Source of the DNA: Microlunatus sp. Gsoil 973
GTDB taxonomy: Bacteria > Actinomycetota > Actinomycetes > Propionibacteriales > Propionibacteriaceae
Assembly: GCF_009707365.1 (NCBI RefSeq)
Contig: NZ_CP046122.1
Span: 868,001 to 932,000, forward strand
DNA length: 64,000 nt
Direction of reading: 5' to 3'
Notes under the pieces: generated by a model
Databases searched by the model: none
What the model was told of the DNA's origin: nothing
Seen by the model: the letters and a program-made list of their open reading frames with translations, nothing else
Made by a program: the position numbers and the translations under genes
Shown here: piece after piece, positions 1-64,000 of the stretch
How positions within the stretch are numbered: position 1 is the first letter of the stretch
Layout of the letters: the number at the start of each line of letters is the position of its first letter

Positions 1-1
1 C

Positions 2-133
2 TGGGTGTGGGACATGTACCGGCCGTCCCGATTCGTGAAGAGCGCCAAGGTGCTCACCTTCCGCGACGTCTCCATCGAGGAGATCGTGCACAGTGACCTC
101 GAACTGCCCAAGGACGTGTCCGGAAACAGCTGA
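2..133 (+). CDS. DUF2469 family protein, C-terminal end (gene starts before the window)
   Basis: The first 43 codons in frame 2 read as the end of a DUF2469 protein: WVWDMYRPSRFVKSAKVLTF, then an acidic VSIEEIVHSDLELP tail and TGA. This matches my memory of Mycobacterium tuberculosis Rv2901c, a small protein of about 100 residues encoded next to rnhB. Its biochemical function is not known. In many actinobacteria the order is lepB-rnhB-DUF2469-yraN-comM-dprA; here yraN begins only at 32,002, so this gene marks the left edge of a large insertion. Only the C-terminal part is visible. Confidence 0.85.
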   Translation, partial: WVWDMYRPSRFVKSAKVLTFRDVSIEEIVHSDLELPKDVSGNS

Positions 134-531
134 TCTTTCGCTTGACGCGTGAGCCGTTCGTCGGCCTCCAGCGGCAACACGAATCCCTCAAGCTGTGTGA
201 ATCCGATCCGTATGACGCCCCGTTTGGGGCATCGGAGCCGGGCGGGTCTAACGGACAACCCGGTGTGAAGCAGGAAAATTCGCCCAGCCGACGTCTCATT
301 AGGGGAACGATCACCGGGCAGGGAACCTTGGTCGGACGCGGAGCTGGCAGGGTCAGCTGACCCGGGTGACGTCTTTGCCTGAAATCGCGAGCGATGGCTC
401 TGGCCGGGGCTGGTGGGGGCTCTTTGGTCATGGAGATGTGGCTGCTGGTGTGAGGATTCGTCTCGGCGTGCGTCTTAACGGTTGAGAGCGGAATGCAACA
501 TCGTGCGTGCCGCGGATCTAAGGAGTTTCAG
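134..531. other. Gene-free stretch with small hairpin and repeat end
   Basis: I see no convincing gene here. Positions 217-230 (GCCCC-GTTT-GGGGC) form a short hairpin that could help end transcription of the DUF2469 operon, although no T-run follows. Positions 305-325 carry the GATCACCGGGCAGGGA motif that ends the 130-bp repeat found at 6298 and 10131. The promoter of the Asp23 operon should lie in the last 100 bases, but I cannot place -35/-10 boxes with confidence. Confidence 0.6.
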
Positions 532-1044
532 ATGAGTGAGTCCACGACGACTCGACCGGTCACCGGTGAGGAGCAGCGCGCTGTTTCGGCTGCGGCGAAG
601 GCGGCTGAGCCGGATCAGAAGCAGTTGGATGATCTACACACGATTTTGGGCGATACGACCATTGCGGACACCGTGGTGCAGAAGATTGCCGGTCTTGCTG
701 TACGGGAGGTGCCGGGCGTGTACGCGATGGGCAATGTTGCTCGACGCGCGTTCAACAATCTGTCACAGCGTGTTCCCGGCACCGGGCAGCCGAGTGTGAC
801 TGGTGGGGTCGCGGTGCAGAAGGGTGAGCGAGAGACCGCCATCGATGTGTCGATCGTTGTCGAGTACGGCGCTCGGATCGCCGAGGTGTCGCAGGACATT
901 CGGGAGAACGTCATCCGGGCTGTCGAGGGCGGTACCGGGTTGTCGGTGGTGTCGGTTGATGTCGATGTCACGGACGTTCATCTGCCCGAGGATGACGACG
1001 ATTCCGCTGGTGGTCAGACCAGCTCTGATGAACAACTCCGCTGA
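532..1044 (+). CDS. Asp23/Gls24 family envelope stress protein (first copy)
   Basis: A 170-residue soluble protein with a central Asp23/Gls24 domain (about residues 40-155; TVVQKIAGLAVREVPGV then a beta-rich segment ending VVSVDVDVTDV) and an acidic C-terminal tail. Asp23 proteins of Gram-positive bacteria gather at the membrane through the anchor AmaP and take part in envelope homeostasis. I chose the ATG at 532 because AAGGAG lies 6 bases upstream (520-525); an in-frame ATG at 493 lacks such a site. It is the first gene of an operon that also encodes an AmaP-like anchor and an ECF sigma factor. Confidence 0.88.
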   Translation: MSESTTTRPVTGEEQRAVSAAAKAAEPDQKQLDDLHTILGDTTIADTVVQKIAGLAVREVPGVYAMGNVARRAFNNLSQRVPGTGQPSVTGGVAVQKGERETAIDVSIVVEYGARIAEVSQDIRENVIRAVEGGTGLSVVSVDVDVTDVHLPEDDDDSAGGQTSSDEQLR

Positions 1045-1159
1045 GTTTCCCGGTCGCGTGAGCGGGCCGGCGCCGATCTCTCAGACTGACCGGTCGGCGT
1101 TTGGACTTTCCGACGAGTTCGGTAGGTCGAATCCATCGACCGGTGTCAGGAGGATTGAA

Positions 1160-1342
1160 ATGTCTCGTACCACGATTGCCTTGTTTGTCGGGCTCGTTCT
1201 GGGCGTGACGGCGGCGTTTGGTGGCTTCGGGCCGTTCTTGATTGTGGCGGTGTTCGGTGCGGTCGGTTTGATCGTCGGGCTGGTTCTGGATGGCCGGATC
1301 GACTTGCCACGTCTGCTGGGTCGGGCGACGGAGCGCCGATGA
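1160..1342 (+). CDS. Small membrane protein, DUF2273-like, of the Asp23 operon
   Basis: A 60-residue protein that is almost entirely two hydrophobic helices (residues 5-22 and 24-43) with a basic tail. The ATG at 1160 follows a strong CAGGAGG site. Small DUF2273-type membrane proteins of this size commonly sit between Asp23 paralogues and amaP in Gram-positive bacteria. Its stop overlaps the ATG of the next gene (ATGA at 1339-1342), so translation is probably coupled. The family assignment rests on size, topology and position; a membrane-anchoring role is inferred. Confidence 0.72.
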   Translation: MSRTTIALFVGLVLGVTAAFGGFGPFLIVAVFGAVGLIVGLVLDGRIDLPRLLGRATERR

Positions 1343-1773
1343 TGTCCACCGGGATCAGGTATCCGAGCGACGATGGTCGGCTGGGTGCGGGCGGGTCTGG
1401 GCCGGAAGTGCCCGCGCGGTTGCGTGGTCGGGTACAAATCCCTGAGCGGGTGGTGCAGCGGATCGCGGCCCAGGCTGCTTCCGAAGTGGCCGCCTCCGGT
1501 GGTCGATCGGGCGGTTTCCTTGGTATCGGCGAGCACACCGACCTGGATGCGCGCCCGGAGGTCAAGGTCGACTTGTCCAGCGATGCAGTCCATCTGGCGA
1601 TCGAGCTGGCGGTGGAGTATCCGACGTCGCTGCGGTCAGCAACTCAGCGGGTCCGAGATCATGTCACCGAGCAGGTGCAGCAGCTGACGGGGATCGGTGT
1701 CGGCCGAGTCGACATCGACATCGTTGCCGTCGGGGAACGCAGACAAGAGCAGAGCGCGGGGGCCTTGCGATGA
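1339..1773 (+). CDS. Asp23/Gls24 family envelope stress protein (second copy)
   Basis: A 144-residue Asp23/Gls24 protein: a disordered N-terminus, then VQIPERVVQRIAAQAASEV and the typical amphipathic strand-helix-strand block ending GIGVGRVDIDIVAVG. It is more divergent than the first copy, having a Gly/Ser loop (SGGRSGGFLGIG) near residues 52-63. Start and stop overlap the flanking genes by four bases (ATGA), so the five genes from 1160 to 3025 are nearly gapless. By family it should be a cytoplasmic, membrane-recruited scaffold. Confidence 0.82.
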   Translation: MMSTGIRYPSDDGRLGAGGSGPEVPARLRGRVQIPERVVQRIAAQAASEVAASGGRSGGFLGIGEHTDLDARPEVKVDLSSDAVHLAIELAVEYPTSLRSATQRVRDHVTEQVQQLTGIGVGRVDIDIVAVGERRQEQSAGALR

Positions 1774-2348
1774 CCCGCCGGGCACCCGGGCTGCAGCGTC
1801 GCCCCAGCCGAACCGTGCCGGCATCGATCGCTGCCGGTGTGCTGACAGTCGCCGGTGTGTTGATCGTGCTTGTCGGCGTTTGGCGCCTGATCGACGGTAC
1901 GTGGCCGGCACCGGCGCAAGCTGTCCTGGGGTACCTGGCCAAGATCTCGTGGGGATCCACCGGCTGGTTGATCTTCTGTATCGGCGCAGCCGTTCTCGGC
2001 CTGATCATGATCATCGCCGGCGCCACACCGGGCCGCTACAACGCTGCCCGCATCGGCACACGTATCGGCACAGGCTCCACGCCTGGCACGACGCCCGAAA
2101 CGGAGTTCGTGATCAGCCGCCGGGGCATCGCCCGGCTCGCGGCAGCCCACGCGGATCTGGTCGATGGGGTGGAGTCGGTGACGGTCAAGGCCGGCGCCCG
2201 GCGGGTCCGGGTCTCGGTCGGCACCACATCTCGGCACACGGGCGACATCGCCCAAGCCGTCACCGTCGCAGTCCAGGCCGCGTTGACCGATGCCGGACTC
2301 AGCCCGGTGCCGCGGATCAACACCACGGCCTGGACGAAGGAGATCTGA
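1770..2348 (+). CDS. DUF6286-like membrane protein with an Asp23-like C-terminal domain
   Basis: A 192-residue protein with two transmembrane helices (about residues 17-38 and 64-86) followed by a roughly 90-residue cytoplasmic domain. That domain has the helix-strand-strand-helix-strand pattern seen in Asp23 (ISRRGIARLAAAHADLVDGV, then VRVSVGTTS and a final helix). Proteins of this design are found in actinobacterial Asp23/AmaP operons. It overlaps both neighbours. I infer that it anchors the Asp23 proteins at the membrane together with the next gene product. Confidence 0.7.
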   Translation: MTRRAPGLQRRPSRTVPASIAAGVLTVAGVLIVLVGVWRLIDGTWPAPAQAVLGYLAKISWGSTGWLIFCIGAAVLGLIMIIAGATPGRYNAARIGTRIGTGSTPGTTPETEFVISRRGIARLAAAHADLVDGVESVTVKAGARRVRVSVGTTSRHTGDIAQAVTVAVQAALTDAGLSPVPRINTTAWTKEI

Positions 2349-3025
2349 TGCGCTACCTCGCCTCCGGGGTCAATCGCGCCTGGCTGATCATCATCGGAGT
2401 GGTGTTGCTCGTTGCCGGGCTGCTCGGGACGCTGATTTCGCAGGACGGACTGCAACAGGCCGCAGCAGCAATCGGCCTGAACCTGAACCGTCCCGGCCCC
2501 GATGACACCATTCTTAGCCCCGCGGCTGTCTCTTGGCTGAATGATCCTCTGGGCGTGCTCAGCGTGATCATCGTCGGTGTGCTGTTGTTCCTCGCCGGGC
2601 TGGCATGGCTGGTCCGTCAGATTCCGCGGCGCGGGTTGGCTCAACCGTTCCGCTTGCACGACGACGTCCGATCCGGCATCACCCAGGTGGACAGCCAAAC
2701 AGTGTCTGATGCCGTGCGTCGGCAGGTCGAGTCGTTTCACGACGTCAGCCAAGTCGTAGCCCAGCTACGCGGCACTGCGCGGGACCCCGAACTCAGCCTC
2801 AAAGTCACAGCCGACGAACGGGCCGACATCGGCCAGCTGCTCAGTCTCATCCAGACAACCGTGATCGCTGACCTGCAGACAGCATTGGACACCGACGTAG
2901 CCCGGCTCGCAGTCCAACTGGAGATCGGTCGCGGACATACCAGCGCCGGCCACGTCACCCTCCCCGCCGGCCCATCCACCAGCGCACCAGCCATCACCAG
3001 CACCGGACGCGGAGCACGAACGTAG
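2348..3025 (+). CDS. amaP: AmaP-like alkaline shock response membrane anchor
   Basis: A 225-residue protein with two transmembrane helices (about residues 10-28 and 70-92) and a cytoplasmic domain from about residue 100, including LKVTADERADIGQLL and a C-terminal Ser/Thr/Ala-rich tail. This is the topology of AmaP, which tethers Asp23 to the membrane. The ATG at 2348 shares one base with the preceding stop. The gene for the ECF sigma factor follows after a 136-base gap. The name is by analogy; sequence identity to firmicute AmaP is likely low. Confidence 0.7.
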   Translation: MRYLASGVNRAWLIIIGVVLLVAGLLGTLISQDGLQQAAAAIGLNLNRPGPDDTILSPAAVSWLNDPLGVLSVIIVGVLLFLAGLAWLVRQIPRRGLAQPFRLHDDVRSGITQVDSQTVSDAVRRQVESFHDVSQVVAQLRGTARDPELSLKVTADERADIGQLLSLIQTTVIADLQTALDTDVARLAVQLEIGRGHTSAGHVTLPAGPSTSAPAITSTGRGART

Positions 3026-3161
3026 AGTGAACAAGGGAGCCCAGTCGCGTTCGCGACGGACCGGCAGCCATTCAAGCTCGCGCACGGCACACCGCCAACT
3101 GCCCCTCGTCATGCCGTCCCTGGTCCAGCGCATGGGCACCCGCAAGGCAGAGGAGGGCCAG

Positions 3162-3767
3162 ATGAGCCCCACAATTGCCAGTCCGCCCGGTCCCACGGCG
3201 CAACACCGTCCTGTGGAGTCGGTGAACTGGGATGAGACAACACTGGTCGTCCGCGCCCAGGCCGGAGAGGTTGCCGCCTTCGAATTTCTCGTCGACACCT
3301 ATGAGGCACCGCTGTACCGACTCGCGGTCCGCCTCTTGCGGAACCGCACGATCGCCGAGGACGTGCTGCAAGAAGGATTCATCGCCGCCTGGAGGAAACT
3401 CCCGACCCTGAACGCACCCGAAACGTTCAGAGCATGGATCTACCGGATCATCACCCGCCGGTGCCTGGACCAACTCCGCGCAAGCCGCGACCAGCTCCAA
3501 CTCGACGAGACCAACGGCGGAAACACCACCAGAGCCGGTGATACCGACCCGGCCATCACTGTCGAGACCGAGCAGCTGCGACACAGCCTCAACCGCGCCC
3601 TCACGGATCTTCCGCCGCAACTCAGAGTCTGCTGGATCCTCACCGAAGTCGACCAACTCAGCTATGCCGACATCTCCCAAGTGCTCGACCTGCCGGTCAG
3701 CACCGTACGCGGGCGGCTCGCACGCGCGCGCCACCAACTCGCCGAAGGAATGGCCTCATGGCGATGA
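3162..3767 (+). CDS. ECF-type RNA polymerase sigma factor
   Basis: A 201-residue sigma-70 family protein with only regions 2 and 4. Region 2 covers roughly residues 30-100 (FEFLVDTYEAPLYRLAVRLL through DVLQEGFIAAWRKL, then the DNA-contacting WIYRIITRRCLDQL). Region 4 covers roughly 140-198 (LPPQLRVCWILTEVDQLS, then the helix-turn-helix YADISQVLDLPVSTVRGRLA). I chose the ATG at 3162 because GAGGAGG lies just upstream; the frame is open to 3027 without a better site. The last 10 bases overlap the next gene, which encodes a zinc-finger candidate anti-sigma factor. Targets probably include this operon, but no promoter was identified. Confidence 0.9.
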   Translation: MSPTIASPPGPTAQHRPVESVNWDETTLVVRAQAGEVAAFEFLVDTYEAPLYRLAVRLLRNRTIAEDVLQEGFIAAWRKLPTLNAPETFRAWIYRIITRRCLDQLRASRDQLQLDETNGGNTTRAGDTDPAITVETEQLRHSLNRALTDLPPQLRVCWILTEVDQLSYADISQVLDLPVSTVRGRLARARHQLAEGMASWR

Positions 3768-4381
3768 CCAACCACGCGAACCCGCAAGGACCACGTCAGC
3801 ATGACGCGTTCCTGCCCTGCGGCCGATCCGTGGATGAAACCTGGGAAAACATCAGCCAGCCGCCCGACCCACACCAGCTCACCTGCCCGTTCTGCCGCGA
3901 TGCCCGCGCCGCCCTGCAACGGCTACAGCAGGCGACCCAGGACCTCCTCGCCCACGACACAACCGATCCCGACTTCCACGTCAGCCCACGAATCAAGAGA
4001 TCGGTGCTGGAGGTCGCCCGCAACGAAGCCCGCCGCAGCCGGATGCTTCCCCTGATTCAACCGAGCATCGGCCAGCCCAAGCCGACCCTGACCATCAGCG
4101 AACTCGAACTATCCAGCCAAATCCGCGACGCAGCCGATCAACTGCCCGGAATCCACGCACGCCGCTGCGTCGTCACCATCGACCCAACCGGCGACACGAG
4201 TCAGCACACGGAGAAACCGGCATCCATCACCATCAACCTGCGGACCGCCGTCAGCGCCCAAACCAACATCCCCCAAGCCATGACCCAGCTACGCCGAACC
4301 ATCATCGACCGAATATCCCGCCGGGCCGGGCTAACCGTCACCACCATCGAGGTGCACGTGGAGGACATCTACGATGCCTGA
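3758..4381 (+). CDS. Zinc-finger (ZAS-type) anti-sigma candidate fused to an Asp23-like domain
   Basis: A 207-residue soluble protein. The N-terminus carries C21 and then H39-x3-C43-x2-C46, the exact HX3CX2C signature of ZAS anti-sigma factors such as RsrA, with the fourth ligand at similar spacing. A linker follows, and residues about 105-205 form an Asp23-like unit (ISELELSSQIRDAADQLPGI through TVTTIEVHVEDIY). It overlaps the sigma gene by 10 bases, the classic sigma/anti-sigma arrangement. I infer that it holds the sigma factor inactive and senses the state of the Asp23-AmaP assembly through its own Asp23-like half. No transmembrane helix is present. Codon choice is rich in A and C compared with neighbours. 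Confidence 0.75.
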   Translation: MAMTNHANPQGPRQHDAFLPCGRSVDETWENISQPPDPHQLTCPFCRDARAALQRLQQATQDLLAHDTTDPDFHVSPRIKRSVLEVARNEARRSRMLPLIQPSIGQPKPTLTISELELSSQIRDAADQLPGIHARRCVVTIDPTGDTSQHTEKPASITINLRTAVSAQTNIPQAMTQLRRTIIDRISRRAGLTVTTIEVHVEDIYDA

Positions 4382-4724
4382 CCCCATCCACCCACCCCAG
4401 CCGACCAGTCCCACCCCGATCCCGGAACTGGCCCAGATCATCACCGACGCGATCAGCGCGACAACCGGCGTGCACCGCATCGAAGCCAACCTCGCCCAAG
4501 CGATCGGCCACCTTCACCGATCAACCCCAGCCCAAAACAGCCAAGTCATCCTCACCCAAAGACCAACACGCACCAACGCAAAACTCGACATCAGCATCCT
4601 GACCAACCAAACGGCATATCAAACAGCCCAAGACGTCCGACGCACGATCAACAACCTGCTGACCAGACACGGCCACACCCCCGGCACCATCACGATCAAC
4701 ATCATCAAAATCTGCGTCACCTGA
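4374..4724 (+). CDS. Small Asp23-like protein ending the sigma operon
   Basis: A 116-residue protein with a Pro-rich N-terminus (DPIHPPQPTSPTPIPE) and then a compact alpha/beta unit: ELAQIITDAISATTGVHRI, a strand around KLDISIL, helix TAQDVRRTINNLL and the final strand GTITINIIKI. This mirrors the Asp23 pattern of the upstream proteins, without the zinc finger. It overlaps the previous gene by eight bases and shares its A/C-rich codon use, unlike the G/C-rich start of the operon. The function is unknown; it may compete with or complete the Asp23 assembly. Confidence 0.6.
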   Translation: MPDPIHPPQPTSPTPIPELAQIITDAISATTGVHRIEANLAQAIGHLHRSTPAQNSQVILTQRPTRTNAKLDISILTNQTAYQTAQDVRRTINNLLTRHGHTPGTITINIIKICVT

Positions 4725-5400
4725 CCGGGGTCTGGTGGACCGGACTCGACTCGGGTTGACCGGGCACGGGCTCTCTACCGACGGATCGGCTTCGTCGTTG
4801 CCGAGACGGTGTACAACCTGCTGGAACCGAGCGCCGCCCTGGCGCTGGTCAAGCACGAGGGCGCCGGATCGTCTGCCCCGGCCGCCCCGGGCCGCGGACG
4901 TAGCGGGGCCACCACGACCGGTCAAGCCCCGGCTTCGCCTCAGAGTCTCCGCACGCCCGGTCGAGGATCCGATCCGGGGCGGGCCTGCCGGCACGTGATC
5001 TTGAACCGACGGGCCCAAACGAGGCCGGTCTATCTAGAATCTCCCCAGCCTCGCTGATGCTTGTTTACCCGCCAGCTTGGGAACACACCGTGAACCTCAA
5101 ACCGGTCATCGATTCGATGATGCGTCCCTGTCGAGCCGAAACATTGATGACCAGCGTTCGCGCGTTGCAGTTGCTGGGTACTGGGTCGGTACGGATGACG
5201 CTCTCGGCGGTCACACTCCGACCCCCGGCGGGTGCTCTATAGCCGTTGACGACATCCGCCATTGCACGCGATCCAGTCCTTCTGGGCTTTCAAGATCGCC
5301 GCAAGGAAGATGGCTCCACGCGTGCTCGCGAGGAGCCATCATCTTGGTAACGGCTGGGACCAGCTGTGGTCGTCGGCGGCGTTGGTGAGATCGTTCTGTC
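4725..5400. other. Gene-poor stretch of 676 bases
   Basis: Apart from a short acetyltransferase-like fragment (4755-4860) I see no supported gene. A 61-codon frame at 5057-5242 has no ribosome binding site and no recognisable motif. The promoter of the GAF-ANTAR gene at 5401 should lie at its right end. Confidence 0.5.
4755..4860 (+). pseudogene. Remnant of a GNAT-type acetyltransferase C-terminus
   Basis: One frame reads RARALYRRIGFVVAETVYNL and then LEPSAALALVKHEGA. The ALYRRIGF piece is the hallmark of the last helix and strand of GNAT acetyltransferases (usually ALYEKLGF). There is no start codon, no acetyl-CoA binding loop upstream, and the frame runs on into low-complexity sequence until a stop at 5055-5057. 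It is best read as a small leftover of a lost gene, one of several in this region. A chance match cannot be excluded. Confidence 0.4.
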
Positions 5401-6129
5401 ATGCGTGCGCAGGATCCCGGGGACAGATTTGCTGCGGTTGCCCGCGAATTGGCCGACCTCCCGGCCGGCGACGTACTCGACCGCGTGGCCGAGCTCGCTG
5501 TCGAGGTCATTGACGGCTGCGACCATGCCGGCGTCAGCCTGGTCCACCGAGGCAAAATCACGACCGTCGCCGCCACCGACGAGGTCGTCGTCACTGGCGA
5601 CAAGCAGCAGTACGCCTTCAACGAGGGACCCTGCCTCCAAAGCCTCGGCGAACACGAAACGGTCAGCTCCCCCCAGTTGAGCACTGATGACCGGTGGCCA
5701 AGGTGGGCCCGGTGGGCAACTGAACACCTGGGAATTGGCAGCATCCTCTGCTTCCAGCTGTTCACCAGCGAGCATTCCTACGGCACCCTGAACCTGTATT
5801 CAGACCGGGTCATCGCCTTCGACGGCCACGACGAGGCTGTCGGTTTGGCATTGGCCGCGCACACAGCGGTGGCAATCGCGGCCAGGCAGTCGATCGAGGG
5901 CCTCTCCAGCGCCGTCCGAAGCCGGACCGTGATCGGTCAAGCCGAGGGAATCTTGATGGAGCGTTATCAACTGTCGGCCGCACAAGCCTTCGCCGTGTTG
6001 GTCAGAGTCTCACGCGATGAGAACCGCAAGCTGATCCGGATCGCCGAGGAACTCGTCGACACACGGAAGACTCCCGGGACTCCAAACTCGTCTGCATCAA
6101 CGCCAACCGTCGACCCCCGAACAGGCTAG
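5401..6129 (+). CDS. GAF-ANTAR transcription antitermination regulator
   Basis: A 242-residue regulator with an N-terminal GAF sensor (about residues 10-165; FNEGPCLQSL and YGTLNLYSDRV are typical) and a C-terminal ANTAR RNA-binding domain (about 172-227; VIGQAEGILMERYQLSAAQA). ANTAR proteins bind paired RNA hexaloop hairpins and prevent termination; the actinobacterial GAF-ANTAR type is common. A ligand is not evident. No obvious operon partner exists: the next gene lies on the other strand more than 300 bases away. The ATG at 5401 has no strong Shine-Dalgarno sequence. Confidence 0.88.
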   Translation: MRAQDPGDRFAAVARELADLPAGDVLDRVAELAVEVIDGCDHAGVSLVHRGKITTVAATDEVVVTGDKQQYAFNEGPCLQSLGEHETVSSPQLSTDDRWPRWARWATEHLGIGSILCFQLFTSEHSYGTLNLYSDRVIAFDGHDEAVGLALAAHTAVAIAARQSIEGLSSAVRSRTVIGQAEGILMERYQLSAAQAFAVLVRVSRDENRKLIRIAEELVDTRKTPGTPNSSASTPTVDPRTG

Positions 6130-6445
6130 GCCCCTCACTGTCGGGAGTGGGACAGTCCCGCTCGCGCTCGTCTTGAACCAGCGGGACCTGATGGACGCTG
6201 GTCTCGGAGCTGCCCGACCTGCGCATTGCCCGATCAGAGGGGGATGTAGCCCGCGCTCACCGACGCCAGCAACGGGCTACAACCCTGCCCGGAACCGGAT
6301 CCCTTGTGCGACACCGACTCCGCGCTCATCGCGGTGCCCGCTGAAGTTGCCCGATGATCTGCCCGGCGATGGGGCTCACCGGCCGGTCGGCGGCGGTGTC
6401 GGTCCGCGAACGATCACCGGGCAGGGAGCGTCTTCCGGGCCGGAG
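6130..6445. other. Intergenic stretch with a 130-bp dispersed repeat
   Basis: This stretch lies between convergent genes. No gene is visible. It holds repeat copy A at 6298-6427. Confidence 0.6.
6298..6427 (+). repeat. 130-bp dispersed intergenic repeat, copy A
   Basis: Begins GATCCCTT and ends GATCACCGGGCAGGGA. It aligns over the same 130-base length with copy B at 10131-10260, sharing GATCCCTT-TGC-ACAC-GA at the start, TGCCCGATGATCT in the middle and CACCGGGCAGGGA at the end, with a divergent interior. No open frame is conserved between the copies. Confidence 0.6.
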
Positions 6446-7126
6446 TCAGTAGCGGCCTCCTTGCCAGGTGGCCAGGCAGACCCTGTTGCCGTCCGGATCC
6501 GCGAGCACCCAAAACGTTGGTGCCGCCGCGTCGCTGACCAAGGTTCCTCCGGCAGCCAGCGCGGCATCGATGCGCGGCCGGGCCTGGGCCGGATCAATGT
6601 AGATGTCGGGGTGGAATCGCTGCCGAGGTTCCTCGCTGCCGGAGCGTTGGAACCAGATCGGCGGCATCGCCTGGCCGTGATCGACAACATCGGCGCACTC
6701 GCCGGGGTCGGTGTAGTCACCGCCGTACACGGCAGCCCAGAAGGGTCCCAGCCGGTCCTGGTCCGGAGTGTCCAGGCCGAGTTCGATCTGGGAGACGGTC
6801 CGGCATTCGAGCTCGGCGCCCACATCCGCCGCGATCGCTGACACCTGGCGGGCCAGCTCCACGTCGACCGAGCTGACGCCGCCCACCGACGGGCTGCATA
6901 GCCTCACGTCGACGCGGGAGGGACGGAGATCGATCTCGACTTCATGAGCACGTTCTTCGGCTGCCGCGGCGATCCTCTCGGCTACTCGATGGCCGCGGGA
7001 GAAGTCACCGGTGTGGATCCTGGCGTGCAGCCGGTGCAGCCCGTAGAAGTTGAGCAGTCCCCAGCCGTCCAGCCCGGCATCGACGATCTGTTGCCCGGTC
7101 AACCGTTCCGCCGTCATGCTCGTCAC
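6446..7126 (-). CDS. DCoH-like plus VOC (glyoxalase/bleomycin-resistance fold) protein
   Basis: A 226-residue protein. Residues about 5-100 resemble the pterin-4a-carbinolamine dehydratase (DCoH) fold (LTGQQIVDAGLDGWGLLNFY, RGHRVAERIAAAAEERAHEVE). Residues about 112-226 are a VOC domain (IELGLDTPDQDRLGPFWAAV, FWVLADPDGNRVCLATW). VOC domains often bind a metal and hydrophobic small molecules; no substrate can be read from the sequence. Its ATG at 7126 overlaps the stop of the upstream minus-strand gene by four bases; an alternative ATG lies at 7117. Two other proteins in the window (39070 and 54494) repeat this DCoH-VOC design. Confidence 0.75.
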   Translation of the reverse strand: MTSMTAERLTGQQIVDAGLDGWGLLNFYGLHRLHARIHTGDFSRGHRVAERIAAAAEERAHEVEIDLRPSRVDVRLCSPSVGGVSSVDVELARQVSAIAADVGAELECRTVSQIELGLDTPDQDRLGPFWAAVYGGDYTDPGECADVVDHGQAMPPIWFQRSGSEEPRQRFHPDIYIDPAQARPRIDAALAAGGTLVSDAAAPTFWVLADPDGNRVCLATWQGGRY

Positions 7127-7950
7127 TGTCCCTTAACGTTGTCGAGCGTGCAAGGACTGGAATGACAACGCCTTTCAGTGGCAGTCGACATTTCAGGTCC
7201 GCATGCAGCTGGTCGAAGAGCAACGGCGCGCCGAGGATGACGACCGGAAGCTCTGGCCAACGGGTCGACCGCCTGCCCATGCCACGCCCGGCGAGTCCCG
7301 GCGGCCCGTACCACGATCGGGCTGCGGTCGGTCAGTTGGCGATCCGCGCGGCCCACAACCGGCTGCCCTGGACCGGTCAGCTCTCCAACCGCGCTCGCCC
7401 GACCGGCAATCGCCATCAACATGGCTTCTGCCGGTCCAGCAACCTCCGGTCCCGAACCGTGGCTCCAATCCAGGTCGCTCGCCGTCAGGCCCACGCCGCG
7501 GACGATGTGCCACGCCGGCAACTCCGGGCTGCACACGCAGTCATTCAACGCCTGACGCAACCGGTCAGCGGGGATCTGGCGTGGCAAACCCAGCGGGCGA
7601 CGGATGTCCTGGTGATGGATGATGACATCCAACAGGGCGAGCCTGCCCCCAAAGCTCGCGGCCAACCCTTCTGGCCGCAGATGCGCCCGGAGCCTATCCA
7701 AAAGCTGTTGGGCACTCAGCGGTGCCAGTTCATCAACAAACACTTGGTTGGCGTGAACAATTCGACCGCGGACGACGCGGCGCAACATGCCAACCAGACT
7801 GACTTTGTCGAAGCTCGTCACATGAGCGACCACATCCCGAACCCGCCAGCCCTCACATAGCGACGGCGCGTCCCATTGCTCCGGTGTCAGAGTCGCCAGC
7901 AGATCGGCCAGCTCTGTCCGCTCGGCTGTCGCCATCTCGACAAAGTTCAA
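7123..7950 (-). CDS. Maleylpyruvate isomerase N-terminal-like (DinB superfamily) protein
   Basis: A 275-residue protein of the actinobacterial maleylpyruvate-isomerase-like family: TAERTELADLLATLTPEQWD, SLCEGWRVRDVVAHVTSFD and ALLDVIIHHQDIRRPLGLPR contain the conserved helices and the His residues that bind metal in DinB folds. The likely start is the TTG at 7950, since GGAGGTGA lies 6 bases upstream; an ATG occurs five codons later. The last 70 or so residues are Arg-rich and unlike the family, which suggests a late frameshift. Even so, the stop overlaps the next ATG. Family members act in mycothiol- or thiol-linked chemistry, but the substrate is unknown. Confidence 0.75.
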   Translation of the reverse strand: MNFVEMATAERTELADLLATLTPEQWDAPSLCEGWRVRDVVAHVTSFDKVSLVGMLRRVVRGRIVHANQVFVDELAPLSAQQLLDRLRAHLRPEGLAASFGGRLALLDVIIHHQDIRRPLGLPRQIPADRLRQALNDCVCSPELPAWHIVRGVGLTASDLDWSHGSGPEVAGPAEAMLMAIAGRASAVGELTGPGQPVVGRADRQLTDRSPIVVRAAGTRRAWHGQAVDPLARASGRHPRRAVALRPAACGPEMSTATERRCHSSPCTLDNVKGQ

Positions 7951-8476
7951 GACTCACCTCCGCAGTCGGTGCCTCGCTGGACGGGAGCCTTGCCGTTACT
8001 TCGCCCCTGTCCACCATGACTGCCGAGCACTGCACCCGCAACCCATGATCGATCCGTTGAGTCGCTAGCCATTGCGAACAACATAGTGCCCAGCGGGCTG
8101 TCGCCGGCCGCGACGATGAGTCGCCGCCCGCGGCCGTACGGGTCCGGGCAATTGTCCGGGCAGCCCCAAAGGGCATTCGCATGCGCCGGCAATCGTCTGT
8201 GCGCAACGGATCCGGGCCTGTAAGAAAAACGGTGTTTGGGTTCGGCCCGATCCTTTCAATCAGGCCGAACCCACCCACCGTTTTTCTGACAGTCCCGGCT
8301 GGCGCCCTGCTTCAGGAGCCTGGGTAGCAGCGTTGCGTAGTCCAGGGCGCGAGTGCCGGCTGCCGAGTGATTCGGCATCGACAATGCCTGAAATCTCATC
8401 GTTCTGGCACATCACGAAGAGTTCGCCAGGCTCCACCGGTTGACCTGCCTCGCAGGCTCTTGGGATGATCCGGGGC
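7951..8476. other. Gene-free stretch between divergent genes
   Basis: No supported gene. The notable content is the long inverted repeat at 8220-8290. An 86-codon minus-strand frame across 8260-8520 has no recognisable motif. Confidence 0.5.
8220..8290. terminator. Long inverted repeat, possible bidirectional terminator or miniature element
   Basis: Two 28-base arms (8220-8247 and 8263-8290) pair at 25 of 28 positions around a 15-base loop. The outer stem contains GAAAAAC opposite GTTTTTC and the inner stem is GC-rich, which is the design of a two-way Rho-independent terminator. It lies between two divergent genes, where a terminator is not expected, so a miniature inverted-repeat element or the end of a deleted gene is also possible. 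Confidence 0.6.
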
Positions 8477-9115
8477 ATGGGCGCGGGGATCCAGGTGATC
8501 GGAGCGGGGTTGCCACGCACTGGAACCAGGTCGTTGAAGCTGGCGTTGGAACGGTTGCTGGGCGCGCAGTGCTACCACATGTCCGTGGTGTTCGAGCGCG
8601 ACTTCGTCGACGTCCCGGCCTGGCAAGCGGCCCTGGACGGGCAGGCGGTGGAATGGGCGGGCGTATTCGCCGGGTGCGTCGCCGCCGTGGACTGGCCAGC
8701 GTCGGTGTTCTGGCGGGAGCTCGCCGACCTTTATCCCGACGCCCTGGTGGTGCTGTCGACCCGTCAAGACCCGCAGACCTGGTGGCGTAGCGCGGATCGC
8801 ACGGTGTGGTCGGTGATGCGTCGCCGCCAACACGTGGACCTTCCGGGGGAATGGTTCGCGATGTCCGACGGGCTCACCGAGCGCGTGTTCGGGGAGGCAT
8901 GGGACGATCCCGCGGCCGCGATGGCCGCGTATGAGGGGTGGAACGCCGACGTCCGGGCGAGTTGCCCGCCCGGGCGACTGTTGGAATGGGATGCCCGAGC
9001 GGGCTGGGAGCCGCTGTGCGAGCGATTGGGCGTGCCCGTGCCTCCCGATTCGTTCCCCCACACCAACACCACCGAAGAGTGGCTCGCCCGTGCGAGCGCG
9101 GCTGAGGCCCCGTAA
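8477..9115 (+). CDS. Sulfotransferase-like P-loop protein
   Basis: A 212-residue protein of the Sulfotransfer_4 group. The N-terminal phosphosulfate-binding loop is GAGLPRTGTRSLKLALERL (residues 8-26), and a later piece, VVLSTRQDPQTWWRSA, matches the second PAPS-binding strand (usually LTxRDPxxW). Such enzymes move a sulfuryl group from PAPS to a hydroxyl, although many members are uncharacterised. The ATG at 8477 fits the family's usual start; an upstream ATG at 8465 adds four residues. The stop at 9113-9115 abuts a transposase remnant in the same frame. The normal C-terminal tail may have been trimmed by that insertion. Confidence 0.8.
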   Translation: MGAGIQVIGAGLPRTGTRSLKLALERLLGAQCYHMSVVFERDFVDVPAWQAALDGQAVEWAGVFAGCVAAVDWPASVFWRELADLYPDALVVLSTRQDPQTWWRSADRTVWSVMRRRQHVDLPGEWFAMSDGLTERVFGEAWDDPAAAMAAYEGWNADVRASCPPGRLLEWDARAGWEPLCERLGVPVPPDSFPHTNTTEEWLARASAAEAP

Positions 9116-9274
9116 CTGCTCAAGGTGCAGCTCCGCGAGGTTTTCGCCGCCAAGGGCACGTGGGGTCGGTGGCTGCTGGCCGGGTGGCTGTCCTGGGCCC
9201 GACGATCCAGGCTGCCCGCGTTCGTGAAGCTGGCCAAGACGATCGAGCGGTACCGGCGGACTATGCGCACCACT
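9116..9274 (+). pseudogene. Remnant of an ISL3-family (IS204/IS1001/IS1165) transposase C-terminus
   Basis: About 53 codons directly after the sulfotransferase stop read LLKVQLREVFAAKGTWGRW, LLAGWLSWARRSRLPAFVKL and AKTIERYRRTMRTT. This pattern (LREVF, then GWLSWARRSRLPxFVKLA) is typical of the helical region near the end of ISL3-family transposases. The expected following motif, ISNGRVEGLN, and the catalytic residues are missing. It marks an old, mostly deleted insertion sequence. Confidence 0.72.
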
Positions 9275-9669
9275 GCCCGGATGCAGCGCCGAATGAGATG
9301 CCGTCAGACCTCAATAGGACCACCCACGGAAACCTCAGGAGACCCAGATAACTTGACCATTTGCCCCTCCATCGATCCGGTTGTTGATCAACTGGAGTCT
9401 TTCGAAGCCTCGCCCGTTCACGATGCAAGAGAGGCGGCGCTCCGCCCGTAGGACGTTCGGTTCCCGGTGATCGTTTCGTTGCCGTGCACCAACATCACGG
9501 CCAGATATCGTCGCCGCAAGTGGATCCCTTCCGGACGTCCGATTCCGCGCTGAGCGGGTTGCCCGGTGAGGCTGCCCGTTGGCGTGCCGGGCTAAGGACC
9601 GCGACGGCCGACTGTCAGCTCTGTCGGCCGGGTAACCTCTTGCGGTACAAGTCGCCTGCCTGTGTGAGG
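9275..9669. other. Gene-free stretch with a partial dispersed repeat
   Basis: No supported gene. It holds the partial repeat copy C (9523-9581) and a TTCCCGGTGATCG motif near 9460-9475, the reverse complement of the common repeat end. Confidence 0.5.
9523..9581 (+). repeat. Dispersed intergenic repeat, partial copy C
   Basis: Begins GATCCCTT and matches the first 58 or so bases of copies A and B (GATTCCGCGCT, TGCCCGGTGAG). The right half is missing or too diverged to recognise. Confidence 0.45.
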
Positions 9670-10128
9670 ATGGCGATCGTGGGATATCCGAACAAGGACG
9701 TTGCGGAGCTGTTCGAGCAGACAGGTCAGCGATTGGTTGACCGAATGGCTGGCCTCACTGACGACGAGTGGATATGGCGGCCGATCTCCGACGATGAGAA
9801 GGTGACAGTCCGGTGGCGACTTGACCACATTGCGGAGGCAGTTGGTGGGAGACGTAACTGGGAGTGGGTCGGCGCTCCTGCGTCCGACGCACCCAAGCTG
9901 TCGCCGGCTGAATCGGCCCGGACGGCCGTGAAGACCGCGCAGAGCGTTATGGATGAGTTTGTTGCGCTGATCCGTCGACCGGACCTCGATCTTGATCAGC
10001 CGATCGGGCCAATCGCTGGTCCGTACGGCGATGTCCCACGCAGGGGGCTGGTTCTGCATACGCTCGATGAGCTCATCCACCACGCGGCGGAAACCGCACT
10101 GATCCGGGATCTGTACGCCGCCCGGTAA
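9670..10128 (+). CDS. DinB family protein
   Basis: A 152-residue four-helix DinB-type protein: VAELFEQTGQRLVDRMAGLT, DDEWIWRPISDDEKVTVRW and LDHIAEAV, then VLHTLDELIHHAAETALIRD at the C-terminus. The His residues in LDHIAE and ELIHHAAE are in the places where DinB proteins bind metal. Members are often thiol-dependent S-transferases or uncharacterised stress proteins. I chose the ATG at 9670 because the frame upstream lacks similarity and crosses a repeat; GTGAGG precedes it closely. No operon partner is evident. Confidence 0.75.
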   Translation: MAIVGYPNKDVAELFEQTGQRLVDRMAGLTDDEWIWRPISDDEKVTVRWRLDHIAEAVGGRRNWEWVGAPASDAPKLSPAESARTAVKTAQSVMDEFVALIRRPDLDLDQPIGPIAGPYGDVPRRGLVLHTLDELIHHAAETALIRDLYAAR

Positions 10129-10130
10129 TC

Positions 10131-10260
10131 GATCCCTTCTGCAACACTGATTTCACGCTCCGGTCGCTGCCCGGTCAGCGTGCCCGATGATCTGTCCGTC
10201 GACGGACGTCGCCGGGCGGTCGACGTCCGCGTCCGCTGAGCAACTGTCACCGGGCAGGGA
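10131..10260 (+). repeat. 130-bp dispersed intergenic repeat, copy B
   Basis: Same length and same ends as copy A (GATCCCTT to CACCGGGCAGGGA). It is followed at once by a second GTGACCGGGCAGGGG motif at 10264-10278, giving two tandem ends. It starts two bases after the stop codon of the DinB gene. Confidence 0.6.
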
Positions 10261-10361
10261 ACGGTGACCGGGCAGGGGCGACCACTGGGTAGGCAACCGT
10301 TCGCCGGCGAGAAAGCACGTTCGACCGGCAGTACCTGTGGCTTCATGTGTAGGGCGCCCGG

Positions 10362-10847
10362 ATGTTCCAAAGCCGCATCAACGACGTAATGGGCGATACA
10401 GTCGCTCGGGTGCGGATTCGCCCGATTGGCCTCGTGGACGTTCTGGTCTACGTGGTGGTTCTGGGCGTGTTCATTCAGCTGTTCCCGGACGTAATTTCCG
10501 AGTCGTTCTTGCTTGCCCTTCTGACCGCGGTCTTGCTGAAGCTCGTCCTCGAGGTCGTGCTGTGGGTGAAGAAGAAGGTCGTGAACAGGATCCGGACGGC
10601 CGAGACCTTGTTGATTCGTATCGTCAGCGCGATCACGCTTCTGTTGGTGCTCCCGGGGAGCAAGTTCCTGGTACTTGAATTGGTGGCGCTAGCGTTCGGC
10701 GGCTACGTCCGCCTGGGCGGCTTCTTCCAGGTGACCGCGCTGATCATCGTCCTCATGCTAGCCCGCGGCGGTGTGCGCCGCCTGTTCGCAACCACCGAGA
10801 CGACGCCTCAATCCCTATCAAAGCCCGGTGGCTCGGACCTGAAGTAG
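10362..10847 (+). CDS. Hypothetical four-helix membrane protein
   Basis: A 161-residue protein of unknown function. Four hydrophobic segments are visible at about residues 23-42, 47-66, 84-104 and 116-135, joined by a basic loop (WVKKKVVNRIR) and ending in a polar tail. The positive charges suggest both ends are cytoplasmic. Two starts are possible, ATG at 10362 or ATG at 10389 (MGDTVARVRIRPIG); neither has a clear ribosome binding site. I do not recognise a named family and it has no same-strand partner nearby. Confidence 0.65.
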   Translation: MFQSRINDVMGDTVARVRIRPIGLVDVLVYVVVLGVFIQLFPDVISESFLLALLTAVLLKLVLEVVLWVKKKVVNRIRTAETLLIRIVSAITLLLVLPGSKFLVLELVALAFGGYVRLGGFFQVTALIIVLMLARGGVRRLFATTETTPQSLSKPGGSDLK

Positions 10848-10869
10848 AACCCTGGCGGCGACAGCAAAA

Positions 10870-11133
10870 AGACGCAGGGTGCGCTGAGCGTTAGTCATGG
10901 ATTCTGCGCTGTCGAGGGTGACGACGTCGACCGGCTGTTCGCTGATCGGACGCGCTGCATTGGCTCCATGTTCCGGGCACGACCTCGACATAGTGTCTTC
11001 CGGCTGCTGGATGGAGCAGCTCACGGACTCGGGATTGGTAGCGGGCGTAGAACGGCTCCTCGGCAAGCGTGTCGAGTATGCGCATCAACTCCTCGGGCTG
11101 CGATTGGTGATCGACATCGGTAAAGCCGTGCAC
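10870..11133 (-). pseudogene. Truncated, frameshifted SAM-dependent methyltransferase
   Basis: A GTG at 11133 with GAGGAGGG just upstream opens VHGFTDVDHQSQPEELMRIL, then DTLAEEPFYARYQSRVRELL and GRHYVEV, the usual N-terminus of a class I methyltransferase. Near 10985 the frame is lost just where the glycine-rich motif I should appear, and a second frame continues GANAARPISEQPVDVVTLDS and AESMTNAQ, which matches motifs I-II. The rest of the enzyme is absent. The intact initiation site suggests recent decay. Confidence 0.65.
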
Positions 11134-11300
11134 CGGCCCTCCTCGTAGGTGGTCGACGTGCGCCGCGGACGCCGCTGGGACGCTAGTCCCAGTCGTCGTT
11201 AGGGCCCAGTACAAGGTGGACACGCAACTGCCCGGTGATCGATCGGCAAACGCAACGCGGAAGTTCGGGCTGCGAGTTGCCTCGAGCCTTGGTCGTGGGC

Positions 11301-11969
11301 TTAGCTGCAATCGCCTGCTCCGAGCGAGATCACGGCTCGGTGCTCGGTTGGTCCCAAGGAACTGGTCACCTTGACCGGGACGCAGGCGGTACGGCGGTCC
11401 CGAAGGACAAATCCGCCCACCCACCAGTAGCCTGGCGGACCGCTCTTGCTGCAGCTGCGGTAGGTGACCGCGCGGGACCCTCGGTTTGGTCCGGACTCGG
11501 TGATAATTGCGGCGTATTTGGCCGCCCGTCCCTGGATCGACACGGTGGCCGACACGCCGGGCCGAAGTTGGGCGCCGCTCTTGAAGAAGTAACCTGAGCC
11601 CCAGTTCGGTCTCTCGGCCGCGTGCGCCCGGTAGTATTTCAGCCCGGCATAGCTCAACGGGCCGATGGCCACATCGCCCGAGTGCGAGAACGCCTTGGTC
11701 GTGATTTCGCGTGCCTGATGGCAACTGTCGATGAACGGCTCCACCCGTTCAGTCCCCGTTGTTGCGGCTGTCGGAAGCGAGGACGACGAATCTGCCGGGG
11801 TCGCGGTCGACGTGGTGGCCGCCGGAGACTCGCGTCCGGGGTCGTTCGGCTGGCCGGTGCATGCTGCCAATAAGACCAGAGCACCGACCTCCAGCACCTC
11901 GGACCAGCGGGCACGCGGCGTCCGCGTGCCGATTGCCGATACGCTGGGAGCCTGATCTGAGTCCGGCAT
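11301..11969 (-). CDS. Hypothetical secreted lipoprotein
   Basis: A 222-residue protein with a hydrophobic signal region ending in a lipobox (VLLAAC, Cys at residue 37) and then a Ser/Thr/Ala/Pro-rich linker, the standard form of an actinobacterial surface lipoprotein. The globular part (residues about 75-222) has four Cys residues that could form disulphides and a beta-rich pattern (GVSATVSIQGRAAKYAAII). I do not recognise the family. The ATG at 11969 has a weak ribosome binding site. A second unrelated lipoprotein gene, also on the minus strand, lies upstream at 12311-12916. Confidence 0.68.
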   Translation of the reverse strand: MPDSDQAPSVSAIGTRTPRARWSEVLEVGALVLLAACTGQPNDPGRESPAATTSTATPADSSSSLPTAATTGTERVEPFIDSCHQAREITTKAFSHSGDVAIGPLSYAGLKYYRAHAAERPNWGSGYFFKSGAQLRPGVSATVSIQGRAAKYAAIITESGPNRGSRAVTYRSCSKSGPPGYWWVGGFVLRDRRTACVPVKVTSSLGPTEHRAVISLGAGDCS

Positions 11970-12310
11970 GCAGTGAGGCTACGACCTCGACGCGGACGGA
12001 ACTGGTCGGGACCTGTGAAGCCGTCCGGCCAGACGATCCGTAAGAAGCACAACACCTGTAGCTTCAACGTCTCTGGCAGGTCCTGATCTGAGTACTCCCG
12101 AAACTGGATCGCAGCGGCGTCGTCGGCCATGGCACGAGGTTCCACTGCGGCTGTTTCCGCTACAACTGATTACCGCCCGGTGAAGGATCCGCTTCCGGCG
12201 ACGATGCGGGGTCGTGATCTTGACGTCCCGGGGCGAACGGCTTGCGCGACTGCAGCATCGGACCGCTCGACCGCGGCAAGATAGCCACGGATTGACCTGC
12301 TGGAGCGTAG
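11970..12310. other. Stretch with only a gene fragment
   Basis: Between two lipoprotein genes. The only recognisable content is the GNAT N-terminal fragment at 11996-12130. I see nothing else. Confidence 0.5.
11996..12130 (-). pseudogene. N-terminal fragment of a GNAT acetyltransferase
   Basis: From an ATG at 12130 the frame reads MADDAAAIQFREYSDQDLPE, TLKLQVLCFLRIVWPD and GFTGPDQFR, typical of the first 45 residues of an actinobacterial GNAT group. After position 11996 the similarity stops abruptly and a stop-rich Arg/Pro frame follows. The rest of the gene is absent, so this is a leftover from a deletion or rearrangement whose right-hand breakpoint is near 11995. Confidence 0.6.
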
Positions 12311-12916
12311 TCAGCATGGTTTTCCGACGGGCACTTTGACGCGTCGGTGCTGTGGTGGCTTGCCTCGTTGCAGGATGTCAAGAGTGACGCAGCGCGGCTC
12401 GTGGACGAGGATTCCACCGGCGTAGCCGGTGGAATCGGAGCCGCATCTGGTCAGCGTCACGGAGTGCGCTGCTTCGCGTAGTACCTCCTGATCGGACGGC
12501 CCGTTCTGCCAAGTCTGACGGTCGGTGTAGTACAGCAAGGCCGTGCTCGGTTGCAATACCCGCAGCGTTGTCGTCTTCGTCGCGTGCGGCGTGACGTAGG
12601 TGTAGGTCTTGAAGAAGGTGTACTCGCCGTTCTTCGGAAGCGTGCGGAAGTCTCTTGCCGAAATGCCATGCTGCCAAGCGTCGGAACCGAGGCCAAGCGT
12701 GGCTGAGCCGCTTGCCTCACCTCCGAGTTGGTCAGCGCAGGAGAGTCTGATTGGCGATCGGCGCGGCGGCCGCGTTCCGGCGGAGTTGACGGCGGTGCTC
12801 GGCGACGCGGAGGCAGACCGTTCAGCGTTCCCGTGACCTGCTGGCGATGTGCAACCGGCGGTGGCGATCGTTGCCAGTGCCACAAGCAGTACTCCGGTCA
12901 CTGCCCGTTTCGACAC
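12311..12916 (-). CDS. Hypothetical secreted lipoprotein
   Basis: A 201-residue protein. I place the start at the GTG at 12916 because GGAGGGG lies seven bases upstream (12924-12930); it gives a compact signal peptide (VSKRAVTGVLLVALATIA) ending in the lipobox TAGC. A Ser/Ala-rich linker follows, then a domain with TYVTPHATKTTTLRVLQPST and LYYTDRQTWQNGPSDQEVL. Three Cys residues occur after the lipobox. I do not recognise the family. It shares lipoprotein design, but no visible sequence, with its downstream neighbour. Confidence 0.7.
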   Translation of the reverse strand: MSKRAVTGVLLVALATIATAGCTSPAGHGNAERSASASPSTAVNSAGTRPPRRSPIRLSCADQLGGEASGSATLGLGSDAWQHGISARDFRTLPKNGEYTFFKTYTYVTPHATKTTTLRVLQPSTALLYYTDRQTWQNGPSDQEVLREAAHSVTLTRCGSDSTGYAGGILVHEPRCVTLDILQRGKPPQHRRVKVPVGKPC

Positions 12917-13316
12917 CTGTTTACCCCTCCGAACCGGCGTCTTCGAAACCGACCCTATGGCGTCGGTGGTTGCCTTGTCTGACAACGCCATCGTGAGCCA
13001 TCGGTGCTTTGGAGATTACCGGGCATCCCCGGCTCAATGGGACGCCTGCAACCGGATCCTTGCCGACATTCCAAATCCACCGATAGCCAGTTGCCTGTGT
13101 GAAGTTGCCGATCGTCTGCCGGGACCATCTGGACGCAGTTCTTCGGGCTACTTGGTGTCCTTGCGGAAGGTGATCCAGCTAGGCAGGTAGCCGAGTTCTT
13201 CATAGAGGCGTTGGGCTGGTGTGTTGCCGGCATGCATATTGAGTCGGATGGTGTGGCAGCCATGCTATCTAGCCCATTGACCCGCCCCGGAGTTTCCGGA
13301 GACCGGATTTTGTGGT

Positions 13317-14177
13317 TCAGCCGGTTTGGCTGAGCCGGGCTTGGTGGGTGTAGTGGAACTGTTCGGCTTGGACCGGGGTGAAGTCATCGATCGACTCGTG
13401 GGTGCGTTCGGTGTTGAACCAGTGCACCCAGTCCAGGGTCTGGATCTCGACATGATCACGGCCCCGCCAAGGCCCGCCCGGCCAGATCAGTTCGCTCTTG
13501 TAGAGGCCGATCTGGGACTCGGCCAGGGCGTTATCGTAGGCGTCCCCGACGGTGCCGACGGAGGCATCGACGCCGGCATCGACCAGCCGCTGGGTGAAGG
13601 CGATCGAGGTGTACTGACTGCCGGCATCGGTGTGGTGCACCAGCCCGGACAGGTCGGTGATCCCGTCCTTGCGGCGGATCCAGATCGCCATCTCCAGGGT
13701 GTCCAGCACCAGGTCGGTGGTCATCGAGGTGGCCGCCCGCCAGCCGAGGATCCGGCGGGAGAACACATCGAAGACGAACGCCACATAGACCATTCCTTCC
13801 CAGGTCGGGACGTAGGTGAAGTCGGCACACCACAGCTGGTTGGGCCGACTGGCCACGAAGGCCCGGTCGACCAGGTCGGTCGGCCGCTCGGCCTTCTGGT
13901 CTGGGACCGTGGTCCGCGGCGCCTTGGCCCGGGTGATGCCGCTGATGCCGAGCTGGCGGAACAGCCGCTCCACCGTGCAGCGGGCGACATCGTGACCCTT
14001 GCCGCGTAGCCGCAGCCACATCTTGCGGGCACCGAGCAGCCGGGCGAACTTGCCGTTCCGCTCGGCCTGGATCAAGTTGATCAACTCCTGATCTCGTAGG
14101 TTTCTCTTACTGGGTTGACGATTGCGAGCGTCGTAATAGGTGGACGGGGCGATCGGGCAGCCGTGCTCGGTCAGCAC
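13317..14177 (-). CDS. IS3-family transposase OrfB (DDE integrase)
   Basis: At least 286 residues of an IS3-type integrase. The DDE triad is visible: Asp in WCADFTYVPTWEG, Asp in VHHTDAGSQYTS and Glu in NALAESQIGLYKSEL. The upstream HTH_21-like part includes GARKMWLRLRGKG and VARCTVERLFRQLGISG. The same frame is open further upstream to about 14250 (VLVDFIAEYRDRFGVEPICA), overlapping orfA, so the active OrfAB protein is made by -1 frameshifting near CCCACACCGG. Catalytic residues are intact. Confidence 0.93.
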   Translation of the reverse strand: MLTEHGCPIAPSTYYDARNRQPSKRNLRDQELINLIQAERNGKFARLLGARKMWLRLRGKGHDVARCTVERLFRQLGISGITRAKAPRTTVPDQKAERPTDLVDRAFVASRPNQLWCADFTYVPTWEGMVYVAFVFDVFSRRILGWRAATSMTTDLVLDTLEMAIWIRRKDGITDLSGLVHHTDAGSQYTSIAFTQRLVDAGVDASVGTVGDAYDNALAESQIGLYKSELIWPGGPWRGRDHVEIQTLDWVHWFNTERTHESIDDFTPVQAEQFHYTHQARLSQTG

Positions 14178-14230
14178 GGCACAGATCGGCTCGACCCCGA
14201 ACCGGTCCCTGTACTCGGCGATGAAATCGA

Positions 14231-14554
14231 CTAGGACCGGTGTGGGCGGTCGAGCTCCGCCGCGAAGAAAGCCGACGCGGCCTTCAAGATCTCATTCGCC
14301 CGGCGCAGCTCGGCGTTCTCCTTCTTCAACGCCTTGAGCTGGGCCGACTCCTCGCTAGTCACCCCGGGCCGCTGACCGGCATCGATCTCGGCCCGACGGA
14401 CCCACTTGCGCAGGGTCTCGGCCGAACCAATACCAAGCTTGGCCGCGATCGACTTGATCGCCTCAAACTCTGACGGGTAGTCGCCCTTGGTATCAGCGAC
14501 CATCCGAACCGCGCGCTCCCGCAGCTCCTTGGGGTATGACGAGGGACGTGACAT
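14231..14554 (-). CDS. IS3-family transposase OrfA (helix-turn-helix)
   Basis: A 107-residue DNA-binding protein: SYPKELRERAVRMVADTKGD, then GIGSAETLRKWVRRAEI (helix-turn-helix) and a leucine-zipper stretch LKALKKENAELRRANEILKA that mediates oligomers with OrfAB. It ends ASAFFAAELDRPH, the usual overlap region with orfB. The ATG at 14554 lies about 50 bases inside the right end of the element, as expected. Confidence 0.92.
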   Translation of the reverse strand: MSRPSSYPKELRERAVRMVADTKGDYPSEFEAIKSIAAKLGIGSAETLRKWVRRAEIDAGQRPGVTSEESAQLKALKKENAELRRANEILKAASAFFAAELDRPHRS

Positions 14555-14749
14555 AAGGCTTCATCCTTCCAACGAATGAAGTCTCCAGACATCCCGGGGC
14601 GGGTCACATTGCTCGACGTCGGTGAGGAGGGCTCGGGCGATTCTGTCGGCGTCGGCTGAATACTGACCCCGTGTCGTCGCCCGAAAACTGATCACCTTCG
14701 TTTGATTCTCGGCTCAACTCGAGCCGGGAGGAGAAGGGAGTTGTTGTCA

Positions 14750-16033
14750 GTGGAGGACTGGGCTGAGATCCGCAGGCTGTATCGAGCCGAGGGGTTGCCG
14801 ATCAAGCTGATCGCTAGGACGTTGGGTGTCTCGCGGAACACGGTGCGTGCTGCGATCGCCTCCGAGGCGCCGCCGAAGTACCGGCGTCGGCCGGCGGGGT
14901 CGGCGGTGGATGAGTTTGAGGACGCGATCCGGGAACAGTTGAAGGTGGTGCCGACGATGCCGGCCACGGTGATCGCCGAACGGGTTGGTTGGACGCGTGG
15001 GATCACGGTGTTCAAGGAGAGGGTGCGGGAGTTGCGGCCGGCGTATCTGCCGCCGGATCCGGCGTCGCGGACGAGCTATCAGGCCGGGGATATCGCGCAG
15101 TGTGATTTCTGGTTCCCGCCGATCAATCTGCCGGTGGGGTTCGGCCAGGTCCGGCGGCCGACGCAGTTGCCGGTGTTGACGATGGTGACCGGCTATTCCC
15201 GTTGGCTGTCGGCGGTGCTGGTCCCGACCCGCGCCGCGGAGGACCTGTTCGCCGGCTGGTGGCAACTTATCGAAGCGTTGGGCGCGGTGCCGCGGACGTT
15301 GGTTTGGGATGGTGAGGGAGCGGTCGGCCGGCACCGCTATGGCCGATCGGAGTTGACCGCCGACTGTCAGGCGTTCCGCGGTGTCCTGGGCACCAAGGTG
15401 GTGATCTTGAAGAAGGCCGAGCCGGAACACAAGGGCGTCATCGAACGCGCCCACGACTACCTGGAACGATCGTTCCTGCCAGGGCGGGAGTTCGCCGGTC
15501 CGGCCGATTTCAACGCTCAGCTGCAGGCCTGGCTGCAAACGGTGAACGCCCGTCCGCGGCGGGCGTTGGGTTGCGCGCCAACCGACCGGATCGGCGCGGA
15601 CCGGCAGGCGATGCTGGCCTTGCCGCCCGTCCCGCCGGCGACCGGCTGGCGGGCATCAACCCGACTGCCGCGTGATCACTATGTTCGGCTGGATTCCAAT
15701 GACTACTCCGTCCACCCGGCCGTGGTCGGGCGGCGGATCGAGGTCATCGCCGACCTCGAACGCGTCCGGGTTCTGTGTGAGGGAAGGATTGTTGCCGACC
15801 ACGAACGTGTGTGGGGCTGGCATCAAACCATCACCGATCAAGATCACCTCGACGCGGCGAACCGGCTCCGACGCGACCGTGACCGCCTCCTGCGACCCGT
15901 CCACGACCCCGCCCACGATGGAGGACAGGTCGCGGTCGAGCAGCGTCGGTTGACCGACTACGACACCGCCTTGGGAGTCGACCTAGACGCCAACCCGGGC
16001 ACCGGGCTGGTTGACGGAGGGAAGGCATCATGA
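14750..16033 (+). CDS. istA: IS21-family transposase IstA
   Basis: A DDE transposase of about 427 residues. The N-terminal helix-turn-helix reads IKLIARTLGVSRNTVRAAI. The rve catalytic core shows Asp in AQCDFWFPP, Asp in LVWDGEGAVGRH and Glu in EPEHKGVIERAHDYLERSF. The C-terminal part has the RLDSNDYSVHPAVVGRRIEV segment common to IstA. I favour the GTG at 14750, nine bases after AAGGGAG; a TTG at 14741 is also possible. The stop overlaps the ATG of istB (ATGA). Confidence 0.92.
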   Translation: MEDWAEIRRLYRAEGLPIKLIARTLGVSRNTVRAAIASEAPPKYRRRPAGSAVDEFEDAIREQLKVVPTMPATVIAERVGWTRGITVFKERVRELRPAYLPPDPASRTSYQAGDIAQCDFWFPPINLPVGFGQVRRPTQLPVLTMVTGYSRWLSAVLVPTRAAEDLFAGWWQLIEALGAVPRTLVWDGEGAVGRHRYGRSELTADCQAFRGVLGTKVVILKKAEPEHKGVIERAHDYLERSFLPGREFAGPADFNAQLQAWLQTVNARPRRALGCAPTDRIGADRQAMLALPPVPPATGWRASTRLPRDHYVRLDSNDYSVHPAVVGRRIEVIADLERVRVLCEGRIVADHERVWGWHQTITDQDHLDAANRLRRDRDRLLRPVHDPAHDGGQVAVEQRRLTDYDTALGVDLDANPGTGLVDGGKAS

Positions 16034-16866
16034 CCAGCCGCAACACTAAACCCGGCTCGGCCGAAAACAAGATCAGCTCTTCCGCGTCGACACGCCGGGA
16101 CCTGGCCAGCGAGGTCGGCTTCTTGACCCGAGCATTGAAGGCACCCACCCTGCGCGAGGCAGTCCCCAGGCTGGCCGAACGGGCCAGGGCCGAATCCTGG
16201 ACCCACGAAGAGTTCCTGGTCGCCTGCCTCCAACGCGAAGTCGCAGCCCGCGAAGCCCACGGCGGTGAAGGACGGATCCGGGCCGCCCGGTTCCCGGCCC
16301 GCAAAAGCCTGGAGGAGTTCGACTTCGACTACGCCCGCGGCCTGAAACGCGACCTCATTGCCCACCTCGGCACCCTGGACTTCATCACCGCACGCGAGAA
16401 CGTGGTCTTCCTCGGACCACCCGGCACCGGCAAAACCCACCTCGGGATCGGCCTGGGCATCCGCGCCTGCCAAGCCGGCCACCGCGTCCTGTTCGCCACC
16501 GCCAGCCAATGGGTCGACCGACTCGCCGAAGCCCACCAAGCGGGACGTCTCCAACAAGAGCTCGCACGGCTGGGCCGCTACCCGCTACTGATCATCGACG
16601 AAGTCGGCTACATACCCTTCGAACCCGAAGCCGCCAACCTGTTCTTCCAACTTGTCTCGAGCCGCTACGAACGCGCCAGCCTGATCGTCACCAGCAACAA
16701 ACCCTTCGGCCGCTGGGGCGAGGTCTTCGGCGACGACACCGTCGCCGCCGCCATGATCGACCGGCTCGTCCACCACGCCGACGTCATCGCCCTCAAAGGC
16801 GACTCCTACCGACTCAAAGACCGCGACCTGGGCCGAGTCCCAGCCGCCACAACCGAAGAACCATGA
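16030..16866 (+). CDS. istB: IS21-family helper ATPase IstB
   Basis: A 278-residue AAA+ ATPase related to DnaC that assembles on target DNA and licenses IstA. Walker A is GPPGTGKTHLGIGLG (near residue 130) and Walker B is LLIIDEVGYIPFEPEAANL; a sensor-type VTSNKPFGRWGEVFGDD follows. The length matches the family. It overlaps istA by four bases. Confidence 0.93.
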   Translation: MTSRNTKPGSAENKISSSASTRRDLASEVGFLTRALKAPTLREAVPRLAERARAESWTHEEFLVACLQREVAAREAHGGEGRIRAARFPARKSLEEFDFDYARGLKRDLIAHLGTLDFITARENVVFLGPPGTGKTHLGIGLGIRACQAGHRVLFATASQWVDRLAEAHQAGRLQQELARLGRYPLLIIDEVGYIPFEPEAANLFFQLVSSRYERASLIVTSNKPFGRWGEVFGDDTVAAAMIDRLVHHADVIALKGDSYRLKDRDLGRVPAATTEEP

Positions 16867-17393
16867 CCACCAAGGGGGTCAATTTTCGACCGACGAAAAG
16901 GGGTCAAAATTCGACCGGCGTTGACAGATTCCACGTCGCCGGGCGGCTTGGGTGACGATGACATCGGCGATGTACAGCGTTGGTTCGTCTAGCGCCTCAA
17001 TGCCATTGGGATTTGGAGGTTGGATCGTGGCGGTCAGGAATCCAGTCACGGTGGTGTCGAGTACGGCGACGCGGAAGTAGGTGTCCGGCTCGGGGGTCAG
17101 GGCTTGGAAATCGGATGCAAGCCCGTCTCGGGCGGGTGGCCGGCGAACGTGAGGGAATGTGTCGGCGTGCCAGGTCAATGACTCCAGGGCAAGGGTGACG
17201 ATCGAGTCGAGGTCCTCGTCCTGGCGGTCCCGGATGATCATCTCGGTTCGATTGGTCGACGTCACCTGGCCAGTGTGTCGCACTGCTGGCACACGACTTG
17301 CAGGGTGCCCGGTGATCGATCCCGCCGGGCATCTGGAATCAGCTGACGGCCTTGCTGCGGTGGCGGTGCAGCGCTGGGAAGTAGACTTTCGCT

Positions 17394-17699
17394 ATGGATT
17401 CGACCTTCGTGCTGGATCGCAAAGCCATCGCCGCGGTGTGTCGGGCGCATGGCGTTCAGCGGCTCCGGCTGTTCGGATCCGCTGCGAGCGACCGGTTCGA
17501 TCCAAGCCGCAGTGACGTCGACGTGCTGGTCGAGTTCGCCGCGGGGACGCCGGATCCGTTTGATGCCTACTTCGGTCTGAAAGAGGACCTGGAGCGTCTC
17601 TTGGGCCGCGAGGTCGACCTCGTCATGGCCAATGCCGTGCGGAACCCACACTTTGCTGCTTCAGCTCTGGCTGAGGCGGAGGAACTCTATGCAGCCTGA
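17394..17699 (+). CDS. mntA: MntA-type nucleotidyltransferase antitoxin (first module)
   Basis: A 101-residue minimal nucleotidyltransferase. The catalytic signature GSX10DXD is present as GSAASDRFDPSRSDVDVLVE (residues 29-48). MntA proteins AMPylate a tyrosine of the HepT RNase toxin and so silence it. The following hepT-like gene overlaps by 11 bases, the usual arrangement. The ATG at 17394 follows GTAGAC and lacks a strong site. A second, distinct module of the same type lies at 18944-19575. Confidence 0.85.
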   Translation: MDSTFVLDRKAIAAVCRAHGVQRLRLFGSAASDRFDPSRSDVDVLVEFAAGTPDPFDAYFGLKEDLERLLGREVDLVMANAVRNPHFAASALAEAEELYAA

Positions 17700-18033
17700 G
17701 TCCGCGGCGTACTTGTGGGACGTACGCGCGGCTGGCAATCGGGTTGCTACTTTCACAGCTGAGTTGACGCAGGAGAGCTACGCCGCCGACGAGTTGCGGA
17801 AGTCGGCGGTCGAGCGCCAGTTGGAGATCGTCGGAGAGGCGCTGAACAAACTGCGCAAGGCTGATCCGGAAGCCGCGACCACGATCCCTGACATCTCACG
17901 CATCATCGGCCTGCGCAACATTCTCATCCACGGGTACGCGGTGGTTGATGACGCCGTGGTGTGGACGGCAGCCACCGAACGGCTGCCGGAACTTCTCAAG
18001 GTCGTGGACGGACTGCTTTCCGAGCTCGAGTGA
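17689..18033 (+). CDS. hepT: HepT-type RNase toxin (first module)
   Basis: A 114-residue all-helical HEPN protein. The RX4HXY active motif is RNILIHGY (near residues 71-78), with an upstream helix SAVERQLEIVGEALNKLRK. The Tyr is the expected AMPylation target of MntA. The ATG at 17689 overlaps the antitoxin gene. Family members cleave RNA or tRNA 3' ends; the actual target here is unknown. Confidence 0.85.
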   Translation: MQPESAAYLWDVRAAGNRVATFTAELTQESYAADELRKSAVERQLEIVGEALNKLRKADPEAATTIPDISRIIGLRNILIHGYAVVDDAVVWTAATERLPELLKVVDGLLSELE

Positions 18034-18168
18034 GGAGGCAGGCGGTGCGCGGTCACGGATCCGTGATCGGGCACCCGAGGCGAGCGGGTTAAGCGCCCTG
18101 TGTTCACGCGGCAACGCCCGTTGGGAGGCGGTTCGCGGCGGTACTCCTCCTTGATCACGTGCGGTGTA

Positions 18169-18795
18169 ATGGGATTCGTGCCGGAATCCGCTGCTGCTGA
18201 CACCTTCGATGAGCTCGCCGACGATTACGACGCCGATGGCAGCCACGAACAACTTGCTCGCAAGCTTGTCGTGTTGGCCGCCACCGGTTTCAACGGCTGG
18301 CATCCAAGGGCTGTCCTGGACGTCGGTACCGGCACCGGAGCTGCCGCTCGGTCAGCGTTGGCGACCTTCCCGGCAGCCTGGGTGACCGCGGTCGACATCT
18401 CACCAGCCATGATCGATCGCGCCCGCGCTCTCACGGGCCAGGACACCGGTCGCAATCGGATCAGGTGGCTTTGTGCGCCGGCGATTCCGTTTCCAGCCCC
18501 GGACGGCTCGGCAGATCTGGTGCTGTGCGCATCGACGTTGCACTTCCTGGGCATCTCTGCCTTCGATGACTGGCAGCGGGTCCTCCGCCCCGGCGGTCTG
18601 GCAGCTTTCACACTGCCCTGGCGGAGTCGCTTCCGGCCGGGCCCTTCCTTCGCTGCACTGCTTCCGGCCCCGGACCAGCAGCTGCCATTGCCGGTTTCCG
18701 AACCGGATGCGGCAGCTCGCAGGTGGCCAGGTTTCGAGCTGTTGGCTACAGCAGCCGCGGACAAGGCCGCAGCCTTCTTGCTACGCCGCAAGTAG
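18169..18795 (+). CDS. Class I SAM-dependent methyltransferase
   Basis: A 208-residue methyltransferase: motif I AVLDVGTGTGAAARSAL, motif II ending WVTAVDISPAMIDRAR, then FPAPDGSADLVLCASTLHFL and VLRPGGLAAFTLPW. This is the Methyltransf_11 pattern for small-molecule methylation; no substrate is evident. Two starts are possible: ATG at 18169 or GTG at 18178, neither with a good ribosome binding site. It sits between two MntA/HepT modules on the same strand, with about 130-150 bases on either side, so it is probably transcribed separately. Confidence 0.82.
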   Translation: MGFVPESAAADTFDELADDYDADGSHEQLARKLVVLAATGFNGWHPRAVLDVGTGTGAAARSALATFPAAWVTAVDISPAMIDRARALTGQDTGRNRIRWLCAPAIPFPAPDGSADLVLCASTLHFLGISAFDDWQRVLRPGGLAAFTLPWRSRFRPGPSFAALLPAPDQQLPLPVSEPDAAARRWPGFELLATAAADKAAAFLLRRK

Positions 18796-18943
18796 TTCCA
18801 TCGCCAGGCCAGGCAGCAGAATGTCGATCGGACCGGCGGGACGCAAGTCCCCGTCTCAGCGAGAATGATCAGCTACCAACGCCCGTGGCCTCAAGCGGAT
18901 CGTCGTCCGGAGCGGCTGGCTGGTCTTTCGGTACTGTTGAGGC

Positions 18944-19264
18944 ATGAGTGAGGTCACAGGGGCGGCGCTGCGGCTTCGGGCTGATCTTCAGCGACACCGC
19001 GGCTTGATTGCTGAGGTGCTGGAACGGTACGGCGCCACGAACCCTCGCCTGTTCGGCTCGGTGGCTCGCGGCGACGCGCGAGAGGACAGCGATCTGGATC
19101 TGCTGGTCGACTTGGTGCCGGGAGCTGGTAATGAACTGCTTCGGGTGGCCGGGCTGGGGGAGGAACTGGGCGAGCTCCTCGGTGTTCGGGTCGATGTTGT
19201 TGCGGCAACGCTGTTGCGGGAGCAAGTCTCGGCCACTGCGGTAGAAGACGCGGTGGCTGTGTGA
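18944..19264 (+). CDS. MntA-type nucleotidyltransferase antitoxin (second module)
   Basis: A 106-residue minimal nucleotidyltransferase with the GSX10DXD signature GSVARGDAREDSDLDLLVD (residues about 38-56) after an N-terminal helix. It is clearly diverged from the copy at 17394 and belongs to a different branch of the family (RLFGSVARG type). Its stop overlaps the GTG of the partner gene (GTGA). The ATG at 18944 fits the family start. Confidence 0.84.
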   Translation: MSEVTGAALRLRADLQRHRGLIAEVLERYGATNPRLFGSVARGDAREDSDLDLLVDLVPGAGNELLRVAGLGEELGELLGVRVDVVAATLLREQVSATAVEDAVAV

Positions 19265-19575
19265 GTCGCACGGACGCGGAGCGGCTGGCGGATATCCGCG
19301 CTGCGATCTCGCGTTGTGTGGCCTACCGTGACCATCTTGATTCTGCGGAGCTGGGCTCGATGGCCGATGACGCCGTTCTGCCAAATCTCGCCGTTGTCGG
19401 TGAGGCGGTGAAGTCCTTGCCGGAGGAGTTCAAGCTCGAGCATGCGGGCACACCGTGGGCCTCGATCGCTGGTCTGCGCAACGTGGTCGTCCACGAGTAC
19501 TTTCGGGTCGATCCGGAGATGATCCGCGACATCGTCGACCACCAGTTGGCGCCGCTCTTGGACGACATCGGCTGA
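19261..19575 (+). CDS. HepT-like RNase toxin (second module)
   Basis: A 104-residue helical protein of the HepT/DUF86 family. The RX4HXY motif is present as RNVVVHEY within GLRNVVVHEYFRVDPEM. It starts with GTG at 19261, overlapping the antitoxin stop by four bases. The residue between His and Tyr is Glu, instead of Gly in the first module. The target RNA is unknown. Confidence 0.83.
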   Translation: MSRTDAERLADIRAAISRCVAYRDHLDSAELGSMADDAVLPNLAVVGEAVKSLPEEFKLEHAGTPWASIAGLRNVVVHEYFRVDPEMIRDIVDHQLAPLLDDIG

Positions 19576-19632
19576 GGTGGGCCGCCCCAATGATGTCCGG
19601 TCGCGGTACCGCCGGGGCAAAGACTTGTTGTC

Positions 19633-19697
19633 GAGATTGTCGGGCGAGATTGTCGGGCGAGATTGTCGGGCGAGATTGTCGGGCGAGATTGTCGGGC
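19633..19697 (+). repeat. Five tandem copies of a 13-bp repeat
   Basis: GAGATTGTCGGGC repeats five times without a mismatch. The unit length of 13 is not a multiple of 3, so it is not a coding repeat. Perfect identity suggests recent slippage or recombination. It lies just before a truncated serine recombinase gene. Confidence 0.95.
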
Positions 19698-19793
19698 GAG
19701 CCAGTGGTTCGCCGCTCGGGCTTCGATGGGATGGGCAACATCGTGTTGCTCCCCGGCGGCATTCGCCCTCGGGTTGCTCAGGAGGGCTGAGGG

Positions 19794-19970
19794 ATGGCGG
19801 GATTGCTGGTCGGCTACGCGCGGGTGTCGACCGAGGAACAGGACCTGACGGTCCAGCGAGAGGCGCTGGAACATTTGGGCGTCGGCCCGGACCGGATCTA
19901 TGTCGATCACGGGTTCACCGGCACGAACCGAGACCGGCCGGGGTTGCGCGAGGCCATGGCCGCCTGCCGA
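19794..19970 (+). pseudogene. N-terminal fragment of a serine recombinase (resolvase)
   Basis: From the ATG at 19794 the frame reads AGLLVGYARVSTEEQDLTVQ, REALEHLGVGPDRIYVDHGF and TGTNRDRPGLREAMAACR. This is the start of a resolvase/invertase catalytic domain, with the catalytic Ser in ARVSTEEQ. The expected next segment (a Lys-Leu-Asp-Arg-Leu-Ala block) and the DNA-binding domain are missing; after 19970 the sequence is unrelated. GAGGGCTGAGGG upstream may be the original ribosome binding site. Confidence 0.8.
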
Positions 19971-20167
19971 TCTCGGCCGCACTCGAACCTGGCCGGCTGT
20001 TTTCGCTGCTCACCGAGGTACCGGCACGGTTCGCACGGGTGCCGCCCTCACCGTGGCCGTTCACTCGGACACCGATCGAACGAGTCCCCGAGGTCCCGCC
20101 GCGCATCAGGCGATCTGGTAGGAGCCTGTGCCCAGAAGGCGACCGCCACGAGCCGTCGACATGACCA

Positions 20168-21151
20168 TCAGACGGCTGTCGTTGACGCCGCACGGAGAGA
20201 CTGCCCGACCCCGGCCGAATCCGGATGGCTCTGGCCGTGCGCACCGACCACCCGTTGCGCGGTGTGCGCCTGCAGGAAGGCAGCGGCGCGAGTGAGGGCT
20301 TGTTCGCCCTCGTCGAGGATGGCGGCGAAGCCCTGGAAGACGTGAGGCACACCAGGGGTGATGTCGAGTGTGACGGCGACATCGTGTGCTGCTGCTCGGG
20401 CCGCAAACGTGATGGCGTCGTCGAGGAGCACCTCGTGCGAGCCGGCTTGGATGAGCAGCGGCGGGAGCCCGGTGAGGTCGGCGAAGATGGGGCTGACCAG
20501 TGGATCGTTCGCAGCCGTGCCGGTCTTGCCCAGGTAGTCCGCTGCTCGGGTACGGATCGCGGCCGCGGTGATGTTGGGGTCCCGGTCGGAGTTGGTGTTG
20601 TAGCTGCTGCCGCCGACGGTCAGGTCGGTCACGGGCGAGAACAGCACGGCAGCGGCCGGCATGCTGAGCCGGTTCGCCAGGCCGCTGATCAGGAGTTCGA
20701 TGGCGAGGTTGCCGCCGGCGGACTCGCCGGACACGGCGATCGGCACGGTGTCGCCGAACTGCTCGAGCAATGCCTGATAGGCCGCCGTGGCGTCATGCAG
20801 CGCCGCCGGATAAGGCTGTTCCGGGGAGAGCCGGTAGTCGATGGCCACGGCCATCATGCCGGTCTTGCGGGCGAGCATCGACACCAGTCCGGCTGATCCT
20901 CGCGCCGAACCCATCGCGAAGCCGCCGCCGTGCAGGTGCACGATCACGCCGCGGGGTTCGCCGTCGGCGACGTTGATGAAGACTACCGGCACGCCACCGA
21001 GGTCGCCGTCGCTGAGGCGCACGTCGTCCGGCAACGGCTGGGCCGTCAGCATCGCCTCGAGCAGTGGCCGCTGCACGGCAGGGTCGCCGCCGAGGTCGAA
21101 CGGCGCGTCCCGCAGGAGGCGGTGCACCATCTCACGCTGTTCCTGGCTCAT
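20168..21151 (-). CDS. Alpha/beta hydrolase, hormone-sensitive lipase family
   Basis: A 327-residue esterase with the oxyanion motif HGGGFAMGSARGS (near residue 73), the nucleophile elbow VSGESAGGNLAIELL (Ser near residue 144), an Asp in the GSHEVLLDDAITFA segment and a His in PGVPHVFQGF. This is the HSL (type IV) family that hydrolyses short-chain esters or acylated small molecules. The last 20 or so residues after AFLQAHTAQRV look unrelated to the family and may have been gained when the region was rearranged. The ATG at 21151 follows AAGGAGCACTTGG, a good site. Confidence 0.88.
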   Translation of the reverse strand: MSQEQREMVHRLLRDAPFDLGGDPAVQRPLLEAMLTAQPLPDDVRLSDGDLGGVPVVFINVADGEPRGVIVHLHGGGFAMGSARGSAGLVSMLARKTGMMAVAIDYRLSPEQPYPAALHDATAAYQALLEQFGDTVPIAVSGESAGGNLAIELLISGLANRLSMPAAAVLFSPVTDLTVGGSSYNTNSDRDPNITAAAIRTRAADYLGKTGTAANDPLVSPIFADLTGLPPLLIQAGSHEVLLDDAITFAARAAAHDVAVTLDITPGVPHVFQGFAAILDEGEQALTRAAAFLQAHTAQRVVGAHGQSHPDSAGVGQSLRAASTTAV

Positions 21152-21255
21152 CCAAGTGCTCCTTCATCTTTCTCTCCGAGGCCGGGACATCCGACCTCCT
21201 TCAAGATCATTTGAGTGCTCACCGGCCACGGCCGGCCTGCTGATAACCGGCGCAG

Positions 21256-23148
21256 TCAACGCTTCCGGGCCTGCAGCTGGGTTTGTGCCGCGGTGATCGC
21301 CGACTCAAGGGTCATCCGGTCGTAGCTGCCGTAGTGCCGGGCACCGTTGATGAAGAAGGTCGGCGTGCCGGTGGCACCGCTCAGATCGGCCGACTCCACA
21401 TCCTGGGCGACCCGAGCGTTGTGGGTGTGGTCGAACAGGTCGCGGCTGAACCGGTCGGTGTCGAGTCCGAGTTGGCTGGCATGGCGGAGCAGGTCGTCCG
21501 GGGTGAGCTGGTCCTGTTCGGCCAGCAGCAGATCATGCATCTCCCAGAACTTCCCCTGCGCCGCGGCGGCTTCCGCGGCTTCTACGGCGAGCATGGCTCT
21601 GGGGTGGACGTCTGTCAGTGGGAGATGGCGCCAGACGAACCGTAGATCGTTCTCGGCCAGCAGGGAACGGGCGGTGGATTCCGCTTGGCCGCAGTGCGGG
21701 CATTGGAAGTCGCCGAATTCGATCACCGTTATCGCCGCGTCGACGGGCCCTCGGACGTGGTCGAGTTCGATGTCCACGGCCGGCACCAGATCCTGGACGA
21801 TGTTCGCGTCCCCGATCAGGGCACGTGACCGTCGCTGCGCCGGCAGCAGGCCGACAATCCGATAGGTCAGCCAAGTGAGGGCGGCAGCCAGTGCGGCAGC
21901 GCTGAGGACGCCGAGCTTGGCCTCGGCCAACTCCGTACCGCTGTAGGCACGGTCGGCGATCAGCAGGGCAACGGTCAGGCCGATGCCGGCCAGCGTCCCA
22001 CTTCCGAGGAGGCCACCCCAGCCGATGGGTGGCTGCACCCGGCCCTTGCTCAGTCGCGTGACCAGGAGGGATCCGCCGAGCACGCCGACGGGCTTGCCGA
22101 TCACGTAACCGGCCAGGATGCCGAGCGTGAGTGGACTGGTGTACGCCTGGCGCAGGAAGCCTGGGCTCAAGGCGATGCCGGCGTTGGCCAGCGCGAAGAC
22201 CGGAACGATCAGGTAGCTGGTCCATGGGTGGAACCGGGCCTGGAGCCGCTCGTTCGGGGACAGCGTGGTGGTCAGCCCGAGACTGGCCGACCGGGCAAGA
22301 TCGGGGGTGGGTTGTTCACGGAATTGCCTGACCAGTCGGGTCGCTTGCTCCAGGCGTTTGCGTTCGGGTGTGTAGGCCGACGCCGCCAGCCCGGTCAACA
22401 GGCCGGCAACGACCGGATCGACGCCGGAGTTCAACAGCGCGGCCCACAACAGAAATCCCAGTACTCCCGGCAGCCACCAGGGTCGTAGATGCACGGCGAT
22501 GCTGAGCAGGAGCAGGCCGAAGGCGACCGCGGCGGCGATCAGGTTCGGCACGCGGATGTCGCTGCTGTAGACGAACGTGATCACCAGCAGGGACGCGAGA
22601 TCGTCGACCACGAAGATGGTGAGCAAGAAGACCCGTACACGTTGGGGTGCGCCACGACCGACCAGATTGAGGAGTCCGAGGGCCAACGCCGTGTCGCTGG
22701 ACATCGTCACGCCCCATCCCCGGGCGGCCGGGGTGCCGGCATTGGCTGCCAGGAAGACGATGATCGGAATCGCCATCCCCAGCAGTGCTGCCAGGCAGGG
22801 AAGAATCAGTCGCCGGCGGTCTCGAAGATCACCGAGGTCGAACTCGCGCCTTGCCTCGAGCCCGACGACCAGGAAGAACAACGTCATCGCCCCGTCGTTG
22901 ACCCAGGTACGCAGGTCATGGGTGACGTCGACGTCCCCGAGTGCGAGGCCGAGTCGGGTCTGCCACAACAGGTCGTACGAGCCCTGGGCGACATTGGCCC
23001 AGACCAGTGCCGCGACGACTGCCCCGAGCAACAGGCCACCGCTGCCGGACTCGGCTTGCAGGAACGCGCGCAGCGGAGGAGCGTGCCGACGTGTCCACGG
23101 GCTCTGGGCCGCCGCATCGGTTGCCGGGTCGGCCGTCGTGGCTGTCAT
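21256..23148 (-). CDS. nhaA: NhaA Na+/H+ antiporter with C-terminal DsbA/thioredoxin domain
   Basis: A 630-residue fusion. Residues about 20-420 are an NhaA antiporter with about 12 helices (VNDGAMTLFFLVVGLEARRE; the double-Asp ion site in IFVVDDLASLLVI). Residues about 445-630 are a DsbA-like thioredoxin domain (VIEFGDFQCPHCGQAESTAR, with a CPHC active site; GATGTPTFFINGARH cis-Pro loop). NhaA exchanges Na+ for H+ across the membrane. This fused form is known in actinobacteria, but the role of the thiol domain is unclear. The ATG at 23148 shares one base with the upstream stop, so translation is coupled to the DUF998 gene. Confidence 0.9.
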   Translation of the reverse strand: MTATTADPATDAAAQSPWTRRHAPPLRAFLQAESGSGGLLLGAVVAALVWANVAQGSYDLLWQTRLGLALGDVDVTHDLRTWVNDGAMTLFFLVVGLEARREFDLGDLRDRRRLILPCLAALLGMAIPIIVFLAANAGTPAARGWGVTMSSDTALALGLLNLVGRGAPQRVRVFLLTIFVVDDLASLLVITFVYSSDIRVPNLIAAAVAFGLLLLSIAVHLRPWWLPGVLGFLLWAALLNSGVDPVVAGLLTGLAASAYTPERKRLEQATRLVRQFREQPTPDLARSASLGLTTTLSPNERLQARFHPWTSYLIVPVFALANAGIALSPGFLRQAYTSPLTLGILAGYVIGKPVGVLGGSLLVTRLSKGRVQPPIGWGGLLGSGTLAGIGLTVALLIADRAYSGTELAEAKLGVLSAAALAAALTWLTYRIVGLLPAQRRSRALIGDANIVQDLVPAVDIELDHVRGPVDAAITVIEFGDFQCPHCGQAESTARSLLAENDLRFVWRHLPLTDVHPRAMLAVEAAEAAAAQGKFWEMHDLLLAEQDQLTPDDLLRHASQLGLDTDRFSRDLFDHTHNARVAQDVESADLSGATGTPTFFINGARHYGSYDRMTLESAITAAQTQLQARKR

Positions 23149-23891
23149 CAGCGAAGGCTGCTGTCGGGACGCGCCGGGGCCCGTCGGAGGATCCCGATCG
23201 CGAGCACCGCGAGCGCGGCCGCGCCCAGCGCGGCAACCAGGCGCTCGAACAGGCCCGTATAACCCGCACCTTGGGTCATCACGCTGGCCACCGCGAAGGC
23301 GGTGATCAGGACTGCCGTCCAACGTGTCGGGCGGGCCCAGCGCTCCCAGCCGTGTGTACGCCGCATGGCTGCGGCCAGGAAGAACGCCGCGACCACGAGC
23401 ACCAGCAGACCGAGCGAGCTGATGGCGTTGTCCAGTTGTCCGCCGGTGTTGGACAACTGCTGCCTGGCGGTGCATCCCGGGTCGGCCATCCGGCAAGCCA
23501 ACCGCTCCGCAGGAGAGAGCAGGTTGCCGAGCCCGACGATGGACAGGGCGAGCAGAATTGAGCCCGTCGCTGCCCTCCAGCCACCGGGACGCAGCGACGA
23601 CCACACCGAACGCAACGCGAATCCGATCGTGGCAGCGCCACATAACGCCAGGATGATCACCAGCGGCGTTCCGTACGGCGCCGTGACCGCATACAGGTCG
23701 CTGATGGTGTGGGCGACCACGCTGTAGCGCGGCCCCTGCCAGGCGGCCGCGACCAGCCAACTGGCGACGAAGACCGCCTGCGCAATCAGCCCGAGCCAGG
23801 CCCATCGCCGCACGGCGGCGCGTCCGGCCGACGAAGCGACCGTCGCACCGACATTTGATCTATCGACGTTCCGCACGTGTGAGTTGCTCAT
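23148..23891 (-). CDS. DUF998 family membrane protein
   Basis: A 247-residue membrane protein with six to seven hydrophobic helices, beginning WAWLGLIAQAVFVASWLVAA and including the family-typical segments YSVVAHTISDLYAV and WTAVLITAFAVASVMTQGAG. DUF998 proteins have no established function. The ATG at 23891 follows GGAG by eight bases; a TTG two codons earlier is possible. Its stop touches the nhaA start, so the pair is probably one operon. Confidence 0.82.
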   Translation of the reverse strand: MSNSHVRNVDRSNVGATVASSAGRAAVRRWAWLGLIAQAVFVASWLVAAAWQGPRYSVVAHTISDLYAVTAPYGTPLVIILALCGAATIGFALRSVWSSLRPGGWRAATGSILLALSIVGLGNLLSPAERLACRMADPGCTARQQLSNTGGQLDNAISSLGLLVLVVAAFFLAAAMRRTHGWERWARPTRWTAVLITAFAVASVMTQGAGYTGLFERLVAALGAAALAVLAIGILRRAPARPDSSLR

Positions 23892-24000
23892 CGACAACGC
23901 TCCTTCGAGTTGTGCCCGGCCGGCGTGAGGTCTGCTCGGGCCGGATCTTTCATCGTTTGGGGCGCGGTGCCCTGGTCGCGGACTGTTCGGCTCGTGGGTC

Positions 24001-24624
24001 TCAGTCGTTGAATTGGTCGACGCCGAGGGCGAAGTCCCAGTGGCCGATCCCGTTGTTGGCGAGACTGACGGAAAGTAGACCCATTCCTTCCAGCCAGTGC
24101 GCCATCTTCAGGTCGCCCGCGTCCAGCGGGCGGAGTCCGAGGCTTCCGATGAATGCCGCCACGTCTGCTTTGGCCTGGGCGTTGTCGCCGGCGATGAAGA
24201 CGCTTGGTCGGCCCGTCTCGAGGACATTGCTGAAAATGGTGTTGAACGCCTTCACCACGCTGGCGCGGGCCGGGGCGACCTTGGCGGCTTCCTGCGCGAC
24301 CGAGGTCTCCTCGCCGTAGGCCAGTCCGTCGAAGGTGGCATTGAAGGGGTTGCTGATGTCGACGATGATCTTGCCCGCGAGCGCGTCGGCATATTCGGCG
24401 ATCACGGGCACGACGGCGCCGTACAAGAGTGCGGTGATGACGATCTCTCCGGTCGGGACGGCGCCCCATTCGCCCGTGGTGGCGCTGCCGCCCAGTGTCT
24501 TGGCCAGAGCCTCGGCCTTGGCCAGATCGCGGCCCATGATCTCGACGGTGTTTCCGCGGGCGATCGCCAGGGTGCCGATGGCACGGGCCATGTTTCCGTT
24601 GCCGATGATGGTGATGCTGCTCAT
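24001..24624 (-). CDS. NAD(P)-binding reductase, F420-dependent NADP reductase-like
   Basis: A 207-residue Rossmann protein: SSITIIGNGNMARAIGTLAI at the N-terminus is the dinucleotide-binding GxGxM motif, followed by NTVEIMGRD (which would select the cofactor phosphate) and KIIVDISNPFNATFDGLAYG with KAFNTIFSNVLETG. This matches the family of NADPH:F420 oxidoreductase and related proteins. Whether it uses F420 cannot be decided from the sequence. It lies between the MFS gene and the DUF998-nhaA pair on the same strand with gaps of about 70 and 110 bases. Confidence 0.82.
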   Translation of the reverse strand: MSSITIIGNGNMARAIGTLAIARGNTVEIMGRDLAKAEALAKTLGGSATTGEWGAVPTGEIVITALLYGAVVPVIAEYADALAGKIIVDISNPFNATFDGLAYGEETSVAQEAAKVAPARASVVKAFNTIFSNVLETGRPSVFIAGDNAQAKADVAAFIGSLGLRPLDAGDLKMAHWLEGMGLLSVSLANNGIGHWDFALGVDQFND

Positions 24625-24697
24625 GATGTGTGCTCTCTTCTTGTTGTCGAGGTCGTCTTGGTGCCGCACCGGGCCCGGACGCGTCGCGAGGTTCGGC

Positions 24698-26221
24698 TCA
24701 ACGGTTGCTCGGGATGCGTTCGTTAGGTGTCGGCTTGGCGGGTTGTGGGGCGGTGTTCGGCGTGTTGGCCGGGAGGATGACGGCGGGGACGATTGCGGCG
24801 ATGGTGATGCCGATGGCCCACCAGAACGCACTACAGAAGGCGGTGGTGGCACCGTGATCGACCAGGGCCTGGAGGACGACAGCGACGATTGCGGTTCCGA
24901 ATGAGGCCCCCAGTTGCTGGGTGATGCGGGTGGTCATGGTGGCGTGCGGGATGTTGTTCGGTTGGATGTCCTGGTAGGCGACGGAGGTGGGCGGGATCAG
25001 GACCGCGCCGATTCCCAAGCCCCGGATCAGGAGTACGGCGCCCAGCCACCACAGGTTTGTGTCCGGTCCGGCGACGGCGAACGGTACGGTGGCAGCGGCG
25101 GCGAGGAGGAAGCTTGCGATCGTCACCACGCGCGCCCCGAACCGGTCGACCAGCTTGCCGACCCCGAAGCGGGACAACAGCGCACCGACACCTTGCGGGA
25201 TCATCAACAGTCCGGCGTTCAGCACGCTCTCGCTGTGGAGCTGCTGGAAGTACAACGGGAGCAGGAACATGCCGGCGTACATCGCCGCGCCGGCGGTGAA
25301 CAGGACCGCGGACGCCGTACCCAATGACCGTTTGCGCAGCAACCGGATGTCGACGATCGGCTGACGATCACCCGGTCGCGACGCCCACCCGACGAAGGCT
25401 GCGAGCAACACGATCCCGGCCAGCAGCGGGCCGAGCACACCGGCATGGCCGATCCCTCCATCGGCGGACAGCTGCGACAGGCCGTACAGGATCGCTGCCA
25501 GCGACGGCGTGATCAGCACGAGGCCGATCCAGTCCAGGCGCACGTGCCGTGCCGAGGGCTCCGATCGGTCGGTGGGCAGGAACCTCCAGGCGAGCAGCAA
25601 CCCGGCCGCAATCAGTGGCACGTTGACCAGGAACAGCCAGCGCCAGCTCAGCCAGCTGAGGATCAGTCCGCCGATCACTGGGCCGAGGATGGGGCCGAGC
25701 GCCACCGGCAGGCTGAACGCGGCGACCAGCCGGCTGGTGACCCGCCCGCCGGCGGCTCGGACGGCAAGTGTCTGCATCAGCGGAATGAGTAGGCCGGTCG
25801 CGACACCTTGCAGCAGCCGAAAGCCGATCAGGCTGGTGTCGTTCCACGACACCGCACACAGCACCGAGGCAAGCACGAACAGCGTCAGTGCCATCATCCA
25901 GACGCGCTTACCGCCCCAGCGGCGCTCGGCCCACCCGGTCACCGGAATGGTGACGGCCATCACGAGCATGAAGCCGGTGATGACCCACTGGATCCTGCCG
26001 GGTGTCGAGTCCAGCCCGGCGACCAGCGTGTTGATCGCCAGCGTGACCATCGTCGAGTCCAGGATCGCCGCGACCCCACCGACGACCAGCGCCACCAGCA
26101 CCGCGCGTACCCGGCCATCGAGCCGGTCGGCTGATGGGTGTTCGGGGGCTGGCGCGCCGCTCGGTGTGGGCGTCGGCGCTCCGACTAGGTGCCGTGTCGG
26201 GACAGGAACAGCGTCCGACAT
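24698..26221 (-). CDS. MFS multidrug transporter, DHA2 (14-helix) family
   Basis: A 507-residue transporter with about 14 hydrophobic helices. Diagnostic segments: LDSTMVTLAINTLVAGL in helix 1, IQWVITGFMLVMAVTIPVTG, the loop WAERRWGGKRVW and motif C in ALGPILGPVIGGLI. DHA2 pumps export drugs, dyes or other amphiphiles using the proton gradient. A divergent LAL-family regulator gene begins 119 bases away, so it is the likely controller. The ATG at 26221 is preceded by GAGGAGTCACCTC, a strong ribosome binding site. Confidence 0.9.
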   Translation of the reverse strand: MSDAVPVPTRHLVGAPTPTPSGAPAPEHPSADRLDGRVRAVLVALVVGGVAAILDSTMVTLAINTLVAGLDSTPGRIQWVITGFMLVMAVTIPVTGWAERRWGGKRVWMMALTLFVLASVLCAVSWNDTSLIGFRLLQGVATGLLIPLMQTLAVRAAGGRVTSRLVAAFSLPVALGPILGPVIGGLILSWLSWRWLFLVNVPLIAAGLLLAWRFLPTDRSEPSARHVRLDWIGLVLITPSLAAILYGLSQLSADGGIGHAGVLGPLLAGIVLLAAFVGWASRPGDRQPIVDIRLLRKRSLGTASAVLFTAGAAMYAGMFLLPLYFQQLHSESVLNAGLLMIPQGVGALLSRFGVGKLVDRFGARVVTIASFLLAAAATVPFAVAGPDTNLWWLGAVLLIRGLGIGAVLIPPTSVAYQDIQPNNIPHATMTTRITQQLGASFGTAIVAVVLQALVDHGATTAFCSAFWWAIGITIAAIVPAVILPANTPNTAPQPAKPTPNERIPSNR

Positions 26222-26339
26222 GAGGTGACTCCTCGAGATCTTTGCTGGACTTTCGTGCGCTGACCAGCGTCGGCGTGATCAGGGTGAGCGGGCAATCACC
26301 CCGTTGGTGTGATTCCGCGGATCCCTGCCTCGGACAGGT

Positions 26340-29111
26340 TTGGAGTCGTGTGCCGCGGACGGACTGCTTGCGCTCCGCCCTGGTCCAGAGCACGATGCGG
26401 ATGTGGGAGCTGCCGGGGGAGCCGATGTTGTCGCCGCGGGCGGGGTTTCCGGTGACGCCGGCCGGGTGGTGTCGCGTCCGGTGCTGTTCGAGCGGCTCGC
26501 GACGTCGGCCCGCGTGACGGTGGTCTCCGCTCCGGCGGGCAGCGGCAAGACGGTGTTGCTGCGGTCGTGGATCGGCGAGCCGGGAGTGGTCGGGAACGCC
26601 GGGTGGGTGGCGGTCGGGCGAGATGAGCGGGATCCGCAACGATTTTGGCTGTCGGTGTTGGAGGCACTGCGCCGCACCCGTCCGGGATCGGGGTTGGTGC
26701 GAGCCGTGTCGGCGGCTCCGGATCTGGACGGGTGGGCGCTGGTTGAGCGGCTGCTCACGGATCTGTCGGCGTTGGATCACCGGTTGTGGCTGGTGATCGA
26801 TGACGTGCACGAGCTGGGGTCGACCGAGGTGCTCCGACAGCTCGAACTGCTGGTGATGCGGGCCCCGCCGCGGCTGAGGTTGGTGTTGGCCAGTCGCCAT
26901 GATGTGCGCCTGGGCTTGCACCGTTTGCGTCTCACGGGCGGGCTGGCCGAGGTCCGCGCCGCTGATCTGCGGTTCAGTCTGGCCGAGGCGGCGGAGCTTT
27001 TCTCCGATGCCGGGTTCGAGTTGTCGGTGCCGACTCTTTCGCTGTTGCACGAGCGGACCGAGGGCTGGGCGGCCGGACTGCGCCTCGCGGCACTGTCCCT
27101 CGTCGGTCACCCCGATCCGGGGAGGTTCGCGGCGGAGTTTTCGGGCAGCGAGCGGACGGTGGCGGAATACCTGCTGGCCGAGGTGCTGGATCGCCAGAGT
27201 GAGCAGGTACGGCGGCTACTGCTGCGTACGAGCGTGCTGGGGAGGGTCAACGGGGAGCTGGCCGACCTGCTGACCGGAGCGGGTGGCGGTGAGGGGATCC
27301 TCCAGGACCTGGAACAGGCCAACGCCTTCGTCGCCTCCCTGGACTCATCGCGGACCTGGTTCCGCTACCACCAGATGTTCGCCGACCTGCTGCGGCTCGA
27401 GTTGCGCCGTACCGGGCCGGGCGAACTGGCCGCGGTGCACCGGGTCGCCGCCGAGTGGTTCGCCACACATGGGTTCCCGGCGGACTCGGTGCGCCATGCG
27501 CAGGCAGCGGGGGACTGGGGCCCGGCCGCCCGGCTGCTCGCCGACCACTGGCCGGCCCTGTATCTGGACGGTCAGGCTGCGGTCGTGCACGGGCTGCTAG
27601 CCGGGTTTCCTCCCGGTTTGCTCAGCACCGACGCCGAGCTGGCCGTGATGGCCGCAGCCGACGAGCTGATCCGCGGATCATTGGACGCCGCCGGCCGATA
27701 CCTGGACCTGGCGGAGACGAGATCGGCAGCGGTGCCGGCCGGGCGACGCGAGCAGCTCCGGCTTCTCCTCGCGGTGGTGACCTTGCTGCTGGCCCGCCAG
27801 CGCGGGAACCTGCTGGCCGTGGTCGAGGAGGCGAGCAAGCTGCAGGCGATGGCCGCGGTCGCGGACACGGCGCAGCCCGGCCTCGGCGCGGACCTGCGGG
27901 GACTGGCGCTGATCAGCCTCGGCAGCACCGAGTTCTGGGCGTCCGCGTCCGGGGACGCCGAGCGCTACCTGGAGGCCGGCATCGCATTGGCACGCCAGGG
28001 TGGACGGCCGTACCTCGAGTTCACCGGCCTGGCTTACCAGGCGCCGCACGTGTTCTATCACTCGTTCGCGCAGGGCGCCGAGCGTGCACGGCGGGCCGTG
28101 GAACTGGCCGACCGGCACGGCTGGACCGACGACCCGGCGGTCGGTGTTGCTTGCACGGTGATCGGGTTGGTGCAGGTGTGGCACGGACAGCCGGACGAGG
28201 CCGAACCGTGGATCCAGCGCGCCGAGCTCACCCTCAGCGCGGATGCCCAGCCCGCGGCCGTGCTGGCGGTGCTGATGATCCGAGGGACGCTCGAACTGAT
28301 ACGCGACCGAAACGCCGAGGCGCTGGCAGCTCTCGAGGGATGCGAGCGACTGGCTCGGCAACTCTCCGGACAGCACTATATGGTCGCCCGGATTCAGGCA
28401 TTGGTGGTGCATTCCCTGGTACGCCTCGGCCGGTCCGGGCCCGCCGAGCAGCTTCTGGCCGGGCTCGACAAGCAGGACCGCGAGCGTACGGAGATCCGCG
28501 TCGCGACGGCGGCGCTGCGGATCGCCCAGGGCGACCTGCAGGCCGCACTCGCCGTGCTCGCCCCGGTCCGGACGGTCCCCGATTCGAACGACTATTGGGG
28601 GTTCTGGAACGCCCGCGCCGATGTGCTGGAGGCGATCGCCAGGGACGCTTTCGGGGACCCGGACGGGGCCACTGCCGCCATCGAGCGCGCTCTCGACATC
28701 TCCGAACGCAGCGGCGACGTGACCGCGTTCCTCCTGTACTCATATGCCGCGCCGGACCTGCTGGATCGCCACGGTCGGCACCGAGGCGCCCACGCGTCCC
28801 TGCTCGCCGAGATCCAGAGCTTGCTGGCTGGAGTCAAGCCCGCGGCGCGGGCAGTGCTGCAGCCACCGCTGGGTCCGCTCAGCGACAGTGAGCTCCGTGT
28901 CTTGCGCTACCTGCCCACGAACTTGACGGCACCTGAGATCGCCCGCGAACTGTACGTCTCGGCGAACACGGTGAAGACCCATATGCGCAACGTCTACGCC
29001 AAGCTCGCCGTCCACCGCCGGGCCGAGGCCGTCGGGCGAGCGCGAGCCCTCGGCTTGCTCGCCCCCTCGGCCGCCAATCGAAGAGGATCGACCAGGATCG
29101 CAACGCCGTAG
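26340..29111 (+). CDS. LAL/MalT-type LuxR family ATP-dependent transcriptional regulator
   Basis: A large regulator (up to 923 residues). Walker A is SAPAGSGKTVLL (near residue 63-74) and the Walker B-like strand is LWLVIDDVHEL, in an STAND ATPase; helical TPR-like repeats fill the middle (about 400-820), and a LuxR helix-turn-helix closes the protein (LSDSELRVLRYLPTNLTAPE through VSANTVKTHMRNVYAKL). This is the MalT/LAL plan: ligand and ATP drive oligomerisation and activation. The start is uncertain: TTG at 26340 is the upstream limit and GTG at 26403 is an alternative; neither has a good ribosome site. Divergent from the MFS gene. Confidence 0.9.
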   Translation: MESCAADGLLALRPGPEHDADVGAAGGADVVAAGGVSGDAGRVVSRPVLFERLATSARVTVVSAPAGSGKTVLLRSWIGEPGVVGNAGWVAVGRDERDPQRFWLSVLEALRRTRPGSGLVRAVSAAPDLDGWALVERLLTDLSALDHRLWLVIDDVHELGSTEVLRQLELLVMRAPPRLRLVLASRHDVRLGLHRLRLTGGLAEVRAADLRFSLAEAAELFSDAGFELSVPTLSLLHERTEGWAAGLRLAALSLVGHPDPGRFAAEFSGSERTVAEYLLAEVLDRQSEQVRRLLLRTSVLGRVNGELADLLTGAGGGEGILQDLEQANAFVASLDSSRTWFRYHQMFADLLRLELRRTGPGELAAVHRVAAEWFATHGFPADSVRHAQAAGDWGPAARLLADHWPALYLDGQAAVVHGLLAGFPPGLLSTDAELAVMAAADELIRGSLDAAGRYLDLAETRSAAVPAGRREQLRLLLAVVTLLLARQRGNLLAVVEEASKLQAMAAVADTAQPGLGADLRGLALISLGSTEFWASASGDAERYLEAGIALARQGGRPYLEFTGLAYQAPHVFYHSFAQGAERARRAVELADRHGWTDDPAVGVACTVIGLVQVWHGQPDEAEPWIQRAELTLSADAQPAAVLAVLMIRGTLELIRDRNAEALAALEGCERLARQLSGQHYMVARIQALVVHSLVRLGRSGPAEQLLAGLDKQDRERTEIRVATAALRIAQGDLQAALAVLAPVRTVPDSNDYWGFWNARADVLEAIARDAFGDPDGATAAIERALDISERSGDVTAFLLYSYAAPDLLDRHGRHRGAHASLLAEIQSLLAGVKPAARAVLQPPLGPLSDSELRVLRYLPTNLTAPEIARELYVSANTVKTHMRNVYAKLAVHRRAEAVGRARALGLLAPSAANRRGSTRIATP

Positions 29112-29255
29112 CCGGCAGCCTGAGGCGCCCTTCGACCGCGACTGCCCGGCCGGGCGCCATCTCGCGCTGATCACCCTGATCGAGTGACGACCGCTCACCC
29201 CGCTGCCGGGCACGTTGCAGATCGAGAGCCTGCAGCAAACAGCAAAGGAGGCGTC

Positions 29256-29327
29256 ATGATCACCGGGGCAACCTCAGGACCGATCGCCGGCGAACGCGAC
29301 AGTGCCTCACCGGTGGAGTATCGGTGA
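29256..29327 (+). CDS. Tiny 23-residue ORF with strong ribosome binding site
   Basis: The ATG at 29256 follows AAAGGAGG by five bases, one of the best ribosome sites in the window. The frame encodes 23 residues (MITGATSGPIAGERD, then SASPVEYR) and its stop overlaps the GTG of the next gene (GTGA, 29324-29327). The close coupling suggests a leader whose translation allows initiation of the downstream gene. Alternatively the first gene was once longer and its start moved. The peptide matches no family I know. Confidence 0.6.
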   Translation: MITGATSGPIAGERDSASPVEYR

Positions 29328-29596
29328 CCGGTGCCCGCCGCGACCCATCACCCAGTGCTCGTGGGCAGCGGTACGAAATCGTCGTGCGCGGCCATCTGGG
29401 CGAGATGATCCGCTCCGCGTTCCCTGGCCTGCAGGCCGAAGACCGCGGCGGGGACACCGTGCTCTCCATCCGTGGCGCTGACCAGGCAGCGCTCTATGGC
29501 GCGCTCGCCGAAGTTGAAGCGCTTGGCCTCGAGCTTCTCGAAGTCCGACGTTGCCCGGCCACCGGCCCGGAGGAGCCGTCGCCGTCGGGACCGTGA
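29324..29596 (+). CDS. Small conserved hypothetical protein, ferredoxin-like fold predicted
   Basis: A 90-residue protein starting with GTG at 29324. The core (residues about 16-78) alternates strands and helices: RYEIVVRGHLGEMIRSAFPG, GDTVLSIRGADQAALYGALA and LELLEVRR, a beta-alpha-beta-beta-alpha-beta order like ACT or ferredoxin folds. It is coupled to the 23-residue ORF upstream and follows the LAL regulator by about 200 bases. Small proteins of this sort are common in actinobacteria next to regulators; no function is established. Confidence 0.68.
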   Translation: MTGARRDPSPSARGQRYEIVVRGHLGEMIRSAFPGLQAEDRGGDTVLSIRGADQAALYGALAEVEALGLELLEVRRCPATGPEEPSPSGP

Positions 29597-29876
29597 CAGT
29601 CGCACCTGGTACTGGACCCGGACCTGCAGTTGATCTTGTGAGGTGTTGCGGAATGTTAATCTGGACCCTAGTGAGACGCAGTGGCTGATGGCGCCGCCCG
29701 GCGGTGTGTGGGCGTACGCTCATGCCGATGTGCGTGCGGTGAAAGGGACGTCGGTCCGACTCGGTCGCCTCGCGTGCACGGCCTCGAAGATGTTGCGCGT
29801 TCTGGTTGAGGTCAGCCAGGTTTGACACCAACTCGTACGCGTGTGCGCCGGATCGTCGACCAACAAAGGAGCCAGT

Positions 29877-30416
29877 GTGTCCAGCCAGCCCGCGCCCGTC
29901 CCGCCTGATGATCTATCCCGTGAGCTGACCATCGCACAGCCCGATCAGGACCAGAGCCTGCCCCACGTCGGGCTGGCCGGTGACACCTACACCATCCTGG
30001 TCACCGGCGAGGACACAGCCGGCAAGTACACGCTGATCGACATGCACGTCCCCCCGGGTGGCGGCCCGCCGCCGCACCGGCACGATTTCGAAGAGATGTT
30101 CACGATTCTGGACGGTGAAGTTCAGGTGACCTTTCGCGGTCAGACGATCGTCGCTCGCGCTGGCGAGACCATCAATATTCCGGCCAACGCCCCGCATGCG
30201 TTCACCAATATCGCCGGCAGTCCAACAAGGATGCTGTGCGTCTGCGCGCCCGCGGGGCAGGAGGAGTTCTTCACCCTGGTCGGCCAGCCGGTCGCCACCC
30301 GGACGCAGACAGCTTCTCCGCTCGACGCCGATGCCCAGGCAGCCTTTATCGCCAAGGCCGAAGAACTTGCACCCCAGTACAAGACCGAACTGCTCCCACC
30401 TCCCGACACCCGATAG
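29877..30416 (+). CDS. Cupin domain protein
   Basis: A 179-residue protein with a single cupin barrel (about residues 40-130). Metal ligands can be seen in PPGGGPPPHRHDFEEMFTIL (motif 1, with H, H and E) and PANAPHAFTNI (motif 2 His). A helix-rich tail follows (DADAQAAFIAKAEELAPQYK). Cupins include dioxygenases and sugar-binding proteins, so the substrate is unknown. I chose the GTG at 29877 because AAAGGAG lies five bases upstream (29865-29871); an earlier in-frame ATG-like start at 29841 lacks a site. Confidence 0.82.
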   Translation: MSSQPAPVPPDDLSRELTIAQPDQDQSLPHVGLAGDTYTILVTGEDTAGKYTLIDMHVPPGGGPPPHRHDFEEMFTILDGEVQVTFRGQTIVARAGETINIPANAPHAFTNIAGSPTRMLCVCAPAGQEEFFTLVGQPVATRTQTASPLDADAQAAFIAKAEELAPQYKTELLPPPDTR

Positions 30417-30451
30417 CGTTCGGACGCTCAGGTGGGGTGCCCGGACGGTGC

Positions 30452-30790
30452 TCATTTCCGCACTGCGGCGATCGCTTGTGCCGCCACACGGTCGGCATGC
30501 TCGTGGCTGTTCGGCTGCATCCAGCCCTCGTTCAACACCGGCGTACCGCCGGCGTTGACGGTCATCCGGAAGCCGAGACATTCCAGCCAGAGCGCCCGCA
30601 TGTTGAGGATCGCCGGCAGCCGGTCGAGTTCCTCGTCAATGAGTTGGACGTGCTTGGAGTATCCGTGCATCACCGTGGCGACATTCTCGGTGCCGTTGCG
30701 TTCGGCTGCGGTGCGCAGCAGCGCGCCCAATCTGCCGTCGAGGCGGCAAAAGAGGACCTTGATCAACTTTGTTCGTGTAGGAATGATCAC
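30452..30790 (-). CDS. Hypothetical protein coupled to a broken acyltransferase gene
   Basis: A 112-residue frame. It starts with GTG at 30790, which overlaps the stop of the C45-family pseudogene by the GTGA arrangement, so it was probably translated together with that gene. Visible parts are KLIKVLFCRLDGRLGALLRT, VQLIDEELDRLPAILNMRAL and WLECLGFRMTVNAGG with a hydrophilic C-terminus. I do not recognise a family. Because its upstream partner is frameshifted, the gene may no longer be expressed. Confidence 0.5.
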   Translation of the reverse strand: MIIPTRTKLIKVLFCRLDGRLGALLRTAAERNGTENVATVMHGYSKHVQLIDEELDRLPAILNMRALWLECLGFRMTVNAGGTPVLNEGWMQPNSHEHADRVAAQAIAAVRK

Positions 30791-31748
30791 CGGGGCGATT
30801 CGGTCCCAGGTCTGTCGACCGGTTGACCAAAGCTCACGGTGTGGGTTCCGCAGGCGAAGTTGCTGAAGGACTGTGCGCAGGACTGATCGGGCCAGTGGTA
30901 GGTCACCTGGCCTTCGGCTGGCCGATAGCAGGCTGTGTAGAGCGTTCCCACATCGTGCTGGTCGACCCTTCGATACAGCGGCGGCTTCAGCCTCGCCGCC
31001 ACGTCGGCACCTGCGGCGCGGATTGCGTGCAGCCGTTCCTGGGTCCGCATGGTCTGCTCCTGCTCCTCGGACACCGGCAGGTGTTGGTGATTGGCGGCGC
31101 AGGCATCGGGTGCCACCGTGGGCGGTATATCCGGTCCTACGAAGACCGTTACCGCGCGTGTGGGATCGACGAGGGTGATGTTCTGGGGGAACCGCGACCG
31201 GTAGCGAATGCAGCCGGTCGAGAGCCTGATCGACGGTGTCGCAGGTGTCCAGCAGGTAGCGCACACGATGAGAATGGCTAAGCCCTGTCCTTAGACCGAA
31301 CGTCCGCCGAAGGTGAGTGAGATCGCCAGACCGGCGTCGTTCATGCCGTCCAGCAAGCCCCACAGCGGGTCCTGGATTCCGATCACCGGGCTAAGGAAGC
31401 AGGTCGAGACGATGGTGCCCTCGCACTGATCGGGCGGGAAGTCGTAGTTGCGGACCAGGGTGCCGTTGCTGCCGATCTGGGTGCACGCGGGGGAGAAGGG
31501 TCGCAGTGCCGCATGGGTGAGGAAGGTTTGAGCTCCGGGCCCATCGGGTTGGTCGGTCAGGATCGGAGCCAGTCCCGGCATGTGCGAAGTGAACAGCGAT
31601 CGAGTACGGTCGGCACCCTCTGGAGTCCGGCCTTCGTCGTCAACAGGCACTGCACGTGCTGCCACAACATCCGCGCCCGGGCAGCCCACCGGCCGCCGCT
31701 GCCGTCGCCGACCTCGATGGCCCGGAAGGTCTTCTGCCAGGGCCGCAT
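30787..31748 (-). pseudogene. C45-family autoproteolytic acyltransferase/hydrolase, multiply frameshifted
   Basis: Pieces in different frames together give one NTN-hydrolase of the acyl-CoA:6-APA acyltransferase type. From ATG 31748: WQKTFRAIEVGDGSGGRWAA; then SPACTQIGSNGTLVRNYDFP (the nucleophile Cys region), CFLSPVIGIQDPLWGLLDGM and AISLTFGG; then GLRTGLSHSHRVRYLLDTCD; then ITLVDPTRAVTVFVGPDIPP and FACGTHTVSFG. At least three frame changes (near 31,600, 31,290 and 31,190) break it. The ATG follows GAGAAGGGG, so initiation is intact. Sequencing errors cannot explain three frameshifts easily in one gene. Confidence 0.75.
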
Positions 31749-32001
31749 AGCTCGCGCCCCTTCTCGCCAGAATCGAATGAGGTGGGTCGCAACCTAGCCA
31801 ATTGCGCGGGGGAATCACCAGGTGGCGACTTTCGCCCGCCGATTCACCAAGCCGGCGTCGGATCTGGGTCAGACGTCGGTCCGGACTTTTCCACAACCGC
31901 AAGGGCACTTCGAAGCAGTGTCCACAGATTCGCCCGATGGGTGAACCACTCCGTGCATTCGTGCCCATCGTTACAGGTGAGCAGGCGGGTGAGGAGGCAG
32001 G

Positions 32002-32382
32002 ATGGAGATCACGGATCTGCGCCGGGCACTCGGCCGCAAAGGCGAAGACCTTGCGGCCGAATACCTTGTACGATTGGGATATCAGGTCGTCGACCGCAAT
32101 TGGCGTTGCCGGGCGGGCGAGATCGACCTGATCGCCCGGATCGATCATGAGGGCCGCAGCAAGATCATCTTCTGCGAGGTGAAGACCCGGTCCGGGTTGG
32201 GTTACGGCAGCCCGCTGGAGGCGATCACGTACGAGAAGGCGCGCCGACTCCGGCAACTGGCCGGGTTCTGGCTGGCCGAAACCGGTGATCATGCCGACGA
32301 CATCCGGATCGATGCCATCGGGGTGTTGATCAGACCGGGTGTGCGTCCGCGGATCAGTCACGTTCCGGGGATCGACGGATGA
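32002..32382 (+). CDS. yraN: YraN family endonuclease-fold protein (UPF0102)
   Basis: A 126-residue protein with the restriction-endonuclease-like core: LGRKGEDLAAEYLVRLGYQV, then NWRCRAGEIDLIARI and IIFCEVKTRSGLGYG, including the catalytic-looking E-D-ExK residues. The cellular role of YraN is not settled. GAGGAGG precedes the ATG by six bases. The stop overlaps the comM start (ATGA), and dprA follows, so the three genes form the standard actinobacterial yraN-comM-dprA operon. This is where the conserved backbone resumes after the insertion. Confidence 0.92.
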   Translation: MEITDLRRALGRKGEDLAAEYLVRLGYQVVDRNWRCRAGEIDLIARIDHEGRSKIIFCEVKTRSGLGYGSPLEAITYEKARRLRQLAGFWLAETGDHADDIRIDAIGVLIRPGVRPRISHVPGIDG

Positions 32383-33935
32383 GCCTGGCAAGCGCCTGGT
32401 CGGTCGCCCTGATCGGCCTGGAGGGGCGGATCGTCGAGATCGAGGCGCACATCGGATCCGGTTTGCCGCGGACCGTGCTGGTCGGCCTCCCCGACACTGC
32501 GTTGTACGAGTCCCGGGACCGCTGCAAGGCGGCCATCGGCAACACGGGCCGCCAGTGGCCGGATCACCTGGTCACGATCAATCTGTCACCGGCGAGCCTG
32601 CCCAAGGCCGGATCGCACTACGACCTGGGCATCGTCGCCGCCGTGCTGGCCGCCGACGGGGCGTTCGACCCGCTCCAGCTGCGCAACACGGTGCTGATCG
32701 GCGAGCTCGGCCTGGACGGCCGGGTCCGACCGGTCCGAGGTCTGCTGCCGGCCCTGCTCGCCGCGTCCCAGGACGGGTTCCGGCGGGCGATCGTCCCGCA
32801 GGCCCAGGCGGGCGAGGCGCGGTTGGTGGATGATCTTGAGATCTTCGGGTTCGCCTCGTTGGCCCAATTGATCGCCTTCCTGCGCAACGAGCCGATTCCC
32901 GACGATCCGCGCCGTGATGATCATGACCGGGATGCCCGGCCGGTGGTCGACCGTCGGGAACTTGATCTTGCCGAGGTGGCCGGACAACTCGACGCCAAAT
33001 GGGCGCTGGAGGTGGCCGCGGCCGGTCGGCACCACCTGTTGTTCACCGGTCCACCCGGCGTAGGCAAGACCATGCTGGCCGAGCGGTTGCCGGGGCTGTT
33101 GCCCGATCTCGGCGTGGCCGAGGCGTTGGAGGTCTCGGCCATCCATTCGCTGGCAGGCTTCGCCCTGGAGGATGGATTGATCACCCGGCCGCCCTACTCC
33201 GCACCGCACCATTCGGCCTCCGTCCCGAGCATGGTCGGTGGGGGCAGCCGGGTCGCTCGACCCGGCGCGATCTCCCGGGCCCATCGTGGGGTGCTGTTCC
33301 TCGACGAGGCTCCGGAGTTCGGCTCCCGGGTGCTTGAGGCGCTGCGCACCCCGCTCGAGTCCGGGGTGGTGGCGATCGGCCGCAGCGAGAGCGAGGCCAG
33401 GTACCCGGCGCGGTTCCAACTGGTGCTCGCCGCCAATCCGTGTCCCTGCGGCAACGCCGGGACGGTGGGTGCGCATTGCGAATGCACGCCGATGGCGGTC
33501 CGTCGCTACGGGGAGAAGCTGAGCGGCCCGATCCGCGACCGGATCGACGTGGTGCAACCCATGCTGCCGATGACGAAGAGTTATCTGACCGAGGCGCTCG
33601 GCCGGGTCGAGTCCACTGCGGTCGTCGCCGCCCGAGTGGCCGAGGCCCAGGAACGCCAGCGGCATCGGCTGCTCGGCACCGGGTGGCAGTCCAACAGCGA
33701 GGTTCCCGGATCGTATCTGCGGCGTCGGCTGCCGCTGCCGGACGGGATCGAGATGCTCGACGGGGCGGTCGCCGCCGGCCGGATCAGTCCCCGTGGTGTC
33801 GACAAGACCCTGCGGCTGGCCTGGACGATCTGCGATCTCGCCGGACTGGCGCGGCCCGGCCGGCAGGAGTTGTCTACCGCGCTGGCGATGCGCCGCGGCG
33901 TACAGGGCCGCCGGATCGACGTGAAGGCGGGATGA
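32379..33935 (+). CDS. comM: ComM/YifB family AAA+ ATPase (Mg-chelatase-like)
   Basis: A 518-residue protein: an N-terminal S5-like Lon-type domain (LIGLEGRIVEIEAHIGSGLP; VNLSPASLPK-like segment near residue 67), the central AAA+ module with Walker A FTGPPGVGKTMLAERLPGLL and Walker B GVLFLDEAPEF, and a Cys-rich insertion (NPCPCGNAG, CECTP). In proteobacteria ComM is a helicase that promotes branch migration in natural transformation; in actinobacteria its role is less known. Position in yraN-comM-dprA supports the name. It overlaps dprA by four bases. Confidence 0.9.
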   Translation: MSLASAWSVALIGLEGRIVEIEAHIGSGLPRTVLVGLPDTALYESRDRCKAAIGNTGRQWPDHLVTINLSPASLPKAGSHYDLGIVAAVLAADGAFDPLQLRNTVLIGELGLDGRVRPVRGLLPALLAASQDGFRRAIVPQAQAGEARLVDDLEIFGFASLAQLIAFLRNEPIPDDPRRDDHDRDARPVVDRRELDLAEVAGQLDAKWALEVAAAGRHHLLFTGPPGVGKTMLAERLPGLLPDLGVAEALEVSAIHSLAGFALEDGLITRPPYSAPHHSASVPSMVGGGSRVARPGAISRAHRGVLFLDEAPEFGSRVLEALRTPLESGVVAIGRSESEARYPARFQLVLAANPCPCGNAGTVGAHCECTPMAVRRYGEKLSGPIRDRIDVVQPMLPMTKSYLTEALGRVESTAVVAARVAEAQERQRHRLLGTGWQSNSEVPGSYLRRRLPLPDGIEMLDGAVAAGRISPRGVDKTLRLAWTICDLAGLARPGRQELSTALAMRRGVQGRRIDVKAG

Positions 33936-35155
33936 TCATGAGGACCGATGATGATCTTGCTGATCCCGTTTCCATCGAACCCGTGCCGATCCAACCCGTG
34001 CCGAGACCGGCCCCGGTGGTCGATGCCGAACACGATCGCCGGGCGAGGATGGTACTCAGCTGTGTCGCCGAGCCCGGTGACCCGGCGATCTCCGGCGAGG
34101 TCGTCCGGATCGGGGCGGTCGAGGTGCTGCGCTCGGTCCTGGCCGGCGACCACGGGCCGGCACTCGCCGAACGCGCGGGCCGGCTCGATCTGACCGATTA
34201 CCATACGGCGATCGCCGCCGGCCGGTTCCGGTTCATTGTTCCGGCCGACCCCGAATGGCCGGAACGACTTGTCGACCTGGCGTCCGGTGAGGCCATCCAG
34301 CGACGTGGTGGGGCTCCGTACGGGCTCTGGTTGCGCGGGCCCGCGCGGCTCTCGGAGCTGGCCCCTCGGTCGGTGGCGATCGTCGGCTCTCGGGCATCCT
34401 CCCAATACGGCGACACGGTGGCCGAGGAACTCGGCTACGACCTGGTTCGGGAGGGGTGGACCGTGGTCTCCGGTGGCGCCTTCGGCATCGACGCGGCAGC
34501 GCACCGCGGCGCCCTGTCGGCGTCGGGCCCGACCGTCGCGGTCCTGGCCTGCGGTGTCGACGCCGGCTACCCGCCCGGGAACCACTCGCTGTTCGAGGCC
34601 ATCGCCGCCGATCATCTGCTGGTGTCGGAATTGCCGCCCGGGATGCATCCGACCCGGGTCAGATTCCTGGCCCGCAACCGCATCATCGCGGCGATGACCC
34701 GAGGCACGATCGTGGTCGAGGCCGCGATCCGATCGGGTGCCCGGAACACCGCGAACTGGGCCGTCGCCTGTAACAGGCAGGTGATGGCCGTTCCCGGCGC
34801 CGTCAATTCCGCACTGTCGGTGACCCCCCACCTGATGATCCGGGAGGGGCAGGCGGCGTTGATCACCAATGCCAAGGAGGCCCTGGAGTTGCTCGCCGAC
34901 GTCGGTGATCACCTGGTGCCGCGGCGCAGCGGTCCGGGCCGACCGACCGATGCGATGGACGACGTCCGGCTGGCGGTCTTCGAGGCGGTGCCGCGGCGGC
35001 GTTACCGAACGGCGGGTGAGGTCGCCCTCGCCGCCGACGTCTCGATGCCACGCTGCCTGGCCGAGTTGGCAGCCCTCGCCGACGCCGGCCTTGTGCAATC
35101 CGGGCCTACCGGCTGGAGGTTGCATGACCGGGTGGCCGGTAGAGCCAGGGGCTGA
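33932..35155 (+). CDS. dprA: DNA-processing protein DprA
   Basis: A 407-residue protein: a disordered N-terminus, the Rossmann-like core (SVAIVGSRASSQYGDTVAEE, WTVVSGGAFGIDAAAHRGAL, TVAVLACGVDAGYPPGNHSL, FLARNRIIAAMTRGTIVVEA) and a C-terminal winged helix (TAGEVALAADVSMPRCLAEL). DprA loads RecA on incoming single-stranded DNA. Two starts, ATG 33932 and ATG 33938, differ by two codons; the first overlaps the comM stop. The gene converges on the aldolase gene. Confidence 0.92.
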   Translation: MIMRTDDDLADPVSIEPVPIQPVPRPAPVVDAEHDRRARMVLSCVAEPGDPAISGEVVRIGAVEVLRSVLAGDHGPALAERAGRLDLTDYHTAIAAGRFRFIVPADPEWPERLVDLASGEAIQRRGGAPYGLWLRGPARLSELAPRSVAIVGSRASSQYGDTVAEELGYDLVREGWTVVSGGAFGIDAAAHRGALSASGPTVAVLACGVDAGYPPGNHSLFEAIAADHLLVSELPPGMHPTRVRFLARNRIIAAMTRGTIVVEAAIRSGARNTANWAVACNRQVMAVPGAVNSALSVTPHLMIREGQAALITNAKEALELLADVGDHLVPRRSGPGRPTDAMDDVRLAVFEAVPRRRYRTAGEVALAADVSMPRCLAELAALADAGLVQSGPTGWRLHDRVAGRARG

Positions 35156-35166
35156 GCGGGCTCAGC
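35151..35166. terminator. Hairpin between convergent dprA and eda
   Basis: GCTGAGC-GG-GCTCAGC is a perfect 7-bp stem that starts inside the dprA stop codon region. There is no T-run, as is common in high-GC genomes. It lies between convergent genes, so it could stop both transcripts. Confidence 0.45.
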
Positions 35167-35188
35167 GACCGTCGACGGCGTCCGCCGA

Positions 35189-35824
35189 TCAGGCTCGGGC
35201 CGAGCGGACGGACCGTAGGAGCGTCGCCACGCCGGCAACCGGGTCGTTTGCCCGGGTGAGGCCGGAGCCGAGGGCAACGGCGACCGCGCCTGCCCTGATC
35301 CAGTCGGCCGCATCCTCGGGTGCCACGCCACCGGTCGGTACGCAGCGCAGCTGGGGCAGGGCTGCGAGTACGTCCGACAGCGTCTTCGGCGACCACTGGC
35401 TGGCCGGGAAGACCTTGACCAGATTCGCACCGAGAGTGTGTGCCTGCAGCATCTCGGTCGGCGTGGCTGCCCCGATGGCGGTGGCCACGCCGTAACGCCG
35501 GCCGATCTCGATCGCGCCGTCGACCACGGTCGGCGTGACCAGCAGCCGCGCACCGTTGAGCACGGCCAGCCGCGCCGTCTCGGCATCGAGCACCGTGCCG
35601 GCGCCGAGCACAGCGCCGTCCGGCAGGGACAGGTTGAGCTCGGCCAACGCCTGCAGTCCGCCGGGCGTGGTGAGGGCAACCTCGACCACCGCCACCCCGG
35701 CAGCCCACAGCTTCCGGGCCAGGTCGACGGCCCGGTCGGCCGAATCGGTGCGGACGATACCGATCACGCCGGTCTCGGAGATCGTGCGGGTGACTTCCGC
35801 CGCGCCCTGACTACTCATGATCAT
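35189..35824 (-). CDS. eda: Bifunctional KHG/KDPG aldolase
   Basis: A 211-residue class I aldolase that splits 2-keto-3-deoxy-6-phosphogluconate into pyruvate and glyceraldehyde 3-phosphate. Visible motifs: GVAVVEVALTTPGGLQALAE (catalytic Glu), AVLGAGTVLDAETARLAV, the Schiff-base Lys in GANLVKVFPASQW and the phosphate site in CVPTGGVAPEDAADWIRAG. AAGGG lies five bases before the ATG at 35824; GTG 35827 and ATG 35818 are alternatives. The KDG kinase gene is 24 bases upstream on the same strand, so the two complete the lower part of the Entner-Doudoroff-type hexuronate pathway. Confidence 0.93.
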   Translation of the reverse strand: MIMSSQGAAEVTRTISETGVIGIVRTDSADRAVDLARKLWAAGVAVVEVALTTPGGLQALAELNLSLPDGAVLGAGTVLDAETARLAVLNGARLLVTPTVVDGAIEIGRRYGVATAIGAATPTEMLQAHTLGANLVKVFPASQWSPKTLSDVLAALPQLRCVPTGGVAPEDAADWIRAGAVAVALGSGLTRANDPVAGVATLLRSVRSARA

Positions 35825-35848
35825 CACAACCCTTCGTCGGTCAGCGGA

Positions 35849-36829
35849 TCACATCGGCGCCGCCGCCAGGACCTGTTCCAACAGCGTCCGGGTCGGCAGC
35901 CCGGTGCAGTCGCCGCGGACGCACACCACCAGCGACGCGACGACGGCTCCGGTGCGCAGCCGGGTCGCGGCATCCTCTTCGGTGTCGCCGTCCGCGCCGT
36001 CCAGCCAGGCCGAGATCCATCCGGCGTTGAATCCGTCCCCGGCCCCGATGGGGTCGACCAAGGGCACAGTGCGTACCCCGGCATGCACCGACTGCCCGGA
36101 GCCCGGCAGGTACTCATACGATCCGCGGCCACCGTCCTTGACGATCACGGAGGTGGCGCCGAGATCGGCGAACCAGCGTTCCGGGTCGACGCCGGGGGAG
36201 ATGATTTCGGCCTCGTCGCGCCCGGTGAAGACGATGTCGGCGTAGGGCGCCAATCGCTTGATGATCAACCGCCAGCGATCCGGGTCGGCCAGCCGGAGCC
36301 GGAGGTTCGGGTCGAAGCAGACCGATGCCCCGGACTGCTTGGCCAGGGTCATCGCCTCCTCGGTCGCGGCCAGGGTCGACTCGGACAGCGCTGCGGTGAT
36401 CCCGGTGACGTGCAACAGCCGGGTGTCGGTGATCAACTCGGTCGCCAGGTTGTCTGGGGCGAGTGCGGTGGCCGCGCTGCCGGCCCGCCGGTACTCCACC
36501 GTGATCGGACGGCCCTGCGGGCTGTCGCGGATCAGCAGACCGGTCGGCCGTTCGTGATCATCGACCAGTCGGCTGACGTCGACACCCTCGGCGCGCAGGG
36601 TCTGCCGGATCCGTTCGCCGAAGCTGTCCGCTCCGACCCGACCGAAATACCCGACCCGATGACCCAATCGGGCCAGCCCGGTCGCCAGGTTGCTCTCCGC
36701 GCCGGCGATGCCGTACTCGAAACGTTGGGCGATCGGCAACGGCAGATCGTCGGCGGCCAGCATCAGCACCATCGGCTCGCCGAAGGTCACGACGTCGTAA
36801 CTCGGGCTCTCCTCTGACACCCCAGACAT
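35849..36829 (-). CDS. kdgK: 2-keto-3-deoxygluconate kinase (PfkB/ribokinase family)
   Basis: A 326-residue sugar kinase. The N-terminal VTFGEPMVLM and GIAGAESNLATGLARLGHRV are the PfkB signature 1 region; the C-terminal VDPIGAGDGFNAGWIS contains the GAGD catalytic motif. The GEPM start and the substrate loop fit KDG kinase, and the adjacent aldolase gene would use its product KDPG. Together they point to catabolism of uronic acids or gluconate. The ATG at 36829 is preceded by a weak site. Confidence 0.9.
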   Translation of the reverse strand: MSGVSEESPSYDVVTFGEPMVLMLAADDLPLPIAQRFEYGIAGAESNLATGLARLGHRVGYFGRVGADSFGERIRQTLRAEGVDVSRLVDDHERPTGLLIRDSPQGRPITVEYRRAGSAATALAPDNLATELITDTRLLHVTGITAALSESTLAATEEAMTLAKQSGASVCFDPNLRLRLADPDRWRLIIKRLAPYADIVFTGRDEAEIISPGVDPERWFADLGATSVIVKDGGRGSYEYLPGSGQSVHAGVRTVPLVDPIGAGDGFNAGWISAWLDGADGDTEEDAATRLRTGAVVASLVVCVRGDCTGLPTRTLLEQVLAAAPM

Positions 36830-36854
36830 CTTGCCAGGTGTCCTCCGCCTCCCA

Positions 36855-36893
36855 CCGGTCAGCCCTGCCGGTCAACCCTGCCGGTCAACCCTG
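36855..36893. repeat. Three tandem copies of a 13-bp repeat
   Basis: CCGGTCARCCCTG is repeated three times (36855, 36868, 36881; only the first copy differs by one base). It overlaps the stop codon of the PBP gene. A simple slippage product; no function is evident. Confidence 0.9.
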
Positions 36894-38879
36894 CAACAGG
36901 AACCGCTTGAGCAGCGGGCCGGCGACTCCGGATCCGCTGTCGCCATCGTTGACGAAGACGGCGACGGCAAGATCATCCCGGGCGGCGACCATCCAGGCGT
37001 GGGTCTTCGGCGGTGTGTCCGTGCCGTACTCCGCGGTCCCGGTCTTGGCGATCACCGACGGCGGCTGCAGCGACTGCAGAGCGGCGCCGGATCCCTCGGT
37101 GACCACGCTGTGCATCAACGATCGCAACTGCTTGGCCTCCGCGGCGGTCAGCGGCTCACCCTTCGGCTCGGCCATGACACCGTTCACCAAATGGGGGATC
37201 ACCGTGTGACCGGCCTGCACGGAGGCGACAACGGTGGCCAACGCCATCGGCGACCCGAGCACCCGCCCCTGACCGATCATCTCCGCTGCCCGCTCCGTCT
37301 CCGATTCCGGCTTCGGGATCGACCCGAAGTAGGCGGGGAAGCCGACGTCGTAATCGGTGCCGAAGCCCAGCGACGCTGCCGCCGCGTTCAGATCGTCGGA
37401 GTCCACGGCGCGTCGTTGCCCGATGAACGCGGTGTTGCAGGAGTTGGCGAAGGCCGTCCGGAAGTCGACATCGCCGAGCTTGGAACTCGGGTAGTCGTTG
37501 TAGTTCTTGAACCTCCGACCGTCGACGGTGATCGTCGCGGGGCAGGCCATCTGCTGGTCGGGCTTGACGCCCTTGCGGAGCAGCGCCAGTGAGTCGATGA
37601 TCTTGAACGTGGAACCCGGCGGATACTGACCGTAGGTTGCCAGGTTCTGGTTGTCCGCCGCGTCGTTGACCGCGGCAGCGACGATCTCGCCGGTGGACGG
37701 CCTGATCGCGACCAGGGCGCTGGCCGGGCGGGAGTCGGCCAGGATCTCCTCCGCCGCGCCCTGCAGCTCCCGGTCCAGGCTGATCTTGAGGTCCTTGCCG
37801 GCGACGGCAGGCTGGTGGAAGACCCGTGTGGTGTGGGTGATCGACGGCGACGCGCCGGCCGACGGTGAGGCGGCCGGCGACGTTGCCGGCGCGCTGCTCG
37901 ACGATTTCGGCGGGACGACGCTCACCGAGATGTCCGGGGTGCCGCTGAGCCGCTTGTCGTAGCGGAACTCCAGCCCGGACAGTCCGGTCTGATCACCGGG
38001 CGCGATCGTCCCGCCGGACTTGTCGACGATCTCTGCGGTCGCCTCCCCGACCGTACCGAGGATTGGCGCAGCGAAGGACTTCGTTGGGCCGAGCATCGCC
38101 TCGCCCTCCAGGACGACGGCCCCGTCGATGGCCGTGATCCTGGACTCGCGCGGCAGCTGCGGGTCACCCTTGCGGAAGACGATCGCCGGGACGAAGGCGG
38201 ACGGGCCGGAGGCCTTGACCAACTTGACGTAATTGGCGGAGTCGATGTCGAGCACCTTGGCCAGAGCGGCCGCCGATCGTGCTGCCTTGCTCTGTGGCAC
38301 CTTGGTCTTGTCGATCCCGACCCGTTCCACGGTGCGCAGCTTGACCAGGGCGGCCCCGTTGTCGTCGAGGATCTCGCCACGATCGGCCTGCTGCCGGCTG
38401 AGCGCCAGATGAGCTCCGTCCACCAGATGCGGTTCGACGACCGACGGAGCCCACACCGGCTGCCAGCTGTCGCCGGTCCTGTCGAACCGGGCAGTCACCT
38501 GGTACGTCCAGGGCTTGGTCGCGCCGGGAATCCGCCAACTCATGGTGATCGCGCTGGTGGCCTTGTCGCCGTCCACCTGTGGATCGCCCGACACCTTCGC
38601 TGCCAGCTTCGACGACCCCAGCGGATCGGTCAGCGAGGTGAAGTCCTTGGCTGCCTCGGTTGCGCCACCGGCGAAGGTCAGCGAGGACAGATCCTTGGCT
38701 GACAGCGCTGCAGCCAGTCGTTCGGCGGCCTTCGCGGCTCCGGCGGTGTCCGGCTTGCCCGGGAGATCGATCCCGCCGCTGCACCCGGTCACCACCACGG
38801 CGACCAGCATTCCGGCCACCAGCCCGGTTCGGCGTTGCCTTCGGACGGAAGCTGGTGTCGGGTTCTGTTCTGGGGTCAC
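36885..38879 (-). CDS. Class B penicillin-binding protein with NTF2-like N-terminal domain, lipoprotein
   Basis: A 664-residue transpeptidase. The signal region ends in a lipobox (VVVTGC, Cys near residue 33). An NTF2-like domain (about 40-160) precedes a dimerisation domain, and the transpeptidase domain begins near residue 330. Active motifs: PPGSTFKIIDSLAL (SxxK), FANSCNTAFIG (SxN) and VIAKTGTAEYG (KTG). It would crosslink peptidoglycan outside the membrane; the design resembles PBPs with low beta-lactam affinity. I chose the GTG at 38879, which gives the lipoprotein signal. A Ser/Ala/Pro-rich insertion near residues 325-345 is unusual. Divergent from the next gene. Confidence 0.9.
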   Translation of the reverse strand: MTPEQNPTPASVRRQRRTGLVAGMLVAVVVTGCSGGIDLPGKPDTAGAAKAAERLAAALSAKDLSSLTFAGGATEAAKDFTSLTDPLGSSKLAAKVSGDPQVDGDKATSAITMSWRIPGATKPWTYQVTARFDRTGDSWQPVWAPSVVEPHLVDGAHLALSRQQADRGEILDDNGAALVKLRTVERVGIDKTKVPQSKAARSAAALAKVLDIDSANYVKLVKASGPSAFVPAIVFRKGDPQLPRESRITAIDGAVVLEGEAMLGPTKSFAAPILGTVGEATAEIVDKSGGTIAPGDQTGLSGLEFRYDKRLSGTPDISVSVVPPKSSSSAPATSPAASPSAGASPSITHTTRVFHQPAVAGKDLKISLDRELQGAAEEILADSRPASALVAIRPSTGEIVAAAVNDAADNQNLATYGQYPPGSTFKIIDSLALLRKGVKPDQQMACPATITVDGRRFKNYNDYPSSKLGDVDFRTAFANSCNTAFIGQRRAVDSDDLNAAAASLGFGTDYDVGFPAYFGSIPKPESETERAAEMIGQGRVLGSPMALATVVASVQAGHTVIPHLVNGVMAEPKGEPLTAAEAKQLRSLMHSVVTEGSGAALQSLQPPSVIAKTGTAEYGTDTPPKTHAWMVAARDDLAVAVFVNDGDSGSGVAGPLLKRFLLQG

Positions 38880-39069
38880 GAGTTCACAGTGATACCAGCG
38901 CCGACACTCCGATCTCGAAGCCGGGCCGGTCGTCGATGCAGGATCGTTGCCTGATGTCAGGCTCCAGTCGGAAGCGGATCGTCCGGAATCATCCCTAGGG
39001 TGCCTTGACAAGGGTGACGCGGCGTCTCCTGCCGTCGCCGAGGCGGCGGAACTGATCAAGGAACCGACC

Positions 39070-40302
39070 ATGACAACAGGAAGTGACCTTCCGGCGGGCT
39101 GGCGACTGATCAACCAACGAGCCTGCAGCTGGTACGAAAGCCCGTCCCATGCGGCGGGCGCGTCGCTGCTCTCCCGGATCGCCGGGTCGGCGGACATCGG
39201 GCAGTTGCCGGACGTGGACATCCGGGCCCGCGGCGTCCGGGTCCGAATGGCGCCGGATGCTGCTGCCGTACGCGCTGTGACGGCCGCGGCCGACGACCTG
39301 GGGCTGGCCGCCGATCCGACGGCCCTGGCCGAACTCGGTTATGTCATCGAAGCCACCGATCCGGCCGCGCTGGAGCCCTTCTGGCAGACGGTGCTGGACT
39401 ATCGGCGCGCTCCCGGTTCGTCGCGCGTCGGATCTGCCGCATCCGGCGAGACCCGCCTGATCGATCCACTGCGTCGTGATCCGACGGTCAGCTTCCGGCG
39501 GCTCGACGAGCCCCGACCGGCGAACGATCGGCTGCATTTGGATGTCGGCCGACTGCCCGAGGCCGTGCTCAGCACCCGACAGGCGATCGATCAGCAGCCG
39601 CGGGGACCGTACGGTGTCCTGCTCACCGACGCCGAGGGCAACGAGGTCGATCTCTGCCCGGGTGATGCACTGTCGCCCGACACCGAGGACTGGCAGACGA
39701 TGTTCTCCGCCCTGGCGTGCTACCCGACGCCGTCGTCGGAGGTCACCACCGGTCTGGTCACCGCCGTCACCCAGTTGGCCGACCAGGCGGGTCTGTCCTT
39801 GTTGATCGACGTGCGACCCGAGGCGGTGGTGATCGACAGCGCCAAGGACCAGTGGGAGGGGCCCGAGGGTGCCGATCCTGCGTTCGTCGAGCTGGCCGCC
39901 CGGGTTCAGGGTGCTGCCCGGGCCGCGGGGGTGACCGCAGACCCAGGCCTGTCCCGGTTCCTCCAGCTCGGCATCGCCGGCCGGGACATCACCCGGCTCC
40001 GCTCGTTCTGGAGTGGGGTGCTGGGCTACGTGTGCGACCCTCGCCCGCCGGTGACCGACATCTACGACCCGCGTCGGCTGAATCCGGTGATCTTCTTCCA
40101 GGACCTGGACCCGACCGAGGAGGACCGCGCACGACAGCGCAACCGCCTGCACGTCAGCTTGGCCGTGCCGCCCGACAGGGTGCCGTCCCTGATGGCGTCC
40201 GCAGTCGAAGCGGGCGGCCGGATCGTCGAAAATCTCAACGATCAGGGCCGCTGCACGCTGGCCGATCCTGAAGGCAACGAGATCAGAGTGACCGGATCCT
40301 GA
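39070..40302 (+). CDS. Tandem DCoH-like/VOC repeat protein
   Basis: A 410-residue protein made of two similar halves. Each half has a DCoH-like unit and then a VOC domain: first WRLINQRACSWYESPSHAAG, then LAELGYVIEATDPAALEPFW and GVLLTDAEGNEVDLCPGD; second TTGLVTAVTQLADQAGLSLL, then FLQLGIAGRDITRLRSFWSG and CTLADPEGNEIRVTG. VOC pairs usually build a metal site for small molecules, but no substrate is evident. AAGGA lies eight bases before the ATG at 39070. The design repeats that at 6446 and in the C-terminal half of the protein at 54494. Confidence 0.78.
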   Translation: MTTGSDLPAGWRLINQRACSWYESPSHAAGASLLSRIAGSADIGQLPDVDIRARGVRVRMAPDAAAVRAVTAAADDLGLAADPTALAELGYVIEATDPAALEPFWQTVLDYRRAPGSSRVGSAASGETRLIDPLRRDPTVSFRRLDEPRPANDRLHLDVGRLPEAVLSTRQAIDQQPRGPYGVLLTDAEGNEVDLCPGDALSPDTEDWQTMFSALACYPTPSSEVTTGLVTAVTQLADQAGLSLLIDVRPEAVVIDSAKDQWEGPEGADPAFVELAARVQGAARAAGVTADPGLSRFLQLGIAGRDITRLRSFWSGVLGYVCDPRPPVTDIYDPRRLNPVIFFQDLDPTEEDRARQRNRLHVSLAVPPDRVPSLMASAVEAGGRIVENLNDQGRCTLADPEGNEIRVTGS

Positions 40303-40322
40303 TTCGATGCGCCCGCGGCGGC

Positions 40323-40640
40323 CTAGTGCCCCGGTTCGGCGAGCAGATCGGCGTAGTCGGGATGCTCGACGAGGAATCGTTGGGTGTAGCCGCACAGCGG
40401 CACCACCGACAACCCGCGGCTCCGCACGTCGTCCAGGGCGTACGCGGTCAGCCGGCCGGCGAATCCCCGGCCCTGGTACGCCGGATCGGTCTCGGTGTGC
40501 AGGAACACCACCGCACCCGGCCGCTCGCTGTAGTCGATCAGTCCGACGACGGTCCCGCCGAGACTCGCGGTGTAACGGCTTCCGGCTTCCTCCCGAGCCA
40601 GCATCAGCTGATCGGCGCGCTCGCTCCCGCCGTGGCTCAT
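40323..40640 (-). CDS. Small GNAT family N-acetyltransferase (YjdJ-like)
   Basis: A 105-residue short acetyltransferase: SRYTASLGGTVVGLIDYSER, the acetyl-CoA loop TDPAYQGRGFAGRLTAYALD and the ending VVPLCGYTQRFLVEHPDYAD. This matches the minimal GNAT group of about 100 residues (NATD1/YjdJ type), whose substrates are unknown. The ATG overlaps the stop of the upstream acetyltransferase gene by four bases, so both are made from one transcript. Confidence 0.86.
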   Translation of the reverse strand: MSHGGSERADQLMLAREEAGSRYTASLGGTVVGLIDYSERPGAVVFLHTETDPAYQGRGFAGRLTAYALDDVRSRGLSVVPLCGYTQRFLVEHPDYADLLAEPGH

Positions 40641-41263
40641 GATGACTTCCCTTCACTGATCCGACTGATCAATCTCTCGCGGGCGGCCGGCCACTCCGCG
40701 GCGAGCATGGAGAACTGCACGGTATCCCGCCAACTGCCGTCGCGGCGGATCCGGTGATGCCGCAGCGCACCCTCCCGGGTCGCTCCCAGGCGCAGGATGG
40801 CCTGTTGGGACCGCGTATTGCGGATGTCGGTGTGCCAGACGACCCGTTCTGCTCCGAGGTGATCGAAGGCTCGGCTCATCATGATCAACTTCGAGGTGCT
40901 GTTCAGCCAGGTCCGCCACCACCGGTAGGCGACCCAGGTGCTGCCGATGGCCAGCGCCCGGACCGCCGGGTTGATCTCGTAGAAGGACGTGGTTCCGGCG
41001 AACTCTCCGGTTCCGGCGACGATCTGCGCGTAGGGCAGCTGGTCGCTCGGGGCGTTGAGCCGGTCGATGATCGCAACCGTCTCGTCGATCGTTGTCGGCG
41101 GATCATAGGACAGATGTTCGAAGACACGGTCGGCGTGATCGCGCGAGGCAGCCAGGAATCCTTCGGCGTGATCACGCGTCAGCGGCTCGAGCCGCAGTCG
41201 GGCCGCTCCCGCCGTCAGCGCGGCGTCGGACAGCACGGGAGTGGCGTACCAATCGTCGAACAC
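40637..41263 (-). CDS. GNAT family N-acetyltransferase, RimJ/RimL-like
   Basis: A 208-residue acetyltransferase: LRLEPLTRDHAEGFLAASRD at the N-terminus, AGTTSFYEINPAVRALAIGS, WVAYRWWRTWLNSTSKLIMM and VWHTDIRNTRSQQAILRLGA. This is the pattern of the RimJ/RimL/YdaF branch acting on protein or small-molecule amines. The start at GTG 41263 is inferred from where similarity begins; no clear ribosome site exists. It is coupled to the small GNAT gene downstream. Confidence 0.82.
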   Translation of the reverse strand: MFDDWYATPVLSDAALTAGAARLRLEPLTRDHAEGFLAASRDHADRVFEHLSYDPPTTIDETVAIIDRLNAPSDQLPYAQIVAGTGEFAGTTSFYEINPAVRALAIGSTWVAYRWWRTWLNSTSKLIMMSRAFDHLGAERVVWHTDIRNTRSQQAILRLGATREGALRHHRIRRDGSWRDTVQFSMLAAEWPAARERLISRISEGKSS

Positions 41264-41309
41264 CGGAGGATCTTCGCACGCAGTGCCTCCGGGCCGGGAG
41301 TTGGCACGG

Positions 41310-42080
41310 TCACCGCGGACGCTGACCGACGGCGAAGATCCGCCGGAACCCCAGGACGGTGCCGAACGGGCGCTGGGGGTACGCCTCGCGCAGCAATTTC
41401 CGGTACTCGGTGACGAAAGCGTCCCGTTCCCCGTCGGGCAATGCCTGGTGGTATGGCCTGGCGCCCGTACCGGAGATCCAGTCGAAGACCGGATCCTCAC
41501 CTTGCAGGACATGCAAGTAGGTGGTCTCCCAAGCATCGGTCTGCAGGCCCAGCGCAATCAGGTCGGCCAGATACTCTTCGGCGGGCGGCATGATGCGGCG
41601 GTCGATGCCGCCCGTCCAGCGGGCGAACCGCGGGTCTTGTCCGAGCCGGTGCAGCAGCGTGTGACTGGGTGCCGTCTGGTTGCCGGGCACCTGGATGGCC
41701 AGCCATCCGCCGGGTGCCAGGGCATCGACAAGGCGGGGGAGCAGGGCCCGGTGGCCGTCCACCCACTGGAGCATCGCGTTGCTGATGATGACGTCGACCG
41801 GCTGATCGGGTGTGAAATCGGCGACGTCCTGCCGGCGGAACTCGACCCGCGGCCCGGCGTACCGGCGCGCAGCCTCGATCATCTCCGCCGAGGAGTCGAT
41901 GCCGGTCACCCTGGCCGCCGACCACCGGTCCGCCAGTGTGGCTGTGAGCTGGCCAGGCCCGCAGCCGAGGTCGACGACCGTCTGCGGCTCCTCCGCGCCG
42001 ACCCGTGCCGTCAGTTCGAAGAAGGGTCGGGAGCGTTGGTCGGCGTACTGCAGGTAGTGGCCGGGGTCCCACACGGGCAT
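41310..42080 (-). CDS. tam: Trans-aconitate 2-methyltransferase-like protein
   Basis: A 256-residue SAM methyltransferase: the start WDPGHYLQYADQRSRPFFEL, motif I TVVDLGCGPGQLTATLADRW, VDVIISNAMLQWVDGH and LAIQVPGNQTAPSH. These are close to Tam, which methylates the aconitase inhibitor trans-aconitate. GGAGGAG lies just before the ATG at 42080. A perfect TATCTTGA-CA-TCAAGATA palindrome sits 18 bases upstream of the start, so a MarR-type repressor probably controls it. Confidence 0.88.
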   Translation of the reverse strand: MPVWDPGHYLQYADQRSRPFFELTARVGAEEPQTVVDLGCGPGQLTATLADRWSAARVTGIDSSAEMIEAARRYAGPRVEFRRQDVADFTPDQPVDVIISNAMLQWVDGHRALLPRLVDALAPGGWLAIQVPGNQTAPSHTLLHRLGQDPRFARWTGGIDRRIMPPAEEYLADLIALGLQTDAWETTYLHVLQGEDPVFDWISGTGARPYHQALPDGERDAFVTEYRKLLREAYPQRPFGTVLGFRRIFAVGQRPR

Positions 42081-42098
42081 CTGTCTACTCCTCCACAA

Positions 42099-42118
42099 GT
42101 ATCTTGACATCAAGATAC
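42099..42118. promoter_or_regulatory. MarR-type operator palindrome upstream of tam
   Basis: GTATCTTGACATCAAGATAC: two perfect 9-base arms around a CA centre. Pairs of TATCTTGA half-sites are typical of MarR-family regulators in actinobacteria. It is immediately upstream of the tam ribosome binding site. No marR gene is in the window. Confidence 0.75.
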
Positions 42119-42262
42119 TAGCGGGTGGGTGCTCGGTGGCAGCCGCCGACCGGCGGTGCCGCGCGTTCCGGACCGGATTTCGCGAACGACGACCTAGGAT
42201 GAAGCAGGCTCGCCGCTGTTCCTCCGCGGCGAAGCCGCGATGGGTCGACAGAGGAGCATGGG

Positions 42263-43015
42263 GTGTCGGAGAACGACGGATCGACGGTAACGGCAGTGGC
42301 CGAACCGGGACGTGCCGCGGATTCGCGGGGGCGGACCCGGATCCTTGTGGTGGACGACGACGCGGCACTGGCCGAGATGCTCTCGATCGTGCTGCGCAAC
42401 GAGGGCTTCGAACCGGTGTGGTGCGCCAACGGCGACAAGGCCCTGGCCACCTTCCACGAGGCACGCCCTGATCTGGTCCTGCTGGACCTGATGCTTCCGG
42501 GCCGGGACGGCGTCGACGTCTGCAAGGATCTCCGGGCCGAGTCCGGCGTGCCGATCATCATGCTGACCGCCAAGTCCGACACCATCGATGTCGTCAACGG
42601 CCTGGAGGCGGGCGCAGACGACTACGTCGCCAAGCCGTTCAAGGCCAAGGAACTCGTCGCCAGGATCCGCACCCGGTTACGGCGTTCGCCGGAGGACACC
42701 GAGGTCGAGACACTGCGGATCGGGGACCTGGTGATCAGCGTCGACGGGCACAGCGTCAAGCGCAACGGTCAGCCGATCGCCCTGACCCCGCTCGAGTTCG
42801 ACCTGCTGCTCGCCCTCGCCCGTCGTCCCTGGCAGGTCTTCAGCCGAGAGGTTCTGCTGGAGCAGGTCTGGGGATACCGACACGCCGCCGACACCCGACT
42901 GGTCAACGTGCACGTCCAGCGGTTGCGGTCCAAGATCGAGAAGGACCCTGAGCATCCGGAGATCGTGATCACCGTGCGCGGCATCGGCTACAAGGCTGGA
43001 GAGACGTCGTCCTGA
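42263..43015 (+). CDS. mtrA: Two-component response regulator MtrA
   Basis: A 250-residue OmpR-type regulator. The receiver domain (about residues 25-140) shows RILVVDDDAALAEMLSIVLR, the phosphorylated Asp in LVLLDLMLPGRDG and the Lys in YVAKPFKAKELVAR. The C-terminal winged helix has SVKRNGQPIALTPLEFDLLL and VHVQRLRSKIEKDP. MtrA controls cell division, wall and osmotic genes in actinobacteria. It starts with GTG, with GAGGAG six bases upstream. mtrB and lpqB follow, as in other actinobacteria. Confidence 0.95.
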   Translation: MSENDGSTVTAVAEPGRAADSRGRTRILVVDDDAALAEMLSIVLRNEGFEPVWCANGDKALATFHEARPDLVLLDLMLPGRDGVDVCKDLRAESGVPIIMLTAKSDTIDVVNGLEAGADDYVAKPFKAKELVARIRTRLRRSPEDTEVETLRIGDLVISVDGHSVKRNGQPIALTPLEFDLLLALARRPWQVFSREVLLEQVWGYRHAADTRLVNVHVQRLRSKIEKDPEHPEIVITVRGIGYKAGETSS

Positions 43016-43036
43016 ACGGACACACTGTGACCTATC

Positions 43037-44845
43037 GTGGTCGATGCCGTGACTGATGGCCTGGAACTGCTGAACGATCCGCTGCAACCGCAACGTCGGT
43101 GGTGGCGCCTCCCGGTCGACGCCTGGCAACGTTCACTGCCGTTGCGAGTGGTCTCGACCACCTTCGTCGCCTCGGTCGTGGTGATGGTGCTCGGCGGCAT
43201 CCTGCTCATGCAACAGGCGGCGATCGGCGTGCTGAACGCCAAGGACCAGGCCGCCAACGGGCAGGCCAACTTCGCGGTCCGGACCGCACAGTCCAAGCTC
43301 GACGCGCTCAATATCGACAGTGACACCAACATCAACGACACGTTGGCCGGAATCCTCACCGACATCTCCGACAAGAGCGGCAGCACCGGTGGTTATTACG
43401 TGATCGTCGAGTCCCAGCTCGGCATCCAGAAGTCCAGCAACGACATCTCCGAGGACAGCGTTCCGGAGAACCTGCGGGAATGGGTGCAGAGCCGACACAA
43501 CGACACCAGGCTGTGGAAGGCGCCGACCGAGGTGCGCACCCTGAGCGGACAGACGGTTCCCGGCGAGGCGTTCGGCACGGTCCTCCAAGTGCCCGGCACC
43601 GAGGGCTATCAGGTGTACGTGATCTTCCCGATGGAACAGGAGGCGGAGACTCTCCGGTCGCTGCAGCGGGCCGTGGTGATCACCGGGGCGGTGTTGATCT
43701 TCCTGCTCACCTTCATCGCCGGCCTGGTCGCCCGGCAGGTGGTCTCGCCGATCCGTGCGGCCCGACGTGCCGCGGAACGGCTGGCGTCCGGCAATCTCGA
43801 GGACCGGATGACCGTCCGTGGCAAGGATGATCTGGCCAGGTTGGCGCTGTCGATGAACTACATGGCCTCAGAACTGCAGAAGCAGATCACCCAGCTGGAG
43901 GAGCTGTCCCGGGTACAGCAACGGTTCGTCACCGACGTGTCGCACGAGTTGCGCACGCCGCTGACCACGGTCCGGATGGCTGCCGAGATGTTGTACGAGG
44001 CAAGGGAGGACTTCGATCCGGTCGCCTCCCGCTCCGCCGAACTGCTGCAGGTCGAACTCGACCGCTTCGAGTCCCTGCTCACCGACCTGCTGGAGATCTC
44101 CCGGTTCGACGCCGGAGCCGCCGTACTGGCGCCCGCCGAAACCGACATCAACCAGCTGGTGGACCGGGTGGTCGGCGGGACCGCATCGCTGGCCGAATCC
44201 TCCGGCACCGAGATCCGGATCCACTCGCCGGGACCGATCAGCGCAGAGATCGACAGCCGCCGGATCGAACGCGTGCTCCGCAATCTGCTCGTCAACGCCA
44301 TCGAACACGGCGAATCCCGGCCCATCGACATCCTGCTCGCCAGCGACGAGGACGCTGTGGCGATCGCCGTCCGTGATCATGGGGTCGGGTTCGAGGCGGC
44401 CCAGGCCAAGCAGGTCTTCCACCGGTTCTGGCGCGCCGATCCGTCTCGCGAACGCCGGATCGGCGGCACCGGTCTTGGGCTGTCCATCTCGATGGAGGAC
44501 ACCCGGTTGCACGGCGGCTGGCTGAACGCCTGGGGCAGGCCGGGGCGGGGCGCCCAGTTCCGCGTCACTCTGCCGCGCCGGGCCGGGGACATCCTGCAGC
44601 AGTCGCCGCTCCCGCTGGTGCCGCGGGATCTGATCTCACCGCTGCCGCTGTCCGCGTCCGACGAACCCGTCTCACCGGCGACCCCCGCAGACACCGGGCC
44701 GGACGAGCCGCCCGGTGGTGCGGAGCAGGGGTCGCCTCGTGGCGCCGGAGGCCACCGGACGGATCACGCCGAGCACGGCTCCCGGATCCATGATCATGAT
44801 CTTGCCGGAACGTCGGCAGGCAACGAGCCGCAGGATTCCCGATGA
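43037..44845 (+). CDS. mtrB: Sensor histidine kinase MtrB
   Basis: A 602-residue membrane kinase: a first helix (about residues 39-58), an extracellular sensor of about 150 residues, a second helix (about 215-235), a HAMP domain (VVSPIRAARRAAERLASGNL), the dimerisation His in FVTDVSHELRTPLTTVRMAA and the ATP-binding N and G boxes (LRNLLVNAIEHG, GGTGLGLSIS). It phosphorylates MtrA. The C-terminus is a long disordered Pro/Asp/Ser tail with His-Asp repeats (HDHD). GTG starts at 43037 or 43049. It overlaps lpqB by four bases. Confidence 0.95.
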   Translation: MVDAVTDGLELLNDPLQPQRRWWRLPVDAWQRSLPLRVVSTTFVASVVVMVLGGILLMQQAAIGVLNAKDQAANGQANFAVRTAQSKLDALNIDSDTNINDTLAGILTDISDKSGSTGGYYVIVESQLGIQKSSNDISEDSVPENLREWVQSRHNDTRLWKAPTEVRTLSGQTVPGEAFGTVLQVPGTEGYQVYVIFPMEQEAETLRSLQRAVVITGAVLIFLLTFIAGLVARQVVSPIRAARRAAERLASGNLEDRMTVRGKDDLARLALSMNYMASELQKQITQLEELSRVQQRFVTDVSHELRTPLTTVRMAAEMLYEAREDFDPVASRSAELLQVELDRFESLLTDLLEISRFDAGAAVLAPAETDINQLVDRVVGGTASLAESSGTEIRIHSPGPISAEIDSRRIERVLRNLLVNAIEHGESRPIDILLASDEDAVAIAVRDHGVGFEAAQAKQVFHRFWRADPSRERRIGGTGLGLSISMEDTRLHGGWLNAWGRPGRGAQFRVTLPRRAGDILQQSPLPLVPRDLISPLPLSASDEPVSPATPADTGPDEPPGGAEQGSPRGAGGHRTDHAEHGSRIHDHDLAGTSAGNEPQDSR

Positions 44846-46617
44846 TCGACAAGTCCTCCCGCCGCCGGCAGTGGCCGGCGATGATCATCGGCCCGCTGCT
44901 GGTCGCTCTGGCCCTGACCGGCTGTGTGTCGGTGCCGACCACCGGAAGCGTCGAACAGGCCGACACCGGGACCCGACGGGGCAACAATCGGCCCGAGGTC
45001 GTACCCAAACCGCCGGTGCAGAACGCATCTCCGCGGGTGATCATCGACGGCTTCCTTTTGGCCATGAGCCGTTACCAGCCGGGTTACCAGATCGCCAAGC
45101 AGTTCCTGACCGCCGATGCCAGGGCACGCTGGCGTCCGGAGGACAAGATCACCATCTACAACAACCCGAAGTACGACAGCACAGAGAGCAATGTCGTGCT
45201 GTCGATGAGCAGGGTCGGTGAGGTCGGTGCGGATGGCAGCTACAGCACCAGGTCGGGGGAGCTGACCCAGGACTTCGCCATGCAGAAGGACGCGAAGGGG
45301 CAGTGGCGGATCAGCAACCCGCCGGACGGGCTGTTGATCAGCGACACCAGCTTCAGCGCGACCTACGCGTCGTACAACCTGTACTTCTTCGACCCTCAGT
45401 TCCGCACTCTGGTCCCCGATCCGATCTATCTACCCACCGACGGACAGACGGCAACCGCCCTGGTTCAGGCCCTGCTGCGCGGCCCGACCGCGTCGCTGCG
45501 CCCGGCCGTCACCTCGGCGTTCCCACGGACCTCGCTGAGCAGTGTGCCGATCGTGGACGGGTTGGCCCAGATCTCGTTGGGCAACCCGGCCACGTCGCTG
45601 AAGGACGAACAGCTGTCCCAGATGGCGGCCCAGATCGCCTGGACCCTGAGCCAGATCGACGACTCCGGTCCGCGCGGTTTCCGGCTGACGGTCAACGGGA
45701 CCACGCTGCGGGTGCCTGGTCAGGTCGGCAGTGGTGAGTCGGCCTATGTCCCGATCTCCTACGGTGCCCGGTTCGCGCCGGTGCCGGACCGGTCCGGCGA
45801 CGACCTGCTCGGGGTACAGAACAACACCGTCGTCGCGGTCCGTGGCGACGGATCCCAGATCGCACCTGTCTCCGGCCCGCTGGGGCGGAAGGGTTTCCGG
45901 ATCAGTTCCATCGCGGCCAACGCCTCCGTCAAGATGCTGGCCGCGGTGACCGACGACCGGCAGATCCTGCGCACCCAGCTGTCCGGAGGCAACTCCGTAC
46001 GCACGCTGCTCTACGACCAGCGTGCTCTGCTGCGGCCTGACTTCACTCGCTTCGACGAGCTCTGGGCGGTCAGCGGTCCGCCCCGCGGCCAGGTGATCAG
46101 GGTGTTCAACGGCACCAGCACCAAGCCGACCCGGGTCGAATCGCGGTGGTTGAAGAAGGTGCGCATGATCAACTTCCGGATCTCCCCGGACGGCACCCGG
46201 ATGGCCGTGATCGTGCAGTCCGGCAACCGCGACCTGCTGGCCGTCGCGCCGATCATCCGTGGCGACTCGATCCGGCTGGGGGACCTGCGGATCATCGACC
46301 TGGCCGATACCGATGCCACTCAGATCGAAAGACTTGCCGACCTCGGCTGGATCTCCTCCACCAGGCTGCTGATCCTCGGCGCAACGACCGAGGGGGCGAG
46401 TTTCGAACCGTACGGCGTGGAGATCGACGGGTCGCAGTTCGAACGCGTCGGCACCTCCGACAACTGGGGAGCAACCTCGCTGGCCACTGCCGCGGACCGC
46501 AGCGGCGCCTACCACGCTGTCGTCTCGGGCAAGGGCGCGAAGTCGTGGATCTATCGCAGCGGCGACCAGTGGAACCTGTTCGCCGGCTCGCTGTCGGCCG
46601 CCACCTATCCGGGCTGA
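44842..46617 (+). CDS. lpqB: Lipoprotein LpqB
   Basis: A 591-residue lipoprotein: signal and lipobox ALALTGC (Cys near residue 28), then an N-terminal domain, a GerMN domain in the middle (about 180-310, LPTDGQTATALVQALLRGP) and a C-terminal beta-propeller-like LpqB domain (VKKV-type sites such as RMINFRISPDGTRMAVIV). LpqB interacts with MtrB outside the membrane and modulates it. It is coupled to mtrB (ATGA overlap). Confidence 0.95.
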   Translation: MIDKSSRRRQWPAMIIGPLLVALALTGCVSVPTTGSVEQADTGTRRGNNRPEVVPKPPVQNASPRVIIDGFLLAMSRYQPGYQIAKQFLTADARARWRPEDKITIYNNPKYDSTESNVVLSMSRVGEVGADGSYSTRSGELTQDFAMQKDAKGQWRISNPPDGLLISDTSFSATYASYNLYFFDPQFRTLVPDPIYLPTDGQTATALVQALLRGPTASLRPAVTSAFPRTSLSSVPIVDGLAQISLGNPATSLKDEQLSQMAAQIAWTLSQIDDSGPRGFRLTVNGTTLRVPGQVGSGESAYVPISYGARFAPVPDRSGDDLLGVQNNTVVAVRGDGSQIAPVSGPLGRKGFRISSIAANASVKMLAAVTDDRQILRTQLSGGNSVRTLLYDQRALLRPDFTRFDELWAVSGPPRGQVIRVFNGTSTKPTRVESRWLKKVRMINFRISPDGTRMAVIVQSGNRDLLAVAPIIRGDSIRLGDLRIIDLADTDATQIERLADLGWISSTRLLILGATTEGASFEPYGVEIDGSQFERVGTSDNWGATSLATAADRSGAYHAVVSGKGAKSWIYRSGDQWNLFAGSLSAATYPG

Positions 46618-46814
46618 GCGACCAACCGCAGCCCCGTGCCGCAGCCCCCCTTGCCGCAAGGTCAAAGTTTGATCGTGCGGCTCCGACACGCCGACGCCAC
46701 GAGCCCGTGGATCAACGTTTGAGTTTGCGGATTCGAGCCTCACCGGTGGGCAGTCCTCCACAGGCCACGACCCGGCGGACCCGATCGGGGCGGTCAGTGG
46801 GCCAGAGTGGCCGG

Positions 46815-47573
46815 ATGGGACCAGCAGAACGACTCGGGCACTGGATCTCCGTTGCGGGTGACCTGCTGCTGGGTGCGGTGTGCCCCGGGTGTGGACGTGC
46901 CGGCGTCGGGCTGTGCCCGGGATGCCGGGCCGCACTGGCTGCGCCCGCACCGCGGCGTGCCCGGCCGAGCCCAACTCCTCCGGGGTTCCCGCCGACCGTC
47001 ACCGGTGGACCGTACGACGACCTGATGCGGAACCTGATCTCCGCGCACAAGGAACGCCAGGCGTGGTTGCTCAGCTCGGACCTCGGTCGGCGGTTGGCGC
47101 GGGCCGTCGCCGCGCTGCTGCGGGACGTCGGTGCCGGGCCGGTCTACCTGGTCCCGATACCGTCGTCGGCCGCGGCGGTGCGATCCCGCGGACGGGACGC
47201 GACGGCGGCCCTTGCCGTGGCCGCGGCGCGCCGACTCGCCACGCAGCGATCGGAGAGCGTACGCATGGTCCGTTTGCTCCGACCTGTCCGCCGGCTGGCC
47301 GACCAGTCCGATCTGACCGCGTCGCAACGGCAGGCCAACCTTGCCGGCGCCTACGCCGTACGCCGACCGGCCCGGCCGCGGTTCCCGGGCACGCTGGTCG
47401 TCGTCGACGACCTGGTAACCACCGGCTCGAGCCTCGCCGAAGCAACCAGGGCACTGACCGCAGCGGGTCTGGACGTGGCCGGCGCCGCGGTGCTGGCGTC
47501 GACCGTGCGCCGCCATCATCCGCCGGCATCATCTGCCCACCCCGTCCGCCCGGATGCGGCGCGTGGTGTTTGA
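46815..47573 (+). CDS. comF: ComF family phosphoribosyltransferase-fold protein
   Basis: A 252-residue protein with an N-terminal zinc ribbon (CPGCGRAGVGLCPGC, residues 23-37) and a phosphoribosyltransferase domain ending in the PRPP loop FPGTLVVVDDLVTTGSSLAE. ComF is required for DNA uptake in competent bacteria; its role in actinobacteria is not known. The order lpqB-comF matches many actinobacteria. A 197-base gap separates it from lpqB. The last 20 or so residues are low complexity. Confidence 0.9.
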   Translation: MGPAERLGHWISVAGDLLLGAVCPGCGRAGVGLCPGCRAALAAPAPRRARPSPTPPGFPPTVTGGPYDDLMRNLISAHKERQAWLLSSDLGRRLARAVAALLRDVGAGPVYLVPIPSSAAAVRSRGRDATAALAVAAARRLATQRSESVRMVRLLRPVRRLADQSDLTASQRQANLAGAYAVRRPARPRFPGTLVVVDDLVTTGSSLAEATRALTAAGLDVAGAAVLASTVRRHHPPASSAHPVRPDAARGV

Positions 47574-47584
47574 TAGCTGATCTG

Positions 47585-48537
47585 ATGATCAGCCTCACCG
47601 ACATCCGCCGGGCCGCCGGCGCGATCACGCCGTACATCCTCCGGACGCCCACCGTGGCCAGTCCGGGACTGTCCGCGCTGCTCGGCGCCGACGCCACGAT
47701 CAAGATCGAAGCCCTGCAACGGACCGGCTCGTTCAAGGCAAGGGAGCGGCCGCGAAGCTGCTGTCGTTGACCGAGGAGGAGCGCCGACACGGTGTCGTCG
47801 CGGTGAGCGGCGGTAATCACGGCATCGCCGTTGCCGTGATGGCTGCCGCGCTCGGCGTCGCGGCGACGGTGGTGATGCCGCAGAGCGCGCCGGAGGACTC
47901 GATAGGCCGGGCCCGGGCCGCCGGCGCCAGGGTCGAGCTCACCGACGGCATGCCGGCCGCGTTCGCCCGGGTGGACGAGCTGCGCACCGAGGGTCTGGTG
48001 CTGGTCCATCCGTTCGACGACGAGATCGTGGTCGCCGGTCAGGGCACAGTCGGGCTGGAGCTCGCCGAGGATGCCGGGCAGCTGACCGATGTCCTGGTCA
48101 GTGTCGGCGGCGGAGGGCTGATCGCCGGGGTCGCCGTGGCGCTGAAGGGGCTCCGTCCGGAGCTGCGCATCTGGGGAGTCGAACCGGAGGGAGCCCGGGC
48201 GCTGACTGACGCGATCGGCGCCGGCAGGCCGGTCCCGGCAACGTTGTCGTCCATGATCAGCACGCTCAGCGCACCCCAGGTGTCGCAGCTCACCCTGCAG
48301 CACGCGGCCCTGCTGGAGGACGTCCTGCTGGTCAGCGACCGGGACTGTGTCGCCGGAACGCTCCAGCTTGCCGACCGCGCGAAGGTCTGGATCGAACCGG
48401 CCGACGGCTCCCTGCTGCCCGCCGCCCGGCAGGTACTGGACCGGGTCGGACCGAAGGCCCGTCTGGGGTTCGTGCTGTCCGGCGGCAACGCCACGACCTA
48501 CGACGTCCGCCGTTGGGCGGACCGGTTCGGACTGTGA
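47585..48537 (+). pseudogene. Threonine/serine dehydratase-like gene with one frameshift
   Basis: A PLP enzyme of the threonine-dehydratase type in two frames. The first 50 codons give ISLTDIRRAAGAITPYILRT and KIEALQRTGSFKA (PLP-binding Lys), and the rest reads in another frame: VVAVSGGNHGIAVAVMAAAL, then VLVSVGGGGLIAGVAVALKG and GFVLSGGNATTYDVRRWAD. The break is at GGG near 47742-47744: one more G would restore SFKARGAAAKLLSL. It is either a one-base deletion or a sequencing error in a G-run. If real, the enzyme is dead. Confidence 0.85.
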
Positions 48538-48562
48538 CCGGCGACGGTGACCGACCGTGAGG

Positions 48563-48586
48563 GCTGAGCCGCGGGAGCGGCTCAGC
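48563..48586. terminator. Perfect hairpin between convergent genes
   Basis: GCTGAGCCGC-GGGA-GCGGCTCAGC, a 10-bp perfect stem with a 4-base loop, overlaps the stop of the minus-strand MFS gene and follows the dehydratase gene by 26 bases. It has no T-run but could end both transcripts. Confidence 0.6.
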
Positions 48587-50027
48587 GCGCGGCAGCCACC
48601 GCAGCACCGGAACGACGATGCAATCCCAGGCCGCCTTCCAGCACCGGATAGATCATGATCACCGCCAGGATCGCGAAGGCGATCCGGAACGGGGCGTCCG
48701 GACCCACGTGCGGGTGGGTCACTGCCAGGATGCCCTCCGCACCGCGGAGGGCGAGCGCGCCGAACGCCACACCGAGACCCGCCGCGATCTGACCGATCGT
48801 GGAGGAGAGCGTGTTGGCATCCGACATCTGCCGCACCGGGATGTCGGCGAACTGCAGCGAGTTGTAACCGCTGAACCCGATCGACCGGAACACCCCGCTG
48901 GCGAACAGCAGGAGGACGATCAGCCAGACCGGTGACTCCGGAGTCAGCATGGCGCAACCGGCGAAGACCAGCCCACCGCACAGGGAGCTGCCGACGACGA
49001 TCCGCTTGAAGCCGAAACGGCGGATCAGCGGGCTGGTGGCCGGCTTGATCAACACGTTCCCGGCGAACAGCGCCATCACCAGCAGACCTGCCCGAGCCGC
49101 GCTCCAGCCGTACCCGAGCTGGAACATCAGCGGCAGCAGGAACGGCGCAGCCGAGATCACCAGCCGGTAGACCATGCCGCTGGCGTTGACCACCCGGAAG
49201 GTCGGCACCCGCATCGCGCCGAGATCCAGCAGCGGGTGGTCGCGACGCCGAAGACCCATCCAGAAGGCGACGCCGAGTACCACGGCGAGCGCCAGCAGGG
49301 CGGTGGTCAACGACCAGTTCGTCGCGCTGGCACTGCCGCCGATCTGTTCCAGGCCCAGCAGCAGCGCCGCCAGGCAACCGCCGCAGAGGACGAAGCCGAT
49401 CCAGTCCAGTCGCGGCACATCGGCGACCGGACCGTCGGTGACCAGCACGATCGCAGCGATGAAACAGCCGATCCCGATGGGCACGTTGATCAGGAAGATC
49501 CAGTGCCAGGACGCGTAGCTGGCCAGCCAGCCGCCCAACGTCGGCGCGATCACCGGCGCCAGCAGGGCCGGCCAGGTGAGATACGCGGTCGCCGCCAGCA
49601 GGTCCCGTTTGGAGGTGTTGCGCAACACCACCAGTCGACCGACCGGCACCATCATCGACCCGCCGACCCCCTGCAGGATCCGCAACAGGCAGAGCACCGC
49701 CAGATTCGGGCTCATCGCACAGAACACCGACGAGACGGTGAAGATCGCGATCGCCAGCAGGAAGATGCGGCGCGCACCGAACCGGTCGGTCAGCCAACCG
49801 GAGACCGGGATACCGACGGCAAGAGTGACCAGATAGCTGGTCATCGCCGCATTGATCGCGACGGCCTGGGTGCCGAGATCGTCGGCGATCGCCGGCGCGG
49901 CCGTGGCGATGATGGTGCCGTCAAGGTTCTCCATGAAGAAGGTGATGGCGGCGAGCACCGCCAGCGGACGGTTCAACCCGGGGCCGACGGCCGACTCCTC
50001 GGGCGCATCCGGGCGAGCTGACGTCAC
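48582..50027 (-). CDS. MFS multidrug transporter, DHA2 family
   Basis: A 481-residue transporter with about 14 helices: FFMENLDGTIIATAAPAIAD in helix 1, the loop WLTDRFGARRIFLLAIAIF, and the motif APVIAPTLGGWLASYASWHW. This is the DHA2 (EmrB/QacA-like) family of proton-driven exporters. The start is GTG at 50027. It is inserted between comF and hpf, which are usually close together. It is a distant paralogue of the pump at 24698. Confidence 0.9.
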   Translation of the reverse strand: MTSARPDAPEESAVGPGLNRPLAVLAAITFFMENLDGTIIATAAPAIADDLGTQAVAINAAMTSYLVTLAVGIPVSGWLTDRFGARRIFLLAIAIFTVSSVFCAMSPNLAVLCLLRILQGVGGSMMVPVGRLVVLRNTSKRDLLAATAYLTWPALLAPVIAPTLGGWLASYASWHWIFLINVPIGIGCFIAAIVLVTDGPVADVPRLDWIGFVLCGGCLAALLLGLEQIGGSASATNWSLTTALLALAVVLGVAFWMGLRRRDHPLLDLGAMRVPTFRVVNASGMVYRLVISAAPFLLPLMFQLGYGWSAARAGLLVMALFAGNVLIKPATSPLIRRFGFKRIVVGSSLCGGLVFAGCAMLTPESPVWLIVLLLFASGVFRSIGFSGYNSLQFADIPVRQMSDANTLSSTIGQIAAGLGVAFGALALRGAEGILAVTHPHVGPDAPFRIAFAILAVIMIYPVLEGGLGLHRRSGAAVAAAR

Positions 50028-50510
50028 GGTGCAAGGCTATTGGGCCCGGTCGGTCCAACCCGGATCGGGGTGTCCCGGATCGGCGGTGCCCGGTGCCGGG
50101 TCACAGGCGCGGCTTGTCGCACAGCGGCCGGCCCGGGCGAATGGATCCCTGGGTGCGCCAACCGGTCGACGGCCTACACCGCAGTCCACGGCCGTCCACA
50201 TAGTGGACGCTTTCTCCTGTCGAACGGCAGCAGTCGGCCGGATCCACGCGGCGGGGCGGCCCGGGTCCGATCCGGGCTCGGCCTTCTCTGGAATTCGATG
50301 CCGGACAGGACTACCGTCTGGTTATGGCGAACCAAGCCATCGGGACGCACACCGCAGCGGGTGCGCAGTCGGACCGGGCCGCAGCTCCGAGGGGGAGCGC
50401 GGCCTTTGGTGTTCTGTCCGCCGATGGCAAGCCTGTTAACAAAAAACCCCGTTCGAAAACCTATGTTTCCCGGACGTCGTCCGGGAGCCGCTAGCCGTTG
50501 GAGGTTGGAC
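50028..50510. other. Leader and promoter region of hpf, 483 bases
   Basis: No gene is supported. GTCCAC-ATA-GTGGAC at 50194-50208 is a perfect 6-base inverted repeat that might be an operator. An A-rich patch follows at 50440-50460 (AACAAAAAACCCC). Promoters of hpf and of the divergent MFS gene must lie here. Confidence 0.5.
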
Positions 50511-51146
50511 ATGGACGTTGTCGTCAAGAGCCGGCATTGTGCACTTCCCGAGCAGTTCCGCACCTACGTCGATGACAAGATCACCAGGCTCGAAAAGCTC
50601 AACGGGCGGGTTTTCCGGGTCGACGTCGAAGTATCCGCCGAACGCAACAGACGACAACTTGATCATGGAAGTCGGGTGGAGATCACTCTGCACACCAAGG
50701 GACCGGTGGTTCGCGCCGAAGCGGCTGCCGAGTCCAAGACAGCTGCTTTTGATCTTGCTCTGGAGAAGTTGATGGCGCAGCTTCGCAAGGCGGCTGACCG
50801 GCGCCGGGTCCATCGCGGAAGCCACAAACCGCGTTCGCTGCACGAGGCGACCGCGAGCCTGCCCATCGATGTCGCGTCGATGAACGGCACCTCCCAGGAC
50901 GACGTCGAGACCCACGACGTCGCAGGCATCCAGGTGGAGGGCGACGGGCCGTTGGTGGTCAGGCAGAAGACCCACCAGGCCGCGCCGATGACGCTCTGCG
51001 AGGCGCTGGACGCGATGGAGTTGGTCGGTCACGACTTCTACCTGTTCATCGACAAGGAACTCCAGACGCCCAGCGTGGTGTACCGCCGCAAGGGCTACGA
51101 CTACGGCGTGATCAGACTCGAGAACGTCGAGGCAGTGGTCCACTGA
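50511..51146 (+). CDS. hpf: Long-form ribosome hibernation-promoting factor
   Basis: A 211-residue protein. Residues 1-100 are the HPF/YfiA domain (VVVKSRHCALPEQFRTYVDD, VDVEVSAERN, VRAEAAAESKTAAFDLALEK), which binds the decoding site of the 30S subunit. Residues about 145-211 are the C-terminal dimerisation domain (APMTLCEALDAMELVGHDFY, YRRKGYDYGVIRLE), which pairs two ribosomes into 100S particles. GGAGG lies about six bases before the ATG. In actinobacteria hpf usually lies directly upstream of secA; here five genes separate them. Confidence 0.95.
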   Translation: MDVVVKSRHCALPEQFRTYVDDKITRLEKLNGRVFRVDVEVSAERNRRQLDHGSRVEITLHTKGPVVRAEAAAESKTAAFDLALEKLMAQLRKAADRRRVHRGSHKPRSLHEATASLPIDVASMNGTSQDDVETHDVAGIQVEGDGPLVVRQKTHQAAPMTLCEALDAMELVGHDFYLFIDKELQTPSVVYRRKGYDYGVIRLENVEAVVH

Positions 51147-51264
51147 GGGTCTCCCTCGGGGGCGGCGCACCGCGGCACCGGCATTCGCCGTCGCTGCCGT
51201 GTGGGTGTTCGTGTTGGGATGAATGTCGGTACCTCTGTCGGTGCCGACGTCTAGGCTCCGGTGC

Positions 51265-52521
51265 GTGCGCAAGCAATCACTGTCCAACTCCCAGGCCCGC
51301 CGGGTCGCGCTGGCCGCACAAGGGTTCGCCGGTCACCACGCCGGCGGGCGGGGAGGGCAGCGACCCGACCGAACGCCGGGAATGCGCGACGTCCAGGCGG
51401 TGATCAACCGGCTCGCCCAGTTCCAGATCGACACCATCAACATCGTCGCCCGCGCCCACTACCTGCCGCTCTACAGCAGGCTCGGGCCGTACGACCCTGG
51501 TCTGCTCGACCGGGCACTGGGCAGGAATCCGCGCCGGCTTTTCGAGTACTGGGGGCACGCGGCCAGCGCCATCGACATCACCCTGCAACCCGCGCTCCGG
51601 TTCCGGATGGCCGCCCATGCAGCCCGGACTGACCATCCCTGGGCCACCGGGCGGGCCGATCGCCAACTGGATGCCTGGGTGTTGCAGCAGATCACCGAAT
51701 CCGGGCCGCTCGGTCCGCGGGAGATCGACCATCTCGATCCCGATCACGTGCCCCGCAAGAAGGTGGACTGGGGCTGGAACTGGTCCGACGTCAAGGTGTC
51801 CTGCGAACGACTCTTCAATGCCGGCGTGATCACACCGACGCGGCGCAACGGACAGTTCGAGCGCACCTACGACCTGGTCGAGCGGGTGCTTCCGCAACAG
51901 ATCCTGCAGACACCGACGCCACCGGTGGAGGAGGCCATGCGGCAACTGGTCCGCCGGGCCGCCGCAGCCCTGGGCGTCGCGTCGGAATTCGACCTTCGGG
52001 ACTACTTCCGGACCAGCCAGCAGCAGACCCAGCCCGCGATCAGGGATCTGGTCGACGCCGGAGAACTGATCCCGGTGAGTGTCGAGGGCTGGAGCCGGAA
52101 CGCCTACCTGTGGCACCAGGCGAAGCTGCCGCGCAGCCTCGACGCCCGATCACTGGTCAGCCCGTTCGATTCGGTGATGTTCGAGCGTGACCGGCTGGAG
52201 CGGTTGTTCGAATTCTTCTACCGGATCGAAATCTACGTCCCCGAGCCGAAACGGGTGCACGGCTACTACGTCTACCCGTTCCTCCTCGGCGACCGGTTCG
52301 TCGCCCGGGTCGATCTCAAGGCCGATCGTGCCGCCGGGGTGCTTCGGGTCAATGCTGCCTGGCTGGAGGATCATGCCGAGCCCGGTGAGGTGGGCCAGGC
52401 GCTGGCCGCGGAGTTGCGGCTGCTGGCCGAGTGGCTCGGCCTGGAGGGCGTGGTGGTCGGGCAGCGCGGCGACTTCGCCCAGCACCTGAACAAAGCCGTG
52501 GTGCCGGCGCTGGCCCGATGA
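51265..52521 (+). CDS. YcaQ-type (AlkX/HTH_42) DNA glycosylase
   Basis: A 418-residue winged-helix protein: VALAAQGFAGHH at the N-terminus, the catalytic QxD motif in AQFQIDTINIVARAHYLPLY (near residues 50-68), FEYWGHAASA and then YRIEIYVPEPKRVHGYYVYP. YcaQ of E. coli and Streptomyces AlkZ open interstrand crosslinks by removing alkylated bases through this Gln-x-Asp motif. Presence of the motif suggests repair of alkylation damage; no antibiotic cluster is near. I chose the GTG at 51265, since the family starts near SLSNSQARR; upstream codons lack a ribosome site. Confidence 0.87.
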   Translation: MRKQSLSNSQARRVALAAQGFAGHHAGGRGGQRPDRTPGMRDVQAVINRLAQFQIDTINIVARAHYLPLYSRLGPYDPGLLDRALGRNPRRLFEYWGHAASAIDITLQPALRFRMAAHAARTDHPWATGRADRQLDAWVLQQITESGPLGPREIDHLDPDHVPRKKVDWGWNWSDVKVSCERLFNAGVITPTRRNGQFERTYDLVERVLPQQILQTPTPPVEEAMRQLVRRAAAALGVASEFDLRDYFRTSQQQTQPAIRDLVDAGELIPVSVEGWSRNAYLWHQAKLPRSLDARSLVSPFDSVMFERDRLERLFEFFYRIEIYVPEPKRVHGYYVYPFLLGDRFVARVDLKADRAAGVLRVNAAWLEDHAEPGEVGQALAAELRLLAEWLGLEGVVVGQRGDFAQHLNKAVVPALAR

Positions 52522-52543
52522 GCCTTCTGGCAGGCTGGCAACC

Positions 52544-53332
52544 ATGGCTCACCTGCGTTGCGACTTCTATTCCGATGCCCTCGGCCTGAGCACCTCGATG
52601 ACGGTGATCCTGCCCCAACAGACGCGCACCCAGATCGGCATGGCCGGCGCCGTCGGCAGTGAACCGCCACCGGTGCTGTACCTGCTGCACGGGTTGAGCG
52701 ACGACGACACGACCTGGCTTCGACGTACCTCCGTCGAGCGGTACGTCGCGCCGCTCGGGATGGCGGTGATCATGCCCCAGGTGCATCGCAGCTTCTATCA
52801 TGATCAGGCCTACGGCGGTGCGTACTGGACGTTCCTCTCCGAGGAGCTGCCGGAACTGGTGGGTCAGTTCTTCCGGCTGTCCGACCGGCGCGAGGACACC
52901 TTCGTCGCCGGGCTCTCGATGGGCGGCTACGGAGCGATGCGCTGGGCGCTCACCTATCCCGACCGGTTCGCCGCGGCTGCCAGCTTCTCCGGCGCCGTCA
53001 ACATCACCGGGATTCGGACCAACCGGGTCAGGCCCGACGATCCGCGGTTGTCCGAACGGATCTTCGGCTCCGATCCTGTCCCGGAGTCCGCGGACCTGTT
53101 CCACCTGCTCGGCACGGTCGACCGGGATCACTCGCCGTCGCTGTACGTCAGTTGCGGGACCGAGGACAGGCTGATCGAGGACAACCGCTCCTACGTCACG
53201 GCGATCGAGGAGGCGGGTCTGCCGCTGCGCACGTCGTTCGTGCCGGGCGAGCATGAGTGGGGTCTATGGGACCTGGAGATCCAGAGCTTCCTCGCCGGCC
53301 TGCCGATCCGCGGCCTGGACGACCGCGGATAG
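52544..53332 (+). CDS. Esterase of the antigen 85/esterase D alpha/beta hydrolase family
   Basis: A 262-residue hydrolase: FYSDALGLSTSMTVILPQQT, the oxyanion-hole strand VLYLLHGLSDDDTTWLRRTS, the nucleophile elbow VAGLSMGGYGAMRWAL (Ser near residue 123), an Asp in VSCGTEDRLIEDN and His in PGEHEWGLWD. This is the esterase (PF00756) family, which includes S-formylglutathione hydrolases, feruloyl esterases and mycolyltransferases; no signal peptide is seen, so it is probably cytoplasmic. The ATG at 52544 is 22 bases after the previous gene. Confidence 0.88.
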   Translation: MAHLRCDFYSDALGLSTSMTVILPQQTRTQIGMAGAVGSEPPPVLYLLHGLSDDDTTWLRRTSVERYVAPLGMAVIMPQVHRSFYHDQAYGGAYWTFLSEELPELVGQFFRLSDRREDTFVAGLSMGGYGAMRWALTYPDRFAAAASFSGAVNITGIRTNRVRPDDPRLSERIFGSDPVPESADLFHLLGTVDRDHSPSLYVSCGTEDRLIEDNRSYVTAIEEAGLPLRTSFVPGEHEWGLWDLEIQSFLAGLPIRGLDDRG

Positions 53333-53335
53333 GCC

Positions 53336-54469
53336 GTGGGCATGGCGCAGACCGGAAGGTTCCAGCTGCTGGCAACGCCGTGGTGGGCGATCGCGCTGCC
53401 GATCGTCGGCATGATCATGTTGATCATCACCTGGGGCAGGGAGCTCAACCTCGCGCTGGTGGTGTTGGGCGGCCTGGCACTGATCGGGAGCGTGATCACC
53501 GCGGTGCATCACGCCGAGGTGATCGCTCATCGGGTGGGCGACCCGTACGGCGCGCTGATCCTTGCCGTTGCGGTCACCATCATCGAGGTCGGGTTGATCG
53601 TGACGCTGATGATCTCCGGCGGGGAGAAGGCCGCCAGCCTGCCGCGGGACACAGTGTTCTCGGCGGTCATGATCACTTGCAACCTGATCATCGGGCTGTG
53701 CCTGCTGGTCGGCCCCGCCAAACACTGGACCGTCCGGTTCTCCGCTCAGGGATCGACCGGCGCCCTGGCGGTCGTGGCCGCCCTGGTGAGCCTGACCATG
53801 GTGCTGCCGACCTTCACCACCTCGGCCCCGGGCGGCACCTTCACCGGACTGCAGCTCGGGTTCGCCGGTGCGGCGTCGATCCTGCTGTACGGCGTCTTCG
53901 TGTTCGTCCAGACCGTGCGACACCGGGACTTCTTCCTGCCCGTCGAAGTGCTCAAGGTCGCCGACTCGCCCGACGAGAGCCGCGGCGAGCATGAGCACGC
54001 GCCGCTGCCGTCCAATCGGGCGACGCTGTTCAGCCTCGGACTGCTGATGGTGTGCCTGGTGGCCGTCGTCGGCCTGGCAAAATCGGAGTCACCGGCACTG
54101 GAGGGCGGGTTGTCCGCCGCCGGTGCACCACCCAGCGTCGTCGGGGTGGCGATCGCGCTGATCGTGCTCGCGCCGGAGACGGCGGCCGCCGTACGCGCCG
54201 CCCTGCGCAACCGACTGCAGACCAGTCTCAACCTGGCGCTCGGCTCCGCGATGGCCAGCATCGGCCTGACCATCCCGGTGATCGCGGTGGCCTCCATCTG
54301 GCTACCCACTCCACTGGAACTGGGGCTGCGAGCCGCCGACATCGTGCTGTTGGGCCTCACCGTGGTGATCGGCATCCTCACCCTCACCCAGGGCAGGGCG
54401 ACCGTGCTCCAGGGGATCCTTCATCTGGCGGTCTTCGCCTCGTACCTGTTCATCGCCTTCAACCCGTGA
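53336..54469 (+). CDS. Ca2+/H+ antiporter of the CaCA family (ChaA-like)
   Basis: A 377-residue membrane protein with about ten helices in two halves, each bearing the acidic motif of the CaCA family: VAVTIIEVGLIVTLMISG in the first and LIVLAPETAAAVRAALRN in the second. A hydrophilic loop with His/Glu (GEHEHAPLP) joins the halves. ChaA-type exchangers export Ca2+ or Na+ and K+ in exchange for H+. It begins within four bases of the esterase stop, so the two genes are likely cotranscribed. GTG 53336 or ATG 53342 can start it. Confidence 0.86.
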   Translation: MGMAQTGRFQLLATPWWAIALPIVGMIMLIITWGRELNLALVVLGGLALIGSVITAVHHAEVIAHRVGDPYGALILAVAVTIIEVGLIVTLMISGGEKAASLPRDTVFSAVMITCNLIIGLCLLVGPAKHWTVRFSAQGSTGALAVVAALVSLTMVLPTFTTSAPGGTFTGLQLGFAGAASILLYGVFVFVQTVRHRDFFLPVEVLKVADSPDESRGEHEHAPLPSNRATLFSLGLLMVCLVAVVGLAKSESPALEGGLSAAGAPPSVVGVAIALIVLAPETAAAVRAALRNRLQTSLNLALGSAMASIGLTIPVIAVASIWLPTPLELGLRAADIVLLGLTVVIGILTLTQGRATVLQGILHLAVFASYLFIAFNP

Positions 54470-54493
54470 GGCACGTCGCCCCGACAGTCCGGA

Positions 54494-55846
54494 TCAATTC
54501 GGCACGAACCCCCAGGCCTCCTCACGGCCGTACCCGCCGCAGACGTCGACTTCGTTGCCTTCCTTGTCGGCGAGTGTCCACCAGAACGGCGCATGCGTGG
54601 CATTGACGACCGTGCCGCCGGCTTCGACGGCCTTGGCGATCCGTTCCTGGATCTCGTCATAGGGGACGTGGACGTCGATGTGGATCCGGTTGCGTTCGGT
54701 GCGCGGCGGGTCCATCTGCTGGAACCAGAAGCTGGGCAGGGTGCGCAACGGGTCGTCGACGTCCTCGTCGACCCTGATCTCGTATCCGAGAACGGCCTCC
54801 CAGAAGGGCAGAACGCCGTTGATATCGGCAGCGTCGATGCTCACCTGGATGCTCCGGACCTGCGATGGATCGGCCACCAGCCCGGCACCCTCCGCGCGGG
54901 AGGTGATCTCCCGCGCCGTCAGCACGTCCCGGGCGATCATGAAACTGAACCAGTGGCTCAGCGTCACCAGTACGCCCTCGGCGCGAAGATCGACATCGAG
55001 CCGGCCGTTGCCGAGGTCACCAAGATCACCGAGGTAGGACGCGAACGCCGCCCCCTGGCTGAAGCTGCCCGCCCGGAAGAATGCGCCGAAGCCCTGACCG
55101 TGAAGTCTCCAGCCGCCGACGCCGTCGGATTCGGCGAACTGTTTGGCCGTCAGGGGAACAGATCCGAGGATCAGTTCGGCAAGATCATCGGGACGGGTGA
55201 ACTGTGGCCAATGGCCGGTCGGCAGGTCGAGGTACTCCACCTCGCGGATCCGGGCGAATTCGCTCACCGACTCCGCACCCTCGGCGATCCACTCCTTCAG
55301 CATCGCCGAGGTGTACTCGGGCGCGATGGAGGTGACCGGGACGTTGTACCGGGCCGGGTTGGACAGCGTCTGCTTGTCGCTGGCCAGGGCAGCCGGTGAC
55401 GGCGCGGCTCGCTTCCGGAATCGAGCCCGCGCCTCCTCGTCGAGGTCGGTGAGATCGGCGTCGTCGAACTCCGACCAGTCCGGCAACGCCAGATCGGCTC
55501 CCACAGGGGTGAATCCTCCGGCGAGCGGACGGCCGTGCGGGTTGGGGAACCCGCCGATGTAGACCGCCCGCACCACCTTGTCCGGCCGGGCGTCGACCGC
55601 GGCGTGCACGATGCCGCAGGCCGCGGAATGGCCGACGACCAGCGGACTCTTCGCACAGGCGTCGATCGCCGCGACGACGGCGTCGACATTGTCACGGAGA
55701 GTGACCGTCGACCGGTCGGCGTCCGCCGATTCCATACCGGGCAGGGTGATCGGCCGGACGCGGTGGCCGGCCGCCTCGAGCACCGGCGTCACCCGGTCCC
55801 ACGAGGATCCGTCCAACCACAGCCCAGGCACCAGAATGATGTCCAT
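54494..55846 (-). CDS. Alpha/beta hydrolase fused to DCoH-like and VOC domains
   Basis: A 450-residue fusion. Residues 1-232 are an alpha/beta hydrolase (ILVPGLWLDGSSWDRVTPVL, nucleophile LVVGHSAACGIVHAAV, LDLPTGHWPQFTRPDDLAEL with the His). Residues about 233-330 are a DCoH-like unit (LTAKQFAESDGVGGWRLHGQ, LSHWFSFMIARDVLTAREIT). Residues about 335-450 are a VOC domain (IQVSIDAADINGVLPFWEAV, FWWTLADKEGNEVDVCGG). The hydrolase half is complete, so it could act alone; the fusion suggests that it processes the VOC-bound molecule. A divergent ArsR-like regulator gene begins 144 bases away. Confidence 0.85.
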   Translation of the reverse strand: MDIILVPGLWLDGSSWDRVTPVLEAAGHRVRPITLPGMESADADRSTVTLRDNVDAVVAAIDACAKSPLVVGHSAACGIVHAAVDARPDKVVRAVYIGGFPNPHGRPLAGGFTPVGADLALPDWSEFDDADLTDLDEEARARFRKRAAPSPAALASDKQTLSNPARYNVPVTSIAPEYTSAMLKEWIAEGAESVSEFARIREVEYLDLPTGHWPQFTRPDDLAELILGSVPLTAKQFAESDGVGGWRLHGQGFGAFFRAGSFSQGAAFASYLGDLGDLGNGRLDVDLRAEGVLVTLSHWFSFMIARDVLTAREITSRAEGAGLVADPSQVRSIQVSIDAADINGVLPFWEAVLGYEIRVDEDVDDPLRTLPSFWFQQMDPPRTERNRIHIDVHVPYDEIQERIAKAVEAGGTVVNATHAPFWWTLADKEGNEVDVCGGYGREEAWGFVPN

Positions 55847-55945
55847 CGTCAAGCCTTCCGTCAGTAGCTCATCAGTAGCTCGTCAGTCGCTGTCCGTCGC
55901 TCGTCGGCCGGTTCGGCGACGATGCGCTACCGTGATGCACCAACG

Positions 55946-55961
55946 ATCGAAACTTCTCGAT
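55946..55961. promoter_or_regulatory. Candidate operator between divergent hydrolase fusion and ArsR-like genes
   Basis: ATCGA-AACTTC-TCGAT is an inverted repeat; CGATCGAAA occurs again just before the start codon at 55991. Autoregulators of this class often bind such sites between divergent genes. Confidence 0.4.
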
Positions 55962-55990
55962 TGATTTCAGCCTAGAGGAACGATCGAAAA

Positions 55991-56566
55991 ATGTCGAGCA
56001 TTCCGCCCGGACCGGATTACGACCTGGACGATCTCCGGATCGTCACCGGCACCAAGGAGCTGAAAGCGCTGTTCCACCCGCTCCGAGACACGATCCTCGA
56101 CCTGCTCACCGAGCGAGCAGCCACCGTCGGCGAACTGGCCGAGGCCGTACAGCGCCCGGCCAGTTCGGTGGCCTACCACGTGGACGTGCTGGCTGCCGCC
56201 GGCCTGGTCAAGGTGGTCAGGACCCGCAAGGTCCGTGCGGTGGAGGAGCGGTTCTTCGGCCGCACCGCGCGAACCTTCTACGTCGGTGAGATCCGGCCCG
56301 ACCAGGTCGAACTGATCGAGAACTATCTGAACCGGGCGGCGGCGGAATCGGAACCGGCGCTGCGGGCCGACCGGTTGCGGGCCATCCTGCGCCACGCACG
56401 GATCAGTGAGGAGGCGGCTGCGCGATTCTGGCGGCGCATCTTCGAGGTCGTCGACGAGTTCTCCTCGCTGCCGCGGTCGGGGGAGCAGACGTTCGGCTTC
56501 GTCGTCGGCCTCTACCCGACGCAACAGCCGTCGTTGCCGGCCCAGGACGAATCGTCGGGGGACTGA
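55991..56566 (+). CDS. ArsR-type winged-helix transcriptional regulator
   Basis: A 191-residue regulator. The winged helix (about residues 20-95) reads ELKALFHPLRDTILDLLTER, VGELAEAVQRPASSVAYHVD and VLAAAGLVKVVRTRK. A C-terminal helical domain of about 90 residues follows (ENYLNRAAAESEPALRADRL) with no metal-binding Cys, so it probably senses a small molecule or another cue. Divergent from the hydrolase-VOC gene, which it may control. The ATG at 55991 follows AGAGGAACG. Confidence 0.85.
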   Translation: MSSIPPGPDYDLDDLRIVTGTKELKALFHPLRDTILDLLTERAATVGELAEAVQRPASSVAYHVDVLAAAGLVKVVRTRKVRAVEERFFGRTARTFYVGEIRPDQVELIENYLNRAAAESEPALRADRLRAILRHARISEEAAARFWRRIFEVVDEFSSLPRSGEQTFGFVVGLYPTQQPSLPAQDESSGD

Positions 56567-56740
56567 TCGGACCCACCCTGCCCGGCCGCTGGACCGGGCC
56601 ACAGCGCGCCCGGGACCTCGCCGCGGCGGCGATTCTTCGATCGTCGAGCGTTACACCCCATGGCCTAGCATGAACACTTGGATCCAGAGGTGTTCGGAAC
56701 GTCGTACTGAACGTCGTACTGAGGGAAGAAGAGCGAACTC

Positions 56741-59680
<2,940 letters not shown>

Positions 59681-59827
59681 GAGTCCCACGCACGCCGCCC
59701 ATCGTCGGCGATCCGACTCCGGTCCACCGCCGGTCTCGGCTTGTCCATGGGGTCTGACGCAGCCTCCCGCCACGGCATGCAAGGATGACCGGCAGTCGGA
59801 AATGATCTTTGTGGAGGCGAAGGACTC

Positions 59828-60844
59828 GTGCGTATTGTTCAGGTCGGGCTGGGCGGATTCGGCCGTAACTGGGCCGAGGAGATGATTCCCCAGGTCCCCG
59901 AGGTCGAAGTGGTCGGCCGGGCCGACATCTCGCCGGATTCGCGACAGGCGGCGATCTCGGCGGGAATAGTCGAGGAATCGGCGACCTACGAGACGGCCGA
60001 AGCGGCGATCGCAGCAACCGACCCCGACGCCGTCCTGGTCACCGCAAGTCTGGTCGGGCACGTGCCGGCGGTCCGTGCGGCGCTGGAGGCCGGGAAGCAC
60101 GTCATGGTGGAGAAGCCGTTCGCGCCGACGGTCGCCGAGGCCACCGAACTGGTCGATCTGGCCGAGGCCAAGGGCCTGGTGCTCGCGGTGAGCCAGAACT
60201 ATCGCTTCTTCCCGGCGGTGCAGGAGGTACGGCGCCTGGTTGCCGAGGGCGAGCTCGGCGAACTGCACGCGGTCGAGCTCGACTTCCGCCGCTTCTCCGG
60301 GCGGAACGGTGTCCGCGGACCGCATCACTACCTGGATGAGCCGCTGTTGGTGGACATGTCGATCCACCACTTCGATCTGATGCGGGTCGTGCTCGGCCGG
60401 GATGCCAAGCAGGTCGACTGCCGAACCTGGGATCCCAGCTGGTCGCTGTTCACCGGGCCGTCCGAGGGTGTCGCACTGGTCGACTTCGACGGCATCACGT
60501 TGAGCTATCGCGGCAGTTGGGTCAGCCACGGCGATCCGACGCCGTGGGCCGGGGAATGGCGGATGGACTTCGCCGACGGCGAGATCGCCTGGACCAGCCG
60601 GGGCGACGGCAGATACGGCTGGACCTCCGACGAGGTGTGGATCCGCCGCGGTCGGCAACGGACCAAGCTCGTCCTGCCGCGGGTGGAGCGGACCGACCGG
60701 GCCGGTACGTTGACCGAGTTCGTCACCGCGATCACCCAGGGCCGCCAGCCCGACAACTCCGGACGTGACAACCTGGCGACCCTCTCGCTGACCTACGCGG
60801 CGGTCGAGTCCGCGGCAACCGGCAATCCGATCAAGGTCGGCTGA
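59828..60844 (+). CDS. Gfo/Idh/MocA family oxidoreductase
   Basis: A 338-residue NAD(P)-dependent dehydrogenase: RIVQVGLGGFGRNWAEEMIP gives the GxGGxG dinucleotide motif, AGKHVMVEKPFAPTVAEATE has the conserved EKP triad Lys, and NYRFFPAVQEVRRLV with YLDEPLLVDMSIHHFDLMRV supplies the substrate side (DxSIHHxD). Sugars or inositols are the usual substrates. It starts with GTG at 59828. It lies 147 bases after secA and converges with the XRE regulator gene. Confidence 0.88.
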   Translation: MRIVQVGLGGFGRNWAEEMIPQVPEVEVVGRADISPDSRQAAISAGIVEESATYETAEAAIAATDPDAVLVTASLVGHVPAVRAALEAGKHVMVEKPFAPTVAEATELVDLAEAKGLVLAVSQNYRFFPAVQEVRRLVAEGELGELHAVELDFRRFSGRNGVRGPHHYLDEPLLVDMSIHHFDLMRVVLGRDAKQVDCRTWDPSWSLFTGPSEGVALVDFDGITLSYRGSWVSHGDPTPWAGEWRMDFADGEIAWTSRGDGRYGWTSDEVWIRRGRQRTKLVLPRVERTDRAGTLTEFVTAITQGRQPDNSGRDNLATLSLTYAAVESAATGNPIKVG

Positions 60845-60910
60845 CCTCCCGACTGCCCGGATTCGACCGGGAAACCACCTTCGGGGATCGCCACGGACGA
60901 TCGGCAGTTG

Positions 60911-61480
60911 TCAGGACGGCCGGGTTCGGGCTCGCAAATGGATCCGGGCTCCGTCCGCGCTGAAGATGCTGATCACCTCGGCGGGAGCGTCGTCGGCAGC
61001 CATCAACGCGTGCGGCAGCCGGGTGTCGAACTCGGCTGCCTCGCCCGGCTCCAGCACGAGCTCCCGATCGGCGAGGAACAACCGGACGCGTCCGCTGAGG
61101 ACGTAACTCCATTCGTAGCCGTCGTGGGTCCGCTGCGGCGGACGCCGGCGACGCGGGGCATAGGTGATCTTGCAGGTCTGCAGCGGCGCACCGGGCGGAG
61201 ACAGGGGCTGGACGGTCATCCCGTTCGCCCGATAGGACTTCTGCCGGATCCGCGGATCGGCGACCTCCATCGGCCGGAGCAGCTCGTCCAGGCTGAGCTG
61301 CAGTTCCCGGGTGAGGGGGAGCAGAAGCTCGAGGTTGGCCTGCCGTCGGCCGCTCTCCAAGCGGGACAGGGTGCTGGCCGAGATGCCTGCGGCCCGGGAC
61401 ACCTGGTCCAGGGTCAGACCCCGCTCGCGCCGAGCGGCCCTCAACCGTGGCCCGATCCGTTTCAGCGACTCGTCCGGCAC
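60911..61480 (-). CDS. XRE-type regulator with C-terminal cupin domain
   Basis: A 189-residue regulator. The helix-turn-helix occupies residues about 9-65 (LRAARRERGLTLDQVSRAAG, ISASTLSRLESGRRQANLEL), and a cupin sensor occupies about 95-185 (THDGYEWSYVLSGRVRLFLA, LEPGEAAEFDTRLPHAL). Such regulators often control a divergent gene; here a flavoprotein reductase gene begins 113 bases away. The ligand is unknown. The ATG at 61480 lacks a strong ribosome site. Confidence 0.88.
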   Translation of the reverse strand: MPDESLKRIGPRLRAARRERGLTLDQVSRAAGISASTLSRLESGRRQANLELLLPLTRELQLSLDELLRPMEVADPRIRQKSYRANGMTVQPLSPPGAPLQTCKITYAPRRRRPPQRTHDGYEWSYVLSGRVRLFLADRELVLEPGEAAEFDTRLPHALMAADDAPAEVISIFSADGARIHLRARTRPS

Positions 61481-61592
61481 GTTGCCAACGATGCATCCTT
61501 GCTTGCCGCCACGGCAAGCCGCCGATCACCGGTTCTTGCTGATTCTGCAAGAGGACTTTCATCCCGACATCGAACATCGCAATCTGTGATTC

Positions 61593-62570
61593 ATGACCAA
61601 TGACCTGAAGGAATCCATCGACACCGGGCCCGACACGATCTGGGATGTGATCATCGTCGGCGGGGGAGCCGCAGGGTTGAGCGCCGCGCTGATGCTCGGC
61701 CGGGCGCGCCGCTCGGTCCTGGTGATCGACGGCGGCGAGCCGCGCAACCGCTTCGCTCGCCACATGCACGGTGTTCTCGGACATGACGGCACCGATCCGC
61801 ACCAGTTGCTGGCCGAGGGCCGGGCTGAGGTCGCCCGCTACGGCGGCCGGATCGTCTCCGGCATCGTCGCGAGGGTGTCCCAAGCCGACGGATCACTGGT
61901 CGTGGAGACTGCAGCGGGTGACCGGACTCGTAGCCGGGCACTGGTCGCGGCGACCGGCCTCCGGGACCGACTACCCGACATTCCCGGACTCGCGCAACGG
62001 TGGGGACGCAGTGTTCTGCACTGCCCGTACTGCCACGGTTGGGAGGTACGCGACCAACACTTCGGCGTGCTGGCCACCTCTGCGTTGTCACTCCACCAGG
62101 TCCAACTGGTCCGGCAGTGGAGCGAGCGGGTGACCTTCTTCGAGAACGGGCTCGGACTGTTGGACACCGACACGCGGACGCGGTTGCAGTCCCGCGGCAT
62201 CGGAATAGTCCGCCCGGCTGTGGCAGAAGTGCTCGGCACCGGAGACGCCATCTCCGCCGTGCGCACCGCGGACGGTCTGCTCACCCCGGTCGACGCCGTC
62301 TTCACCGGCGGCGTGCCCGAGCCGCTGGACCACTACCTCAGCGACCTCGATCTGCCCCGCGCCGATGGCCTGGTTGGAAGCTTCCTGGCCGTTGACTCGA
62401 CCGGCCGCACCGGTCACCCGAGGATCTGGGCCGTCGGCAATCTGGTCAGTCCCCAGGCCACGGTGCCGTTGGCGATCAGTTCCGGCGCCACCGCCGGAGC
62501 CTTGATCAACTTCGAGCTGGTCACCGAAGAGTTCGACGCTGCGGTCGCTCGGCCGGCACCTGTGGCCTGA
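61593..62570 (+). CDS. Thioredoxin-reductase-like FAD/NAD(P)H oxidoreductase
   Basis: A 325-residue flavoprotein: VIIVGGGAAGLSAALMLGRA (FAD motif), LVIDGGEPRNRFARHMHGVL, LVAATGLRDRLPDIPG and the redox pair in HCPYCHGWEVRDQ. The CPYC site is typical of thioredoxin-reductase-like enzymes in actinobacteria that stand beside a divergent XRE or MarR regulator. The usual electron acceptor is unknown, and some homologues oxidise dithiols of antibiotics. The last segment has the FAD-binding TGHPRIWAVGNLVSPQATV. It ends eight bases before the convergent L33 gene. Confidence 0.88.
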   Translation: MTNDLKESIDTGPDTIWDVIIVGGGAAGLSAALMLGRARRSVLVIDGGEPRNRFARHMHGVLGHDGTDPHQLLAEGRAEVARYGGRIVSGIVARVSQADGSLVVETAAGDRTRSRALVAATGLRDRLPDIPGLAQRWGRSVLHCPYCHGWEVRDQHFGVLATSALSLHQVQLVRQWSERVTFFENGLGLLDTDTRTRLQSRGIGIVRPAVAEVLGTGDAISAVRTADGLLTPVDAVFTGGVPEPLDHYLSDLDLPRADGLVGSFLAVDSTGRTGHPRIWAVGNLVSPQATVPLAISSGATAGALINFELVTEEFDAAVARPAPVA

Positions 62571-62578
62571 GGCACGGG

Positions 62579-62743
62579 TCAGCGGTCTTCGCGGAACTCG
62601 ACGTGCCGGGCGATCCTCGGATCGTACTTTCTCAGCACAAGCCGGTCGGGGTCGTTGCGACGGTTCTTGCGGGTCAGGTAGGTCGTGCCGGTCTTCGCGG
62701 TCGACCGCAGCTTGACCACGGGGCGCTGCGCGTTGCGGGCCAT
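62579..62743 (-). CDS. rpmG: Ribosomal protein L33, zinc-independent (C-minus) paralogue
   Basis: A 54-residue L33 that reads [19 protein letters not shown], then [20 protein letters not shown] and RHVEFREDR. No Cys is present, so the zinc ribbon of the C-plus form is absent. This matches the mycobacterial paralogue (Rv2057c) that replaces the zinc form when zinc is scarce. A Zur-like box lies 40 bases upstream of the start. GAGAGGATCTG precedes the ATG at 62743. Confidence 0.92.
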
Positions 62744-62782
62744 CAGATCCTCTCTTTCTGTGCCGGAATGATCCGTACGGAA

Positions 62783-62797
62783 TGGTTATCGTTTTCA
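62783..62797 (-). promoter_or_regulatory. Zur-like operator upstream of rpmG
   Basis: TGAAAACGATAACCA on the minus strand resembles the actinobacterial Zur box (TGAAAATGATTTTCA pattern). It lies 40-54 bases before the start of the Cys-less L33 gene, where Zur sites of such genes are usually found. Confidence 0.65.
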
Positions 62798-62924
62798 TCA
62801 GGCGGAACATTCCCGGTGCCGCCGACCCATCTGGAGCCGGCTGTTGGGTCCGCTCCCGATCGGTCTCAGGCGCCCCGCAGGTCCGATTCCGGGGGAACCA
62901 TGCAGTGGGCGTTAAGGTCGCACG

Positions 62925-63941
62925 GTGACTGGACCGAAACCGACCACACACCGGCTCCGTCGTGCTGCGGTGGTGTTGGGTCTCGGCATGACCCTGGCCG
63001 CCGCCGGTTGCGCCGGATCCGACAAACCGGGTCCGACGCCGTCCGCCCGACCGACCAGCCCGTCGGCATCGGTGACCCCGGCCACCCCGAAGCCGAAACC
63101 GTCGCCGACCAAGGCAGCTGCCTACGATCCGCTGAGCGGCGGCAGGAAGGTCGATGGCCCCGTCGTCGGGGTCAAGATCGACAACGTCGCAGCCGCCCGT
63201 CCGCAGGCCGGGGTCTACCAGGCCGACATGGTCGTCGTGGAGCGCGTCGAGGGCAACCTGACCCGACTATTGGCGATCTACCACACGAAGTGGCCGAAGC
63301 GGGTGGGCCCGGTGCGCAGCGCCCGCAACACCGACATCGAGTTCCTGCCGATGTTCTCCAAGTCCCCCGGGCTGGTCTTCTCCGGTGCGAACGGCAAGGT
63401 GGCCCGGCAACTGCAGAAATCGCCGATCCGGACGATCCCGCGGCTGACCCGCGACAGCTCCCGGGTCGCACCGCACAACGTGTTCGTCAACCTGGACTCG
63501 GTACGCAATCTCAAGGGAATCGGCAAACAACAGCCGGTCGGCTTCGCGTTCGGCAAGAGCCGGCAGTGGGCTTCGGCCGCACGGGACGGGTCGGTGACGA
63601 TCCCGGTCGGCGTTGACCGGTTCGGCTTCCGCTACCGCAACGGCCACTACCGAGGTACCTGGAACGGGAAGGCCCAGGTCGACGAGCACGGCACGCCGGT
63701 GACGGTCGACAACATCGTCGATCTCAAGGTCAACTACCGCAAGGACACCAGGACCACCTCGAACAAGTCCTATGTCGCCCAGACCGTGGGCAAGGGATCG
63801 GTCGTGGTGTTCTCCGGTGGACGCAAGATCACCGGGACCTGGCAGCGGCACTCCACGACGGGTCGCATGTCGCTGAAGAGCTCCGGCGGACGGACCATCA
63901 CGCTGGCACCCGGCCACACCTGGATCATGCTCGACGGCTGA
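62925..63941 (+). CDS. DUF3048 (YerB-like) lipoprotein
   Basis: A 338-residue secreted protein. The signal reads LRRAAVVLGLGMTLAAAGC, with a lipobox Cys near residue 29; a Pro/Ser/Thr-rich linker follows and DUF3048 starts near residue 66 (LSGGRKVDGPVVGVKIDNVA, VGPVRSARNTDIEFLPMFSK, GRTITLAPGHTWIMLDG). YerB family proteins are envelope lipoproteins; function unknown. It starts with GTG at 62925. No partner gene is in the window. Confidence 0.88.
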   Translation: MTGPKPTTHRLRRAAVVLGLGMTLAAAGCAGSDKPGPTPSARPTSPSASVTPATPKPKPSPTKAAAYDPLSGGRKVDGPVVGVKIDNVAAARPQAGVYQADMVVVERVEGNLTRLLAIYHTKWPKRVGPVRSARNTDIEFLPMFSKSPGLVFSGANGKVARQLQKSPIRTIPRLTRDSSRVAPHNVFVNLDSVRNLKGIGKQQPVGFAFGKSRQWASAARDGSVTIPVGVDRFGFRYRNGHYRGTWNGKAQVDEHGTPVTVDNIVDLKVNYRKDTRTTSNKSYVAQTVGKGSVVVFSGGRKITGTWQRHSTTGRMSLKSSGGRTITLAPGHTWIMLDG

Positions 63942-64000
63942 CTGTCGGCCGGGTCTCCAGTGCCGTGCAGGACCACCGATCGCCGAACGCCTCCAGGCGG

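Follow-up and report, generated by a model that had tools for sequence, protein, structure and literature searches.

The window, i.e., the whole 64-kb stretch of DNA analysed, contains at positions 532..4724 an operon of eight genes, each with an ATG start and an in-frame stop codon, in the 5′ to 3′ order Asp23, DUF2273, Asp23, DUF6286, AmaP, ECF sigma factor, ZAS-Asp23 and short Asp23-like protein (Table 1). A first-pass annotation had described here eight packed genes for two Asp23 proteins, a small membrane protein, DUF6286-like and AmaP-like proteins, a sigma factor, a ZAS-Asp23 protein and a free Asp23-like protein, all of which are confirmed. From the coordinates, the sigma factor and ZAS-Asp23 genes overlap by 10 bp, and the ZAS-Asp23 and short Asp23-like genes by 8 bp. 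The genome yields three matches to PF03780 (E up to 0.001), every one inside this operon. DUF2273 is part of the asp23/amaP operon of Firmicutes, and Asp23, AmaP and DUF2273 are all found together here, the last below its cut-off; the Cutibacterium counterpart of this small protein matches PF10031 at 4.4e-8, above the cut-off of 25.4. Solved structures were also searched for canonical Asp23, and returned three matches, all weak and none convincing.

Table 1. Genes of the operon at 532..4724 of the window.
Product	Coordinates	Strand	Evidence
Asp23 protein 1 (170 aa)	532..1044	+	PF03780 E 3.6e-26
Small membrane protein, DUF2273-like (60 aa)	1160..1342	+	PF10031 E 4e-4, 20.8 bits (cut-off 25.4 not reached)
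Asp23 protein 2 (144 aa)	1339..1773	+	PF03780 E 6e-12
DUF6286 membrane protein, two TM-like segments	1770..2348	+	PF19803 E 2.2e-22; hydropathy
AmaP-type membrane anchor, two TM-like segments	2348..3025	+	NF033218 E 1.6e-16, 60.5 bits (cut-off 55); hydropathy
ECF sigma factor (201 aa)	3162..3767	+	Sigma70_r2 7e-19, Sigma70_r4_2 6.9e-12
ZAS-Asp23 protein (207 aa), probable soluble anti-sigma factor	3758..4381	+	Zinc ligands; hhalign to Asp23, weakly to RsrA
Short Asp23-like protein (116 aa)	4374..4724	+	PF03780 E 0.017 alone; family HMM

The most likely start of the sigma factor, judged by eye, is the ATG at 3162, which lies behind AGAGGAGG, rather than the GTG at 3027; the closest solved relative of the protein is SigW (5WUQ, E 1.2e-21).

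Domains of the ZAS-Asp23 protein

The ZAS-Asp23 protein consists of a ZAS-type region (approximately residues 19-95) followed by an Asp23 unit (approximately residues 103-207), and hydropathy reveals no TM-like segment in it. The zinc ligands C21, H39, C43 and C46, which had been read correctly in the first-pass annotation, complete the Cys plus HxxxCxxC signature; the corresponding DNA pattern, written from the ZAS-Asp23 family itself, has a single match in the window and is absent from all of 100 shuffles. Compared with an RsrA profile, the ZAS region scored above all of 300 column shuffles with the four ligands aligned, at an hhalign probability of just 49%, which falls to 30% for the full-length protein. 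In six-frame searches of the genome both the RsrA model and Pfam zf-HC2 miss the protein, and a profile search of the PDB gave RAD50 as the top match (E 0.015), followed by 3HUG (E 0.063). An NCBIfam anti-sigma model matches 7 of 48 family members at E up to 0.01, a level at which five unrelated-looking models likewise match one member each, and none of 21 canonical Asp23 proteins. The likeness of this region to known ZAS proteins is, as judged from sequence, weak.

The Asp23 half that had been proposed to follow the ZAS region was recovered by hhalign at 96.6% (E 4.7e-10). Taken alone, the ZAS-Asp23 protein scores 25.6 bits with Pfam Asp23, under the threshold of 28, and the short Asp23-like protein 15.9 bits, far under it; PF03780 matches 29 of the 48 family members (E up to 0.01), and an HMM of the short-protein family matches canonical Asp23 at 5.6e-17. 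Despite the sub-cut-off Pfam scores, these family profiles settle the Asp23 membership of both the C-terminal half and the short protein.

Distribution in actinomycetes and co-occurrence with the sigma factor

The sigma/ZAS-Asp23 gene pair recurs across actinomycetes, as a survey of gene order that had been proposed earlier makes clear, and the full eight-gene order is found in Cutibacterium acnes. Among 68 named loci, selected by a ZAS DNA pattern, the sigma factor gene is the immediate upstream neighbour, in the same orientation, in 64, and a canonical Asp23 gene was present within the fetched stretch in 49, many of the remaining stretches being incomplete. The 10-bp overlap of the two genes is seen in the window, in 47 of 59 named proteins (three of the 59 were not measurable) and in 32 of 33 loci, and the ZAS ligands are intact in 30 of 33 homologues, the window protein included. 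A mirror-tree comparison of sigma, fusion and Asp23 distances in 40 loci did not separate the partners (sigma-Asp23 r 0.91, sigma-fusion 0.87).

A class sample of 80 loci out of 394 class genomes comprised 48 with an adjacent sigma factor and 32 without. The full ZAS motif occurs in 31 of the former (30 by regular expression and one, L223, by eye) versus none of the latter, which all belong to one genus and thus represent few events. In 31 of the 32 sigma-less loci the Asp23-like unit is fused in frame to a short-type unit behind it. The 17 sigma-adjacent loci lacking the complete motif encode 16 unfused proteins, 15 of which retain the Asp23 unit (one of the 16, L290, gave a match to the N-terminal part only), and one natural sigma::Asp23-like fusion. 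This fusion is present in two genomes of one genus (G723 and G1003), with 71% identity, no internal stop and no ZAS motif.

The prediction that the ZAS protein is an anti-sigma factor gains support from the gene overlap, the co-occurrence with sigma, a ZAS profile that is weak but better than shuffled, and the finding of no ZAS motif without sigma. The same motif, overlap and joint absence argue against a ZAS-Asp23 protein acting as a positive cofactor or adaptor of the sigma factor, or as a coat protein merely sharing its operon, a role that we consider quite improbable even though known anti-sigma models match the protein weakly or fail to, and the sigma::Asp23 fusions dispense with the ZAS motif. 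It is unlikely, too, that the protein works as an RsrA-like redox switch, in which oxidation of the ZAS cysteines would release zinc and sigma while the Asp23 half would merely dimerise or stabilise the protein: the intact ligands of the window protein and most homologues would suit such a switch, but the Asp23 unit persists in nearly all of the unfused sigma-adjacent proteins with incomplete ligands, and the genome already encodes a separate RsrA-type protein.

A candidate link between the sigma factor and the Asp23/AmaP coat

On sequence grounds, these loci are best read as encoding an anti-sigma factor that would dock on the coat formed with Asp23 and AmaP, the coat being the likelier sensor. 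In this mechanism the N-terminal ZAS-type domain would hold the co-encoded ECF sigma factor, and the C-terminal Asp23 unit, probably together with the short Asp23-like protein, would dock on a coat of Asp23, AmaP, DUF6286 and DUF2273 beneath the membrane; a change of the coat in envelope stress or stationary phase could loosen the hold on sigma, and the freed sigma factor would switch on the asp23 operon in an autoregulatory manner. We consider this complete sequence of events, from soluble anti-sigma factor to induction of the operon, somewhat more probable than its negation. The coupling of sigma to the Asp23 assembly, put forward in the first-pass annotation, is favoured indirectly by the conserved linkage, by the sigma::Asp23 fusion and by an Asp23 half that outlasts the zinc ligands, and is itself an inference from these observations.

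Alternatively, the anti-sigma factor could pair with the short protein in a cytosolic dimer of Asp23 type, one that responds to a different signal and stays apart from the coat at the membrane. The fusion of two Asp23-like units in nearly all sigma-less loci is compatible with such a dimer, as is a Microbacterium plasmid that carries the sigma factor and ZAS-Asp23 genes with no other Asp23 gene detected by HMM in 12.6 kb; with canonical Asp23 nearby in most of the named loci, many of the others being incomplete, we regard it as unlikely.

As for autoregulation, among loci under 60% identity the motif CGTRACG stands ahead of asp23 in 11 of 18 cases and ahead of sigma in 13 of 25, compared with means of 1.0 and 1.6 and maxima of 4 and 5 in random segments of the same loci, the motif having been chosen on a locus set that overlaps the one counted. 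No exact CGTRACG is found upstream of asp23 or of sigma in the window. An unsupervised dyad search was swamped by coding sequence and was repeated on predicted intergenic stretches. When the strict promoter pattern GGRAAA-N13-17-CGTGACG was scanned in eight genomes, the asp23 locus accounted for the single match in G107 and for two of four in G042; matches lay away from it in the genome of the window (2), G062 (5), G005 (1), G366 (1) and G302 (3), and G116 had none. Read backwards, the pattern gave 3 matches in total.

A broader proposal, which we advance tentatively, is that in actinomycetes an ECF sigma factor may receive its stress signal from the polymerising Asp23 coat beneath the membrane, which would itself act as the sensor and to which sigma would be wired by an Asp23-type subunit, with a ZAS linker in most lineages, a zinc-less version in others and a direct sigma::Asp23 fusion in one genus. 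If an Asp23-type anti-sigma factor does tie sigma to the coat, the coat would take on a role in signalling, and this could be read out with a simple reporter.

Comparison with known systems

The direct coupling of sigma and Asp23 had been taken as the unusual feature of this operon, a view that we abandon because the arrangement is widespread and Asp23-family anti-sigma factors were predicted before. ECF286 and ECF292 adjoin soluble Asp23-family proteins that are predicted anti-sigma factors (Casas-Pastor 2021, cited in PMC8999054), and the general idea is therefore not new. By gene context, rather than by a sigma group model, the window likewise pairs an ECF sigma factor with a soluble Asp23-family protein; the extract of PMC8999054 makes no mention of a ZAS domain in theirs. 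A literature search retrieved no description of ZAS and Asp23 in one protein, of the distribution of the ZAS motif with and without an adjacent sigma factor (31/48 versus 0/32), or of a genus with sigma fused directly to an Asp23-like unit.

With ZAS anti-sigma factors of the RsrA/RslA/ChrR type the window protein shares the Cys...HxxxCxxC arrangement and a gene placed right after sigma; its second domain is Asp23, whereas theirs is a cupin or a membrane segment, and the sequence likeness is weak. The eight-gene order, with Asp23 first and sigma sixth, is that of PPA0387-0394 of C. acnes, for which the extract of PMC3124536 reports as regulation only a rise in stationary phase. In S. aureus, AmaP tethers Asp23, which oligomerises, to the membrane, and the loss of either protein induces the cell wall stress response, though the molecular function of Asp23 is described as unclear (PMC6954212, in part). 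Asp23 and AmaP are common to the Staphylococcus aureus asp23/amaP system and to the operon described here, which additionally holds the genes for an ECF sigma factor and a ZAS-Asp23 protein.

Composition of the operon and of the ZAS-Asp23 protein

The first-pass annotation had described an Asp23 operon carrying an ECF sigma factor and a protein in which a zinc anti-sigma (ZAS) region is followed by an Asp23 unit (ZAS-Asp23), and this description is confirmed: eight closely packed genes follow one another in the order Asp23, DUF2273-like small membrane protein, Asp23, DUF6286, AmaP, ECF sigma, ZAS-Asp23 and Asp23-like, and the ligands C21, H39, C43 and C46 are all in place. Over the three anti-sigma readings together, ZAS-Asp23 is very probably the anti-sigma factor, as predicted.

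Coordinates of the operon, its sigma-related genes and two side features
Feature	Sequence	Position	Strand	Length
Eight-gene operon	window	532-4724	+	
ECF sigma	window	3162..3767	+	
ZAS-Asp23	window	3758..4381	+	207 aa
Asp23-like, last gene	window	4374..4724	+	116 aa
GAF-ANTAR protein	window	5401-6129	+	
asp23/sigma locus with neighbours	L035 (Streptomyces plasmid)	8208-12182		

Asp23-type sequence occurs in six of the eight products, namely the two Asp23 proteins, the C-terminal half of ZAS-Asp23 (hhalign against Asp23 96.6%, E 4.7e-10), the short last protein, whose family HMM matches canonical Asp23 at 5.6e-17, DUF6286 (family against ZAS-Asp23 family, hhalign 86%) and AmaP, whose NCBIfam model matches 21/21 canonical Asp23 proteins at E <=0.01, with the window's Asp23 far under the model cut-off. 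DUF6286 and AmaP have two transmembrane-like segments each, and ZAS-Asp23 has none. The GAF-ANTAR protein (ANTAR E 1.8e-17) lies 3' of the operon.

The ZAS half bears a weak resemblance to known ZAS proteins. At E <=0.01, no ZAS-type Pfam family matches any of 48 family members, zf_C2H2_10 matches one (E 0.0092), an NCBIfam anti-sigma model matches seven and a second one a single member, five unrelated-looking NCBIfam models match one each, and the anti-sigma models match none of 21 canonical Asp23 proteins. In a search of its own genome the window protein was recovered neither by the RsrA model nor by zf-HC2, and the family profile, compared with solved structures, has RAD50 as its top match (E 0.015), followed by 3HUG_B (0.063), both weak; 3HUG is the zinc anti-sigma RslA with SigL. 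Aligned to 18 RsrA-type proteins taken from this genome and from relatives, the ZAS region scores 25.9, higher than all 300 column-shuffled decoys (maximum 22.4), and the four ligands fall in register, with an hhalign probability of just 49% (30% for the full-length profile).

Distribution, neighbourhood and a natural fusion

The sigma-Asp23 arrangement is less singular than first thought, because it belongs to a widespread and already predicted kind. Homologues (E <=0.001) are found in 36/196 genomes of the order and 8/29 genera; among the matches listed for the phylum sample, both halves are covered in 9/396 genomes, the other matches in the tally of 148 being largely C-terminal halves or canonical Asp23. 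A DNA pattern of the ZAS signature retrieved at least 119 stretches from named genomes, and 68 among the matches listed carry the family at >=60 bits, including Streptomyces, Nocardia, Amycolatopsis, Lentzea, Pseudonocardia, Kribbella and Tersicoccus. Among these listed loci, sigma lies directly upstream in 64/68 (three of the other four are near a stretch end, and L037 has a sigma further off), the short Asp23-like gene is next downstream in 58/68 (of the ten exceptions, seven lie close to an end), and 49/68 have canonical Asp23 within the retrieved stretch. In the loci compared, the arrangement is divergent in Streptomyces, Kribbella and Tersicoccus, the sigma cassette comes first in Nocardia, and sigma is placed after AmaP in the window and Cutibacterium. 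Two relatives of the window's genus (L292 and L293) have two sigma/ZAS-Asp23 cassettes and two Asp23/DUF6286/AmaP gene sets next to one another, partly divergent.

That sigma and the Asp23-type unit act together is indicated most directly by a natural fusion. In G723 (locus L240) and G1003 (locus L323), two species of one genus, sigma and an Asp23-like unit form one open frame, of 326 aa in G723, without the ZAS motif; the two fusions are 71% identical over residues 1-318 and are the only full-length matches (E <=1e-20) among 200 genomes of their taxonomic family. Inspection by eye places an AmaP-like gene 5' of both fusions and, in G1003, a short Asp23-like gene 3' of it.

Zinc ligands and the adjacent sigma factor

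A family-profile search of 394 genomes of the class, less dependent on the ZAS pattern than the named-genome set, gave 80 loci: every listed match >=49 bits plus one N-terminal-only match of 39 bits, among them that of the window and a pair from a single relative of its genus; lower-scoring matches, largely canonical Asp23, were excluded. Sigma is adjacent in 48/80. The other 32/80 lack an adjacent sigma, and in one of them a weak sigma-like frame lies at another place in the stretch. By regular expression, 30/48 sigma-adjacent loci carry the complete ZAS motif (31/48 with L223 read by eye), against 0/32 sigma-less ones; the Fisher value on 30/18/0/32 is 1.5e-9 and reflects few independent events, since all 32 sigma-less loci come from one genus, probably Streptomyces. 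In 31 of these 32 the Asp23-like unit has a short-type unit behind it in the same frame, and in L276 that unit stands in another frame.

Of the sigma-adjacent loci, 17 lack the complete motif: 16 with unfused proteins and one with a sigma fusion. Among the 16, four have three Cys and no His, one has the first Cys changed, and eleven retain, by eye, at most one ligand. The Asp23 unit is kept in 15/16 of the unfused proteins (L290 matched in its N-terminal part only), and therefore zinc looks dispensable in part of the family, of which the Asp23 part is the commoner constant.

Expression and relation to known systems

CGTRACG, picked after viewing these and related loci and placed by predicted gene starts, occurs upstream of asp23 in 11/18 loci and of sigma in 13/25 (each set <60% identical), whereas segments drawn at random from these loci average 1.0 and 1.6. 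Its exact form was not found upstream of asp23 or sigma in the window, and therefore we infer autoregulation of sigma and asp23 for the family only. CRP-like palindromes (GTGATGTGCATCAC, GTGACGTGCATCAC) lie between asp23 and sigma in the intergenic stretch of loci L042 and L050.

As reported in PMC3124536, the P. acnes cluster PPA0387-0394, with PPA0387 as alkaline shock protein and PPA0392 as RpoE, is up in stationary phase. A PPA0387 primer published in PMC11264938 matches genome G062 exactly, and both primers fall within the first Asp23 gene of locus L304, which has the eight-gene order of the window, DUF2273 gene included, with sigma sixth.

Soluble Asp23-family proteins adjoining ECF286 and ECF292 are predicted anti-sigmas, without experimental data, according to PMC8999054. 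No description of a ZAS-Asp23 protein or sigma::Asp23 fusion was found among the literature matches listed or in the accessible parts of PMC8999054, PMC9769785, PMC7406223, PMC6954212, PMC3124536 and PMC11264938, which is weak evidence of absence from the literature with most subscription papers outside this scope. The comparative evidence sharpens the ZAS-Asp23 finding although its kind was already predicted. In S. aureus, according to PMC6954212, Asp23 oligomerises and is membrane-attached via AmaP, and cells that lose either protein mount the cell wall stress response. Coupling of ZAS-Asp23, which would hold sigma, to a membrane-bound Asp23/AmaP/DUF6286/DUF2273 coat is plausible and testable, and we lean slightly towards it. 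In L035 the asp23/sigma locus adjoins STAS, ATP-binding and PP2C phosphatase genes, and these neighbours, known there from annotation, bring to mind a SigB-type partner switch.

What the first reader, a model, noticed from the sequence alone, without database searches (positions are those of the whole stretch)
532..4724. Asp23/AmaP operon with an ECF sigma factor and a zinc-finger anti-sigma fused to an Asp23 domain
Eight closely packed genes hold two classical Asp23 proteins, a small membrane protein, a DUF6286-like and an AmaP-like membrane protein, an ECF sigma factor, and then a protein with the complete ZAS signature (C21, H39-x3-C43-x2-C46) followed by an Asp23-like half, plus a free Asp23-like unit. 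By overlap with the sigma gene the ZAS protein should be the anti-sigma factor. If its Asp23-like half joins the membrane-bound Asp23 assembly, the assembly itself could act as the stress sensor that releases sigma. I know of Asp23 operons and of ZAS anti-sigma factors; a direct coupling of the two through one polypeptide is the unusual part.
Basis: partly seen in the sequence, partly recalled or inferred. Interest (0 to 1): 0.88.

Follow-up and report, generated by a model that had tools for sequence, protein, structure and literature searches.

The report
Anti-sigma factor fused to Asp23
Some actinobacteria carry a conserved gene cluster in which a gene-switch protein (sigma factor) is paired with its likely inhibitor, and that inhibitor carries a copy of the Asp23 building block of a protein layer under the cell membrane, so the layer may report on itself; this is predicted from sequence and not yet tested at the bench.

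Summary
In detail: eight genes at 532-4724, an ECF sigma overlapped by 10 nt by a 207-aa protein with C21, H39-x3-C43-x2-C46 and an Asp23-like half, then a free Asp23-like protein. It is conserved. In wide loci 49 of 49 full-length homologues sit directly behind the same sigma gene, 44 with a 10-nt overlap. In the family 29 of 32 genomes with Asp23 have the pair; the 166 without Asp23 give no match. An ECF-like promoter, GTGACG-N15/16-CGTC, lies upstream of 34 of 46 Asp23 operons (about 2 expected), here at 450-474. Zinc ligands are incomplete in 11 of 49 homologues that keep sigma and the Asp23 half, so zinc redox is unlikely to be the general signal. Thermobifida alba fuses sigma to helix 4 plus the Asp23 half. 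Best reading: a sigma/anti-sigma pair controlling the Asp23 operon, the Asp23 half reading the membrane Asp23/AmaP assembly. Sigma binding and docking are inferred; the anti-sigma fold is only weakly supported. Asp23-family anti-sigmas beside ECF286/ECF292 were already predicted in print: a new variant of a known kind.

The parts
450..474 (+). ECF-like promoter element GTGAGG-N15-CGTC, starting 82 nt upstream of the first asp23 start codon
   Evidence: the element is found upstream of 34 of 46 related asp23 operons at >=10/11 match
532..1044 (+). Asp23 protein A (170 aa)
   Evidence: Pfam Asp23 3.6e-26
1160..1342 (+). small membrane protein, DUF2273-like (60 aa, one hydrophobic segment)
1339..1773 (+). 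Asp23 protein B (144 aa)
   Evidence: Pfam Asp23 6e-12
1770..2348 (+). DUF6286 membrane protein (192 aa, two hydrophobic segments)
   Evidence: Pfam DUF6286 2.2e-22
2348..3025 (+). AmaP-type membrane anchor (225 aa, two hydrophobic segments)
   Evidence: NCBIfam NF033218 60.5 bits, cut-off 55
3162..3767 (+). ECF sigma factor (201 aa)
   Evidence: Sigma70_r2 7e-19, r4_2 6.9e-12
3758..4381 (+). putative anti-sigma factor: ZAS-type N-domain plus Asp23-like half (207 aa), overlaps sigma by 10 nt
3803..4042 (+). N-domain, residues 16-95: C21, H39, C43, C46; predicted helices 25-30, 38-42, 44-69, 77-92
4091..4378 (+). Asp23-like half, residues 112-207 (alpha-beta-beta-alpha-beta, pLDDT mostly above 90)
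4374..4724 (+). free Asp23-like protein C (116 aa), usual third gene of the sigma/anti-sigma unit
   Evidence: Pfam Asp23 0.017; called behind the anti-sigma gene in most loci

Best explanation
A sigma/anti-sigma pair dedicated to an Asp23 envelope module. The sigma factor transcribes the Asp23 operon from a GTGACG-N15/16-CGTC promoter; where, as here, the sigma gene lies downstream on the same strand, this may also feed back on sigma itself. The 207-aa protein is its soluble, class-I-like anti-sigma factor: the N-terminal helices around C21/H39/C43/C46 would hold sigma region 4 and helix 77-92 region 2. Its C-terminal Asp23-like half is the input: it docks on, or copolymerises with, the Asp23/DUF6286/AmaP layer under the membrane, and loss, saturation or rearrangement of that layer changes the grip on sigma and so adjusts Asp23 supply. 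Shown by sequence comparison: gene anatomy, pairing, overlap, motif conservation, promoter element, association with Asp23, dispensable zinc ligands, one natural sigma-Asp23 fusion. Inferred: that this sigma reads the element, sigma binding, docking on the layer, direction of the signal.
For: Pairing: 49 of 49 full-length homologues found in 50 wide loci have the sigma gene directly upstream, overlap -10 in 44, -22 in 3, -4 in 2 (starts were picked as nearest to the sigma end). In a class survey 23 of 23 (21 by script, the other two seen; one repeats a locus). Co-occurrence: Asp23 in 32 of 198 family genomes; 29 have the pair (one, G495, with the partner split over two frames), 2 lack it, 1 (G021) was not fetched; the other 166 give no match to the partner model. 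Promoter: >=10/11 upstream of 34 of 46 asp23 operons against 4.8% of first-order Markov resamplings, 4 of 46 on the opposite strand; in loci not used to find it 8 of 18 against 4.2%, 2 of 18 on the opposite strand. The two operons of genomes without the pair reach 8/11. Anti-sigma character: NCBIfam 'antisigma' NF052375 matches 77 of 106 homologues at E<=0.1, best 4.3e-8; best solved-structure match of the N-domain profile is RslA, E 0.051. Asp23 half: Pfam Asp23 in 69 of 106 at E<=0.1. Fusion: a Thermobifida alba sigma is joined in frame to helix 4 and the Asp23-like half. Literature: in S. aureus Asp23 is held at the membrane by AmaP, forms filaments in vitro, and loss of either induces the cell-wall stress response (PMC6954212, passages).
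Against: No binding is shown. The window protein itself does not match NF052375, nor do three relatives tested (L021, L022, L024); where it matches, scores are far below the curated cut-off (27 against 100 bits), and only 5 of 22 isolated N-domains match. Foldseek found no anti-sigma structure for the N-domain model. RslA's E of 0.051 is followed by an unrelated zinc finger at 0.71, so it may rest on the Hx3Cx2C alone. Profile comparison with RsrA: P 0.0075, 0.0047 and 0.0018, but 0.35 for the nine zinc-poor sequences alone, and one column permutation scored far better for no reason I can give. The promoter element is rare upstream of sigma itself (5 of 50), is seen in only 1 of 9 operons of family f92, scores 8/11 also in two operons that have the pair, and its own-genome count, 48 against 34 in the control, resolves no regulon. 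Two genomes have the Asp23 operon without the pair. The fusion is known from one lineage only, with DUF6286 below cut-off in its C-terminal part. Genes in one operon are co-inherited whatever their function.
Confidence: 0.6

Rival explanations
1. Redox switch: zinc held by C21/H39/C43/C46 is lost on thiol oxidation, as in RsrA or RslA, and releases sigma; the Asp23 half only places the protein at the membrane.
For: Complete ligand set here and in 38 of 49 homologues (window included); HxxxCxxC is the ZAS signature and RslA and RsrA respond to redox stimuli (PMC2877774, passages).
Against: 11 of 49 homologues lack a complete set, and three class-survey loci (L204, L205, L207) keep the cysteines without the His, all with sigma and Asp23 half retained; zinc and non-zinc class I domains mix within groups and a structural role of zinc is suggested (PMC7406223, part 1 of section 6 and passages).
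Confidence: 0.2
2. Partner switch: the free Asp23-like protein at 4374-4724 is the mobile part; it competes for the Asp23 half of the anti-sigma and so acts as anti-anti-sigma.
For: It is the usual third gene of the unit and overlaps the anti-sigma gene by 8 nt here.
Against: No binding data; weak Pfam match (0.017); not called downstream in some loci, for example L120-L122.
Confidence: 0.12
3. The 207-aa protein is not an anti-sigma factor but a specialised Asp23 subunit or a sigma co-activator that happens to be translationally coupled to sigma.
For: No structural match of the N-domain to known anti-sigma folds; no NF052375 match for the window protein; the Thermobifida sigma is fused to the Asp23 half without the ZAS region.
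Against: Conserved overlap and order sigma then partner, Hx3Cx2C, four predicted helices, NCBIfam anti-sigma similarity of 77 of 106 relatives.
Confidence: 0.08

Closest known systems
ECF286 and ECF292 sigma groups with soluble Asp23-family putative anti-sigma factors (Casas-Pastor 2021, seen only as cited in PMC8999054)
   Same: ECF sigma encoded beside a soluble Asp23-family protein predicted to be its anti-sigma; the review's examples are from Streptomyces and Mycolicibacterium
   Different: The review passages give no ZAS domain, no link to the structural Asp23/AmaP operon and no promoter; group membership of this sigma was not tested
ZAS anti-sigma factors RsrA, RshA, RslA, ChrR
   Same: Cys/His plus Hx3Cx2C in an N-terminal helical domain, encoded near an ECF sigma gene; ChrR also has a separate C-terminal sensory domain
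   Different: C-to-H distance 18 here against 26 in the RsrA relatives; the C-terminal domain is Asp23-like, not cupin; ligands lost in several lineages; fold similarity not demonstrated
Asp23/AmaP module of Staphylococcus aureus (PMC6954212, passages)
   Same: Asp23 and its membrane anchor AmaP from one operon (DUF2273 there is recalled, not from a call)
   Different: No ECF sigma or anti-sigma in the S. aureus operon (recalled); DUF6286 and two further Asp23-like proteins here
SigX/CfrX/CmpX/OprF mechanosensing system of Pseudomonas aeruginosa (PMC8999054, passage)
   Same: Soluble anti-sigma proposed to act within a membrane complex that senses envelope stress
   Different: Different proteins; no Asp23 and no ZAS mentioned there

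Membership tests
ZAS / class I anti-sigma domain | Hx3Cx2C with an upstream Cys or His ligand | tested here: met
   window protein; 20 of 20, 38 of 49
ZAS / class I anti-sigma domain | four helices, three in a bundle and a fourth after a linker | tested here: inconclusive
   AF2 predicts helices 25-30, 38-42, 44-69, 77-92 but Foldseek and VIA list no anti-sigma structure
ZAS / class I anti-sigma domain | sequence-profile similarity to known anti-sigma families | tested here: inconclusive
   NF052375 in 77 of 106 relatives, below cut-off, not in the window protein; RslA E 0.051; RsrA hhalign P 0.0018-0.0075, 0.35 for zinc-poor sequences; Pfam zf-HC2 in 1 of 106
ZAS / class I anti-sigma domain | gene next to its ECF sigma gene | tested here: met
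   49 of 49, 23 of 23
ZAS / class I anti-sigma domain | binds and inhibits the sigma factor; binds zinc | not testable with these tools
   needs biochemistry
Asp23 (PF03780), C-terminal half | Pfam model score | tested here: inconclusive
   window protein 25.6 bits against cut-off 28; 69 of 106 relatives match at E<=0.1; L036, with a CGADM..CVHC N-terminal part and an Asp23 half, scores 62 bits
ECF286 / ECF292 | group profile match of the sigma factor | not tested
   the group profiles are not in the libraries used and the classification paper was not held
AmaP (NF033218), gene at 2348 | NCBIfam cut-off 55 bits | tested here: met
   60.5 bits

The most novel reading that the evidence does not exclude
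The membrane-bound Asp23/AmaP polymer is itself the sensor: the anti-sigma factor is a modified Asp23 subunit that is built into the polymer, and the state of the polymer (free ends, loss from the membrane, free Asp23 pool) decides whether sigma is held, giving a feedback loop in which a cytoskeleton-like layer counts and repairs itself.
Probability: 0.38. Interest if true: 0.82.

Novelty: new variant of a known kind. Interest (0 to 1): 0.63.

Why it matters
The molecular function of Asp23 is called unclear in the paper seen (PMC6954212, passages). A dedicated sigma/anti-sigma pair with an Asp23 domain inside the anti-sigma gives a genetic handle: a reporter on the 450-474 element would read out what the Asp23 layer senses. 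It would also be a further case, after the one studied system named in PMC8999054 (CfrX/SigX), of a soluble anti-sigma tied to a membrane complex.
Full report
Check of the observation. All eight genes are present at the stated coordinates, on one strand and mostly overlapping or close. Family scans give two classical Asp23 proteins, a DUF2273-like small membrane protein, DUF6286, an AmaP above its NCBIfam cut-off, an ECF sigma factor with regions 2 and 4, and two further Asp23-like proteins, the first with C21, H39, C43 and C46 in its N-terminal part. The Asp23 match of the 207-aa protein is just under Pfam's cut-off (25.6 against 28 bits), and that of the last gene is weak (E 0.017).

Is it more than chance. 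A search with the 207-aa protein found it in 15 of 40 genomes, the own one included. In 20 aligned sequences C21, H39, C43 and C46 are invariant. In 106 of the 111 database proteins, among them Nocardia, Kribbella, Amycolatopsis, Pseudonocardia and Streptomyces, C21, C43 and C46 are invariant and H39 is at least 90% conserved. A class-wide draw found matches covering both halves in 40 of 394 genomes and a phylum-wide draw in 9 of 396 (counted from the listed rows, model start at or before 16 and end at or after 177; the lists are capped, weaker rows unseen; three of the 40 rows carry a stop inside the match). One of these, L036, is from another class of the phylum and has a clear Asp23 domain (62 bits) behind CGADM...ICVHC.

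Neighbourhood. In the window and 49 other wide loci (L021-L029, L089-L128), fetched because they held a match to the partner or to Asp23, the set asp23A, DUF2273, asp23B, DUF6286, AmaP, sigma, ZAS-Asp23, asp23C recurs, in some loci with parts not called. It is collinear as here, or the sigma unit is divergent from the Asp23 operon; both arrangements occur in Microlunatus flavus (L021), the Arthrobacter loci are divergent, a Humibacillus MAG is collinear. All 49 full-length partners have the sigma gene directly upstream, 44 with exactly 10 nt overlap; 23 of 23 in the class survey as well, one of them a repeat. In the window's family, Asp23 occurs in 32 of 198 genomes. 29 of these have the pair, one with the partner gene split over two frames; two (G434, G436) have the Asp23 operon alone; G021 was not fetched. 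The 166 genomes without Asp23 give no match to the partner model. Within the genus, 10 of 20 genomes have Asp23 and the pair and 10 have neither.

Promoter. Upstream of asp23A many loci share GTGACG, a 15-16 nt spacer and CGTC, the layout of an ECF promoter. With the fixed consensus, 34 of 46 operons score at least 10 of 11 (first-order Markov expectation 2.2), 13 of them 11 (expectation 0.12), against 4 of 46 on the opposite strand. The two operons of genomes without the pair reach only 8, as do two operons with it. In 18 further loci 8 reach 10 or more (expectation 0.76), 2 on the opposite strand: 7 of 9 outside family f92, 1 of 9 within it. The window copy is at 450-474. Upstream of sigma the element is rare (5 of 50). 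So the Asp23 operon is the likely main target; that this sigma reads the element is inferred from the association.

Structure. The AlphaFold model (pLDDT 84) has helices 25-30, 38-42, 44-69 and 77-92, a short linker and an alpha-beta-beta-alpha-beta domain 112-207. The fourth helix follows the ligand region as in class I anti-sigma domains, whose first three helices bind sigma region 4 and whose fourth binds region 2 (PMC7406223, passages). No solved anti-sigma fold was found with the isolated N-domain. Sequence links are suggestive, not strong: RslA is the best match of the N-domain profile in the PDB (E 0.051; an unrelated zinc finger follows at 0.71); NCBIfam 'antisigma' matches 77 of 106 relatives, below its cut-off, but not the window protein; RsrA aligns with all four ligands in register at P 0.0075 and 0.0018, but 0.35 for the nine zinc-poor sequences alone and with an imperfect control.

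Zinc is not universal. Eleven of 49 homologues lack a complete ligand set: L100, L101-L105, L112-L115 and L128. L204, L205 and L207 keep the cysteines but not the histidine. All keep the sigma gene and the Asp23 half. In L206, whose product is identical to P0112 of Thermobifida alba (a cluster of 4 sequences), a single open frame runs from sigma regions 2 and 4 into the helix-4 and Asp23-like parts with no ZAS region; no other of the 33 proteins found covers both parts. Together these point to the Asp23 half, not the zinc site, as the constant and probably sensory part. ZAS-like proteins without an Asp23 half next to an ECF sigma also exist (L044, L049), so the two parts are separable modules.

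Mechanism. In S. aureus, Asp23 is held at the membrane by AmaP, forms filaments in vitro, and loss of either protein induces the cell-wall stress response (PMC6954212, passages). An anti-sigma factor carrying an Asp23 unit, made from the cluster that makes Asp23 and AmaP, would let the cell read the state of that layer and adjust its supply. This is inference; the direction of the signal is open.

What is known already. PMC8999054 (passages) states that groups ECF286 and ECF292 are encoded next to soluble Asp23-family proteins predicted to be anti-sigma factors, without experimental data. This locus probably belongs to that general kind; group membership was not tested. What I did not see in the listings of six paper searches is the ZAS part, the link to the structural Asp23 operon, the promoter, the repeated loss of zinc ligands, or the natural fusion.

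Verdict. Real, conserved and functionally suggestive; a new variant of a known kind that, by the review, has no experimental data; interest 0.63.

Noticed in passing
L206 (whole ORF on minus strand 1474-3165; sigma to Asp23 part 1477-2376): ECF sigma fused in one frame to the helix-4 and Asp23-like part of the anti-sigma, without the ZAS region; identical to database cluster P0112, annotated as sigma factor of Thermobifida alba.
   Followed up: partly
L044 1480-1818, L049 678-1010: Short ZAS-like proteins (L044: LPCGADLDAL...HQAGCPHC) behind an ECF sigma gene with no Asp23 domain and no Pfam match at 0.01, in genomes outside the window's class.
   Followed up: partly
L038-L043, L047: In seven loci of one genus of large genomes a gene divergent from the Asp23 operon starts at the linker and keeps the Asp23-like half but has no ZAS part; no homologue of the window's sigma detected within the 1.5 kb flanks.
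   Followed up: partly
L101-L105, L113-L115, L128: Homologues without the zinc ligands (for example LDGHT.EEL..YLD.GR...SIE.SPGCQ) still paired with the sigma gene.
   Followed up: yes
L116: Partner gene is split over two frames in one genome of a genus where seven others have it as one open frame; cause not determined.
   Followed up: no
L093: A second sigma/anti-sigma pair in genome G018 with no Asp23 operon within the fetched 8 kb.
   Followed up: no
[not shown]
   Followed up: partly
window 5401-6126: GAF plus ANTAR protein (ANTAR 1.8e-17) downstream of the operon.
   Followed up: no
window 6446-7123 (minus) and 7123-7947 (minus): A pterin-4a-carbinolamine dehydratase domain joined to a glyoxalase-like domain, next to a mycothiol maleylpyruvate isomerase N-domain protein.
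   Followed up: no
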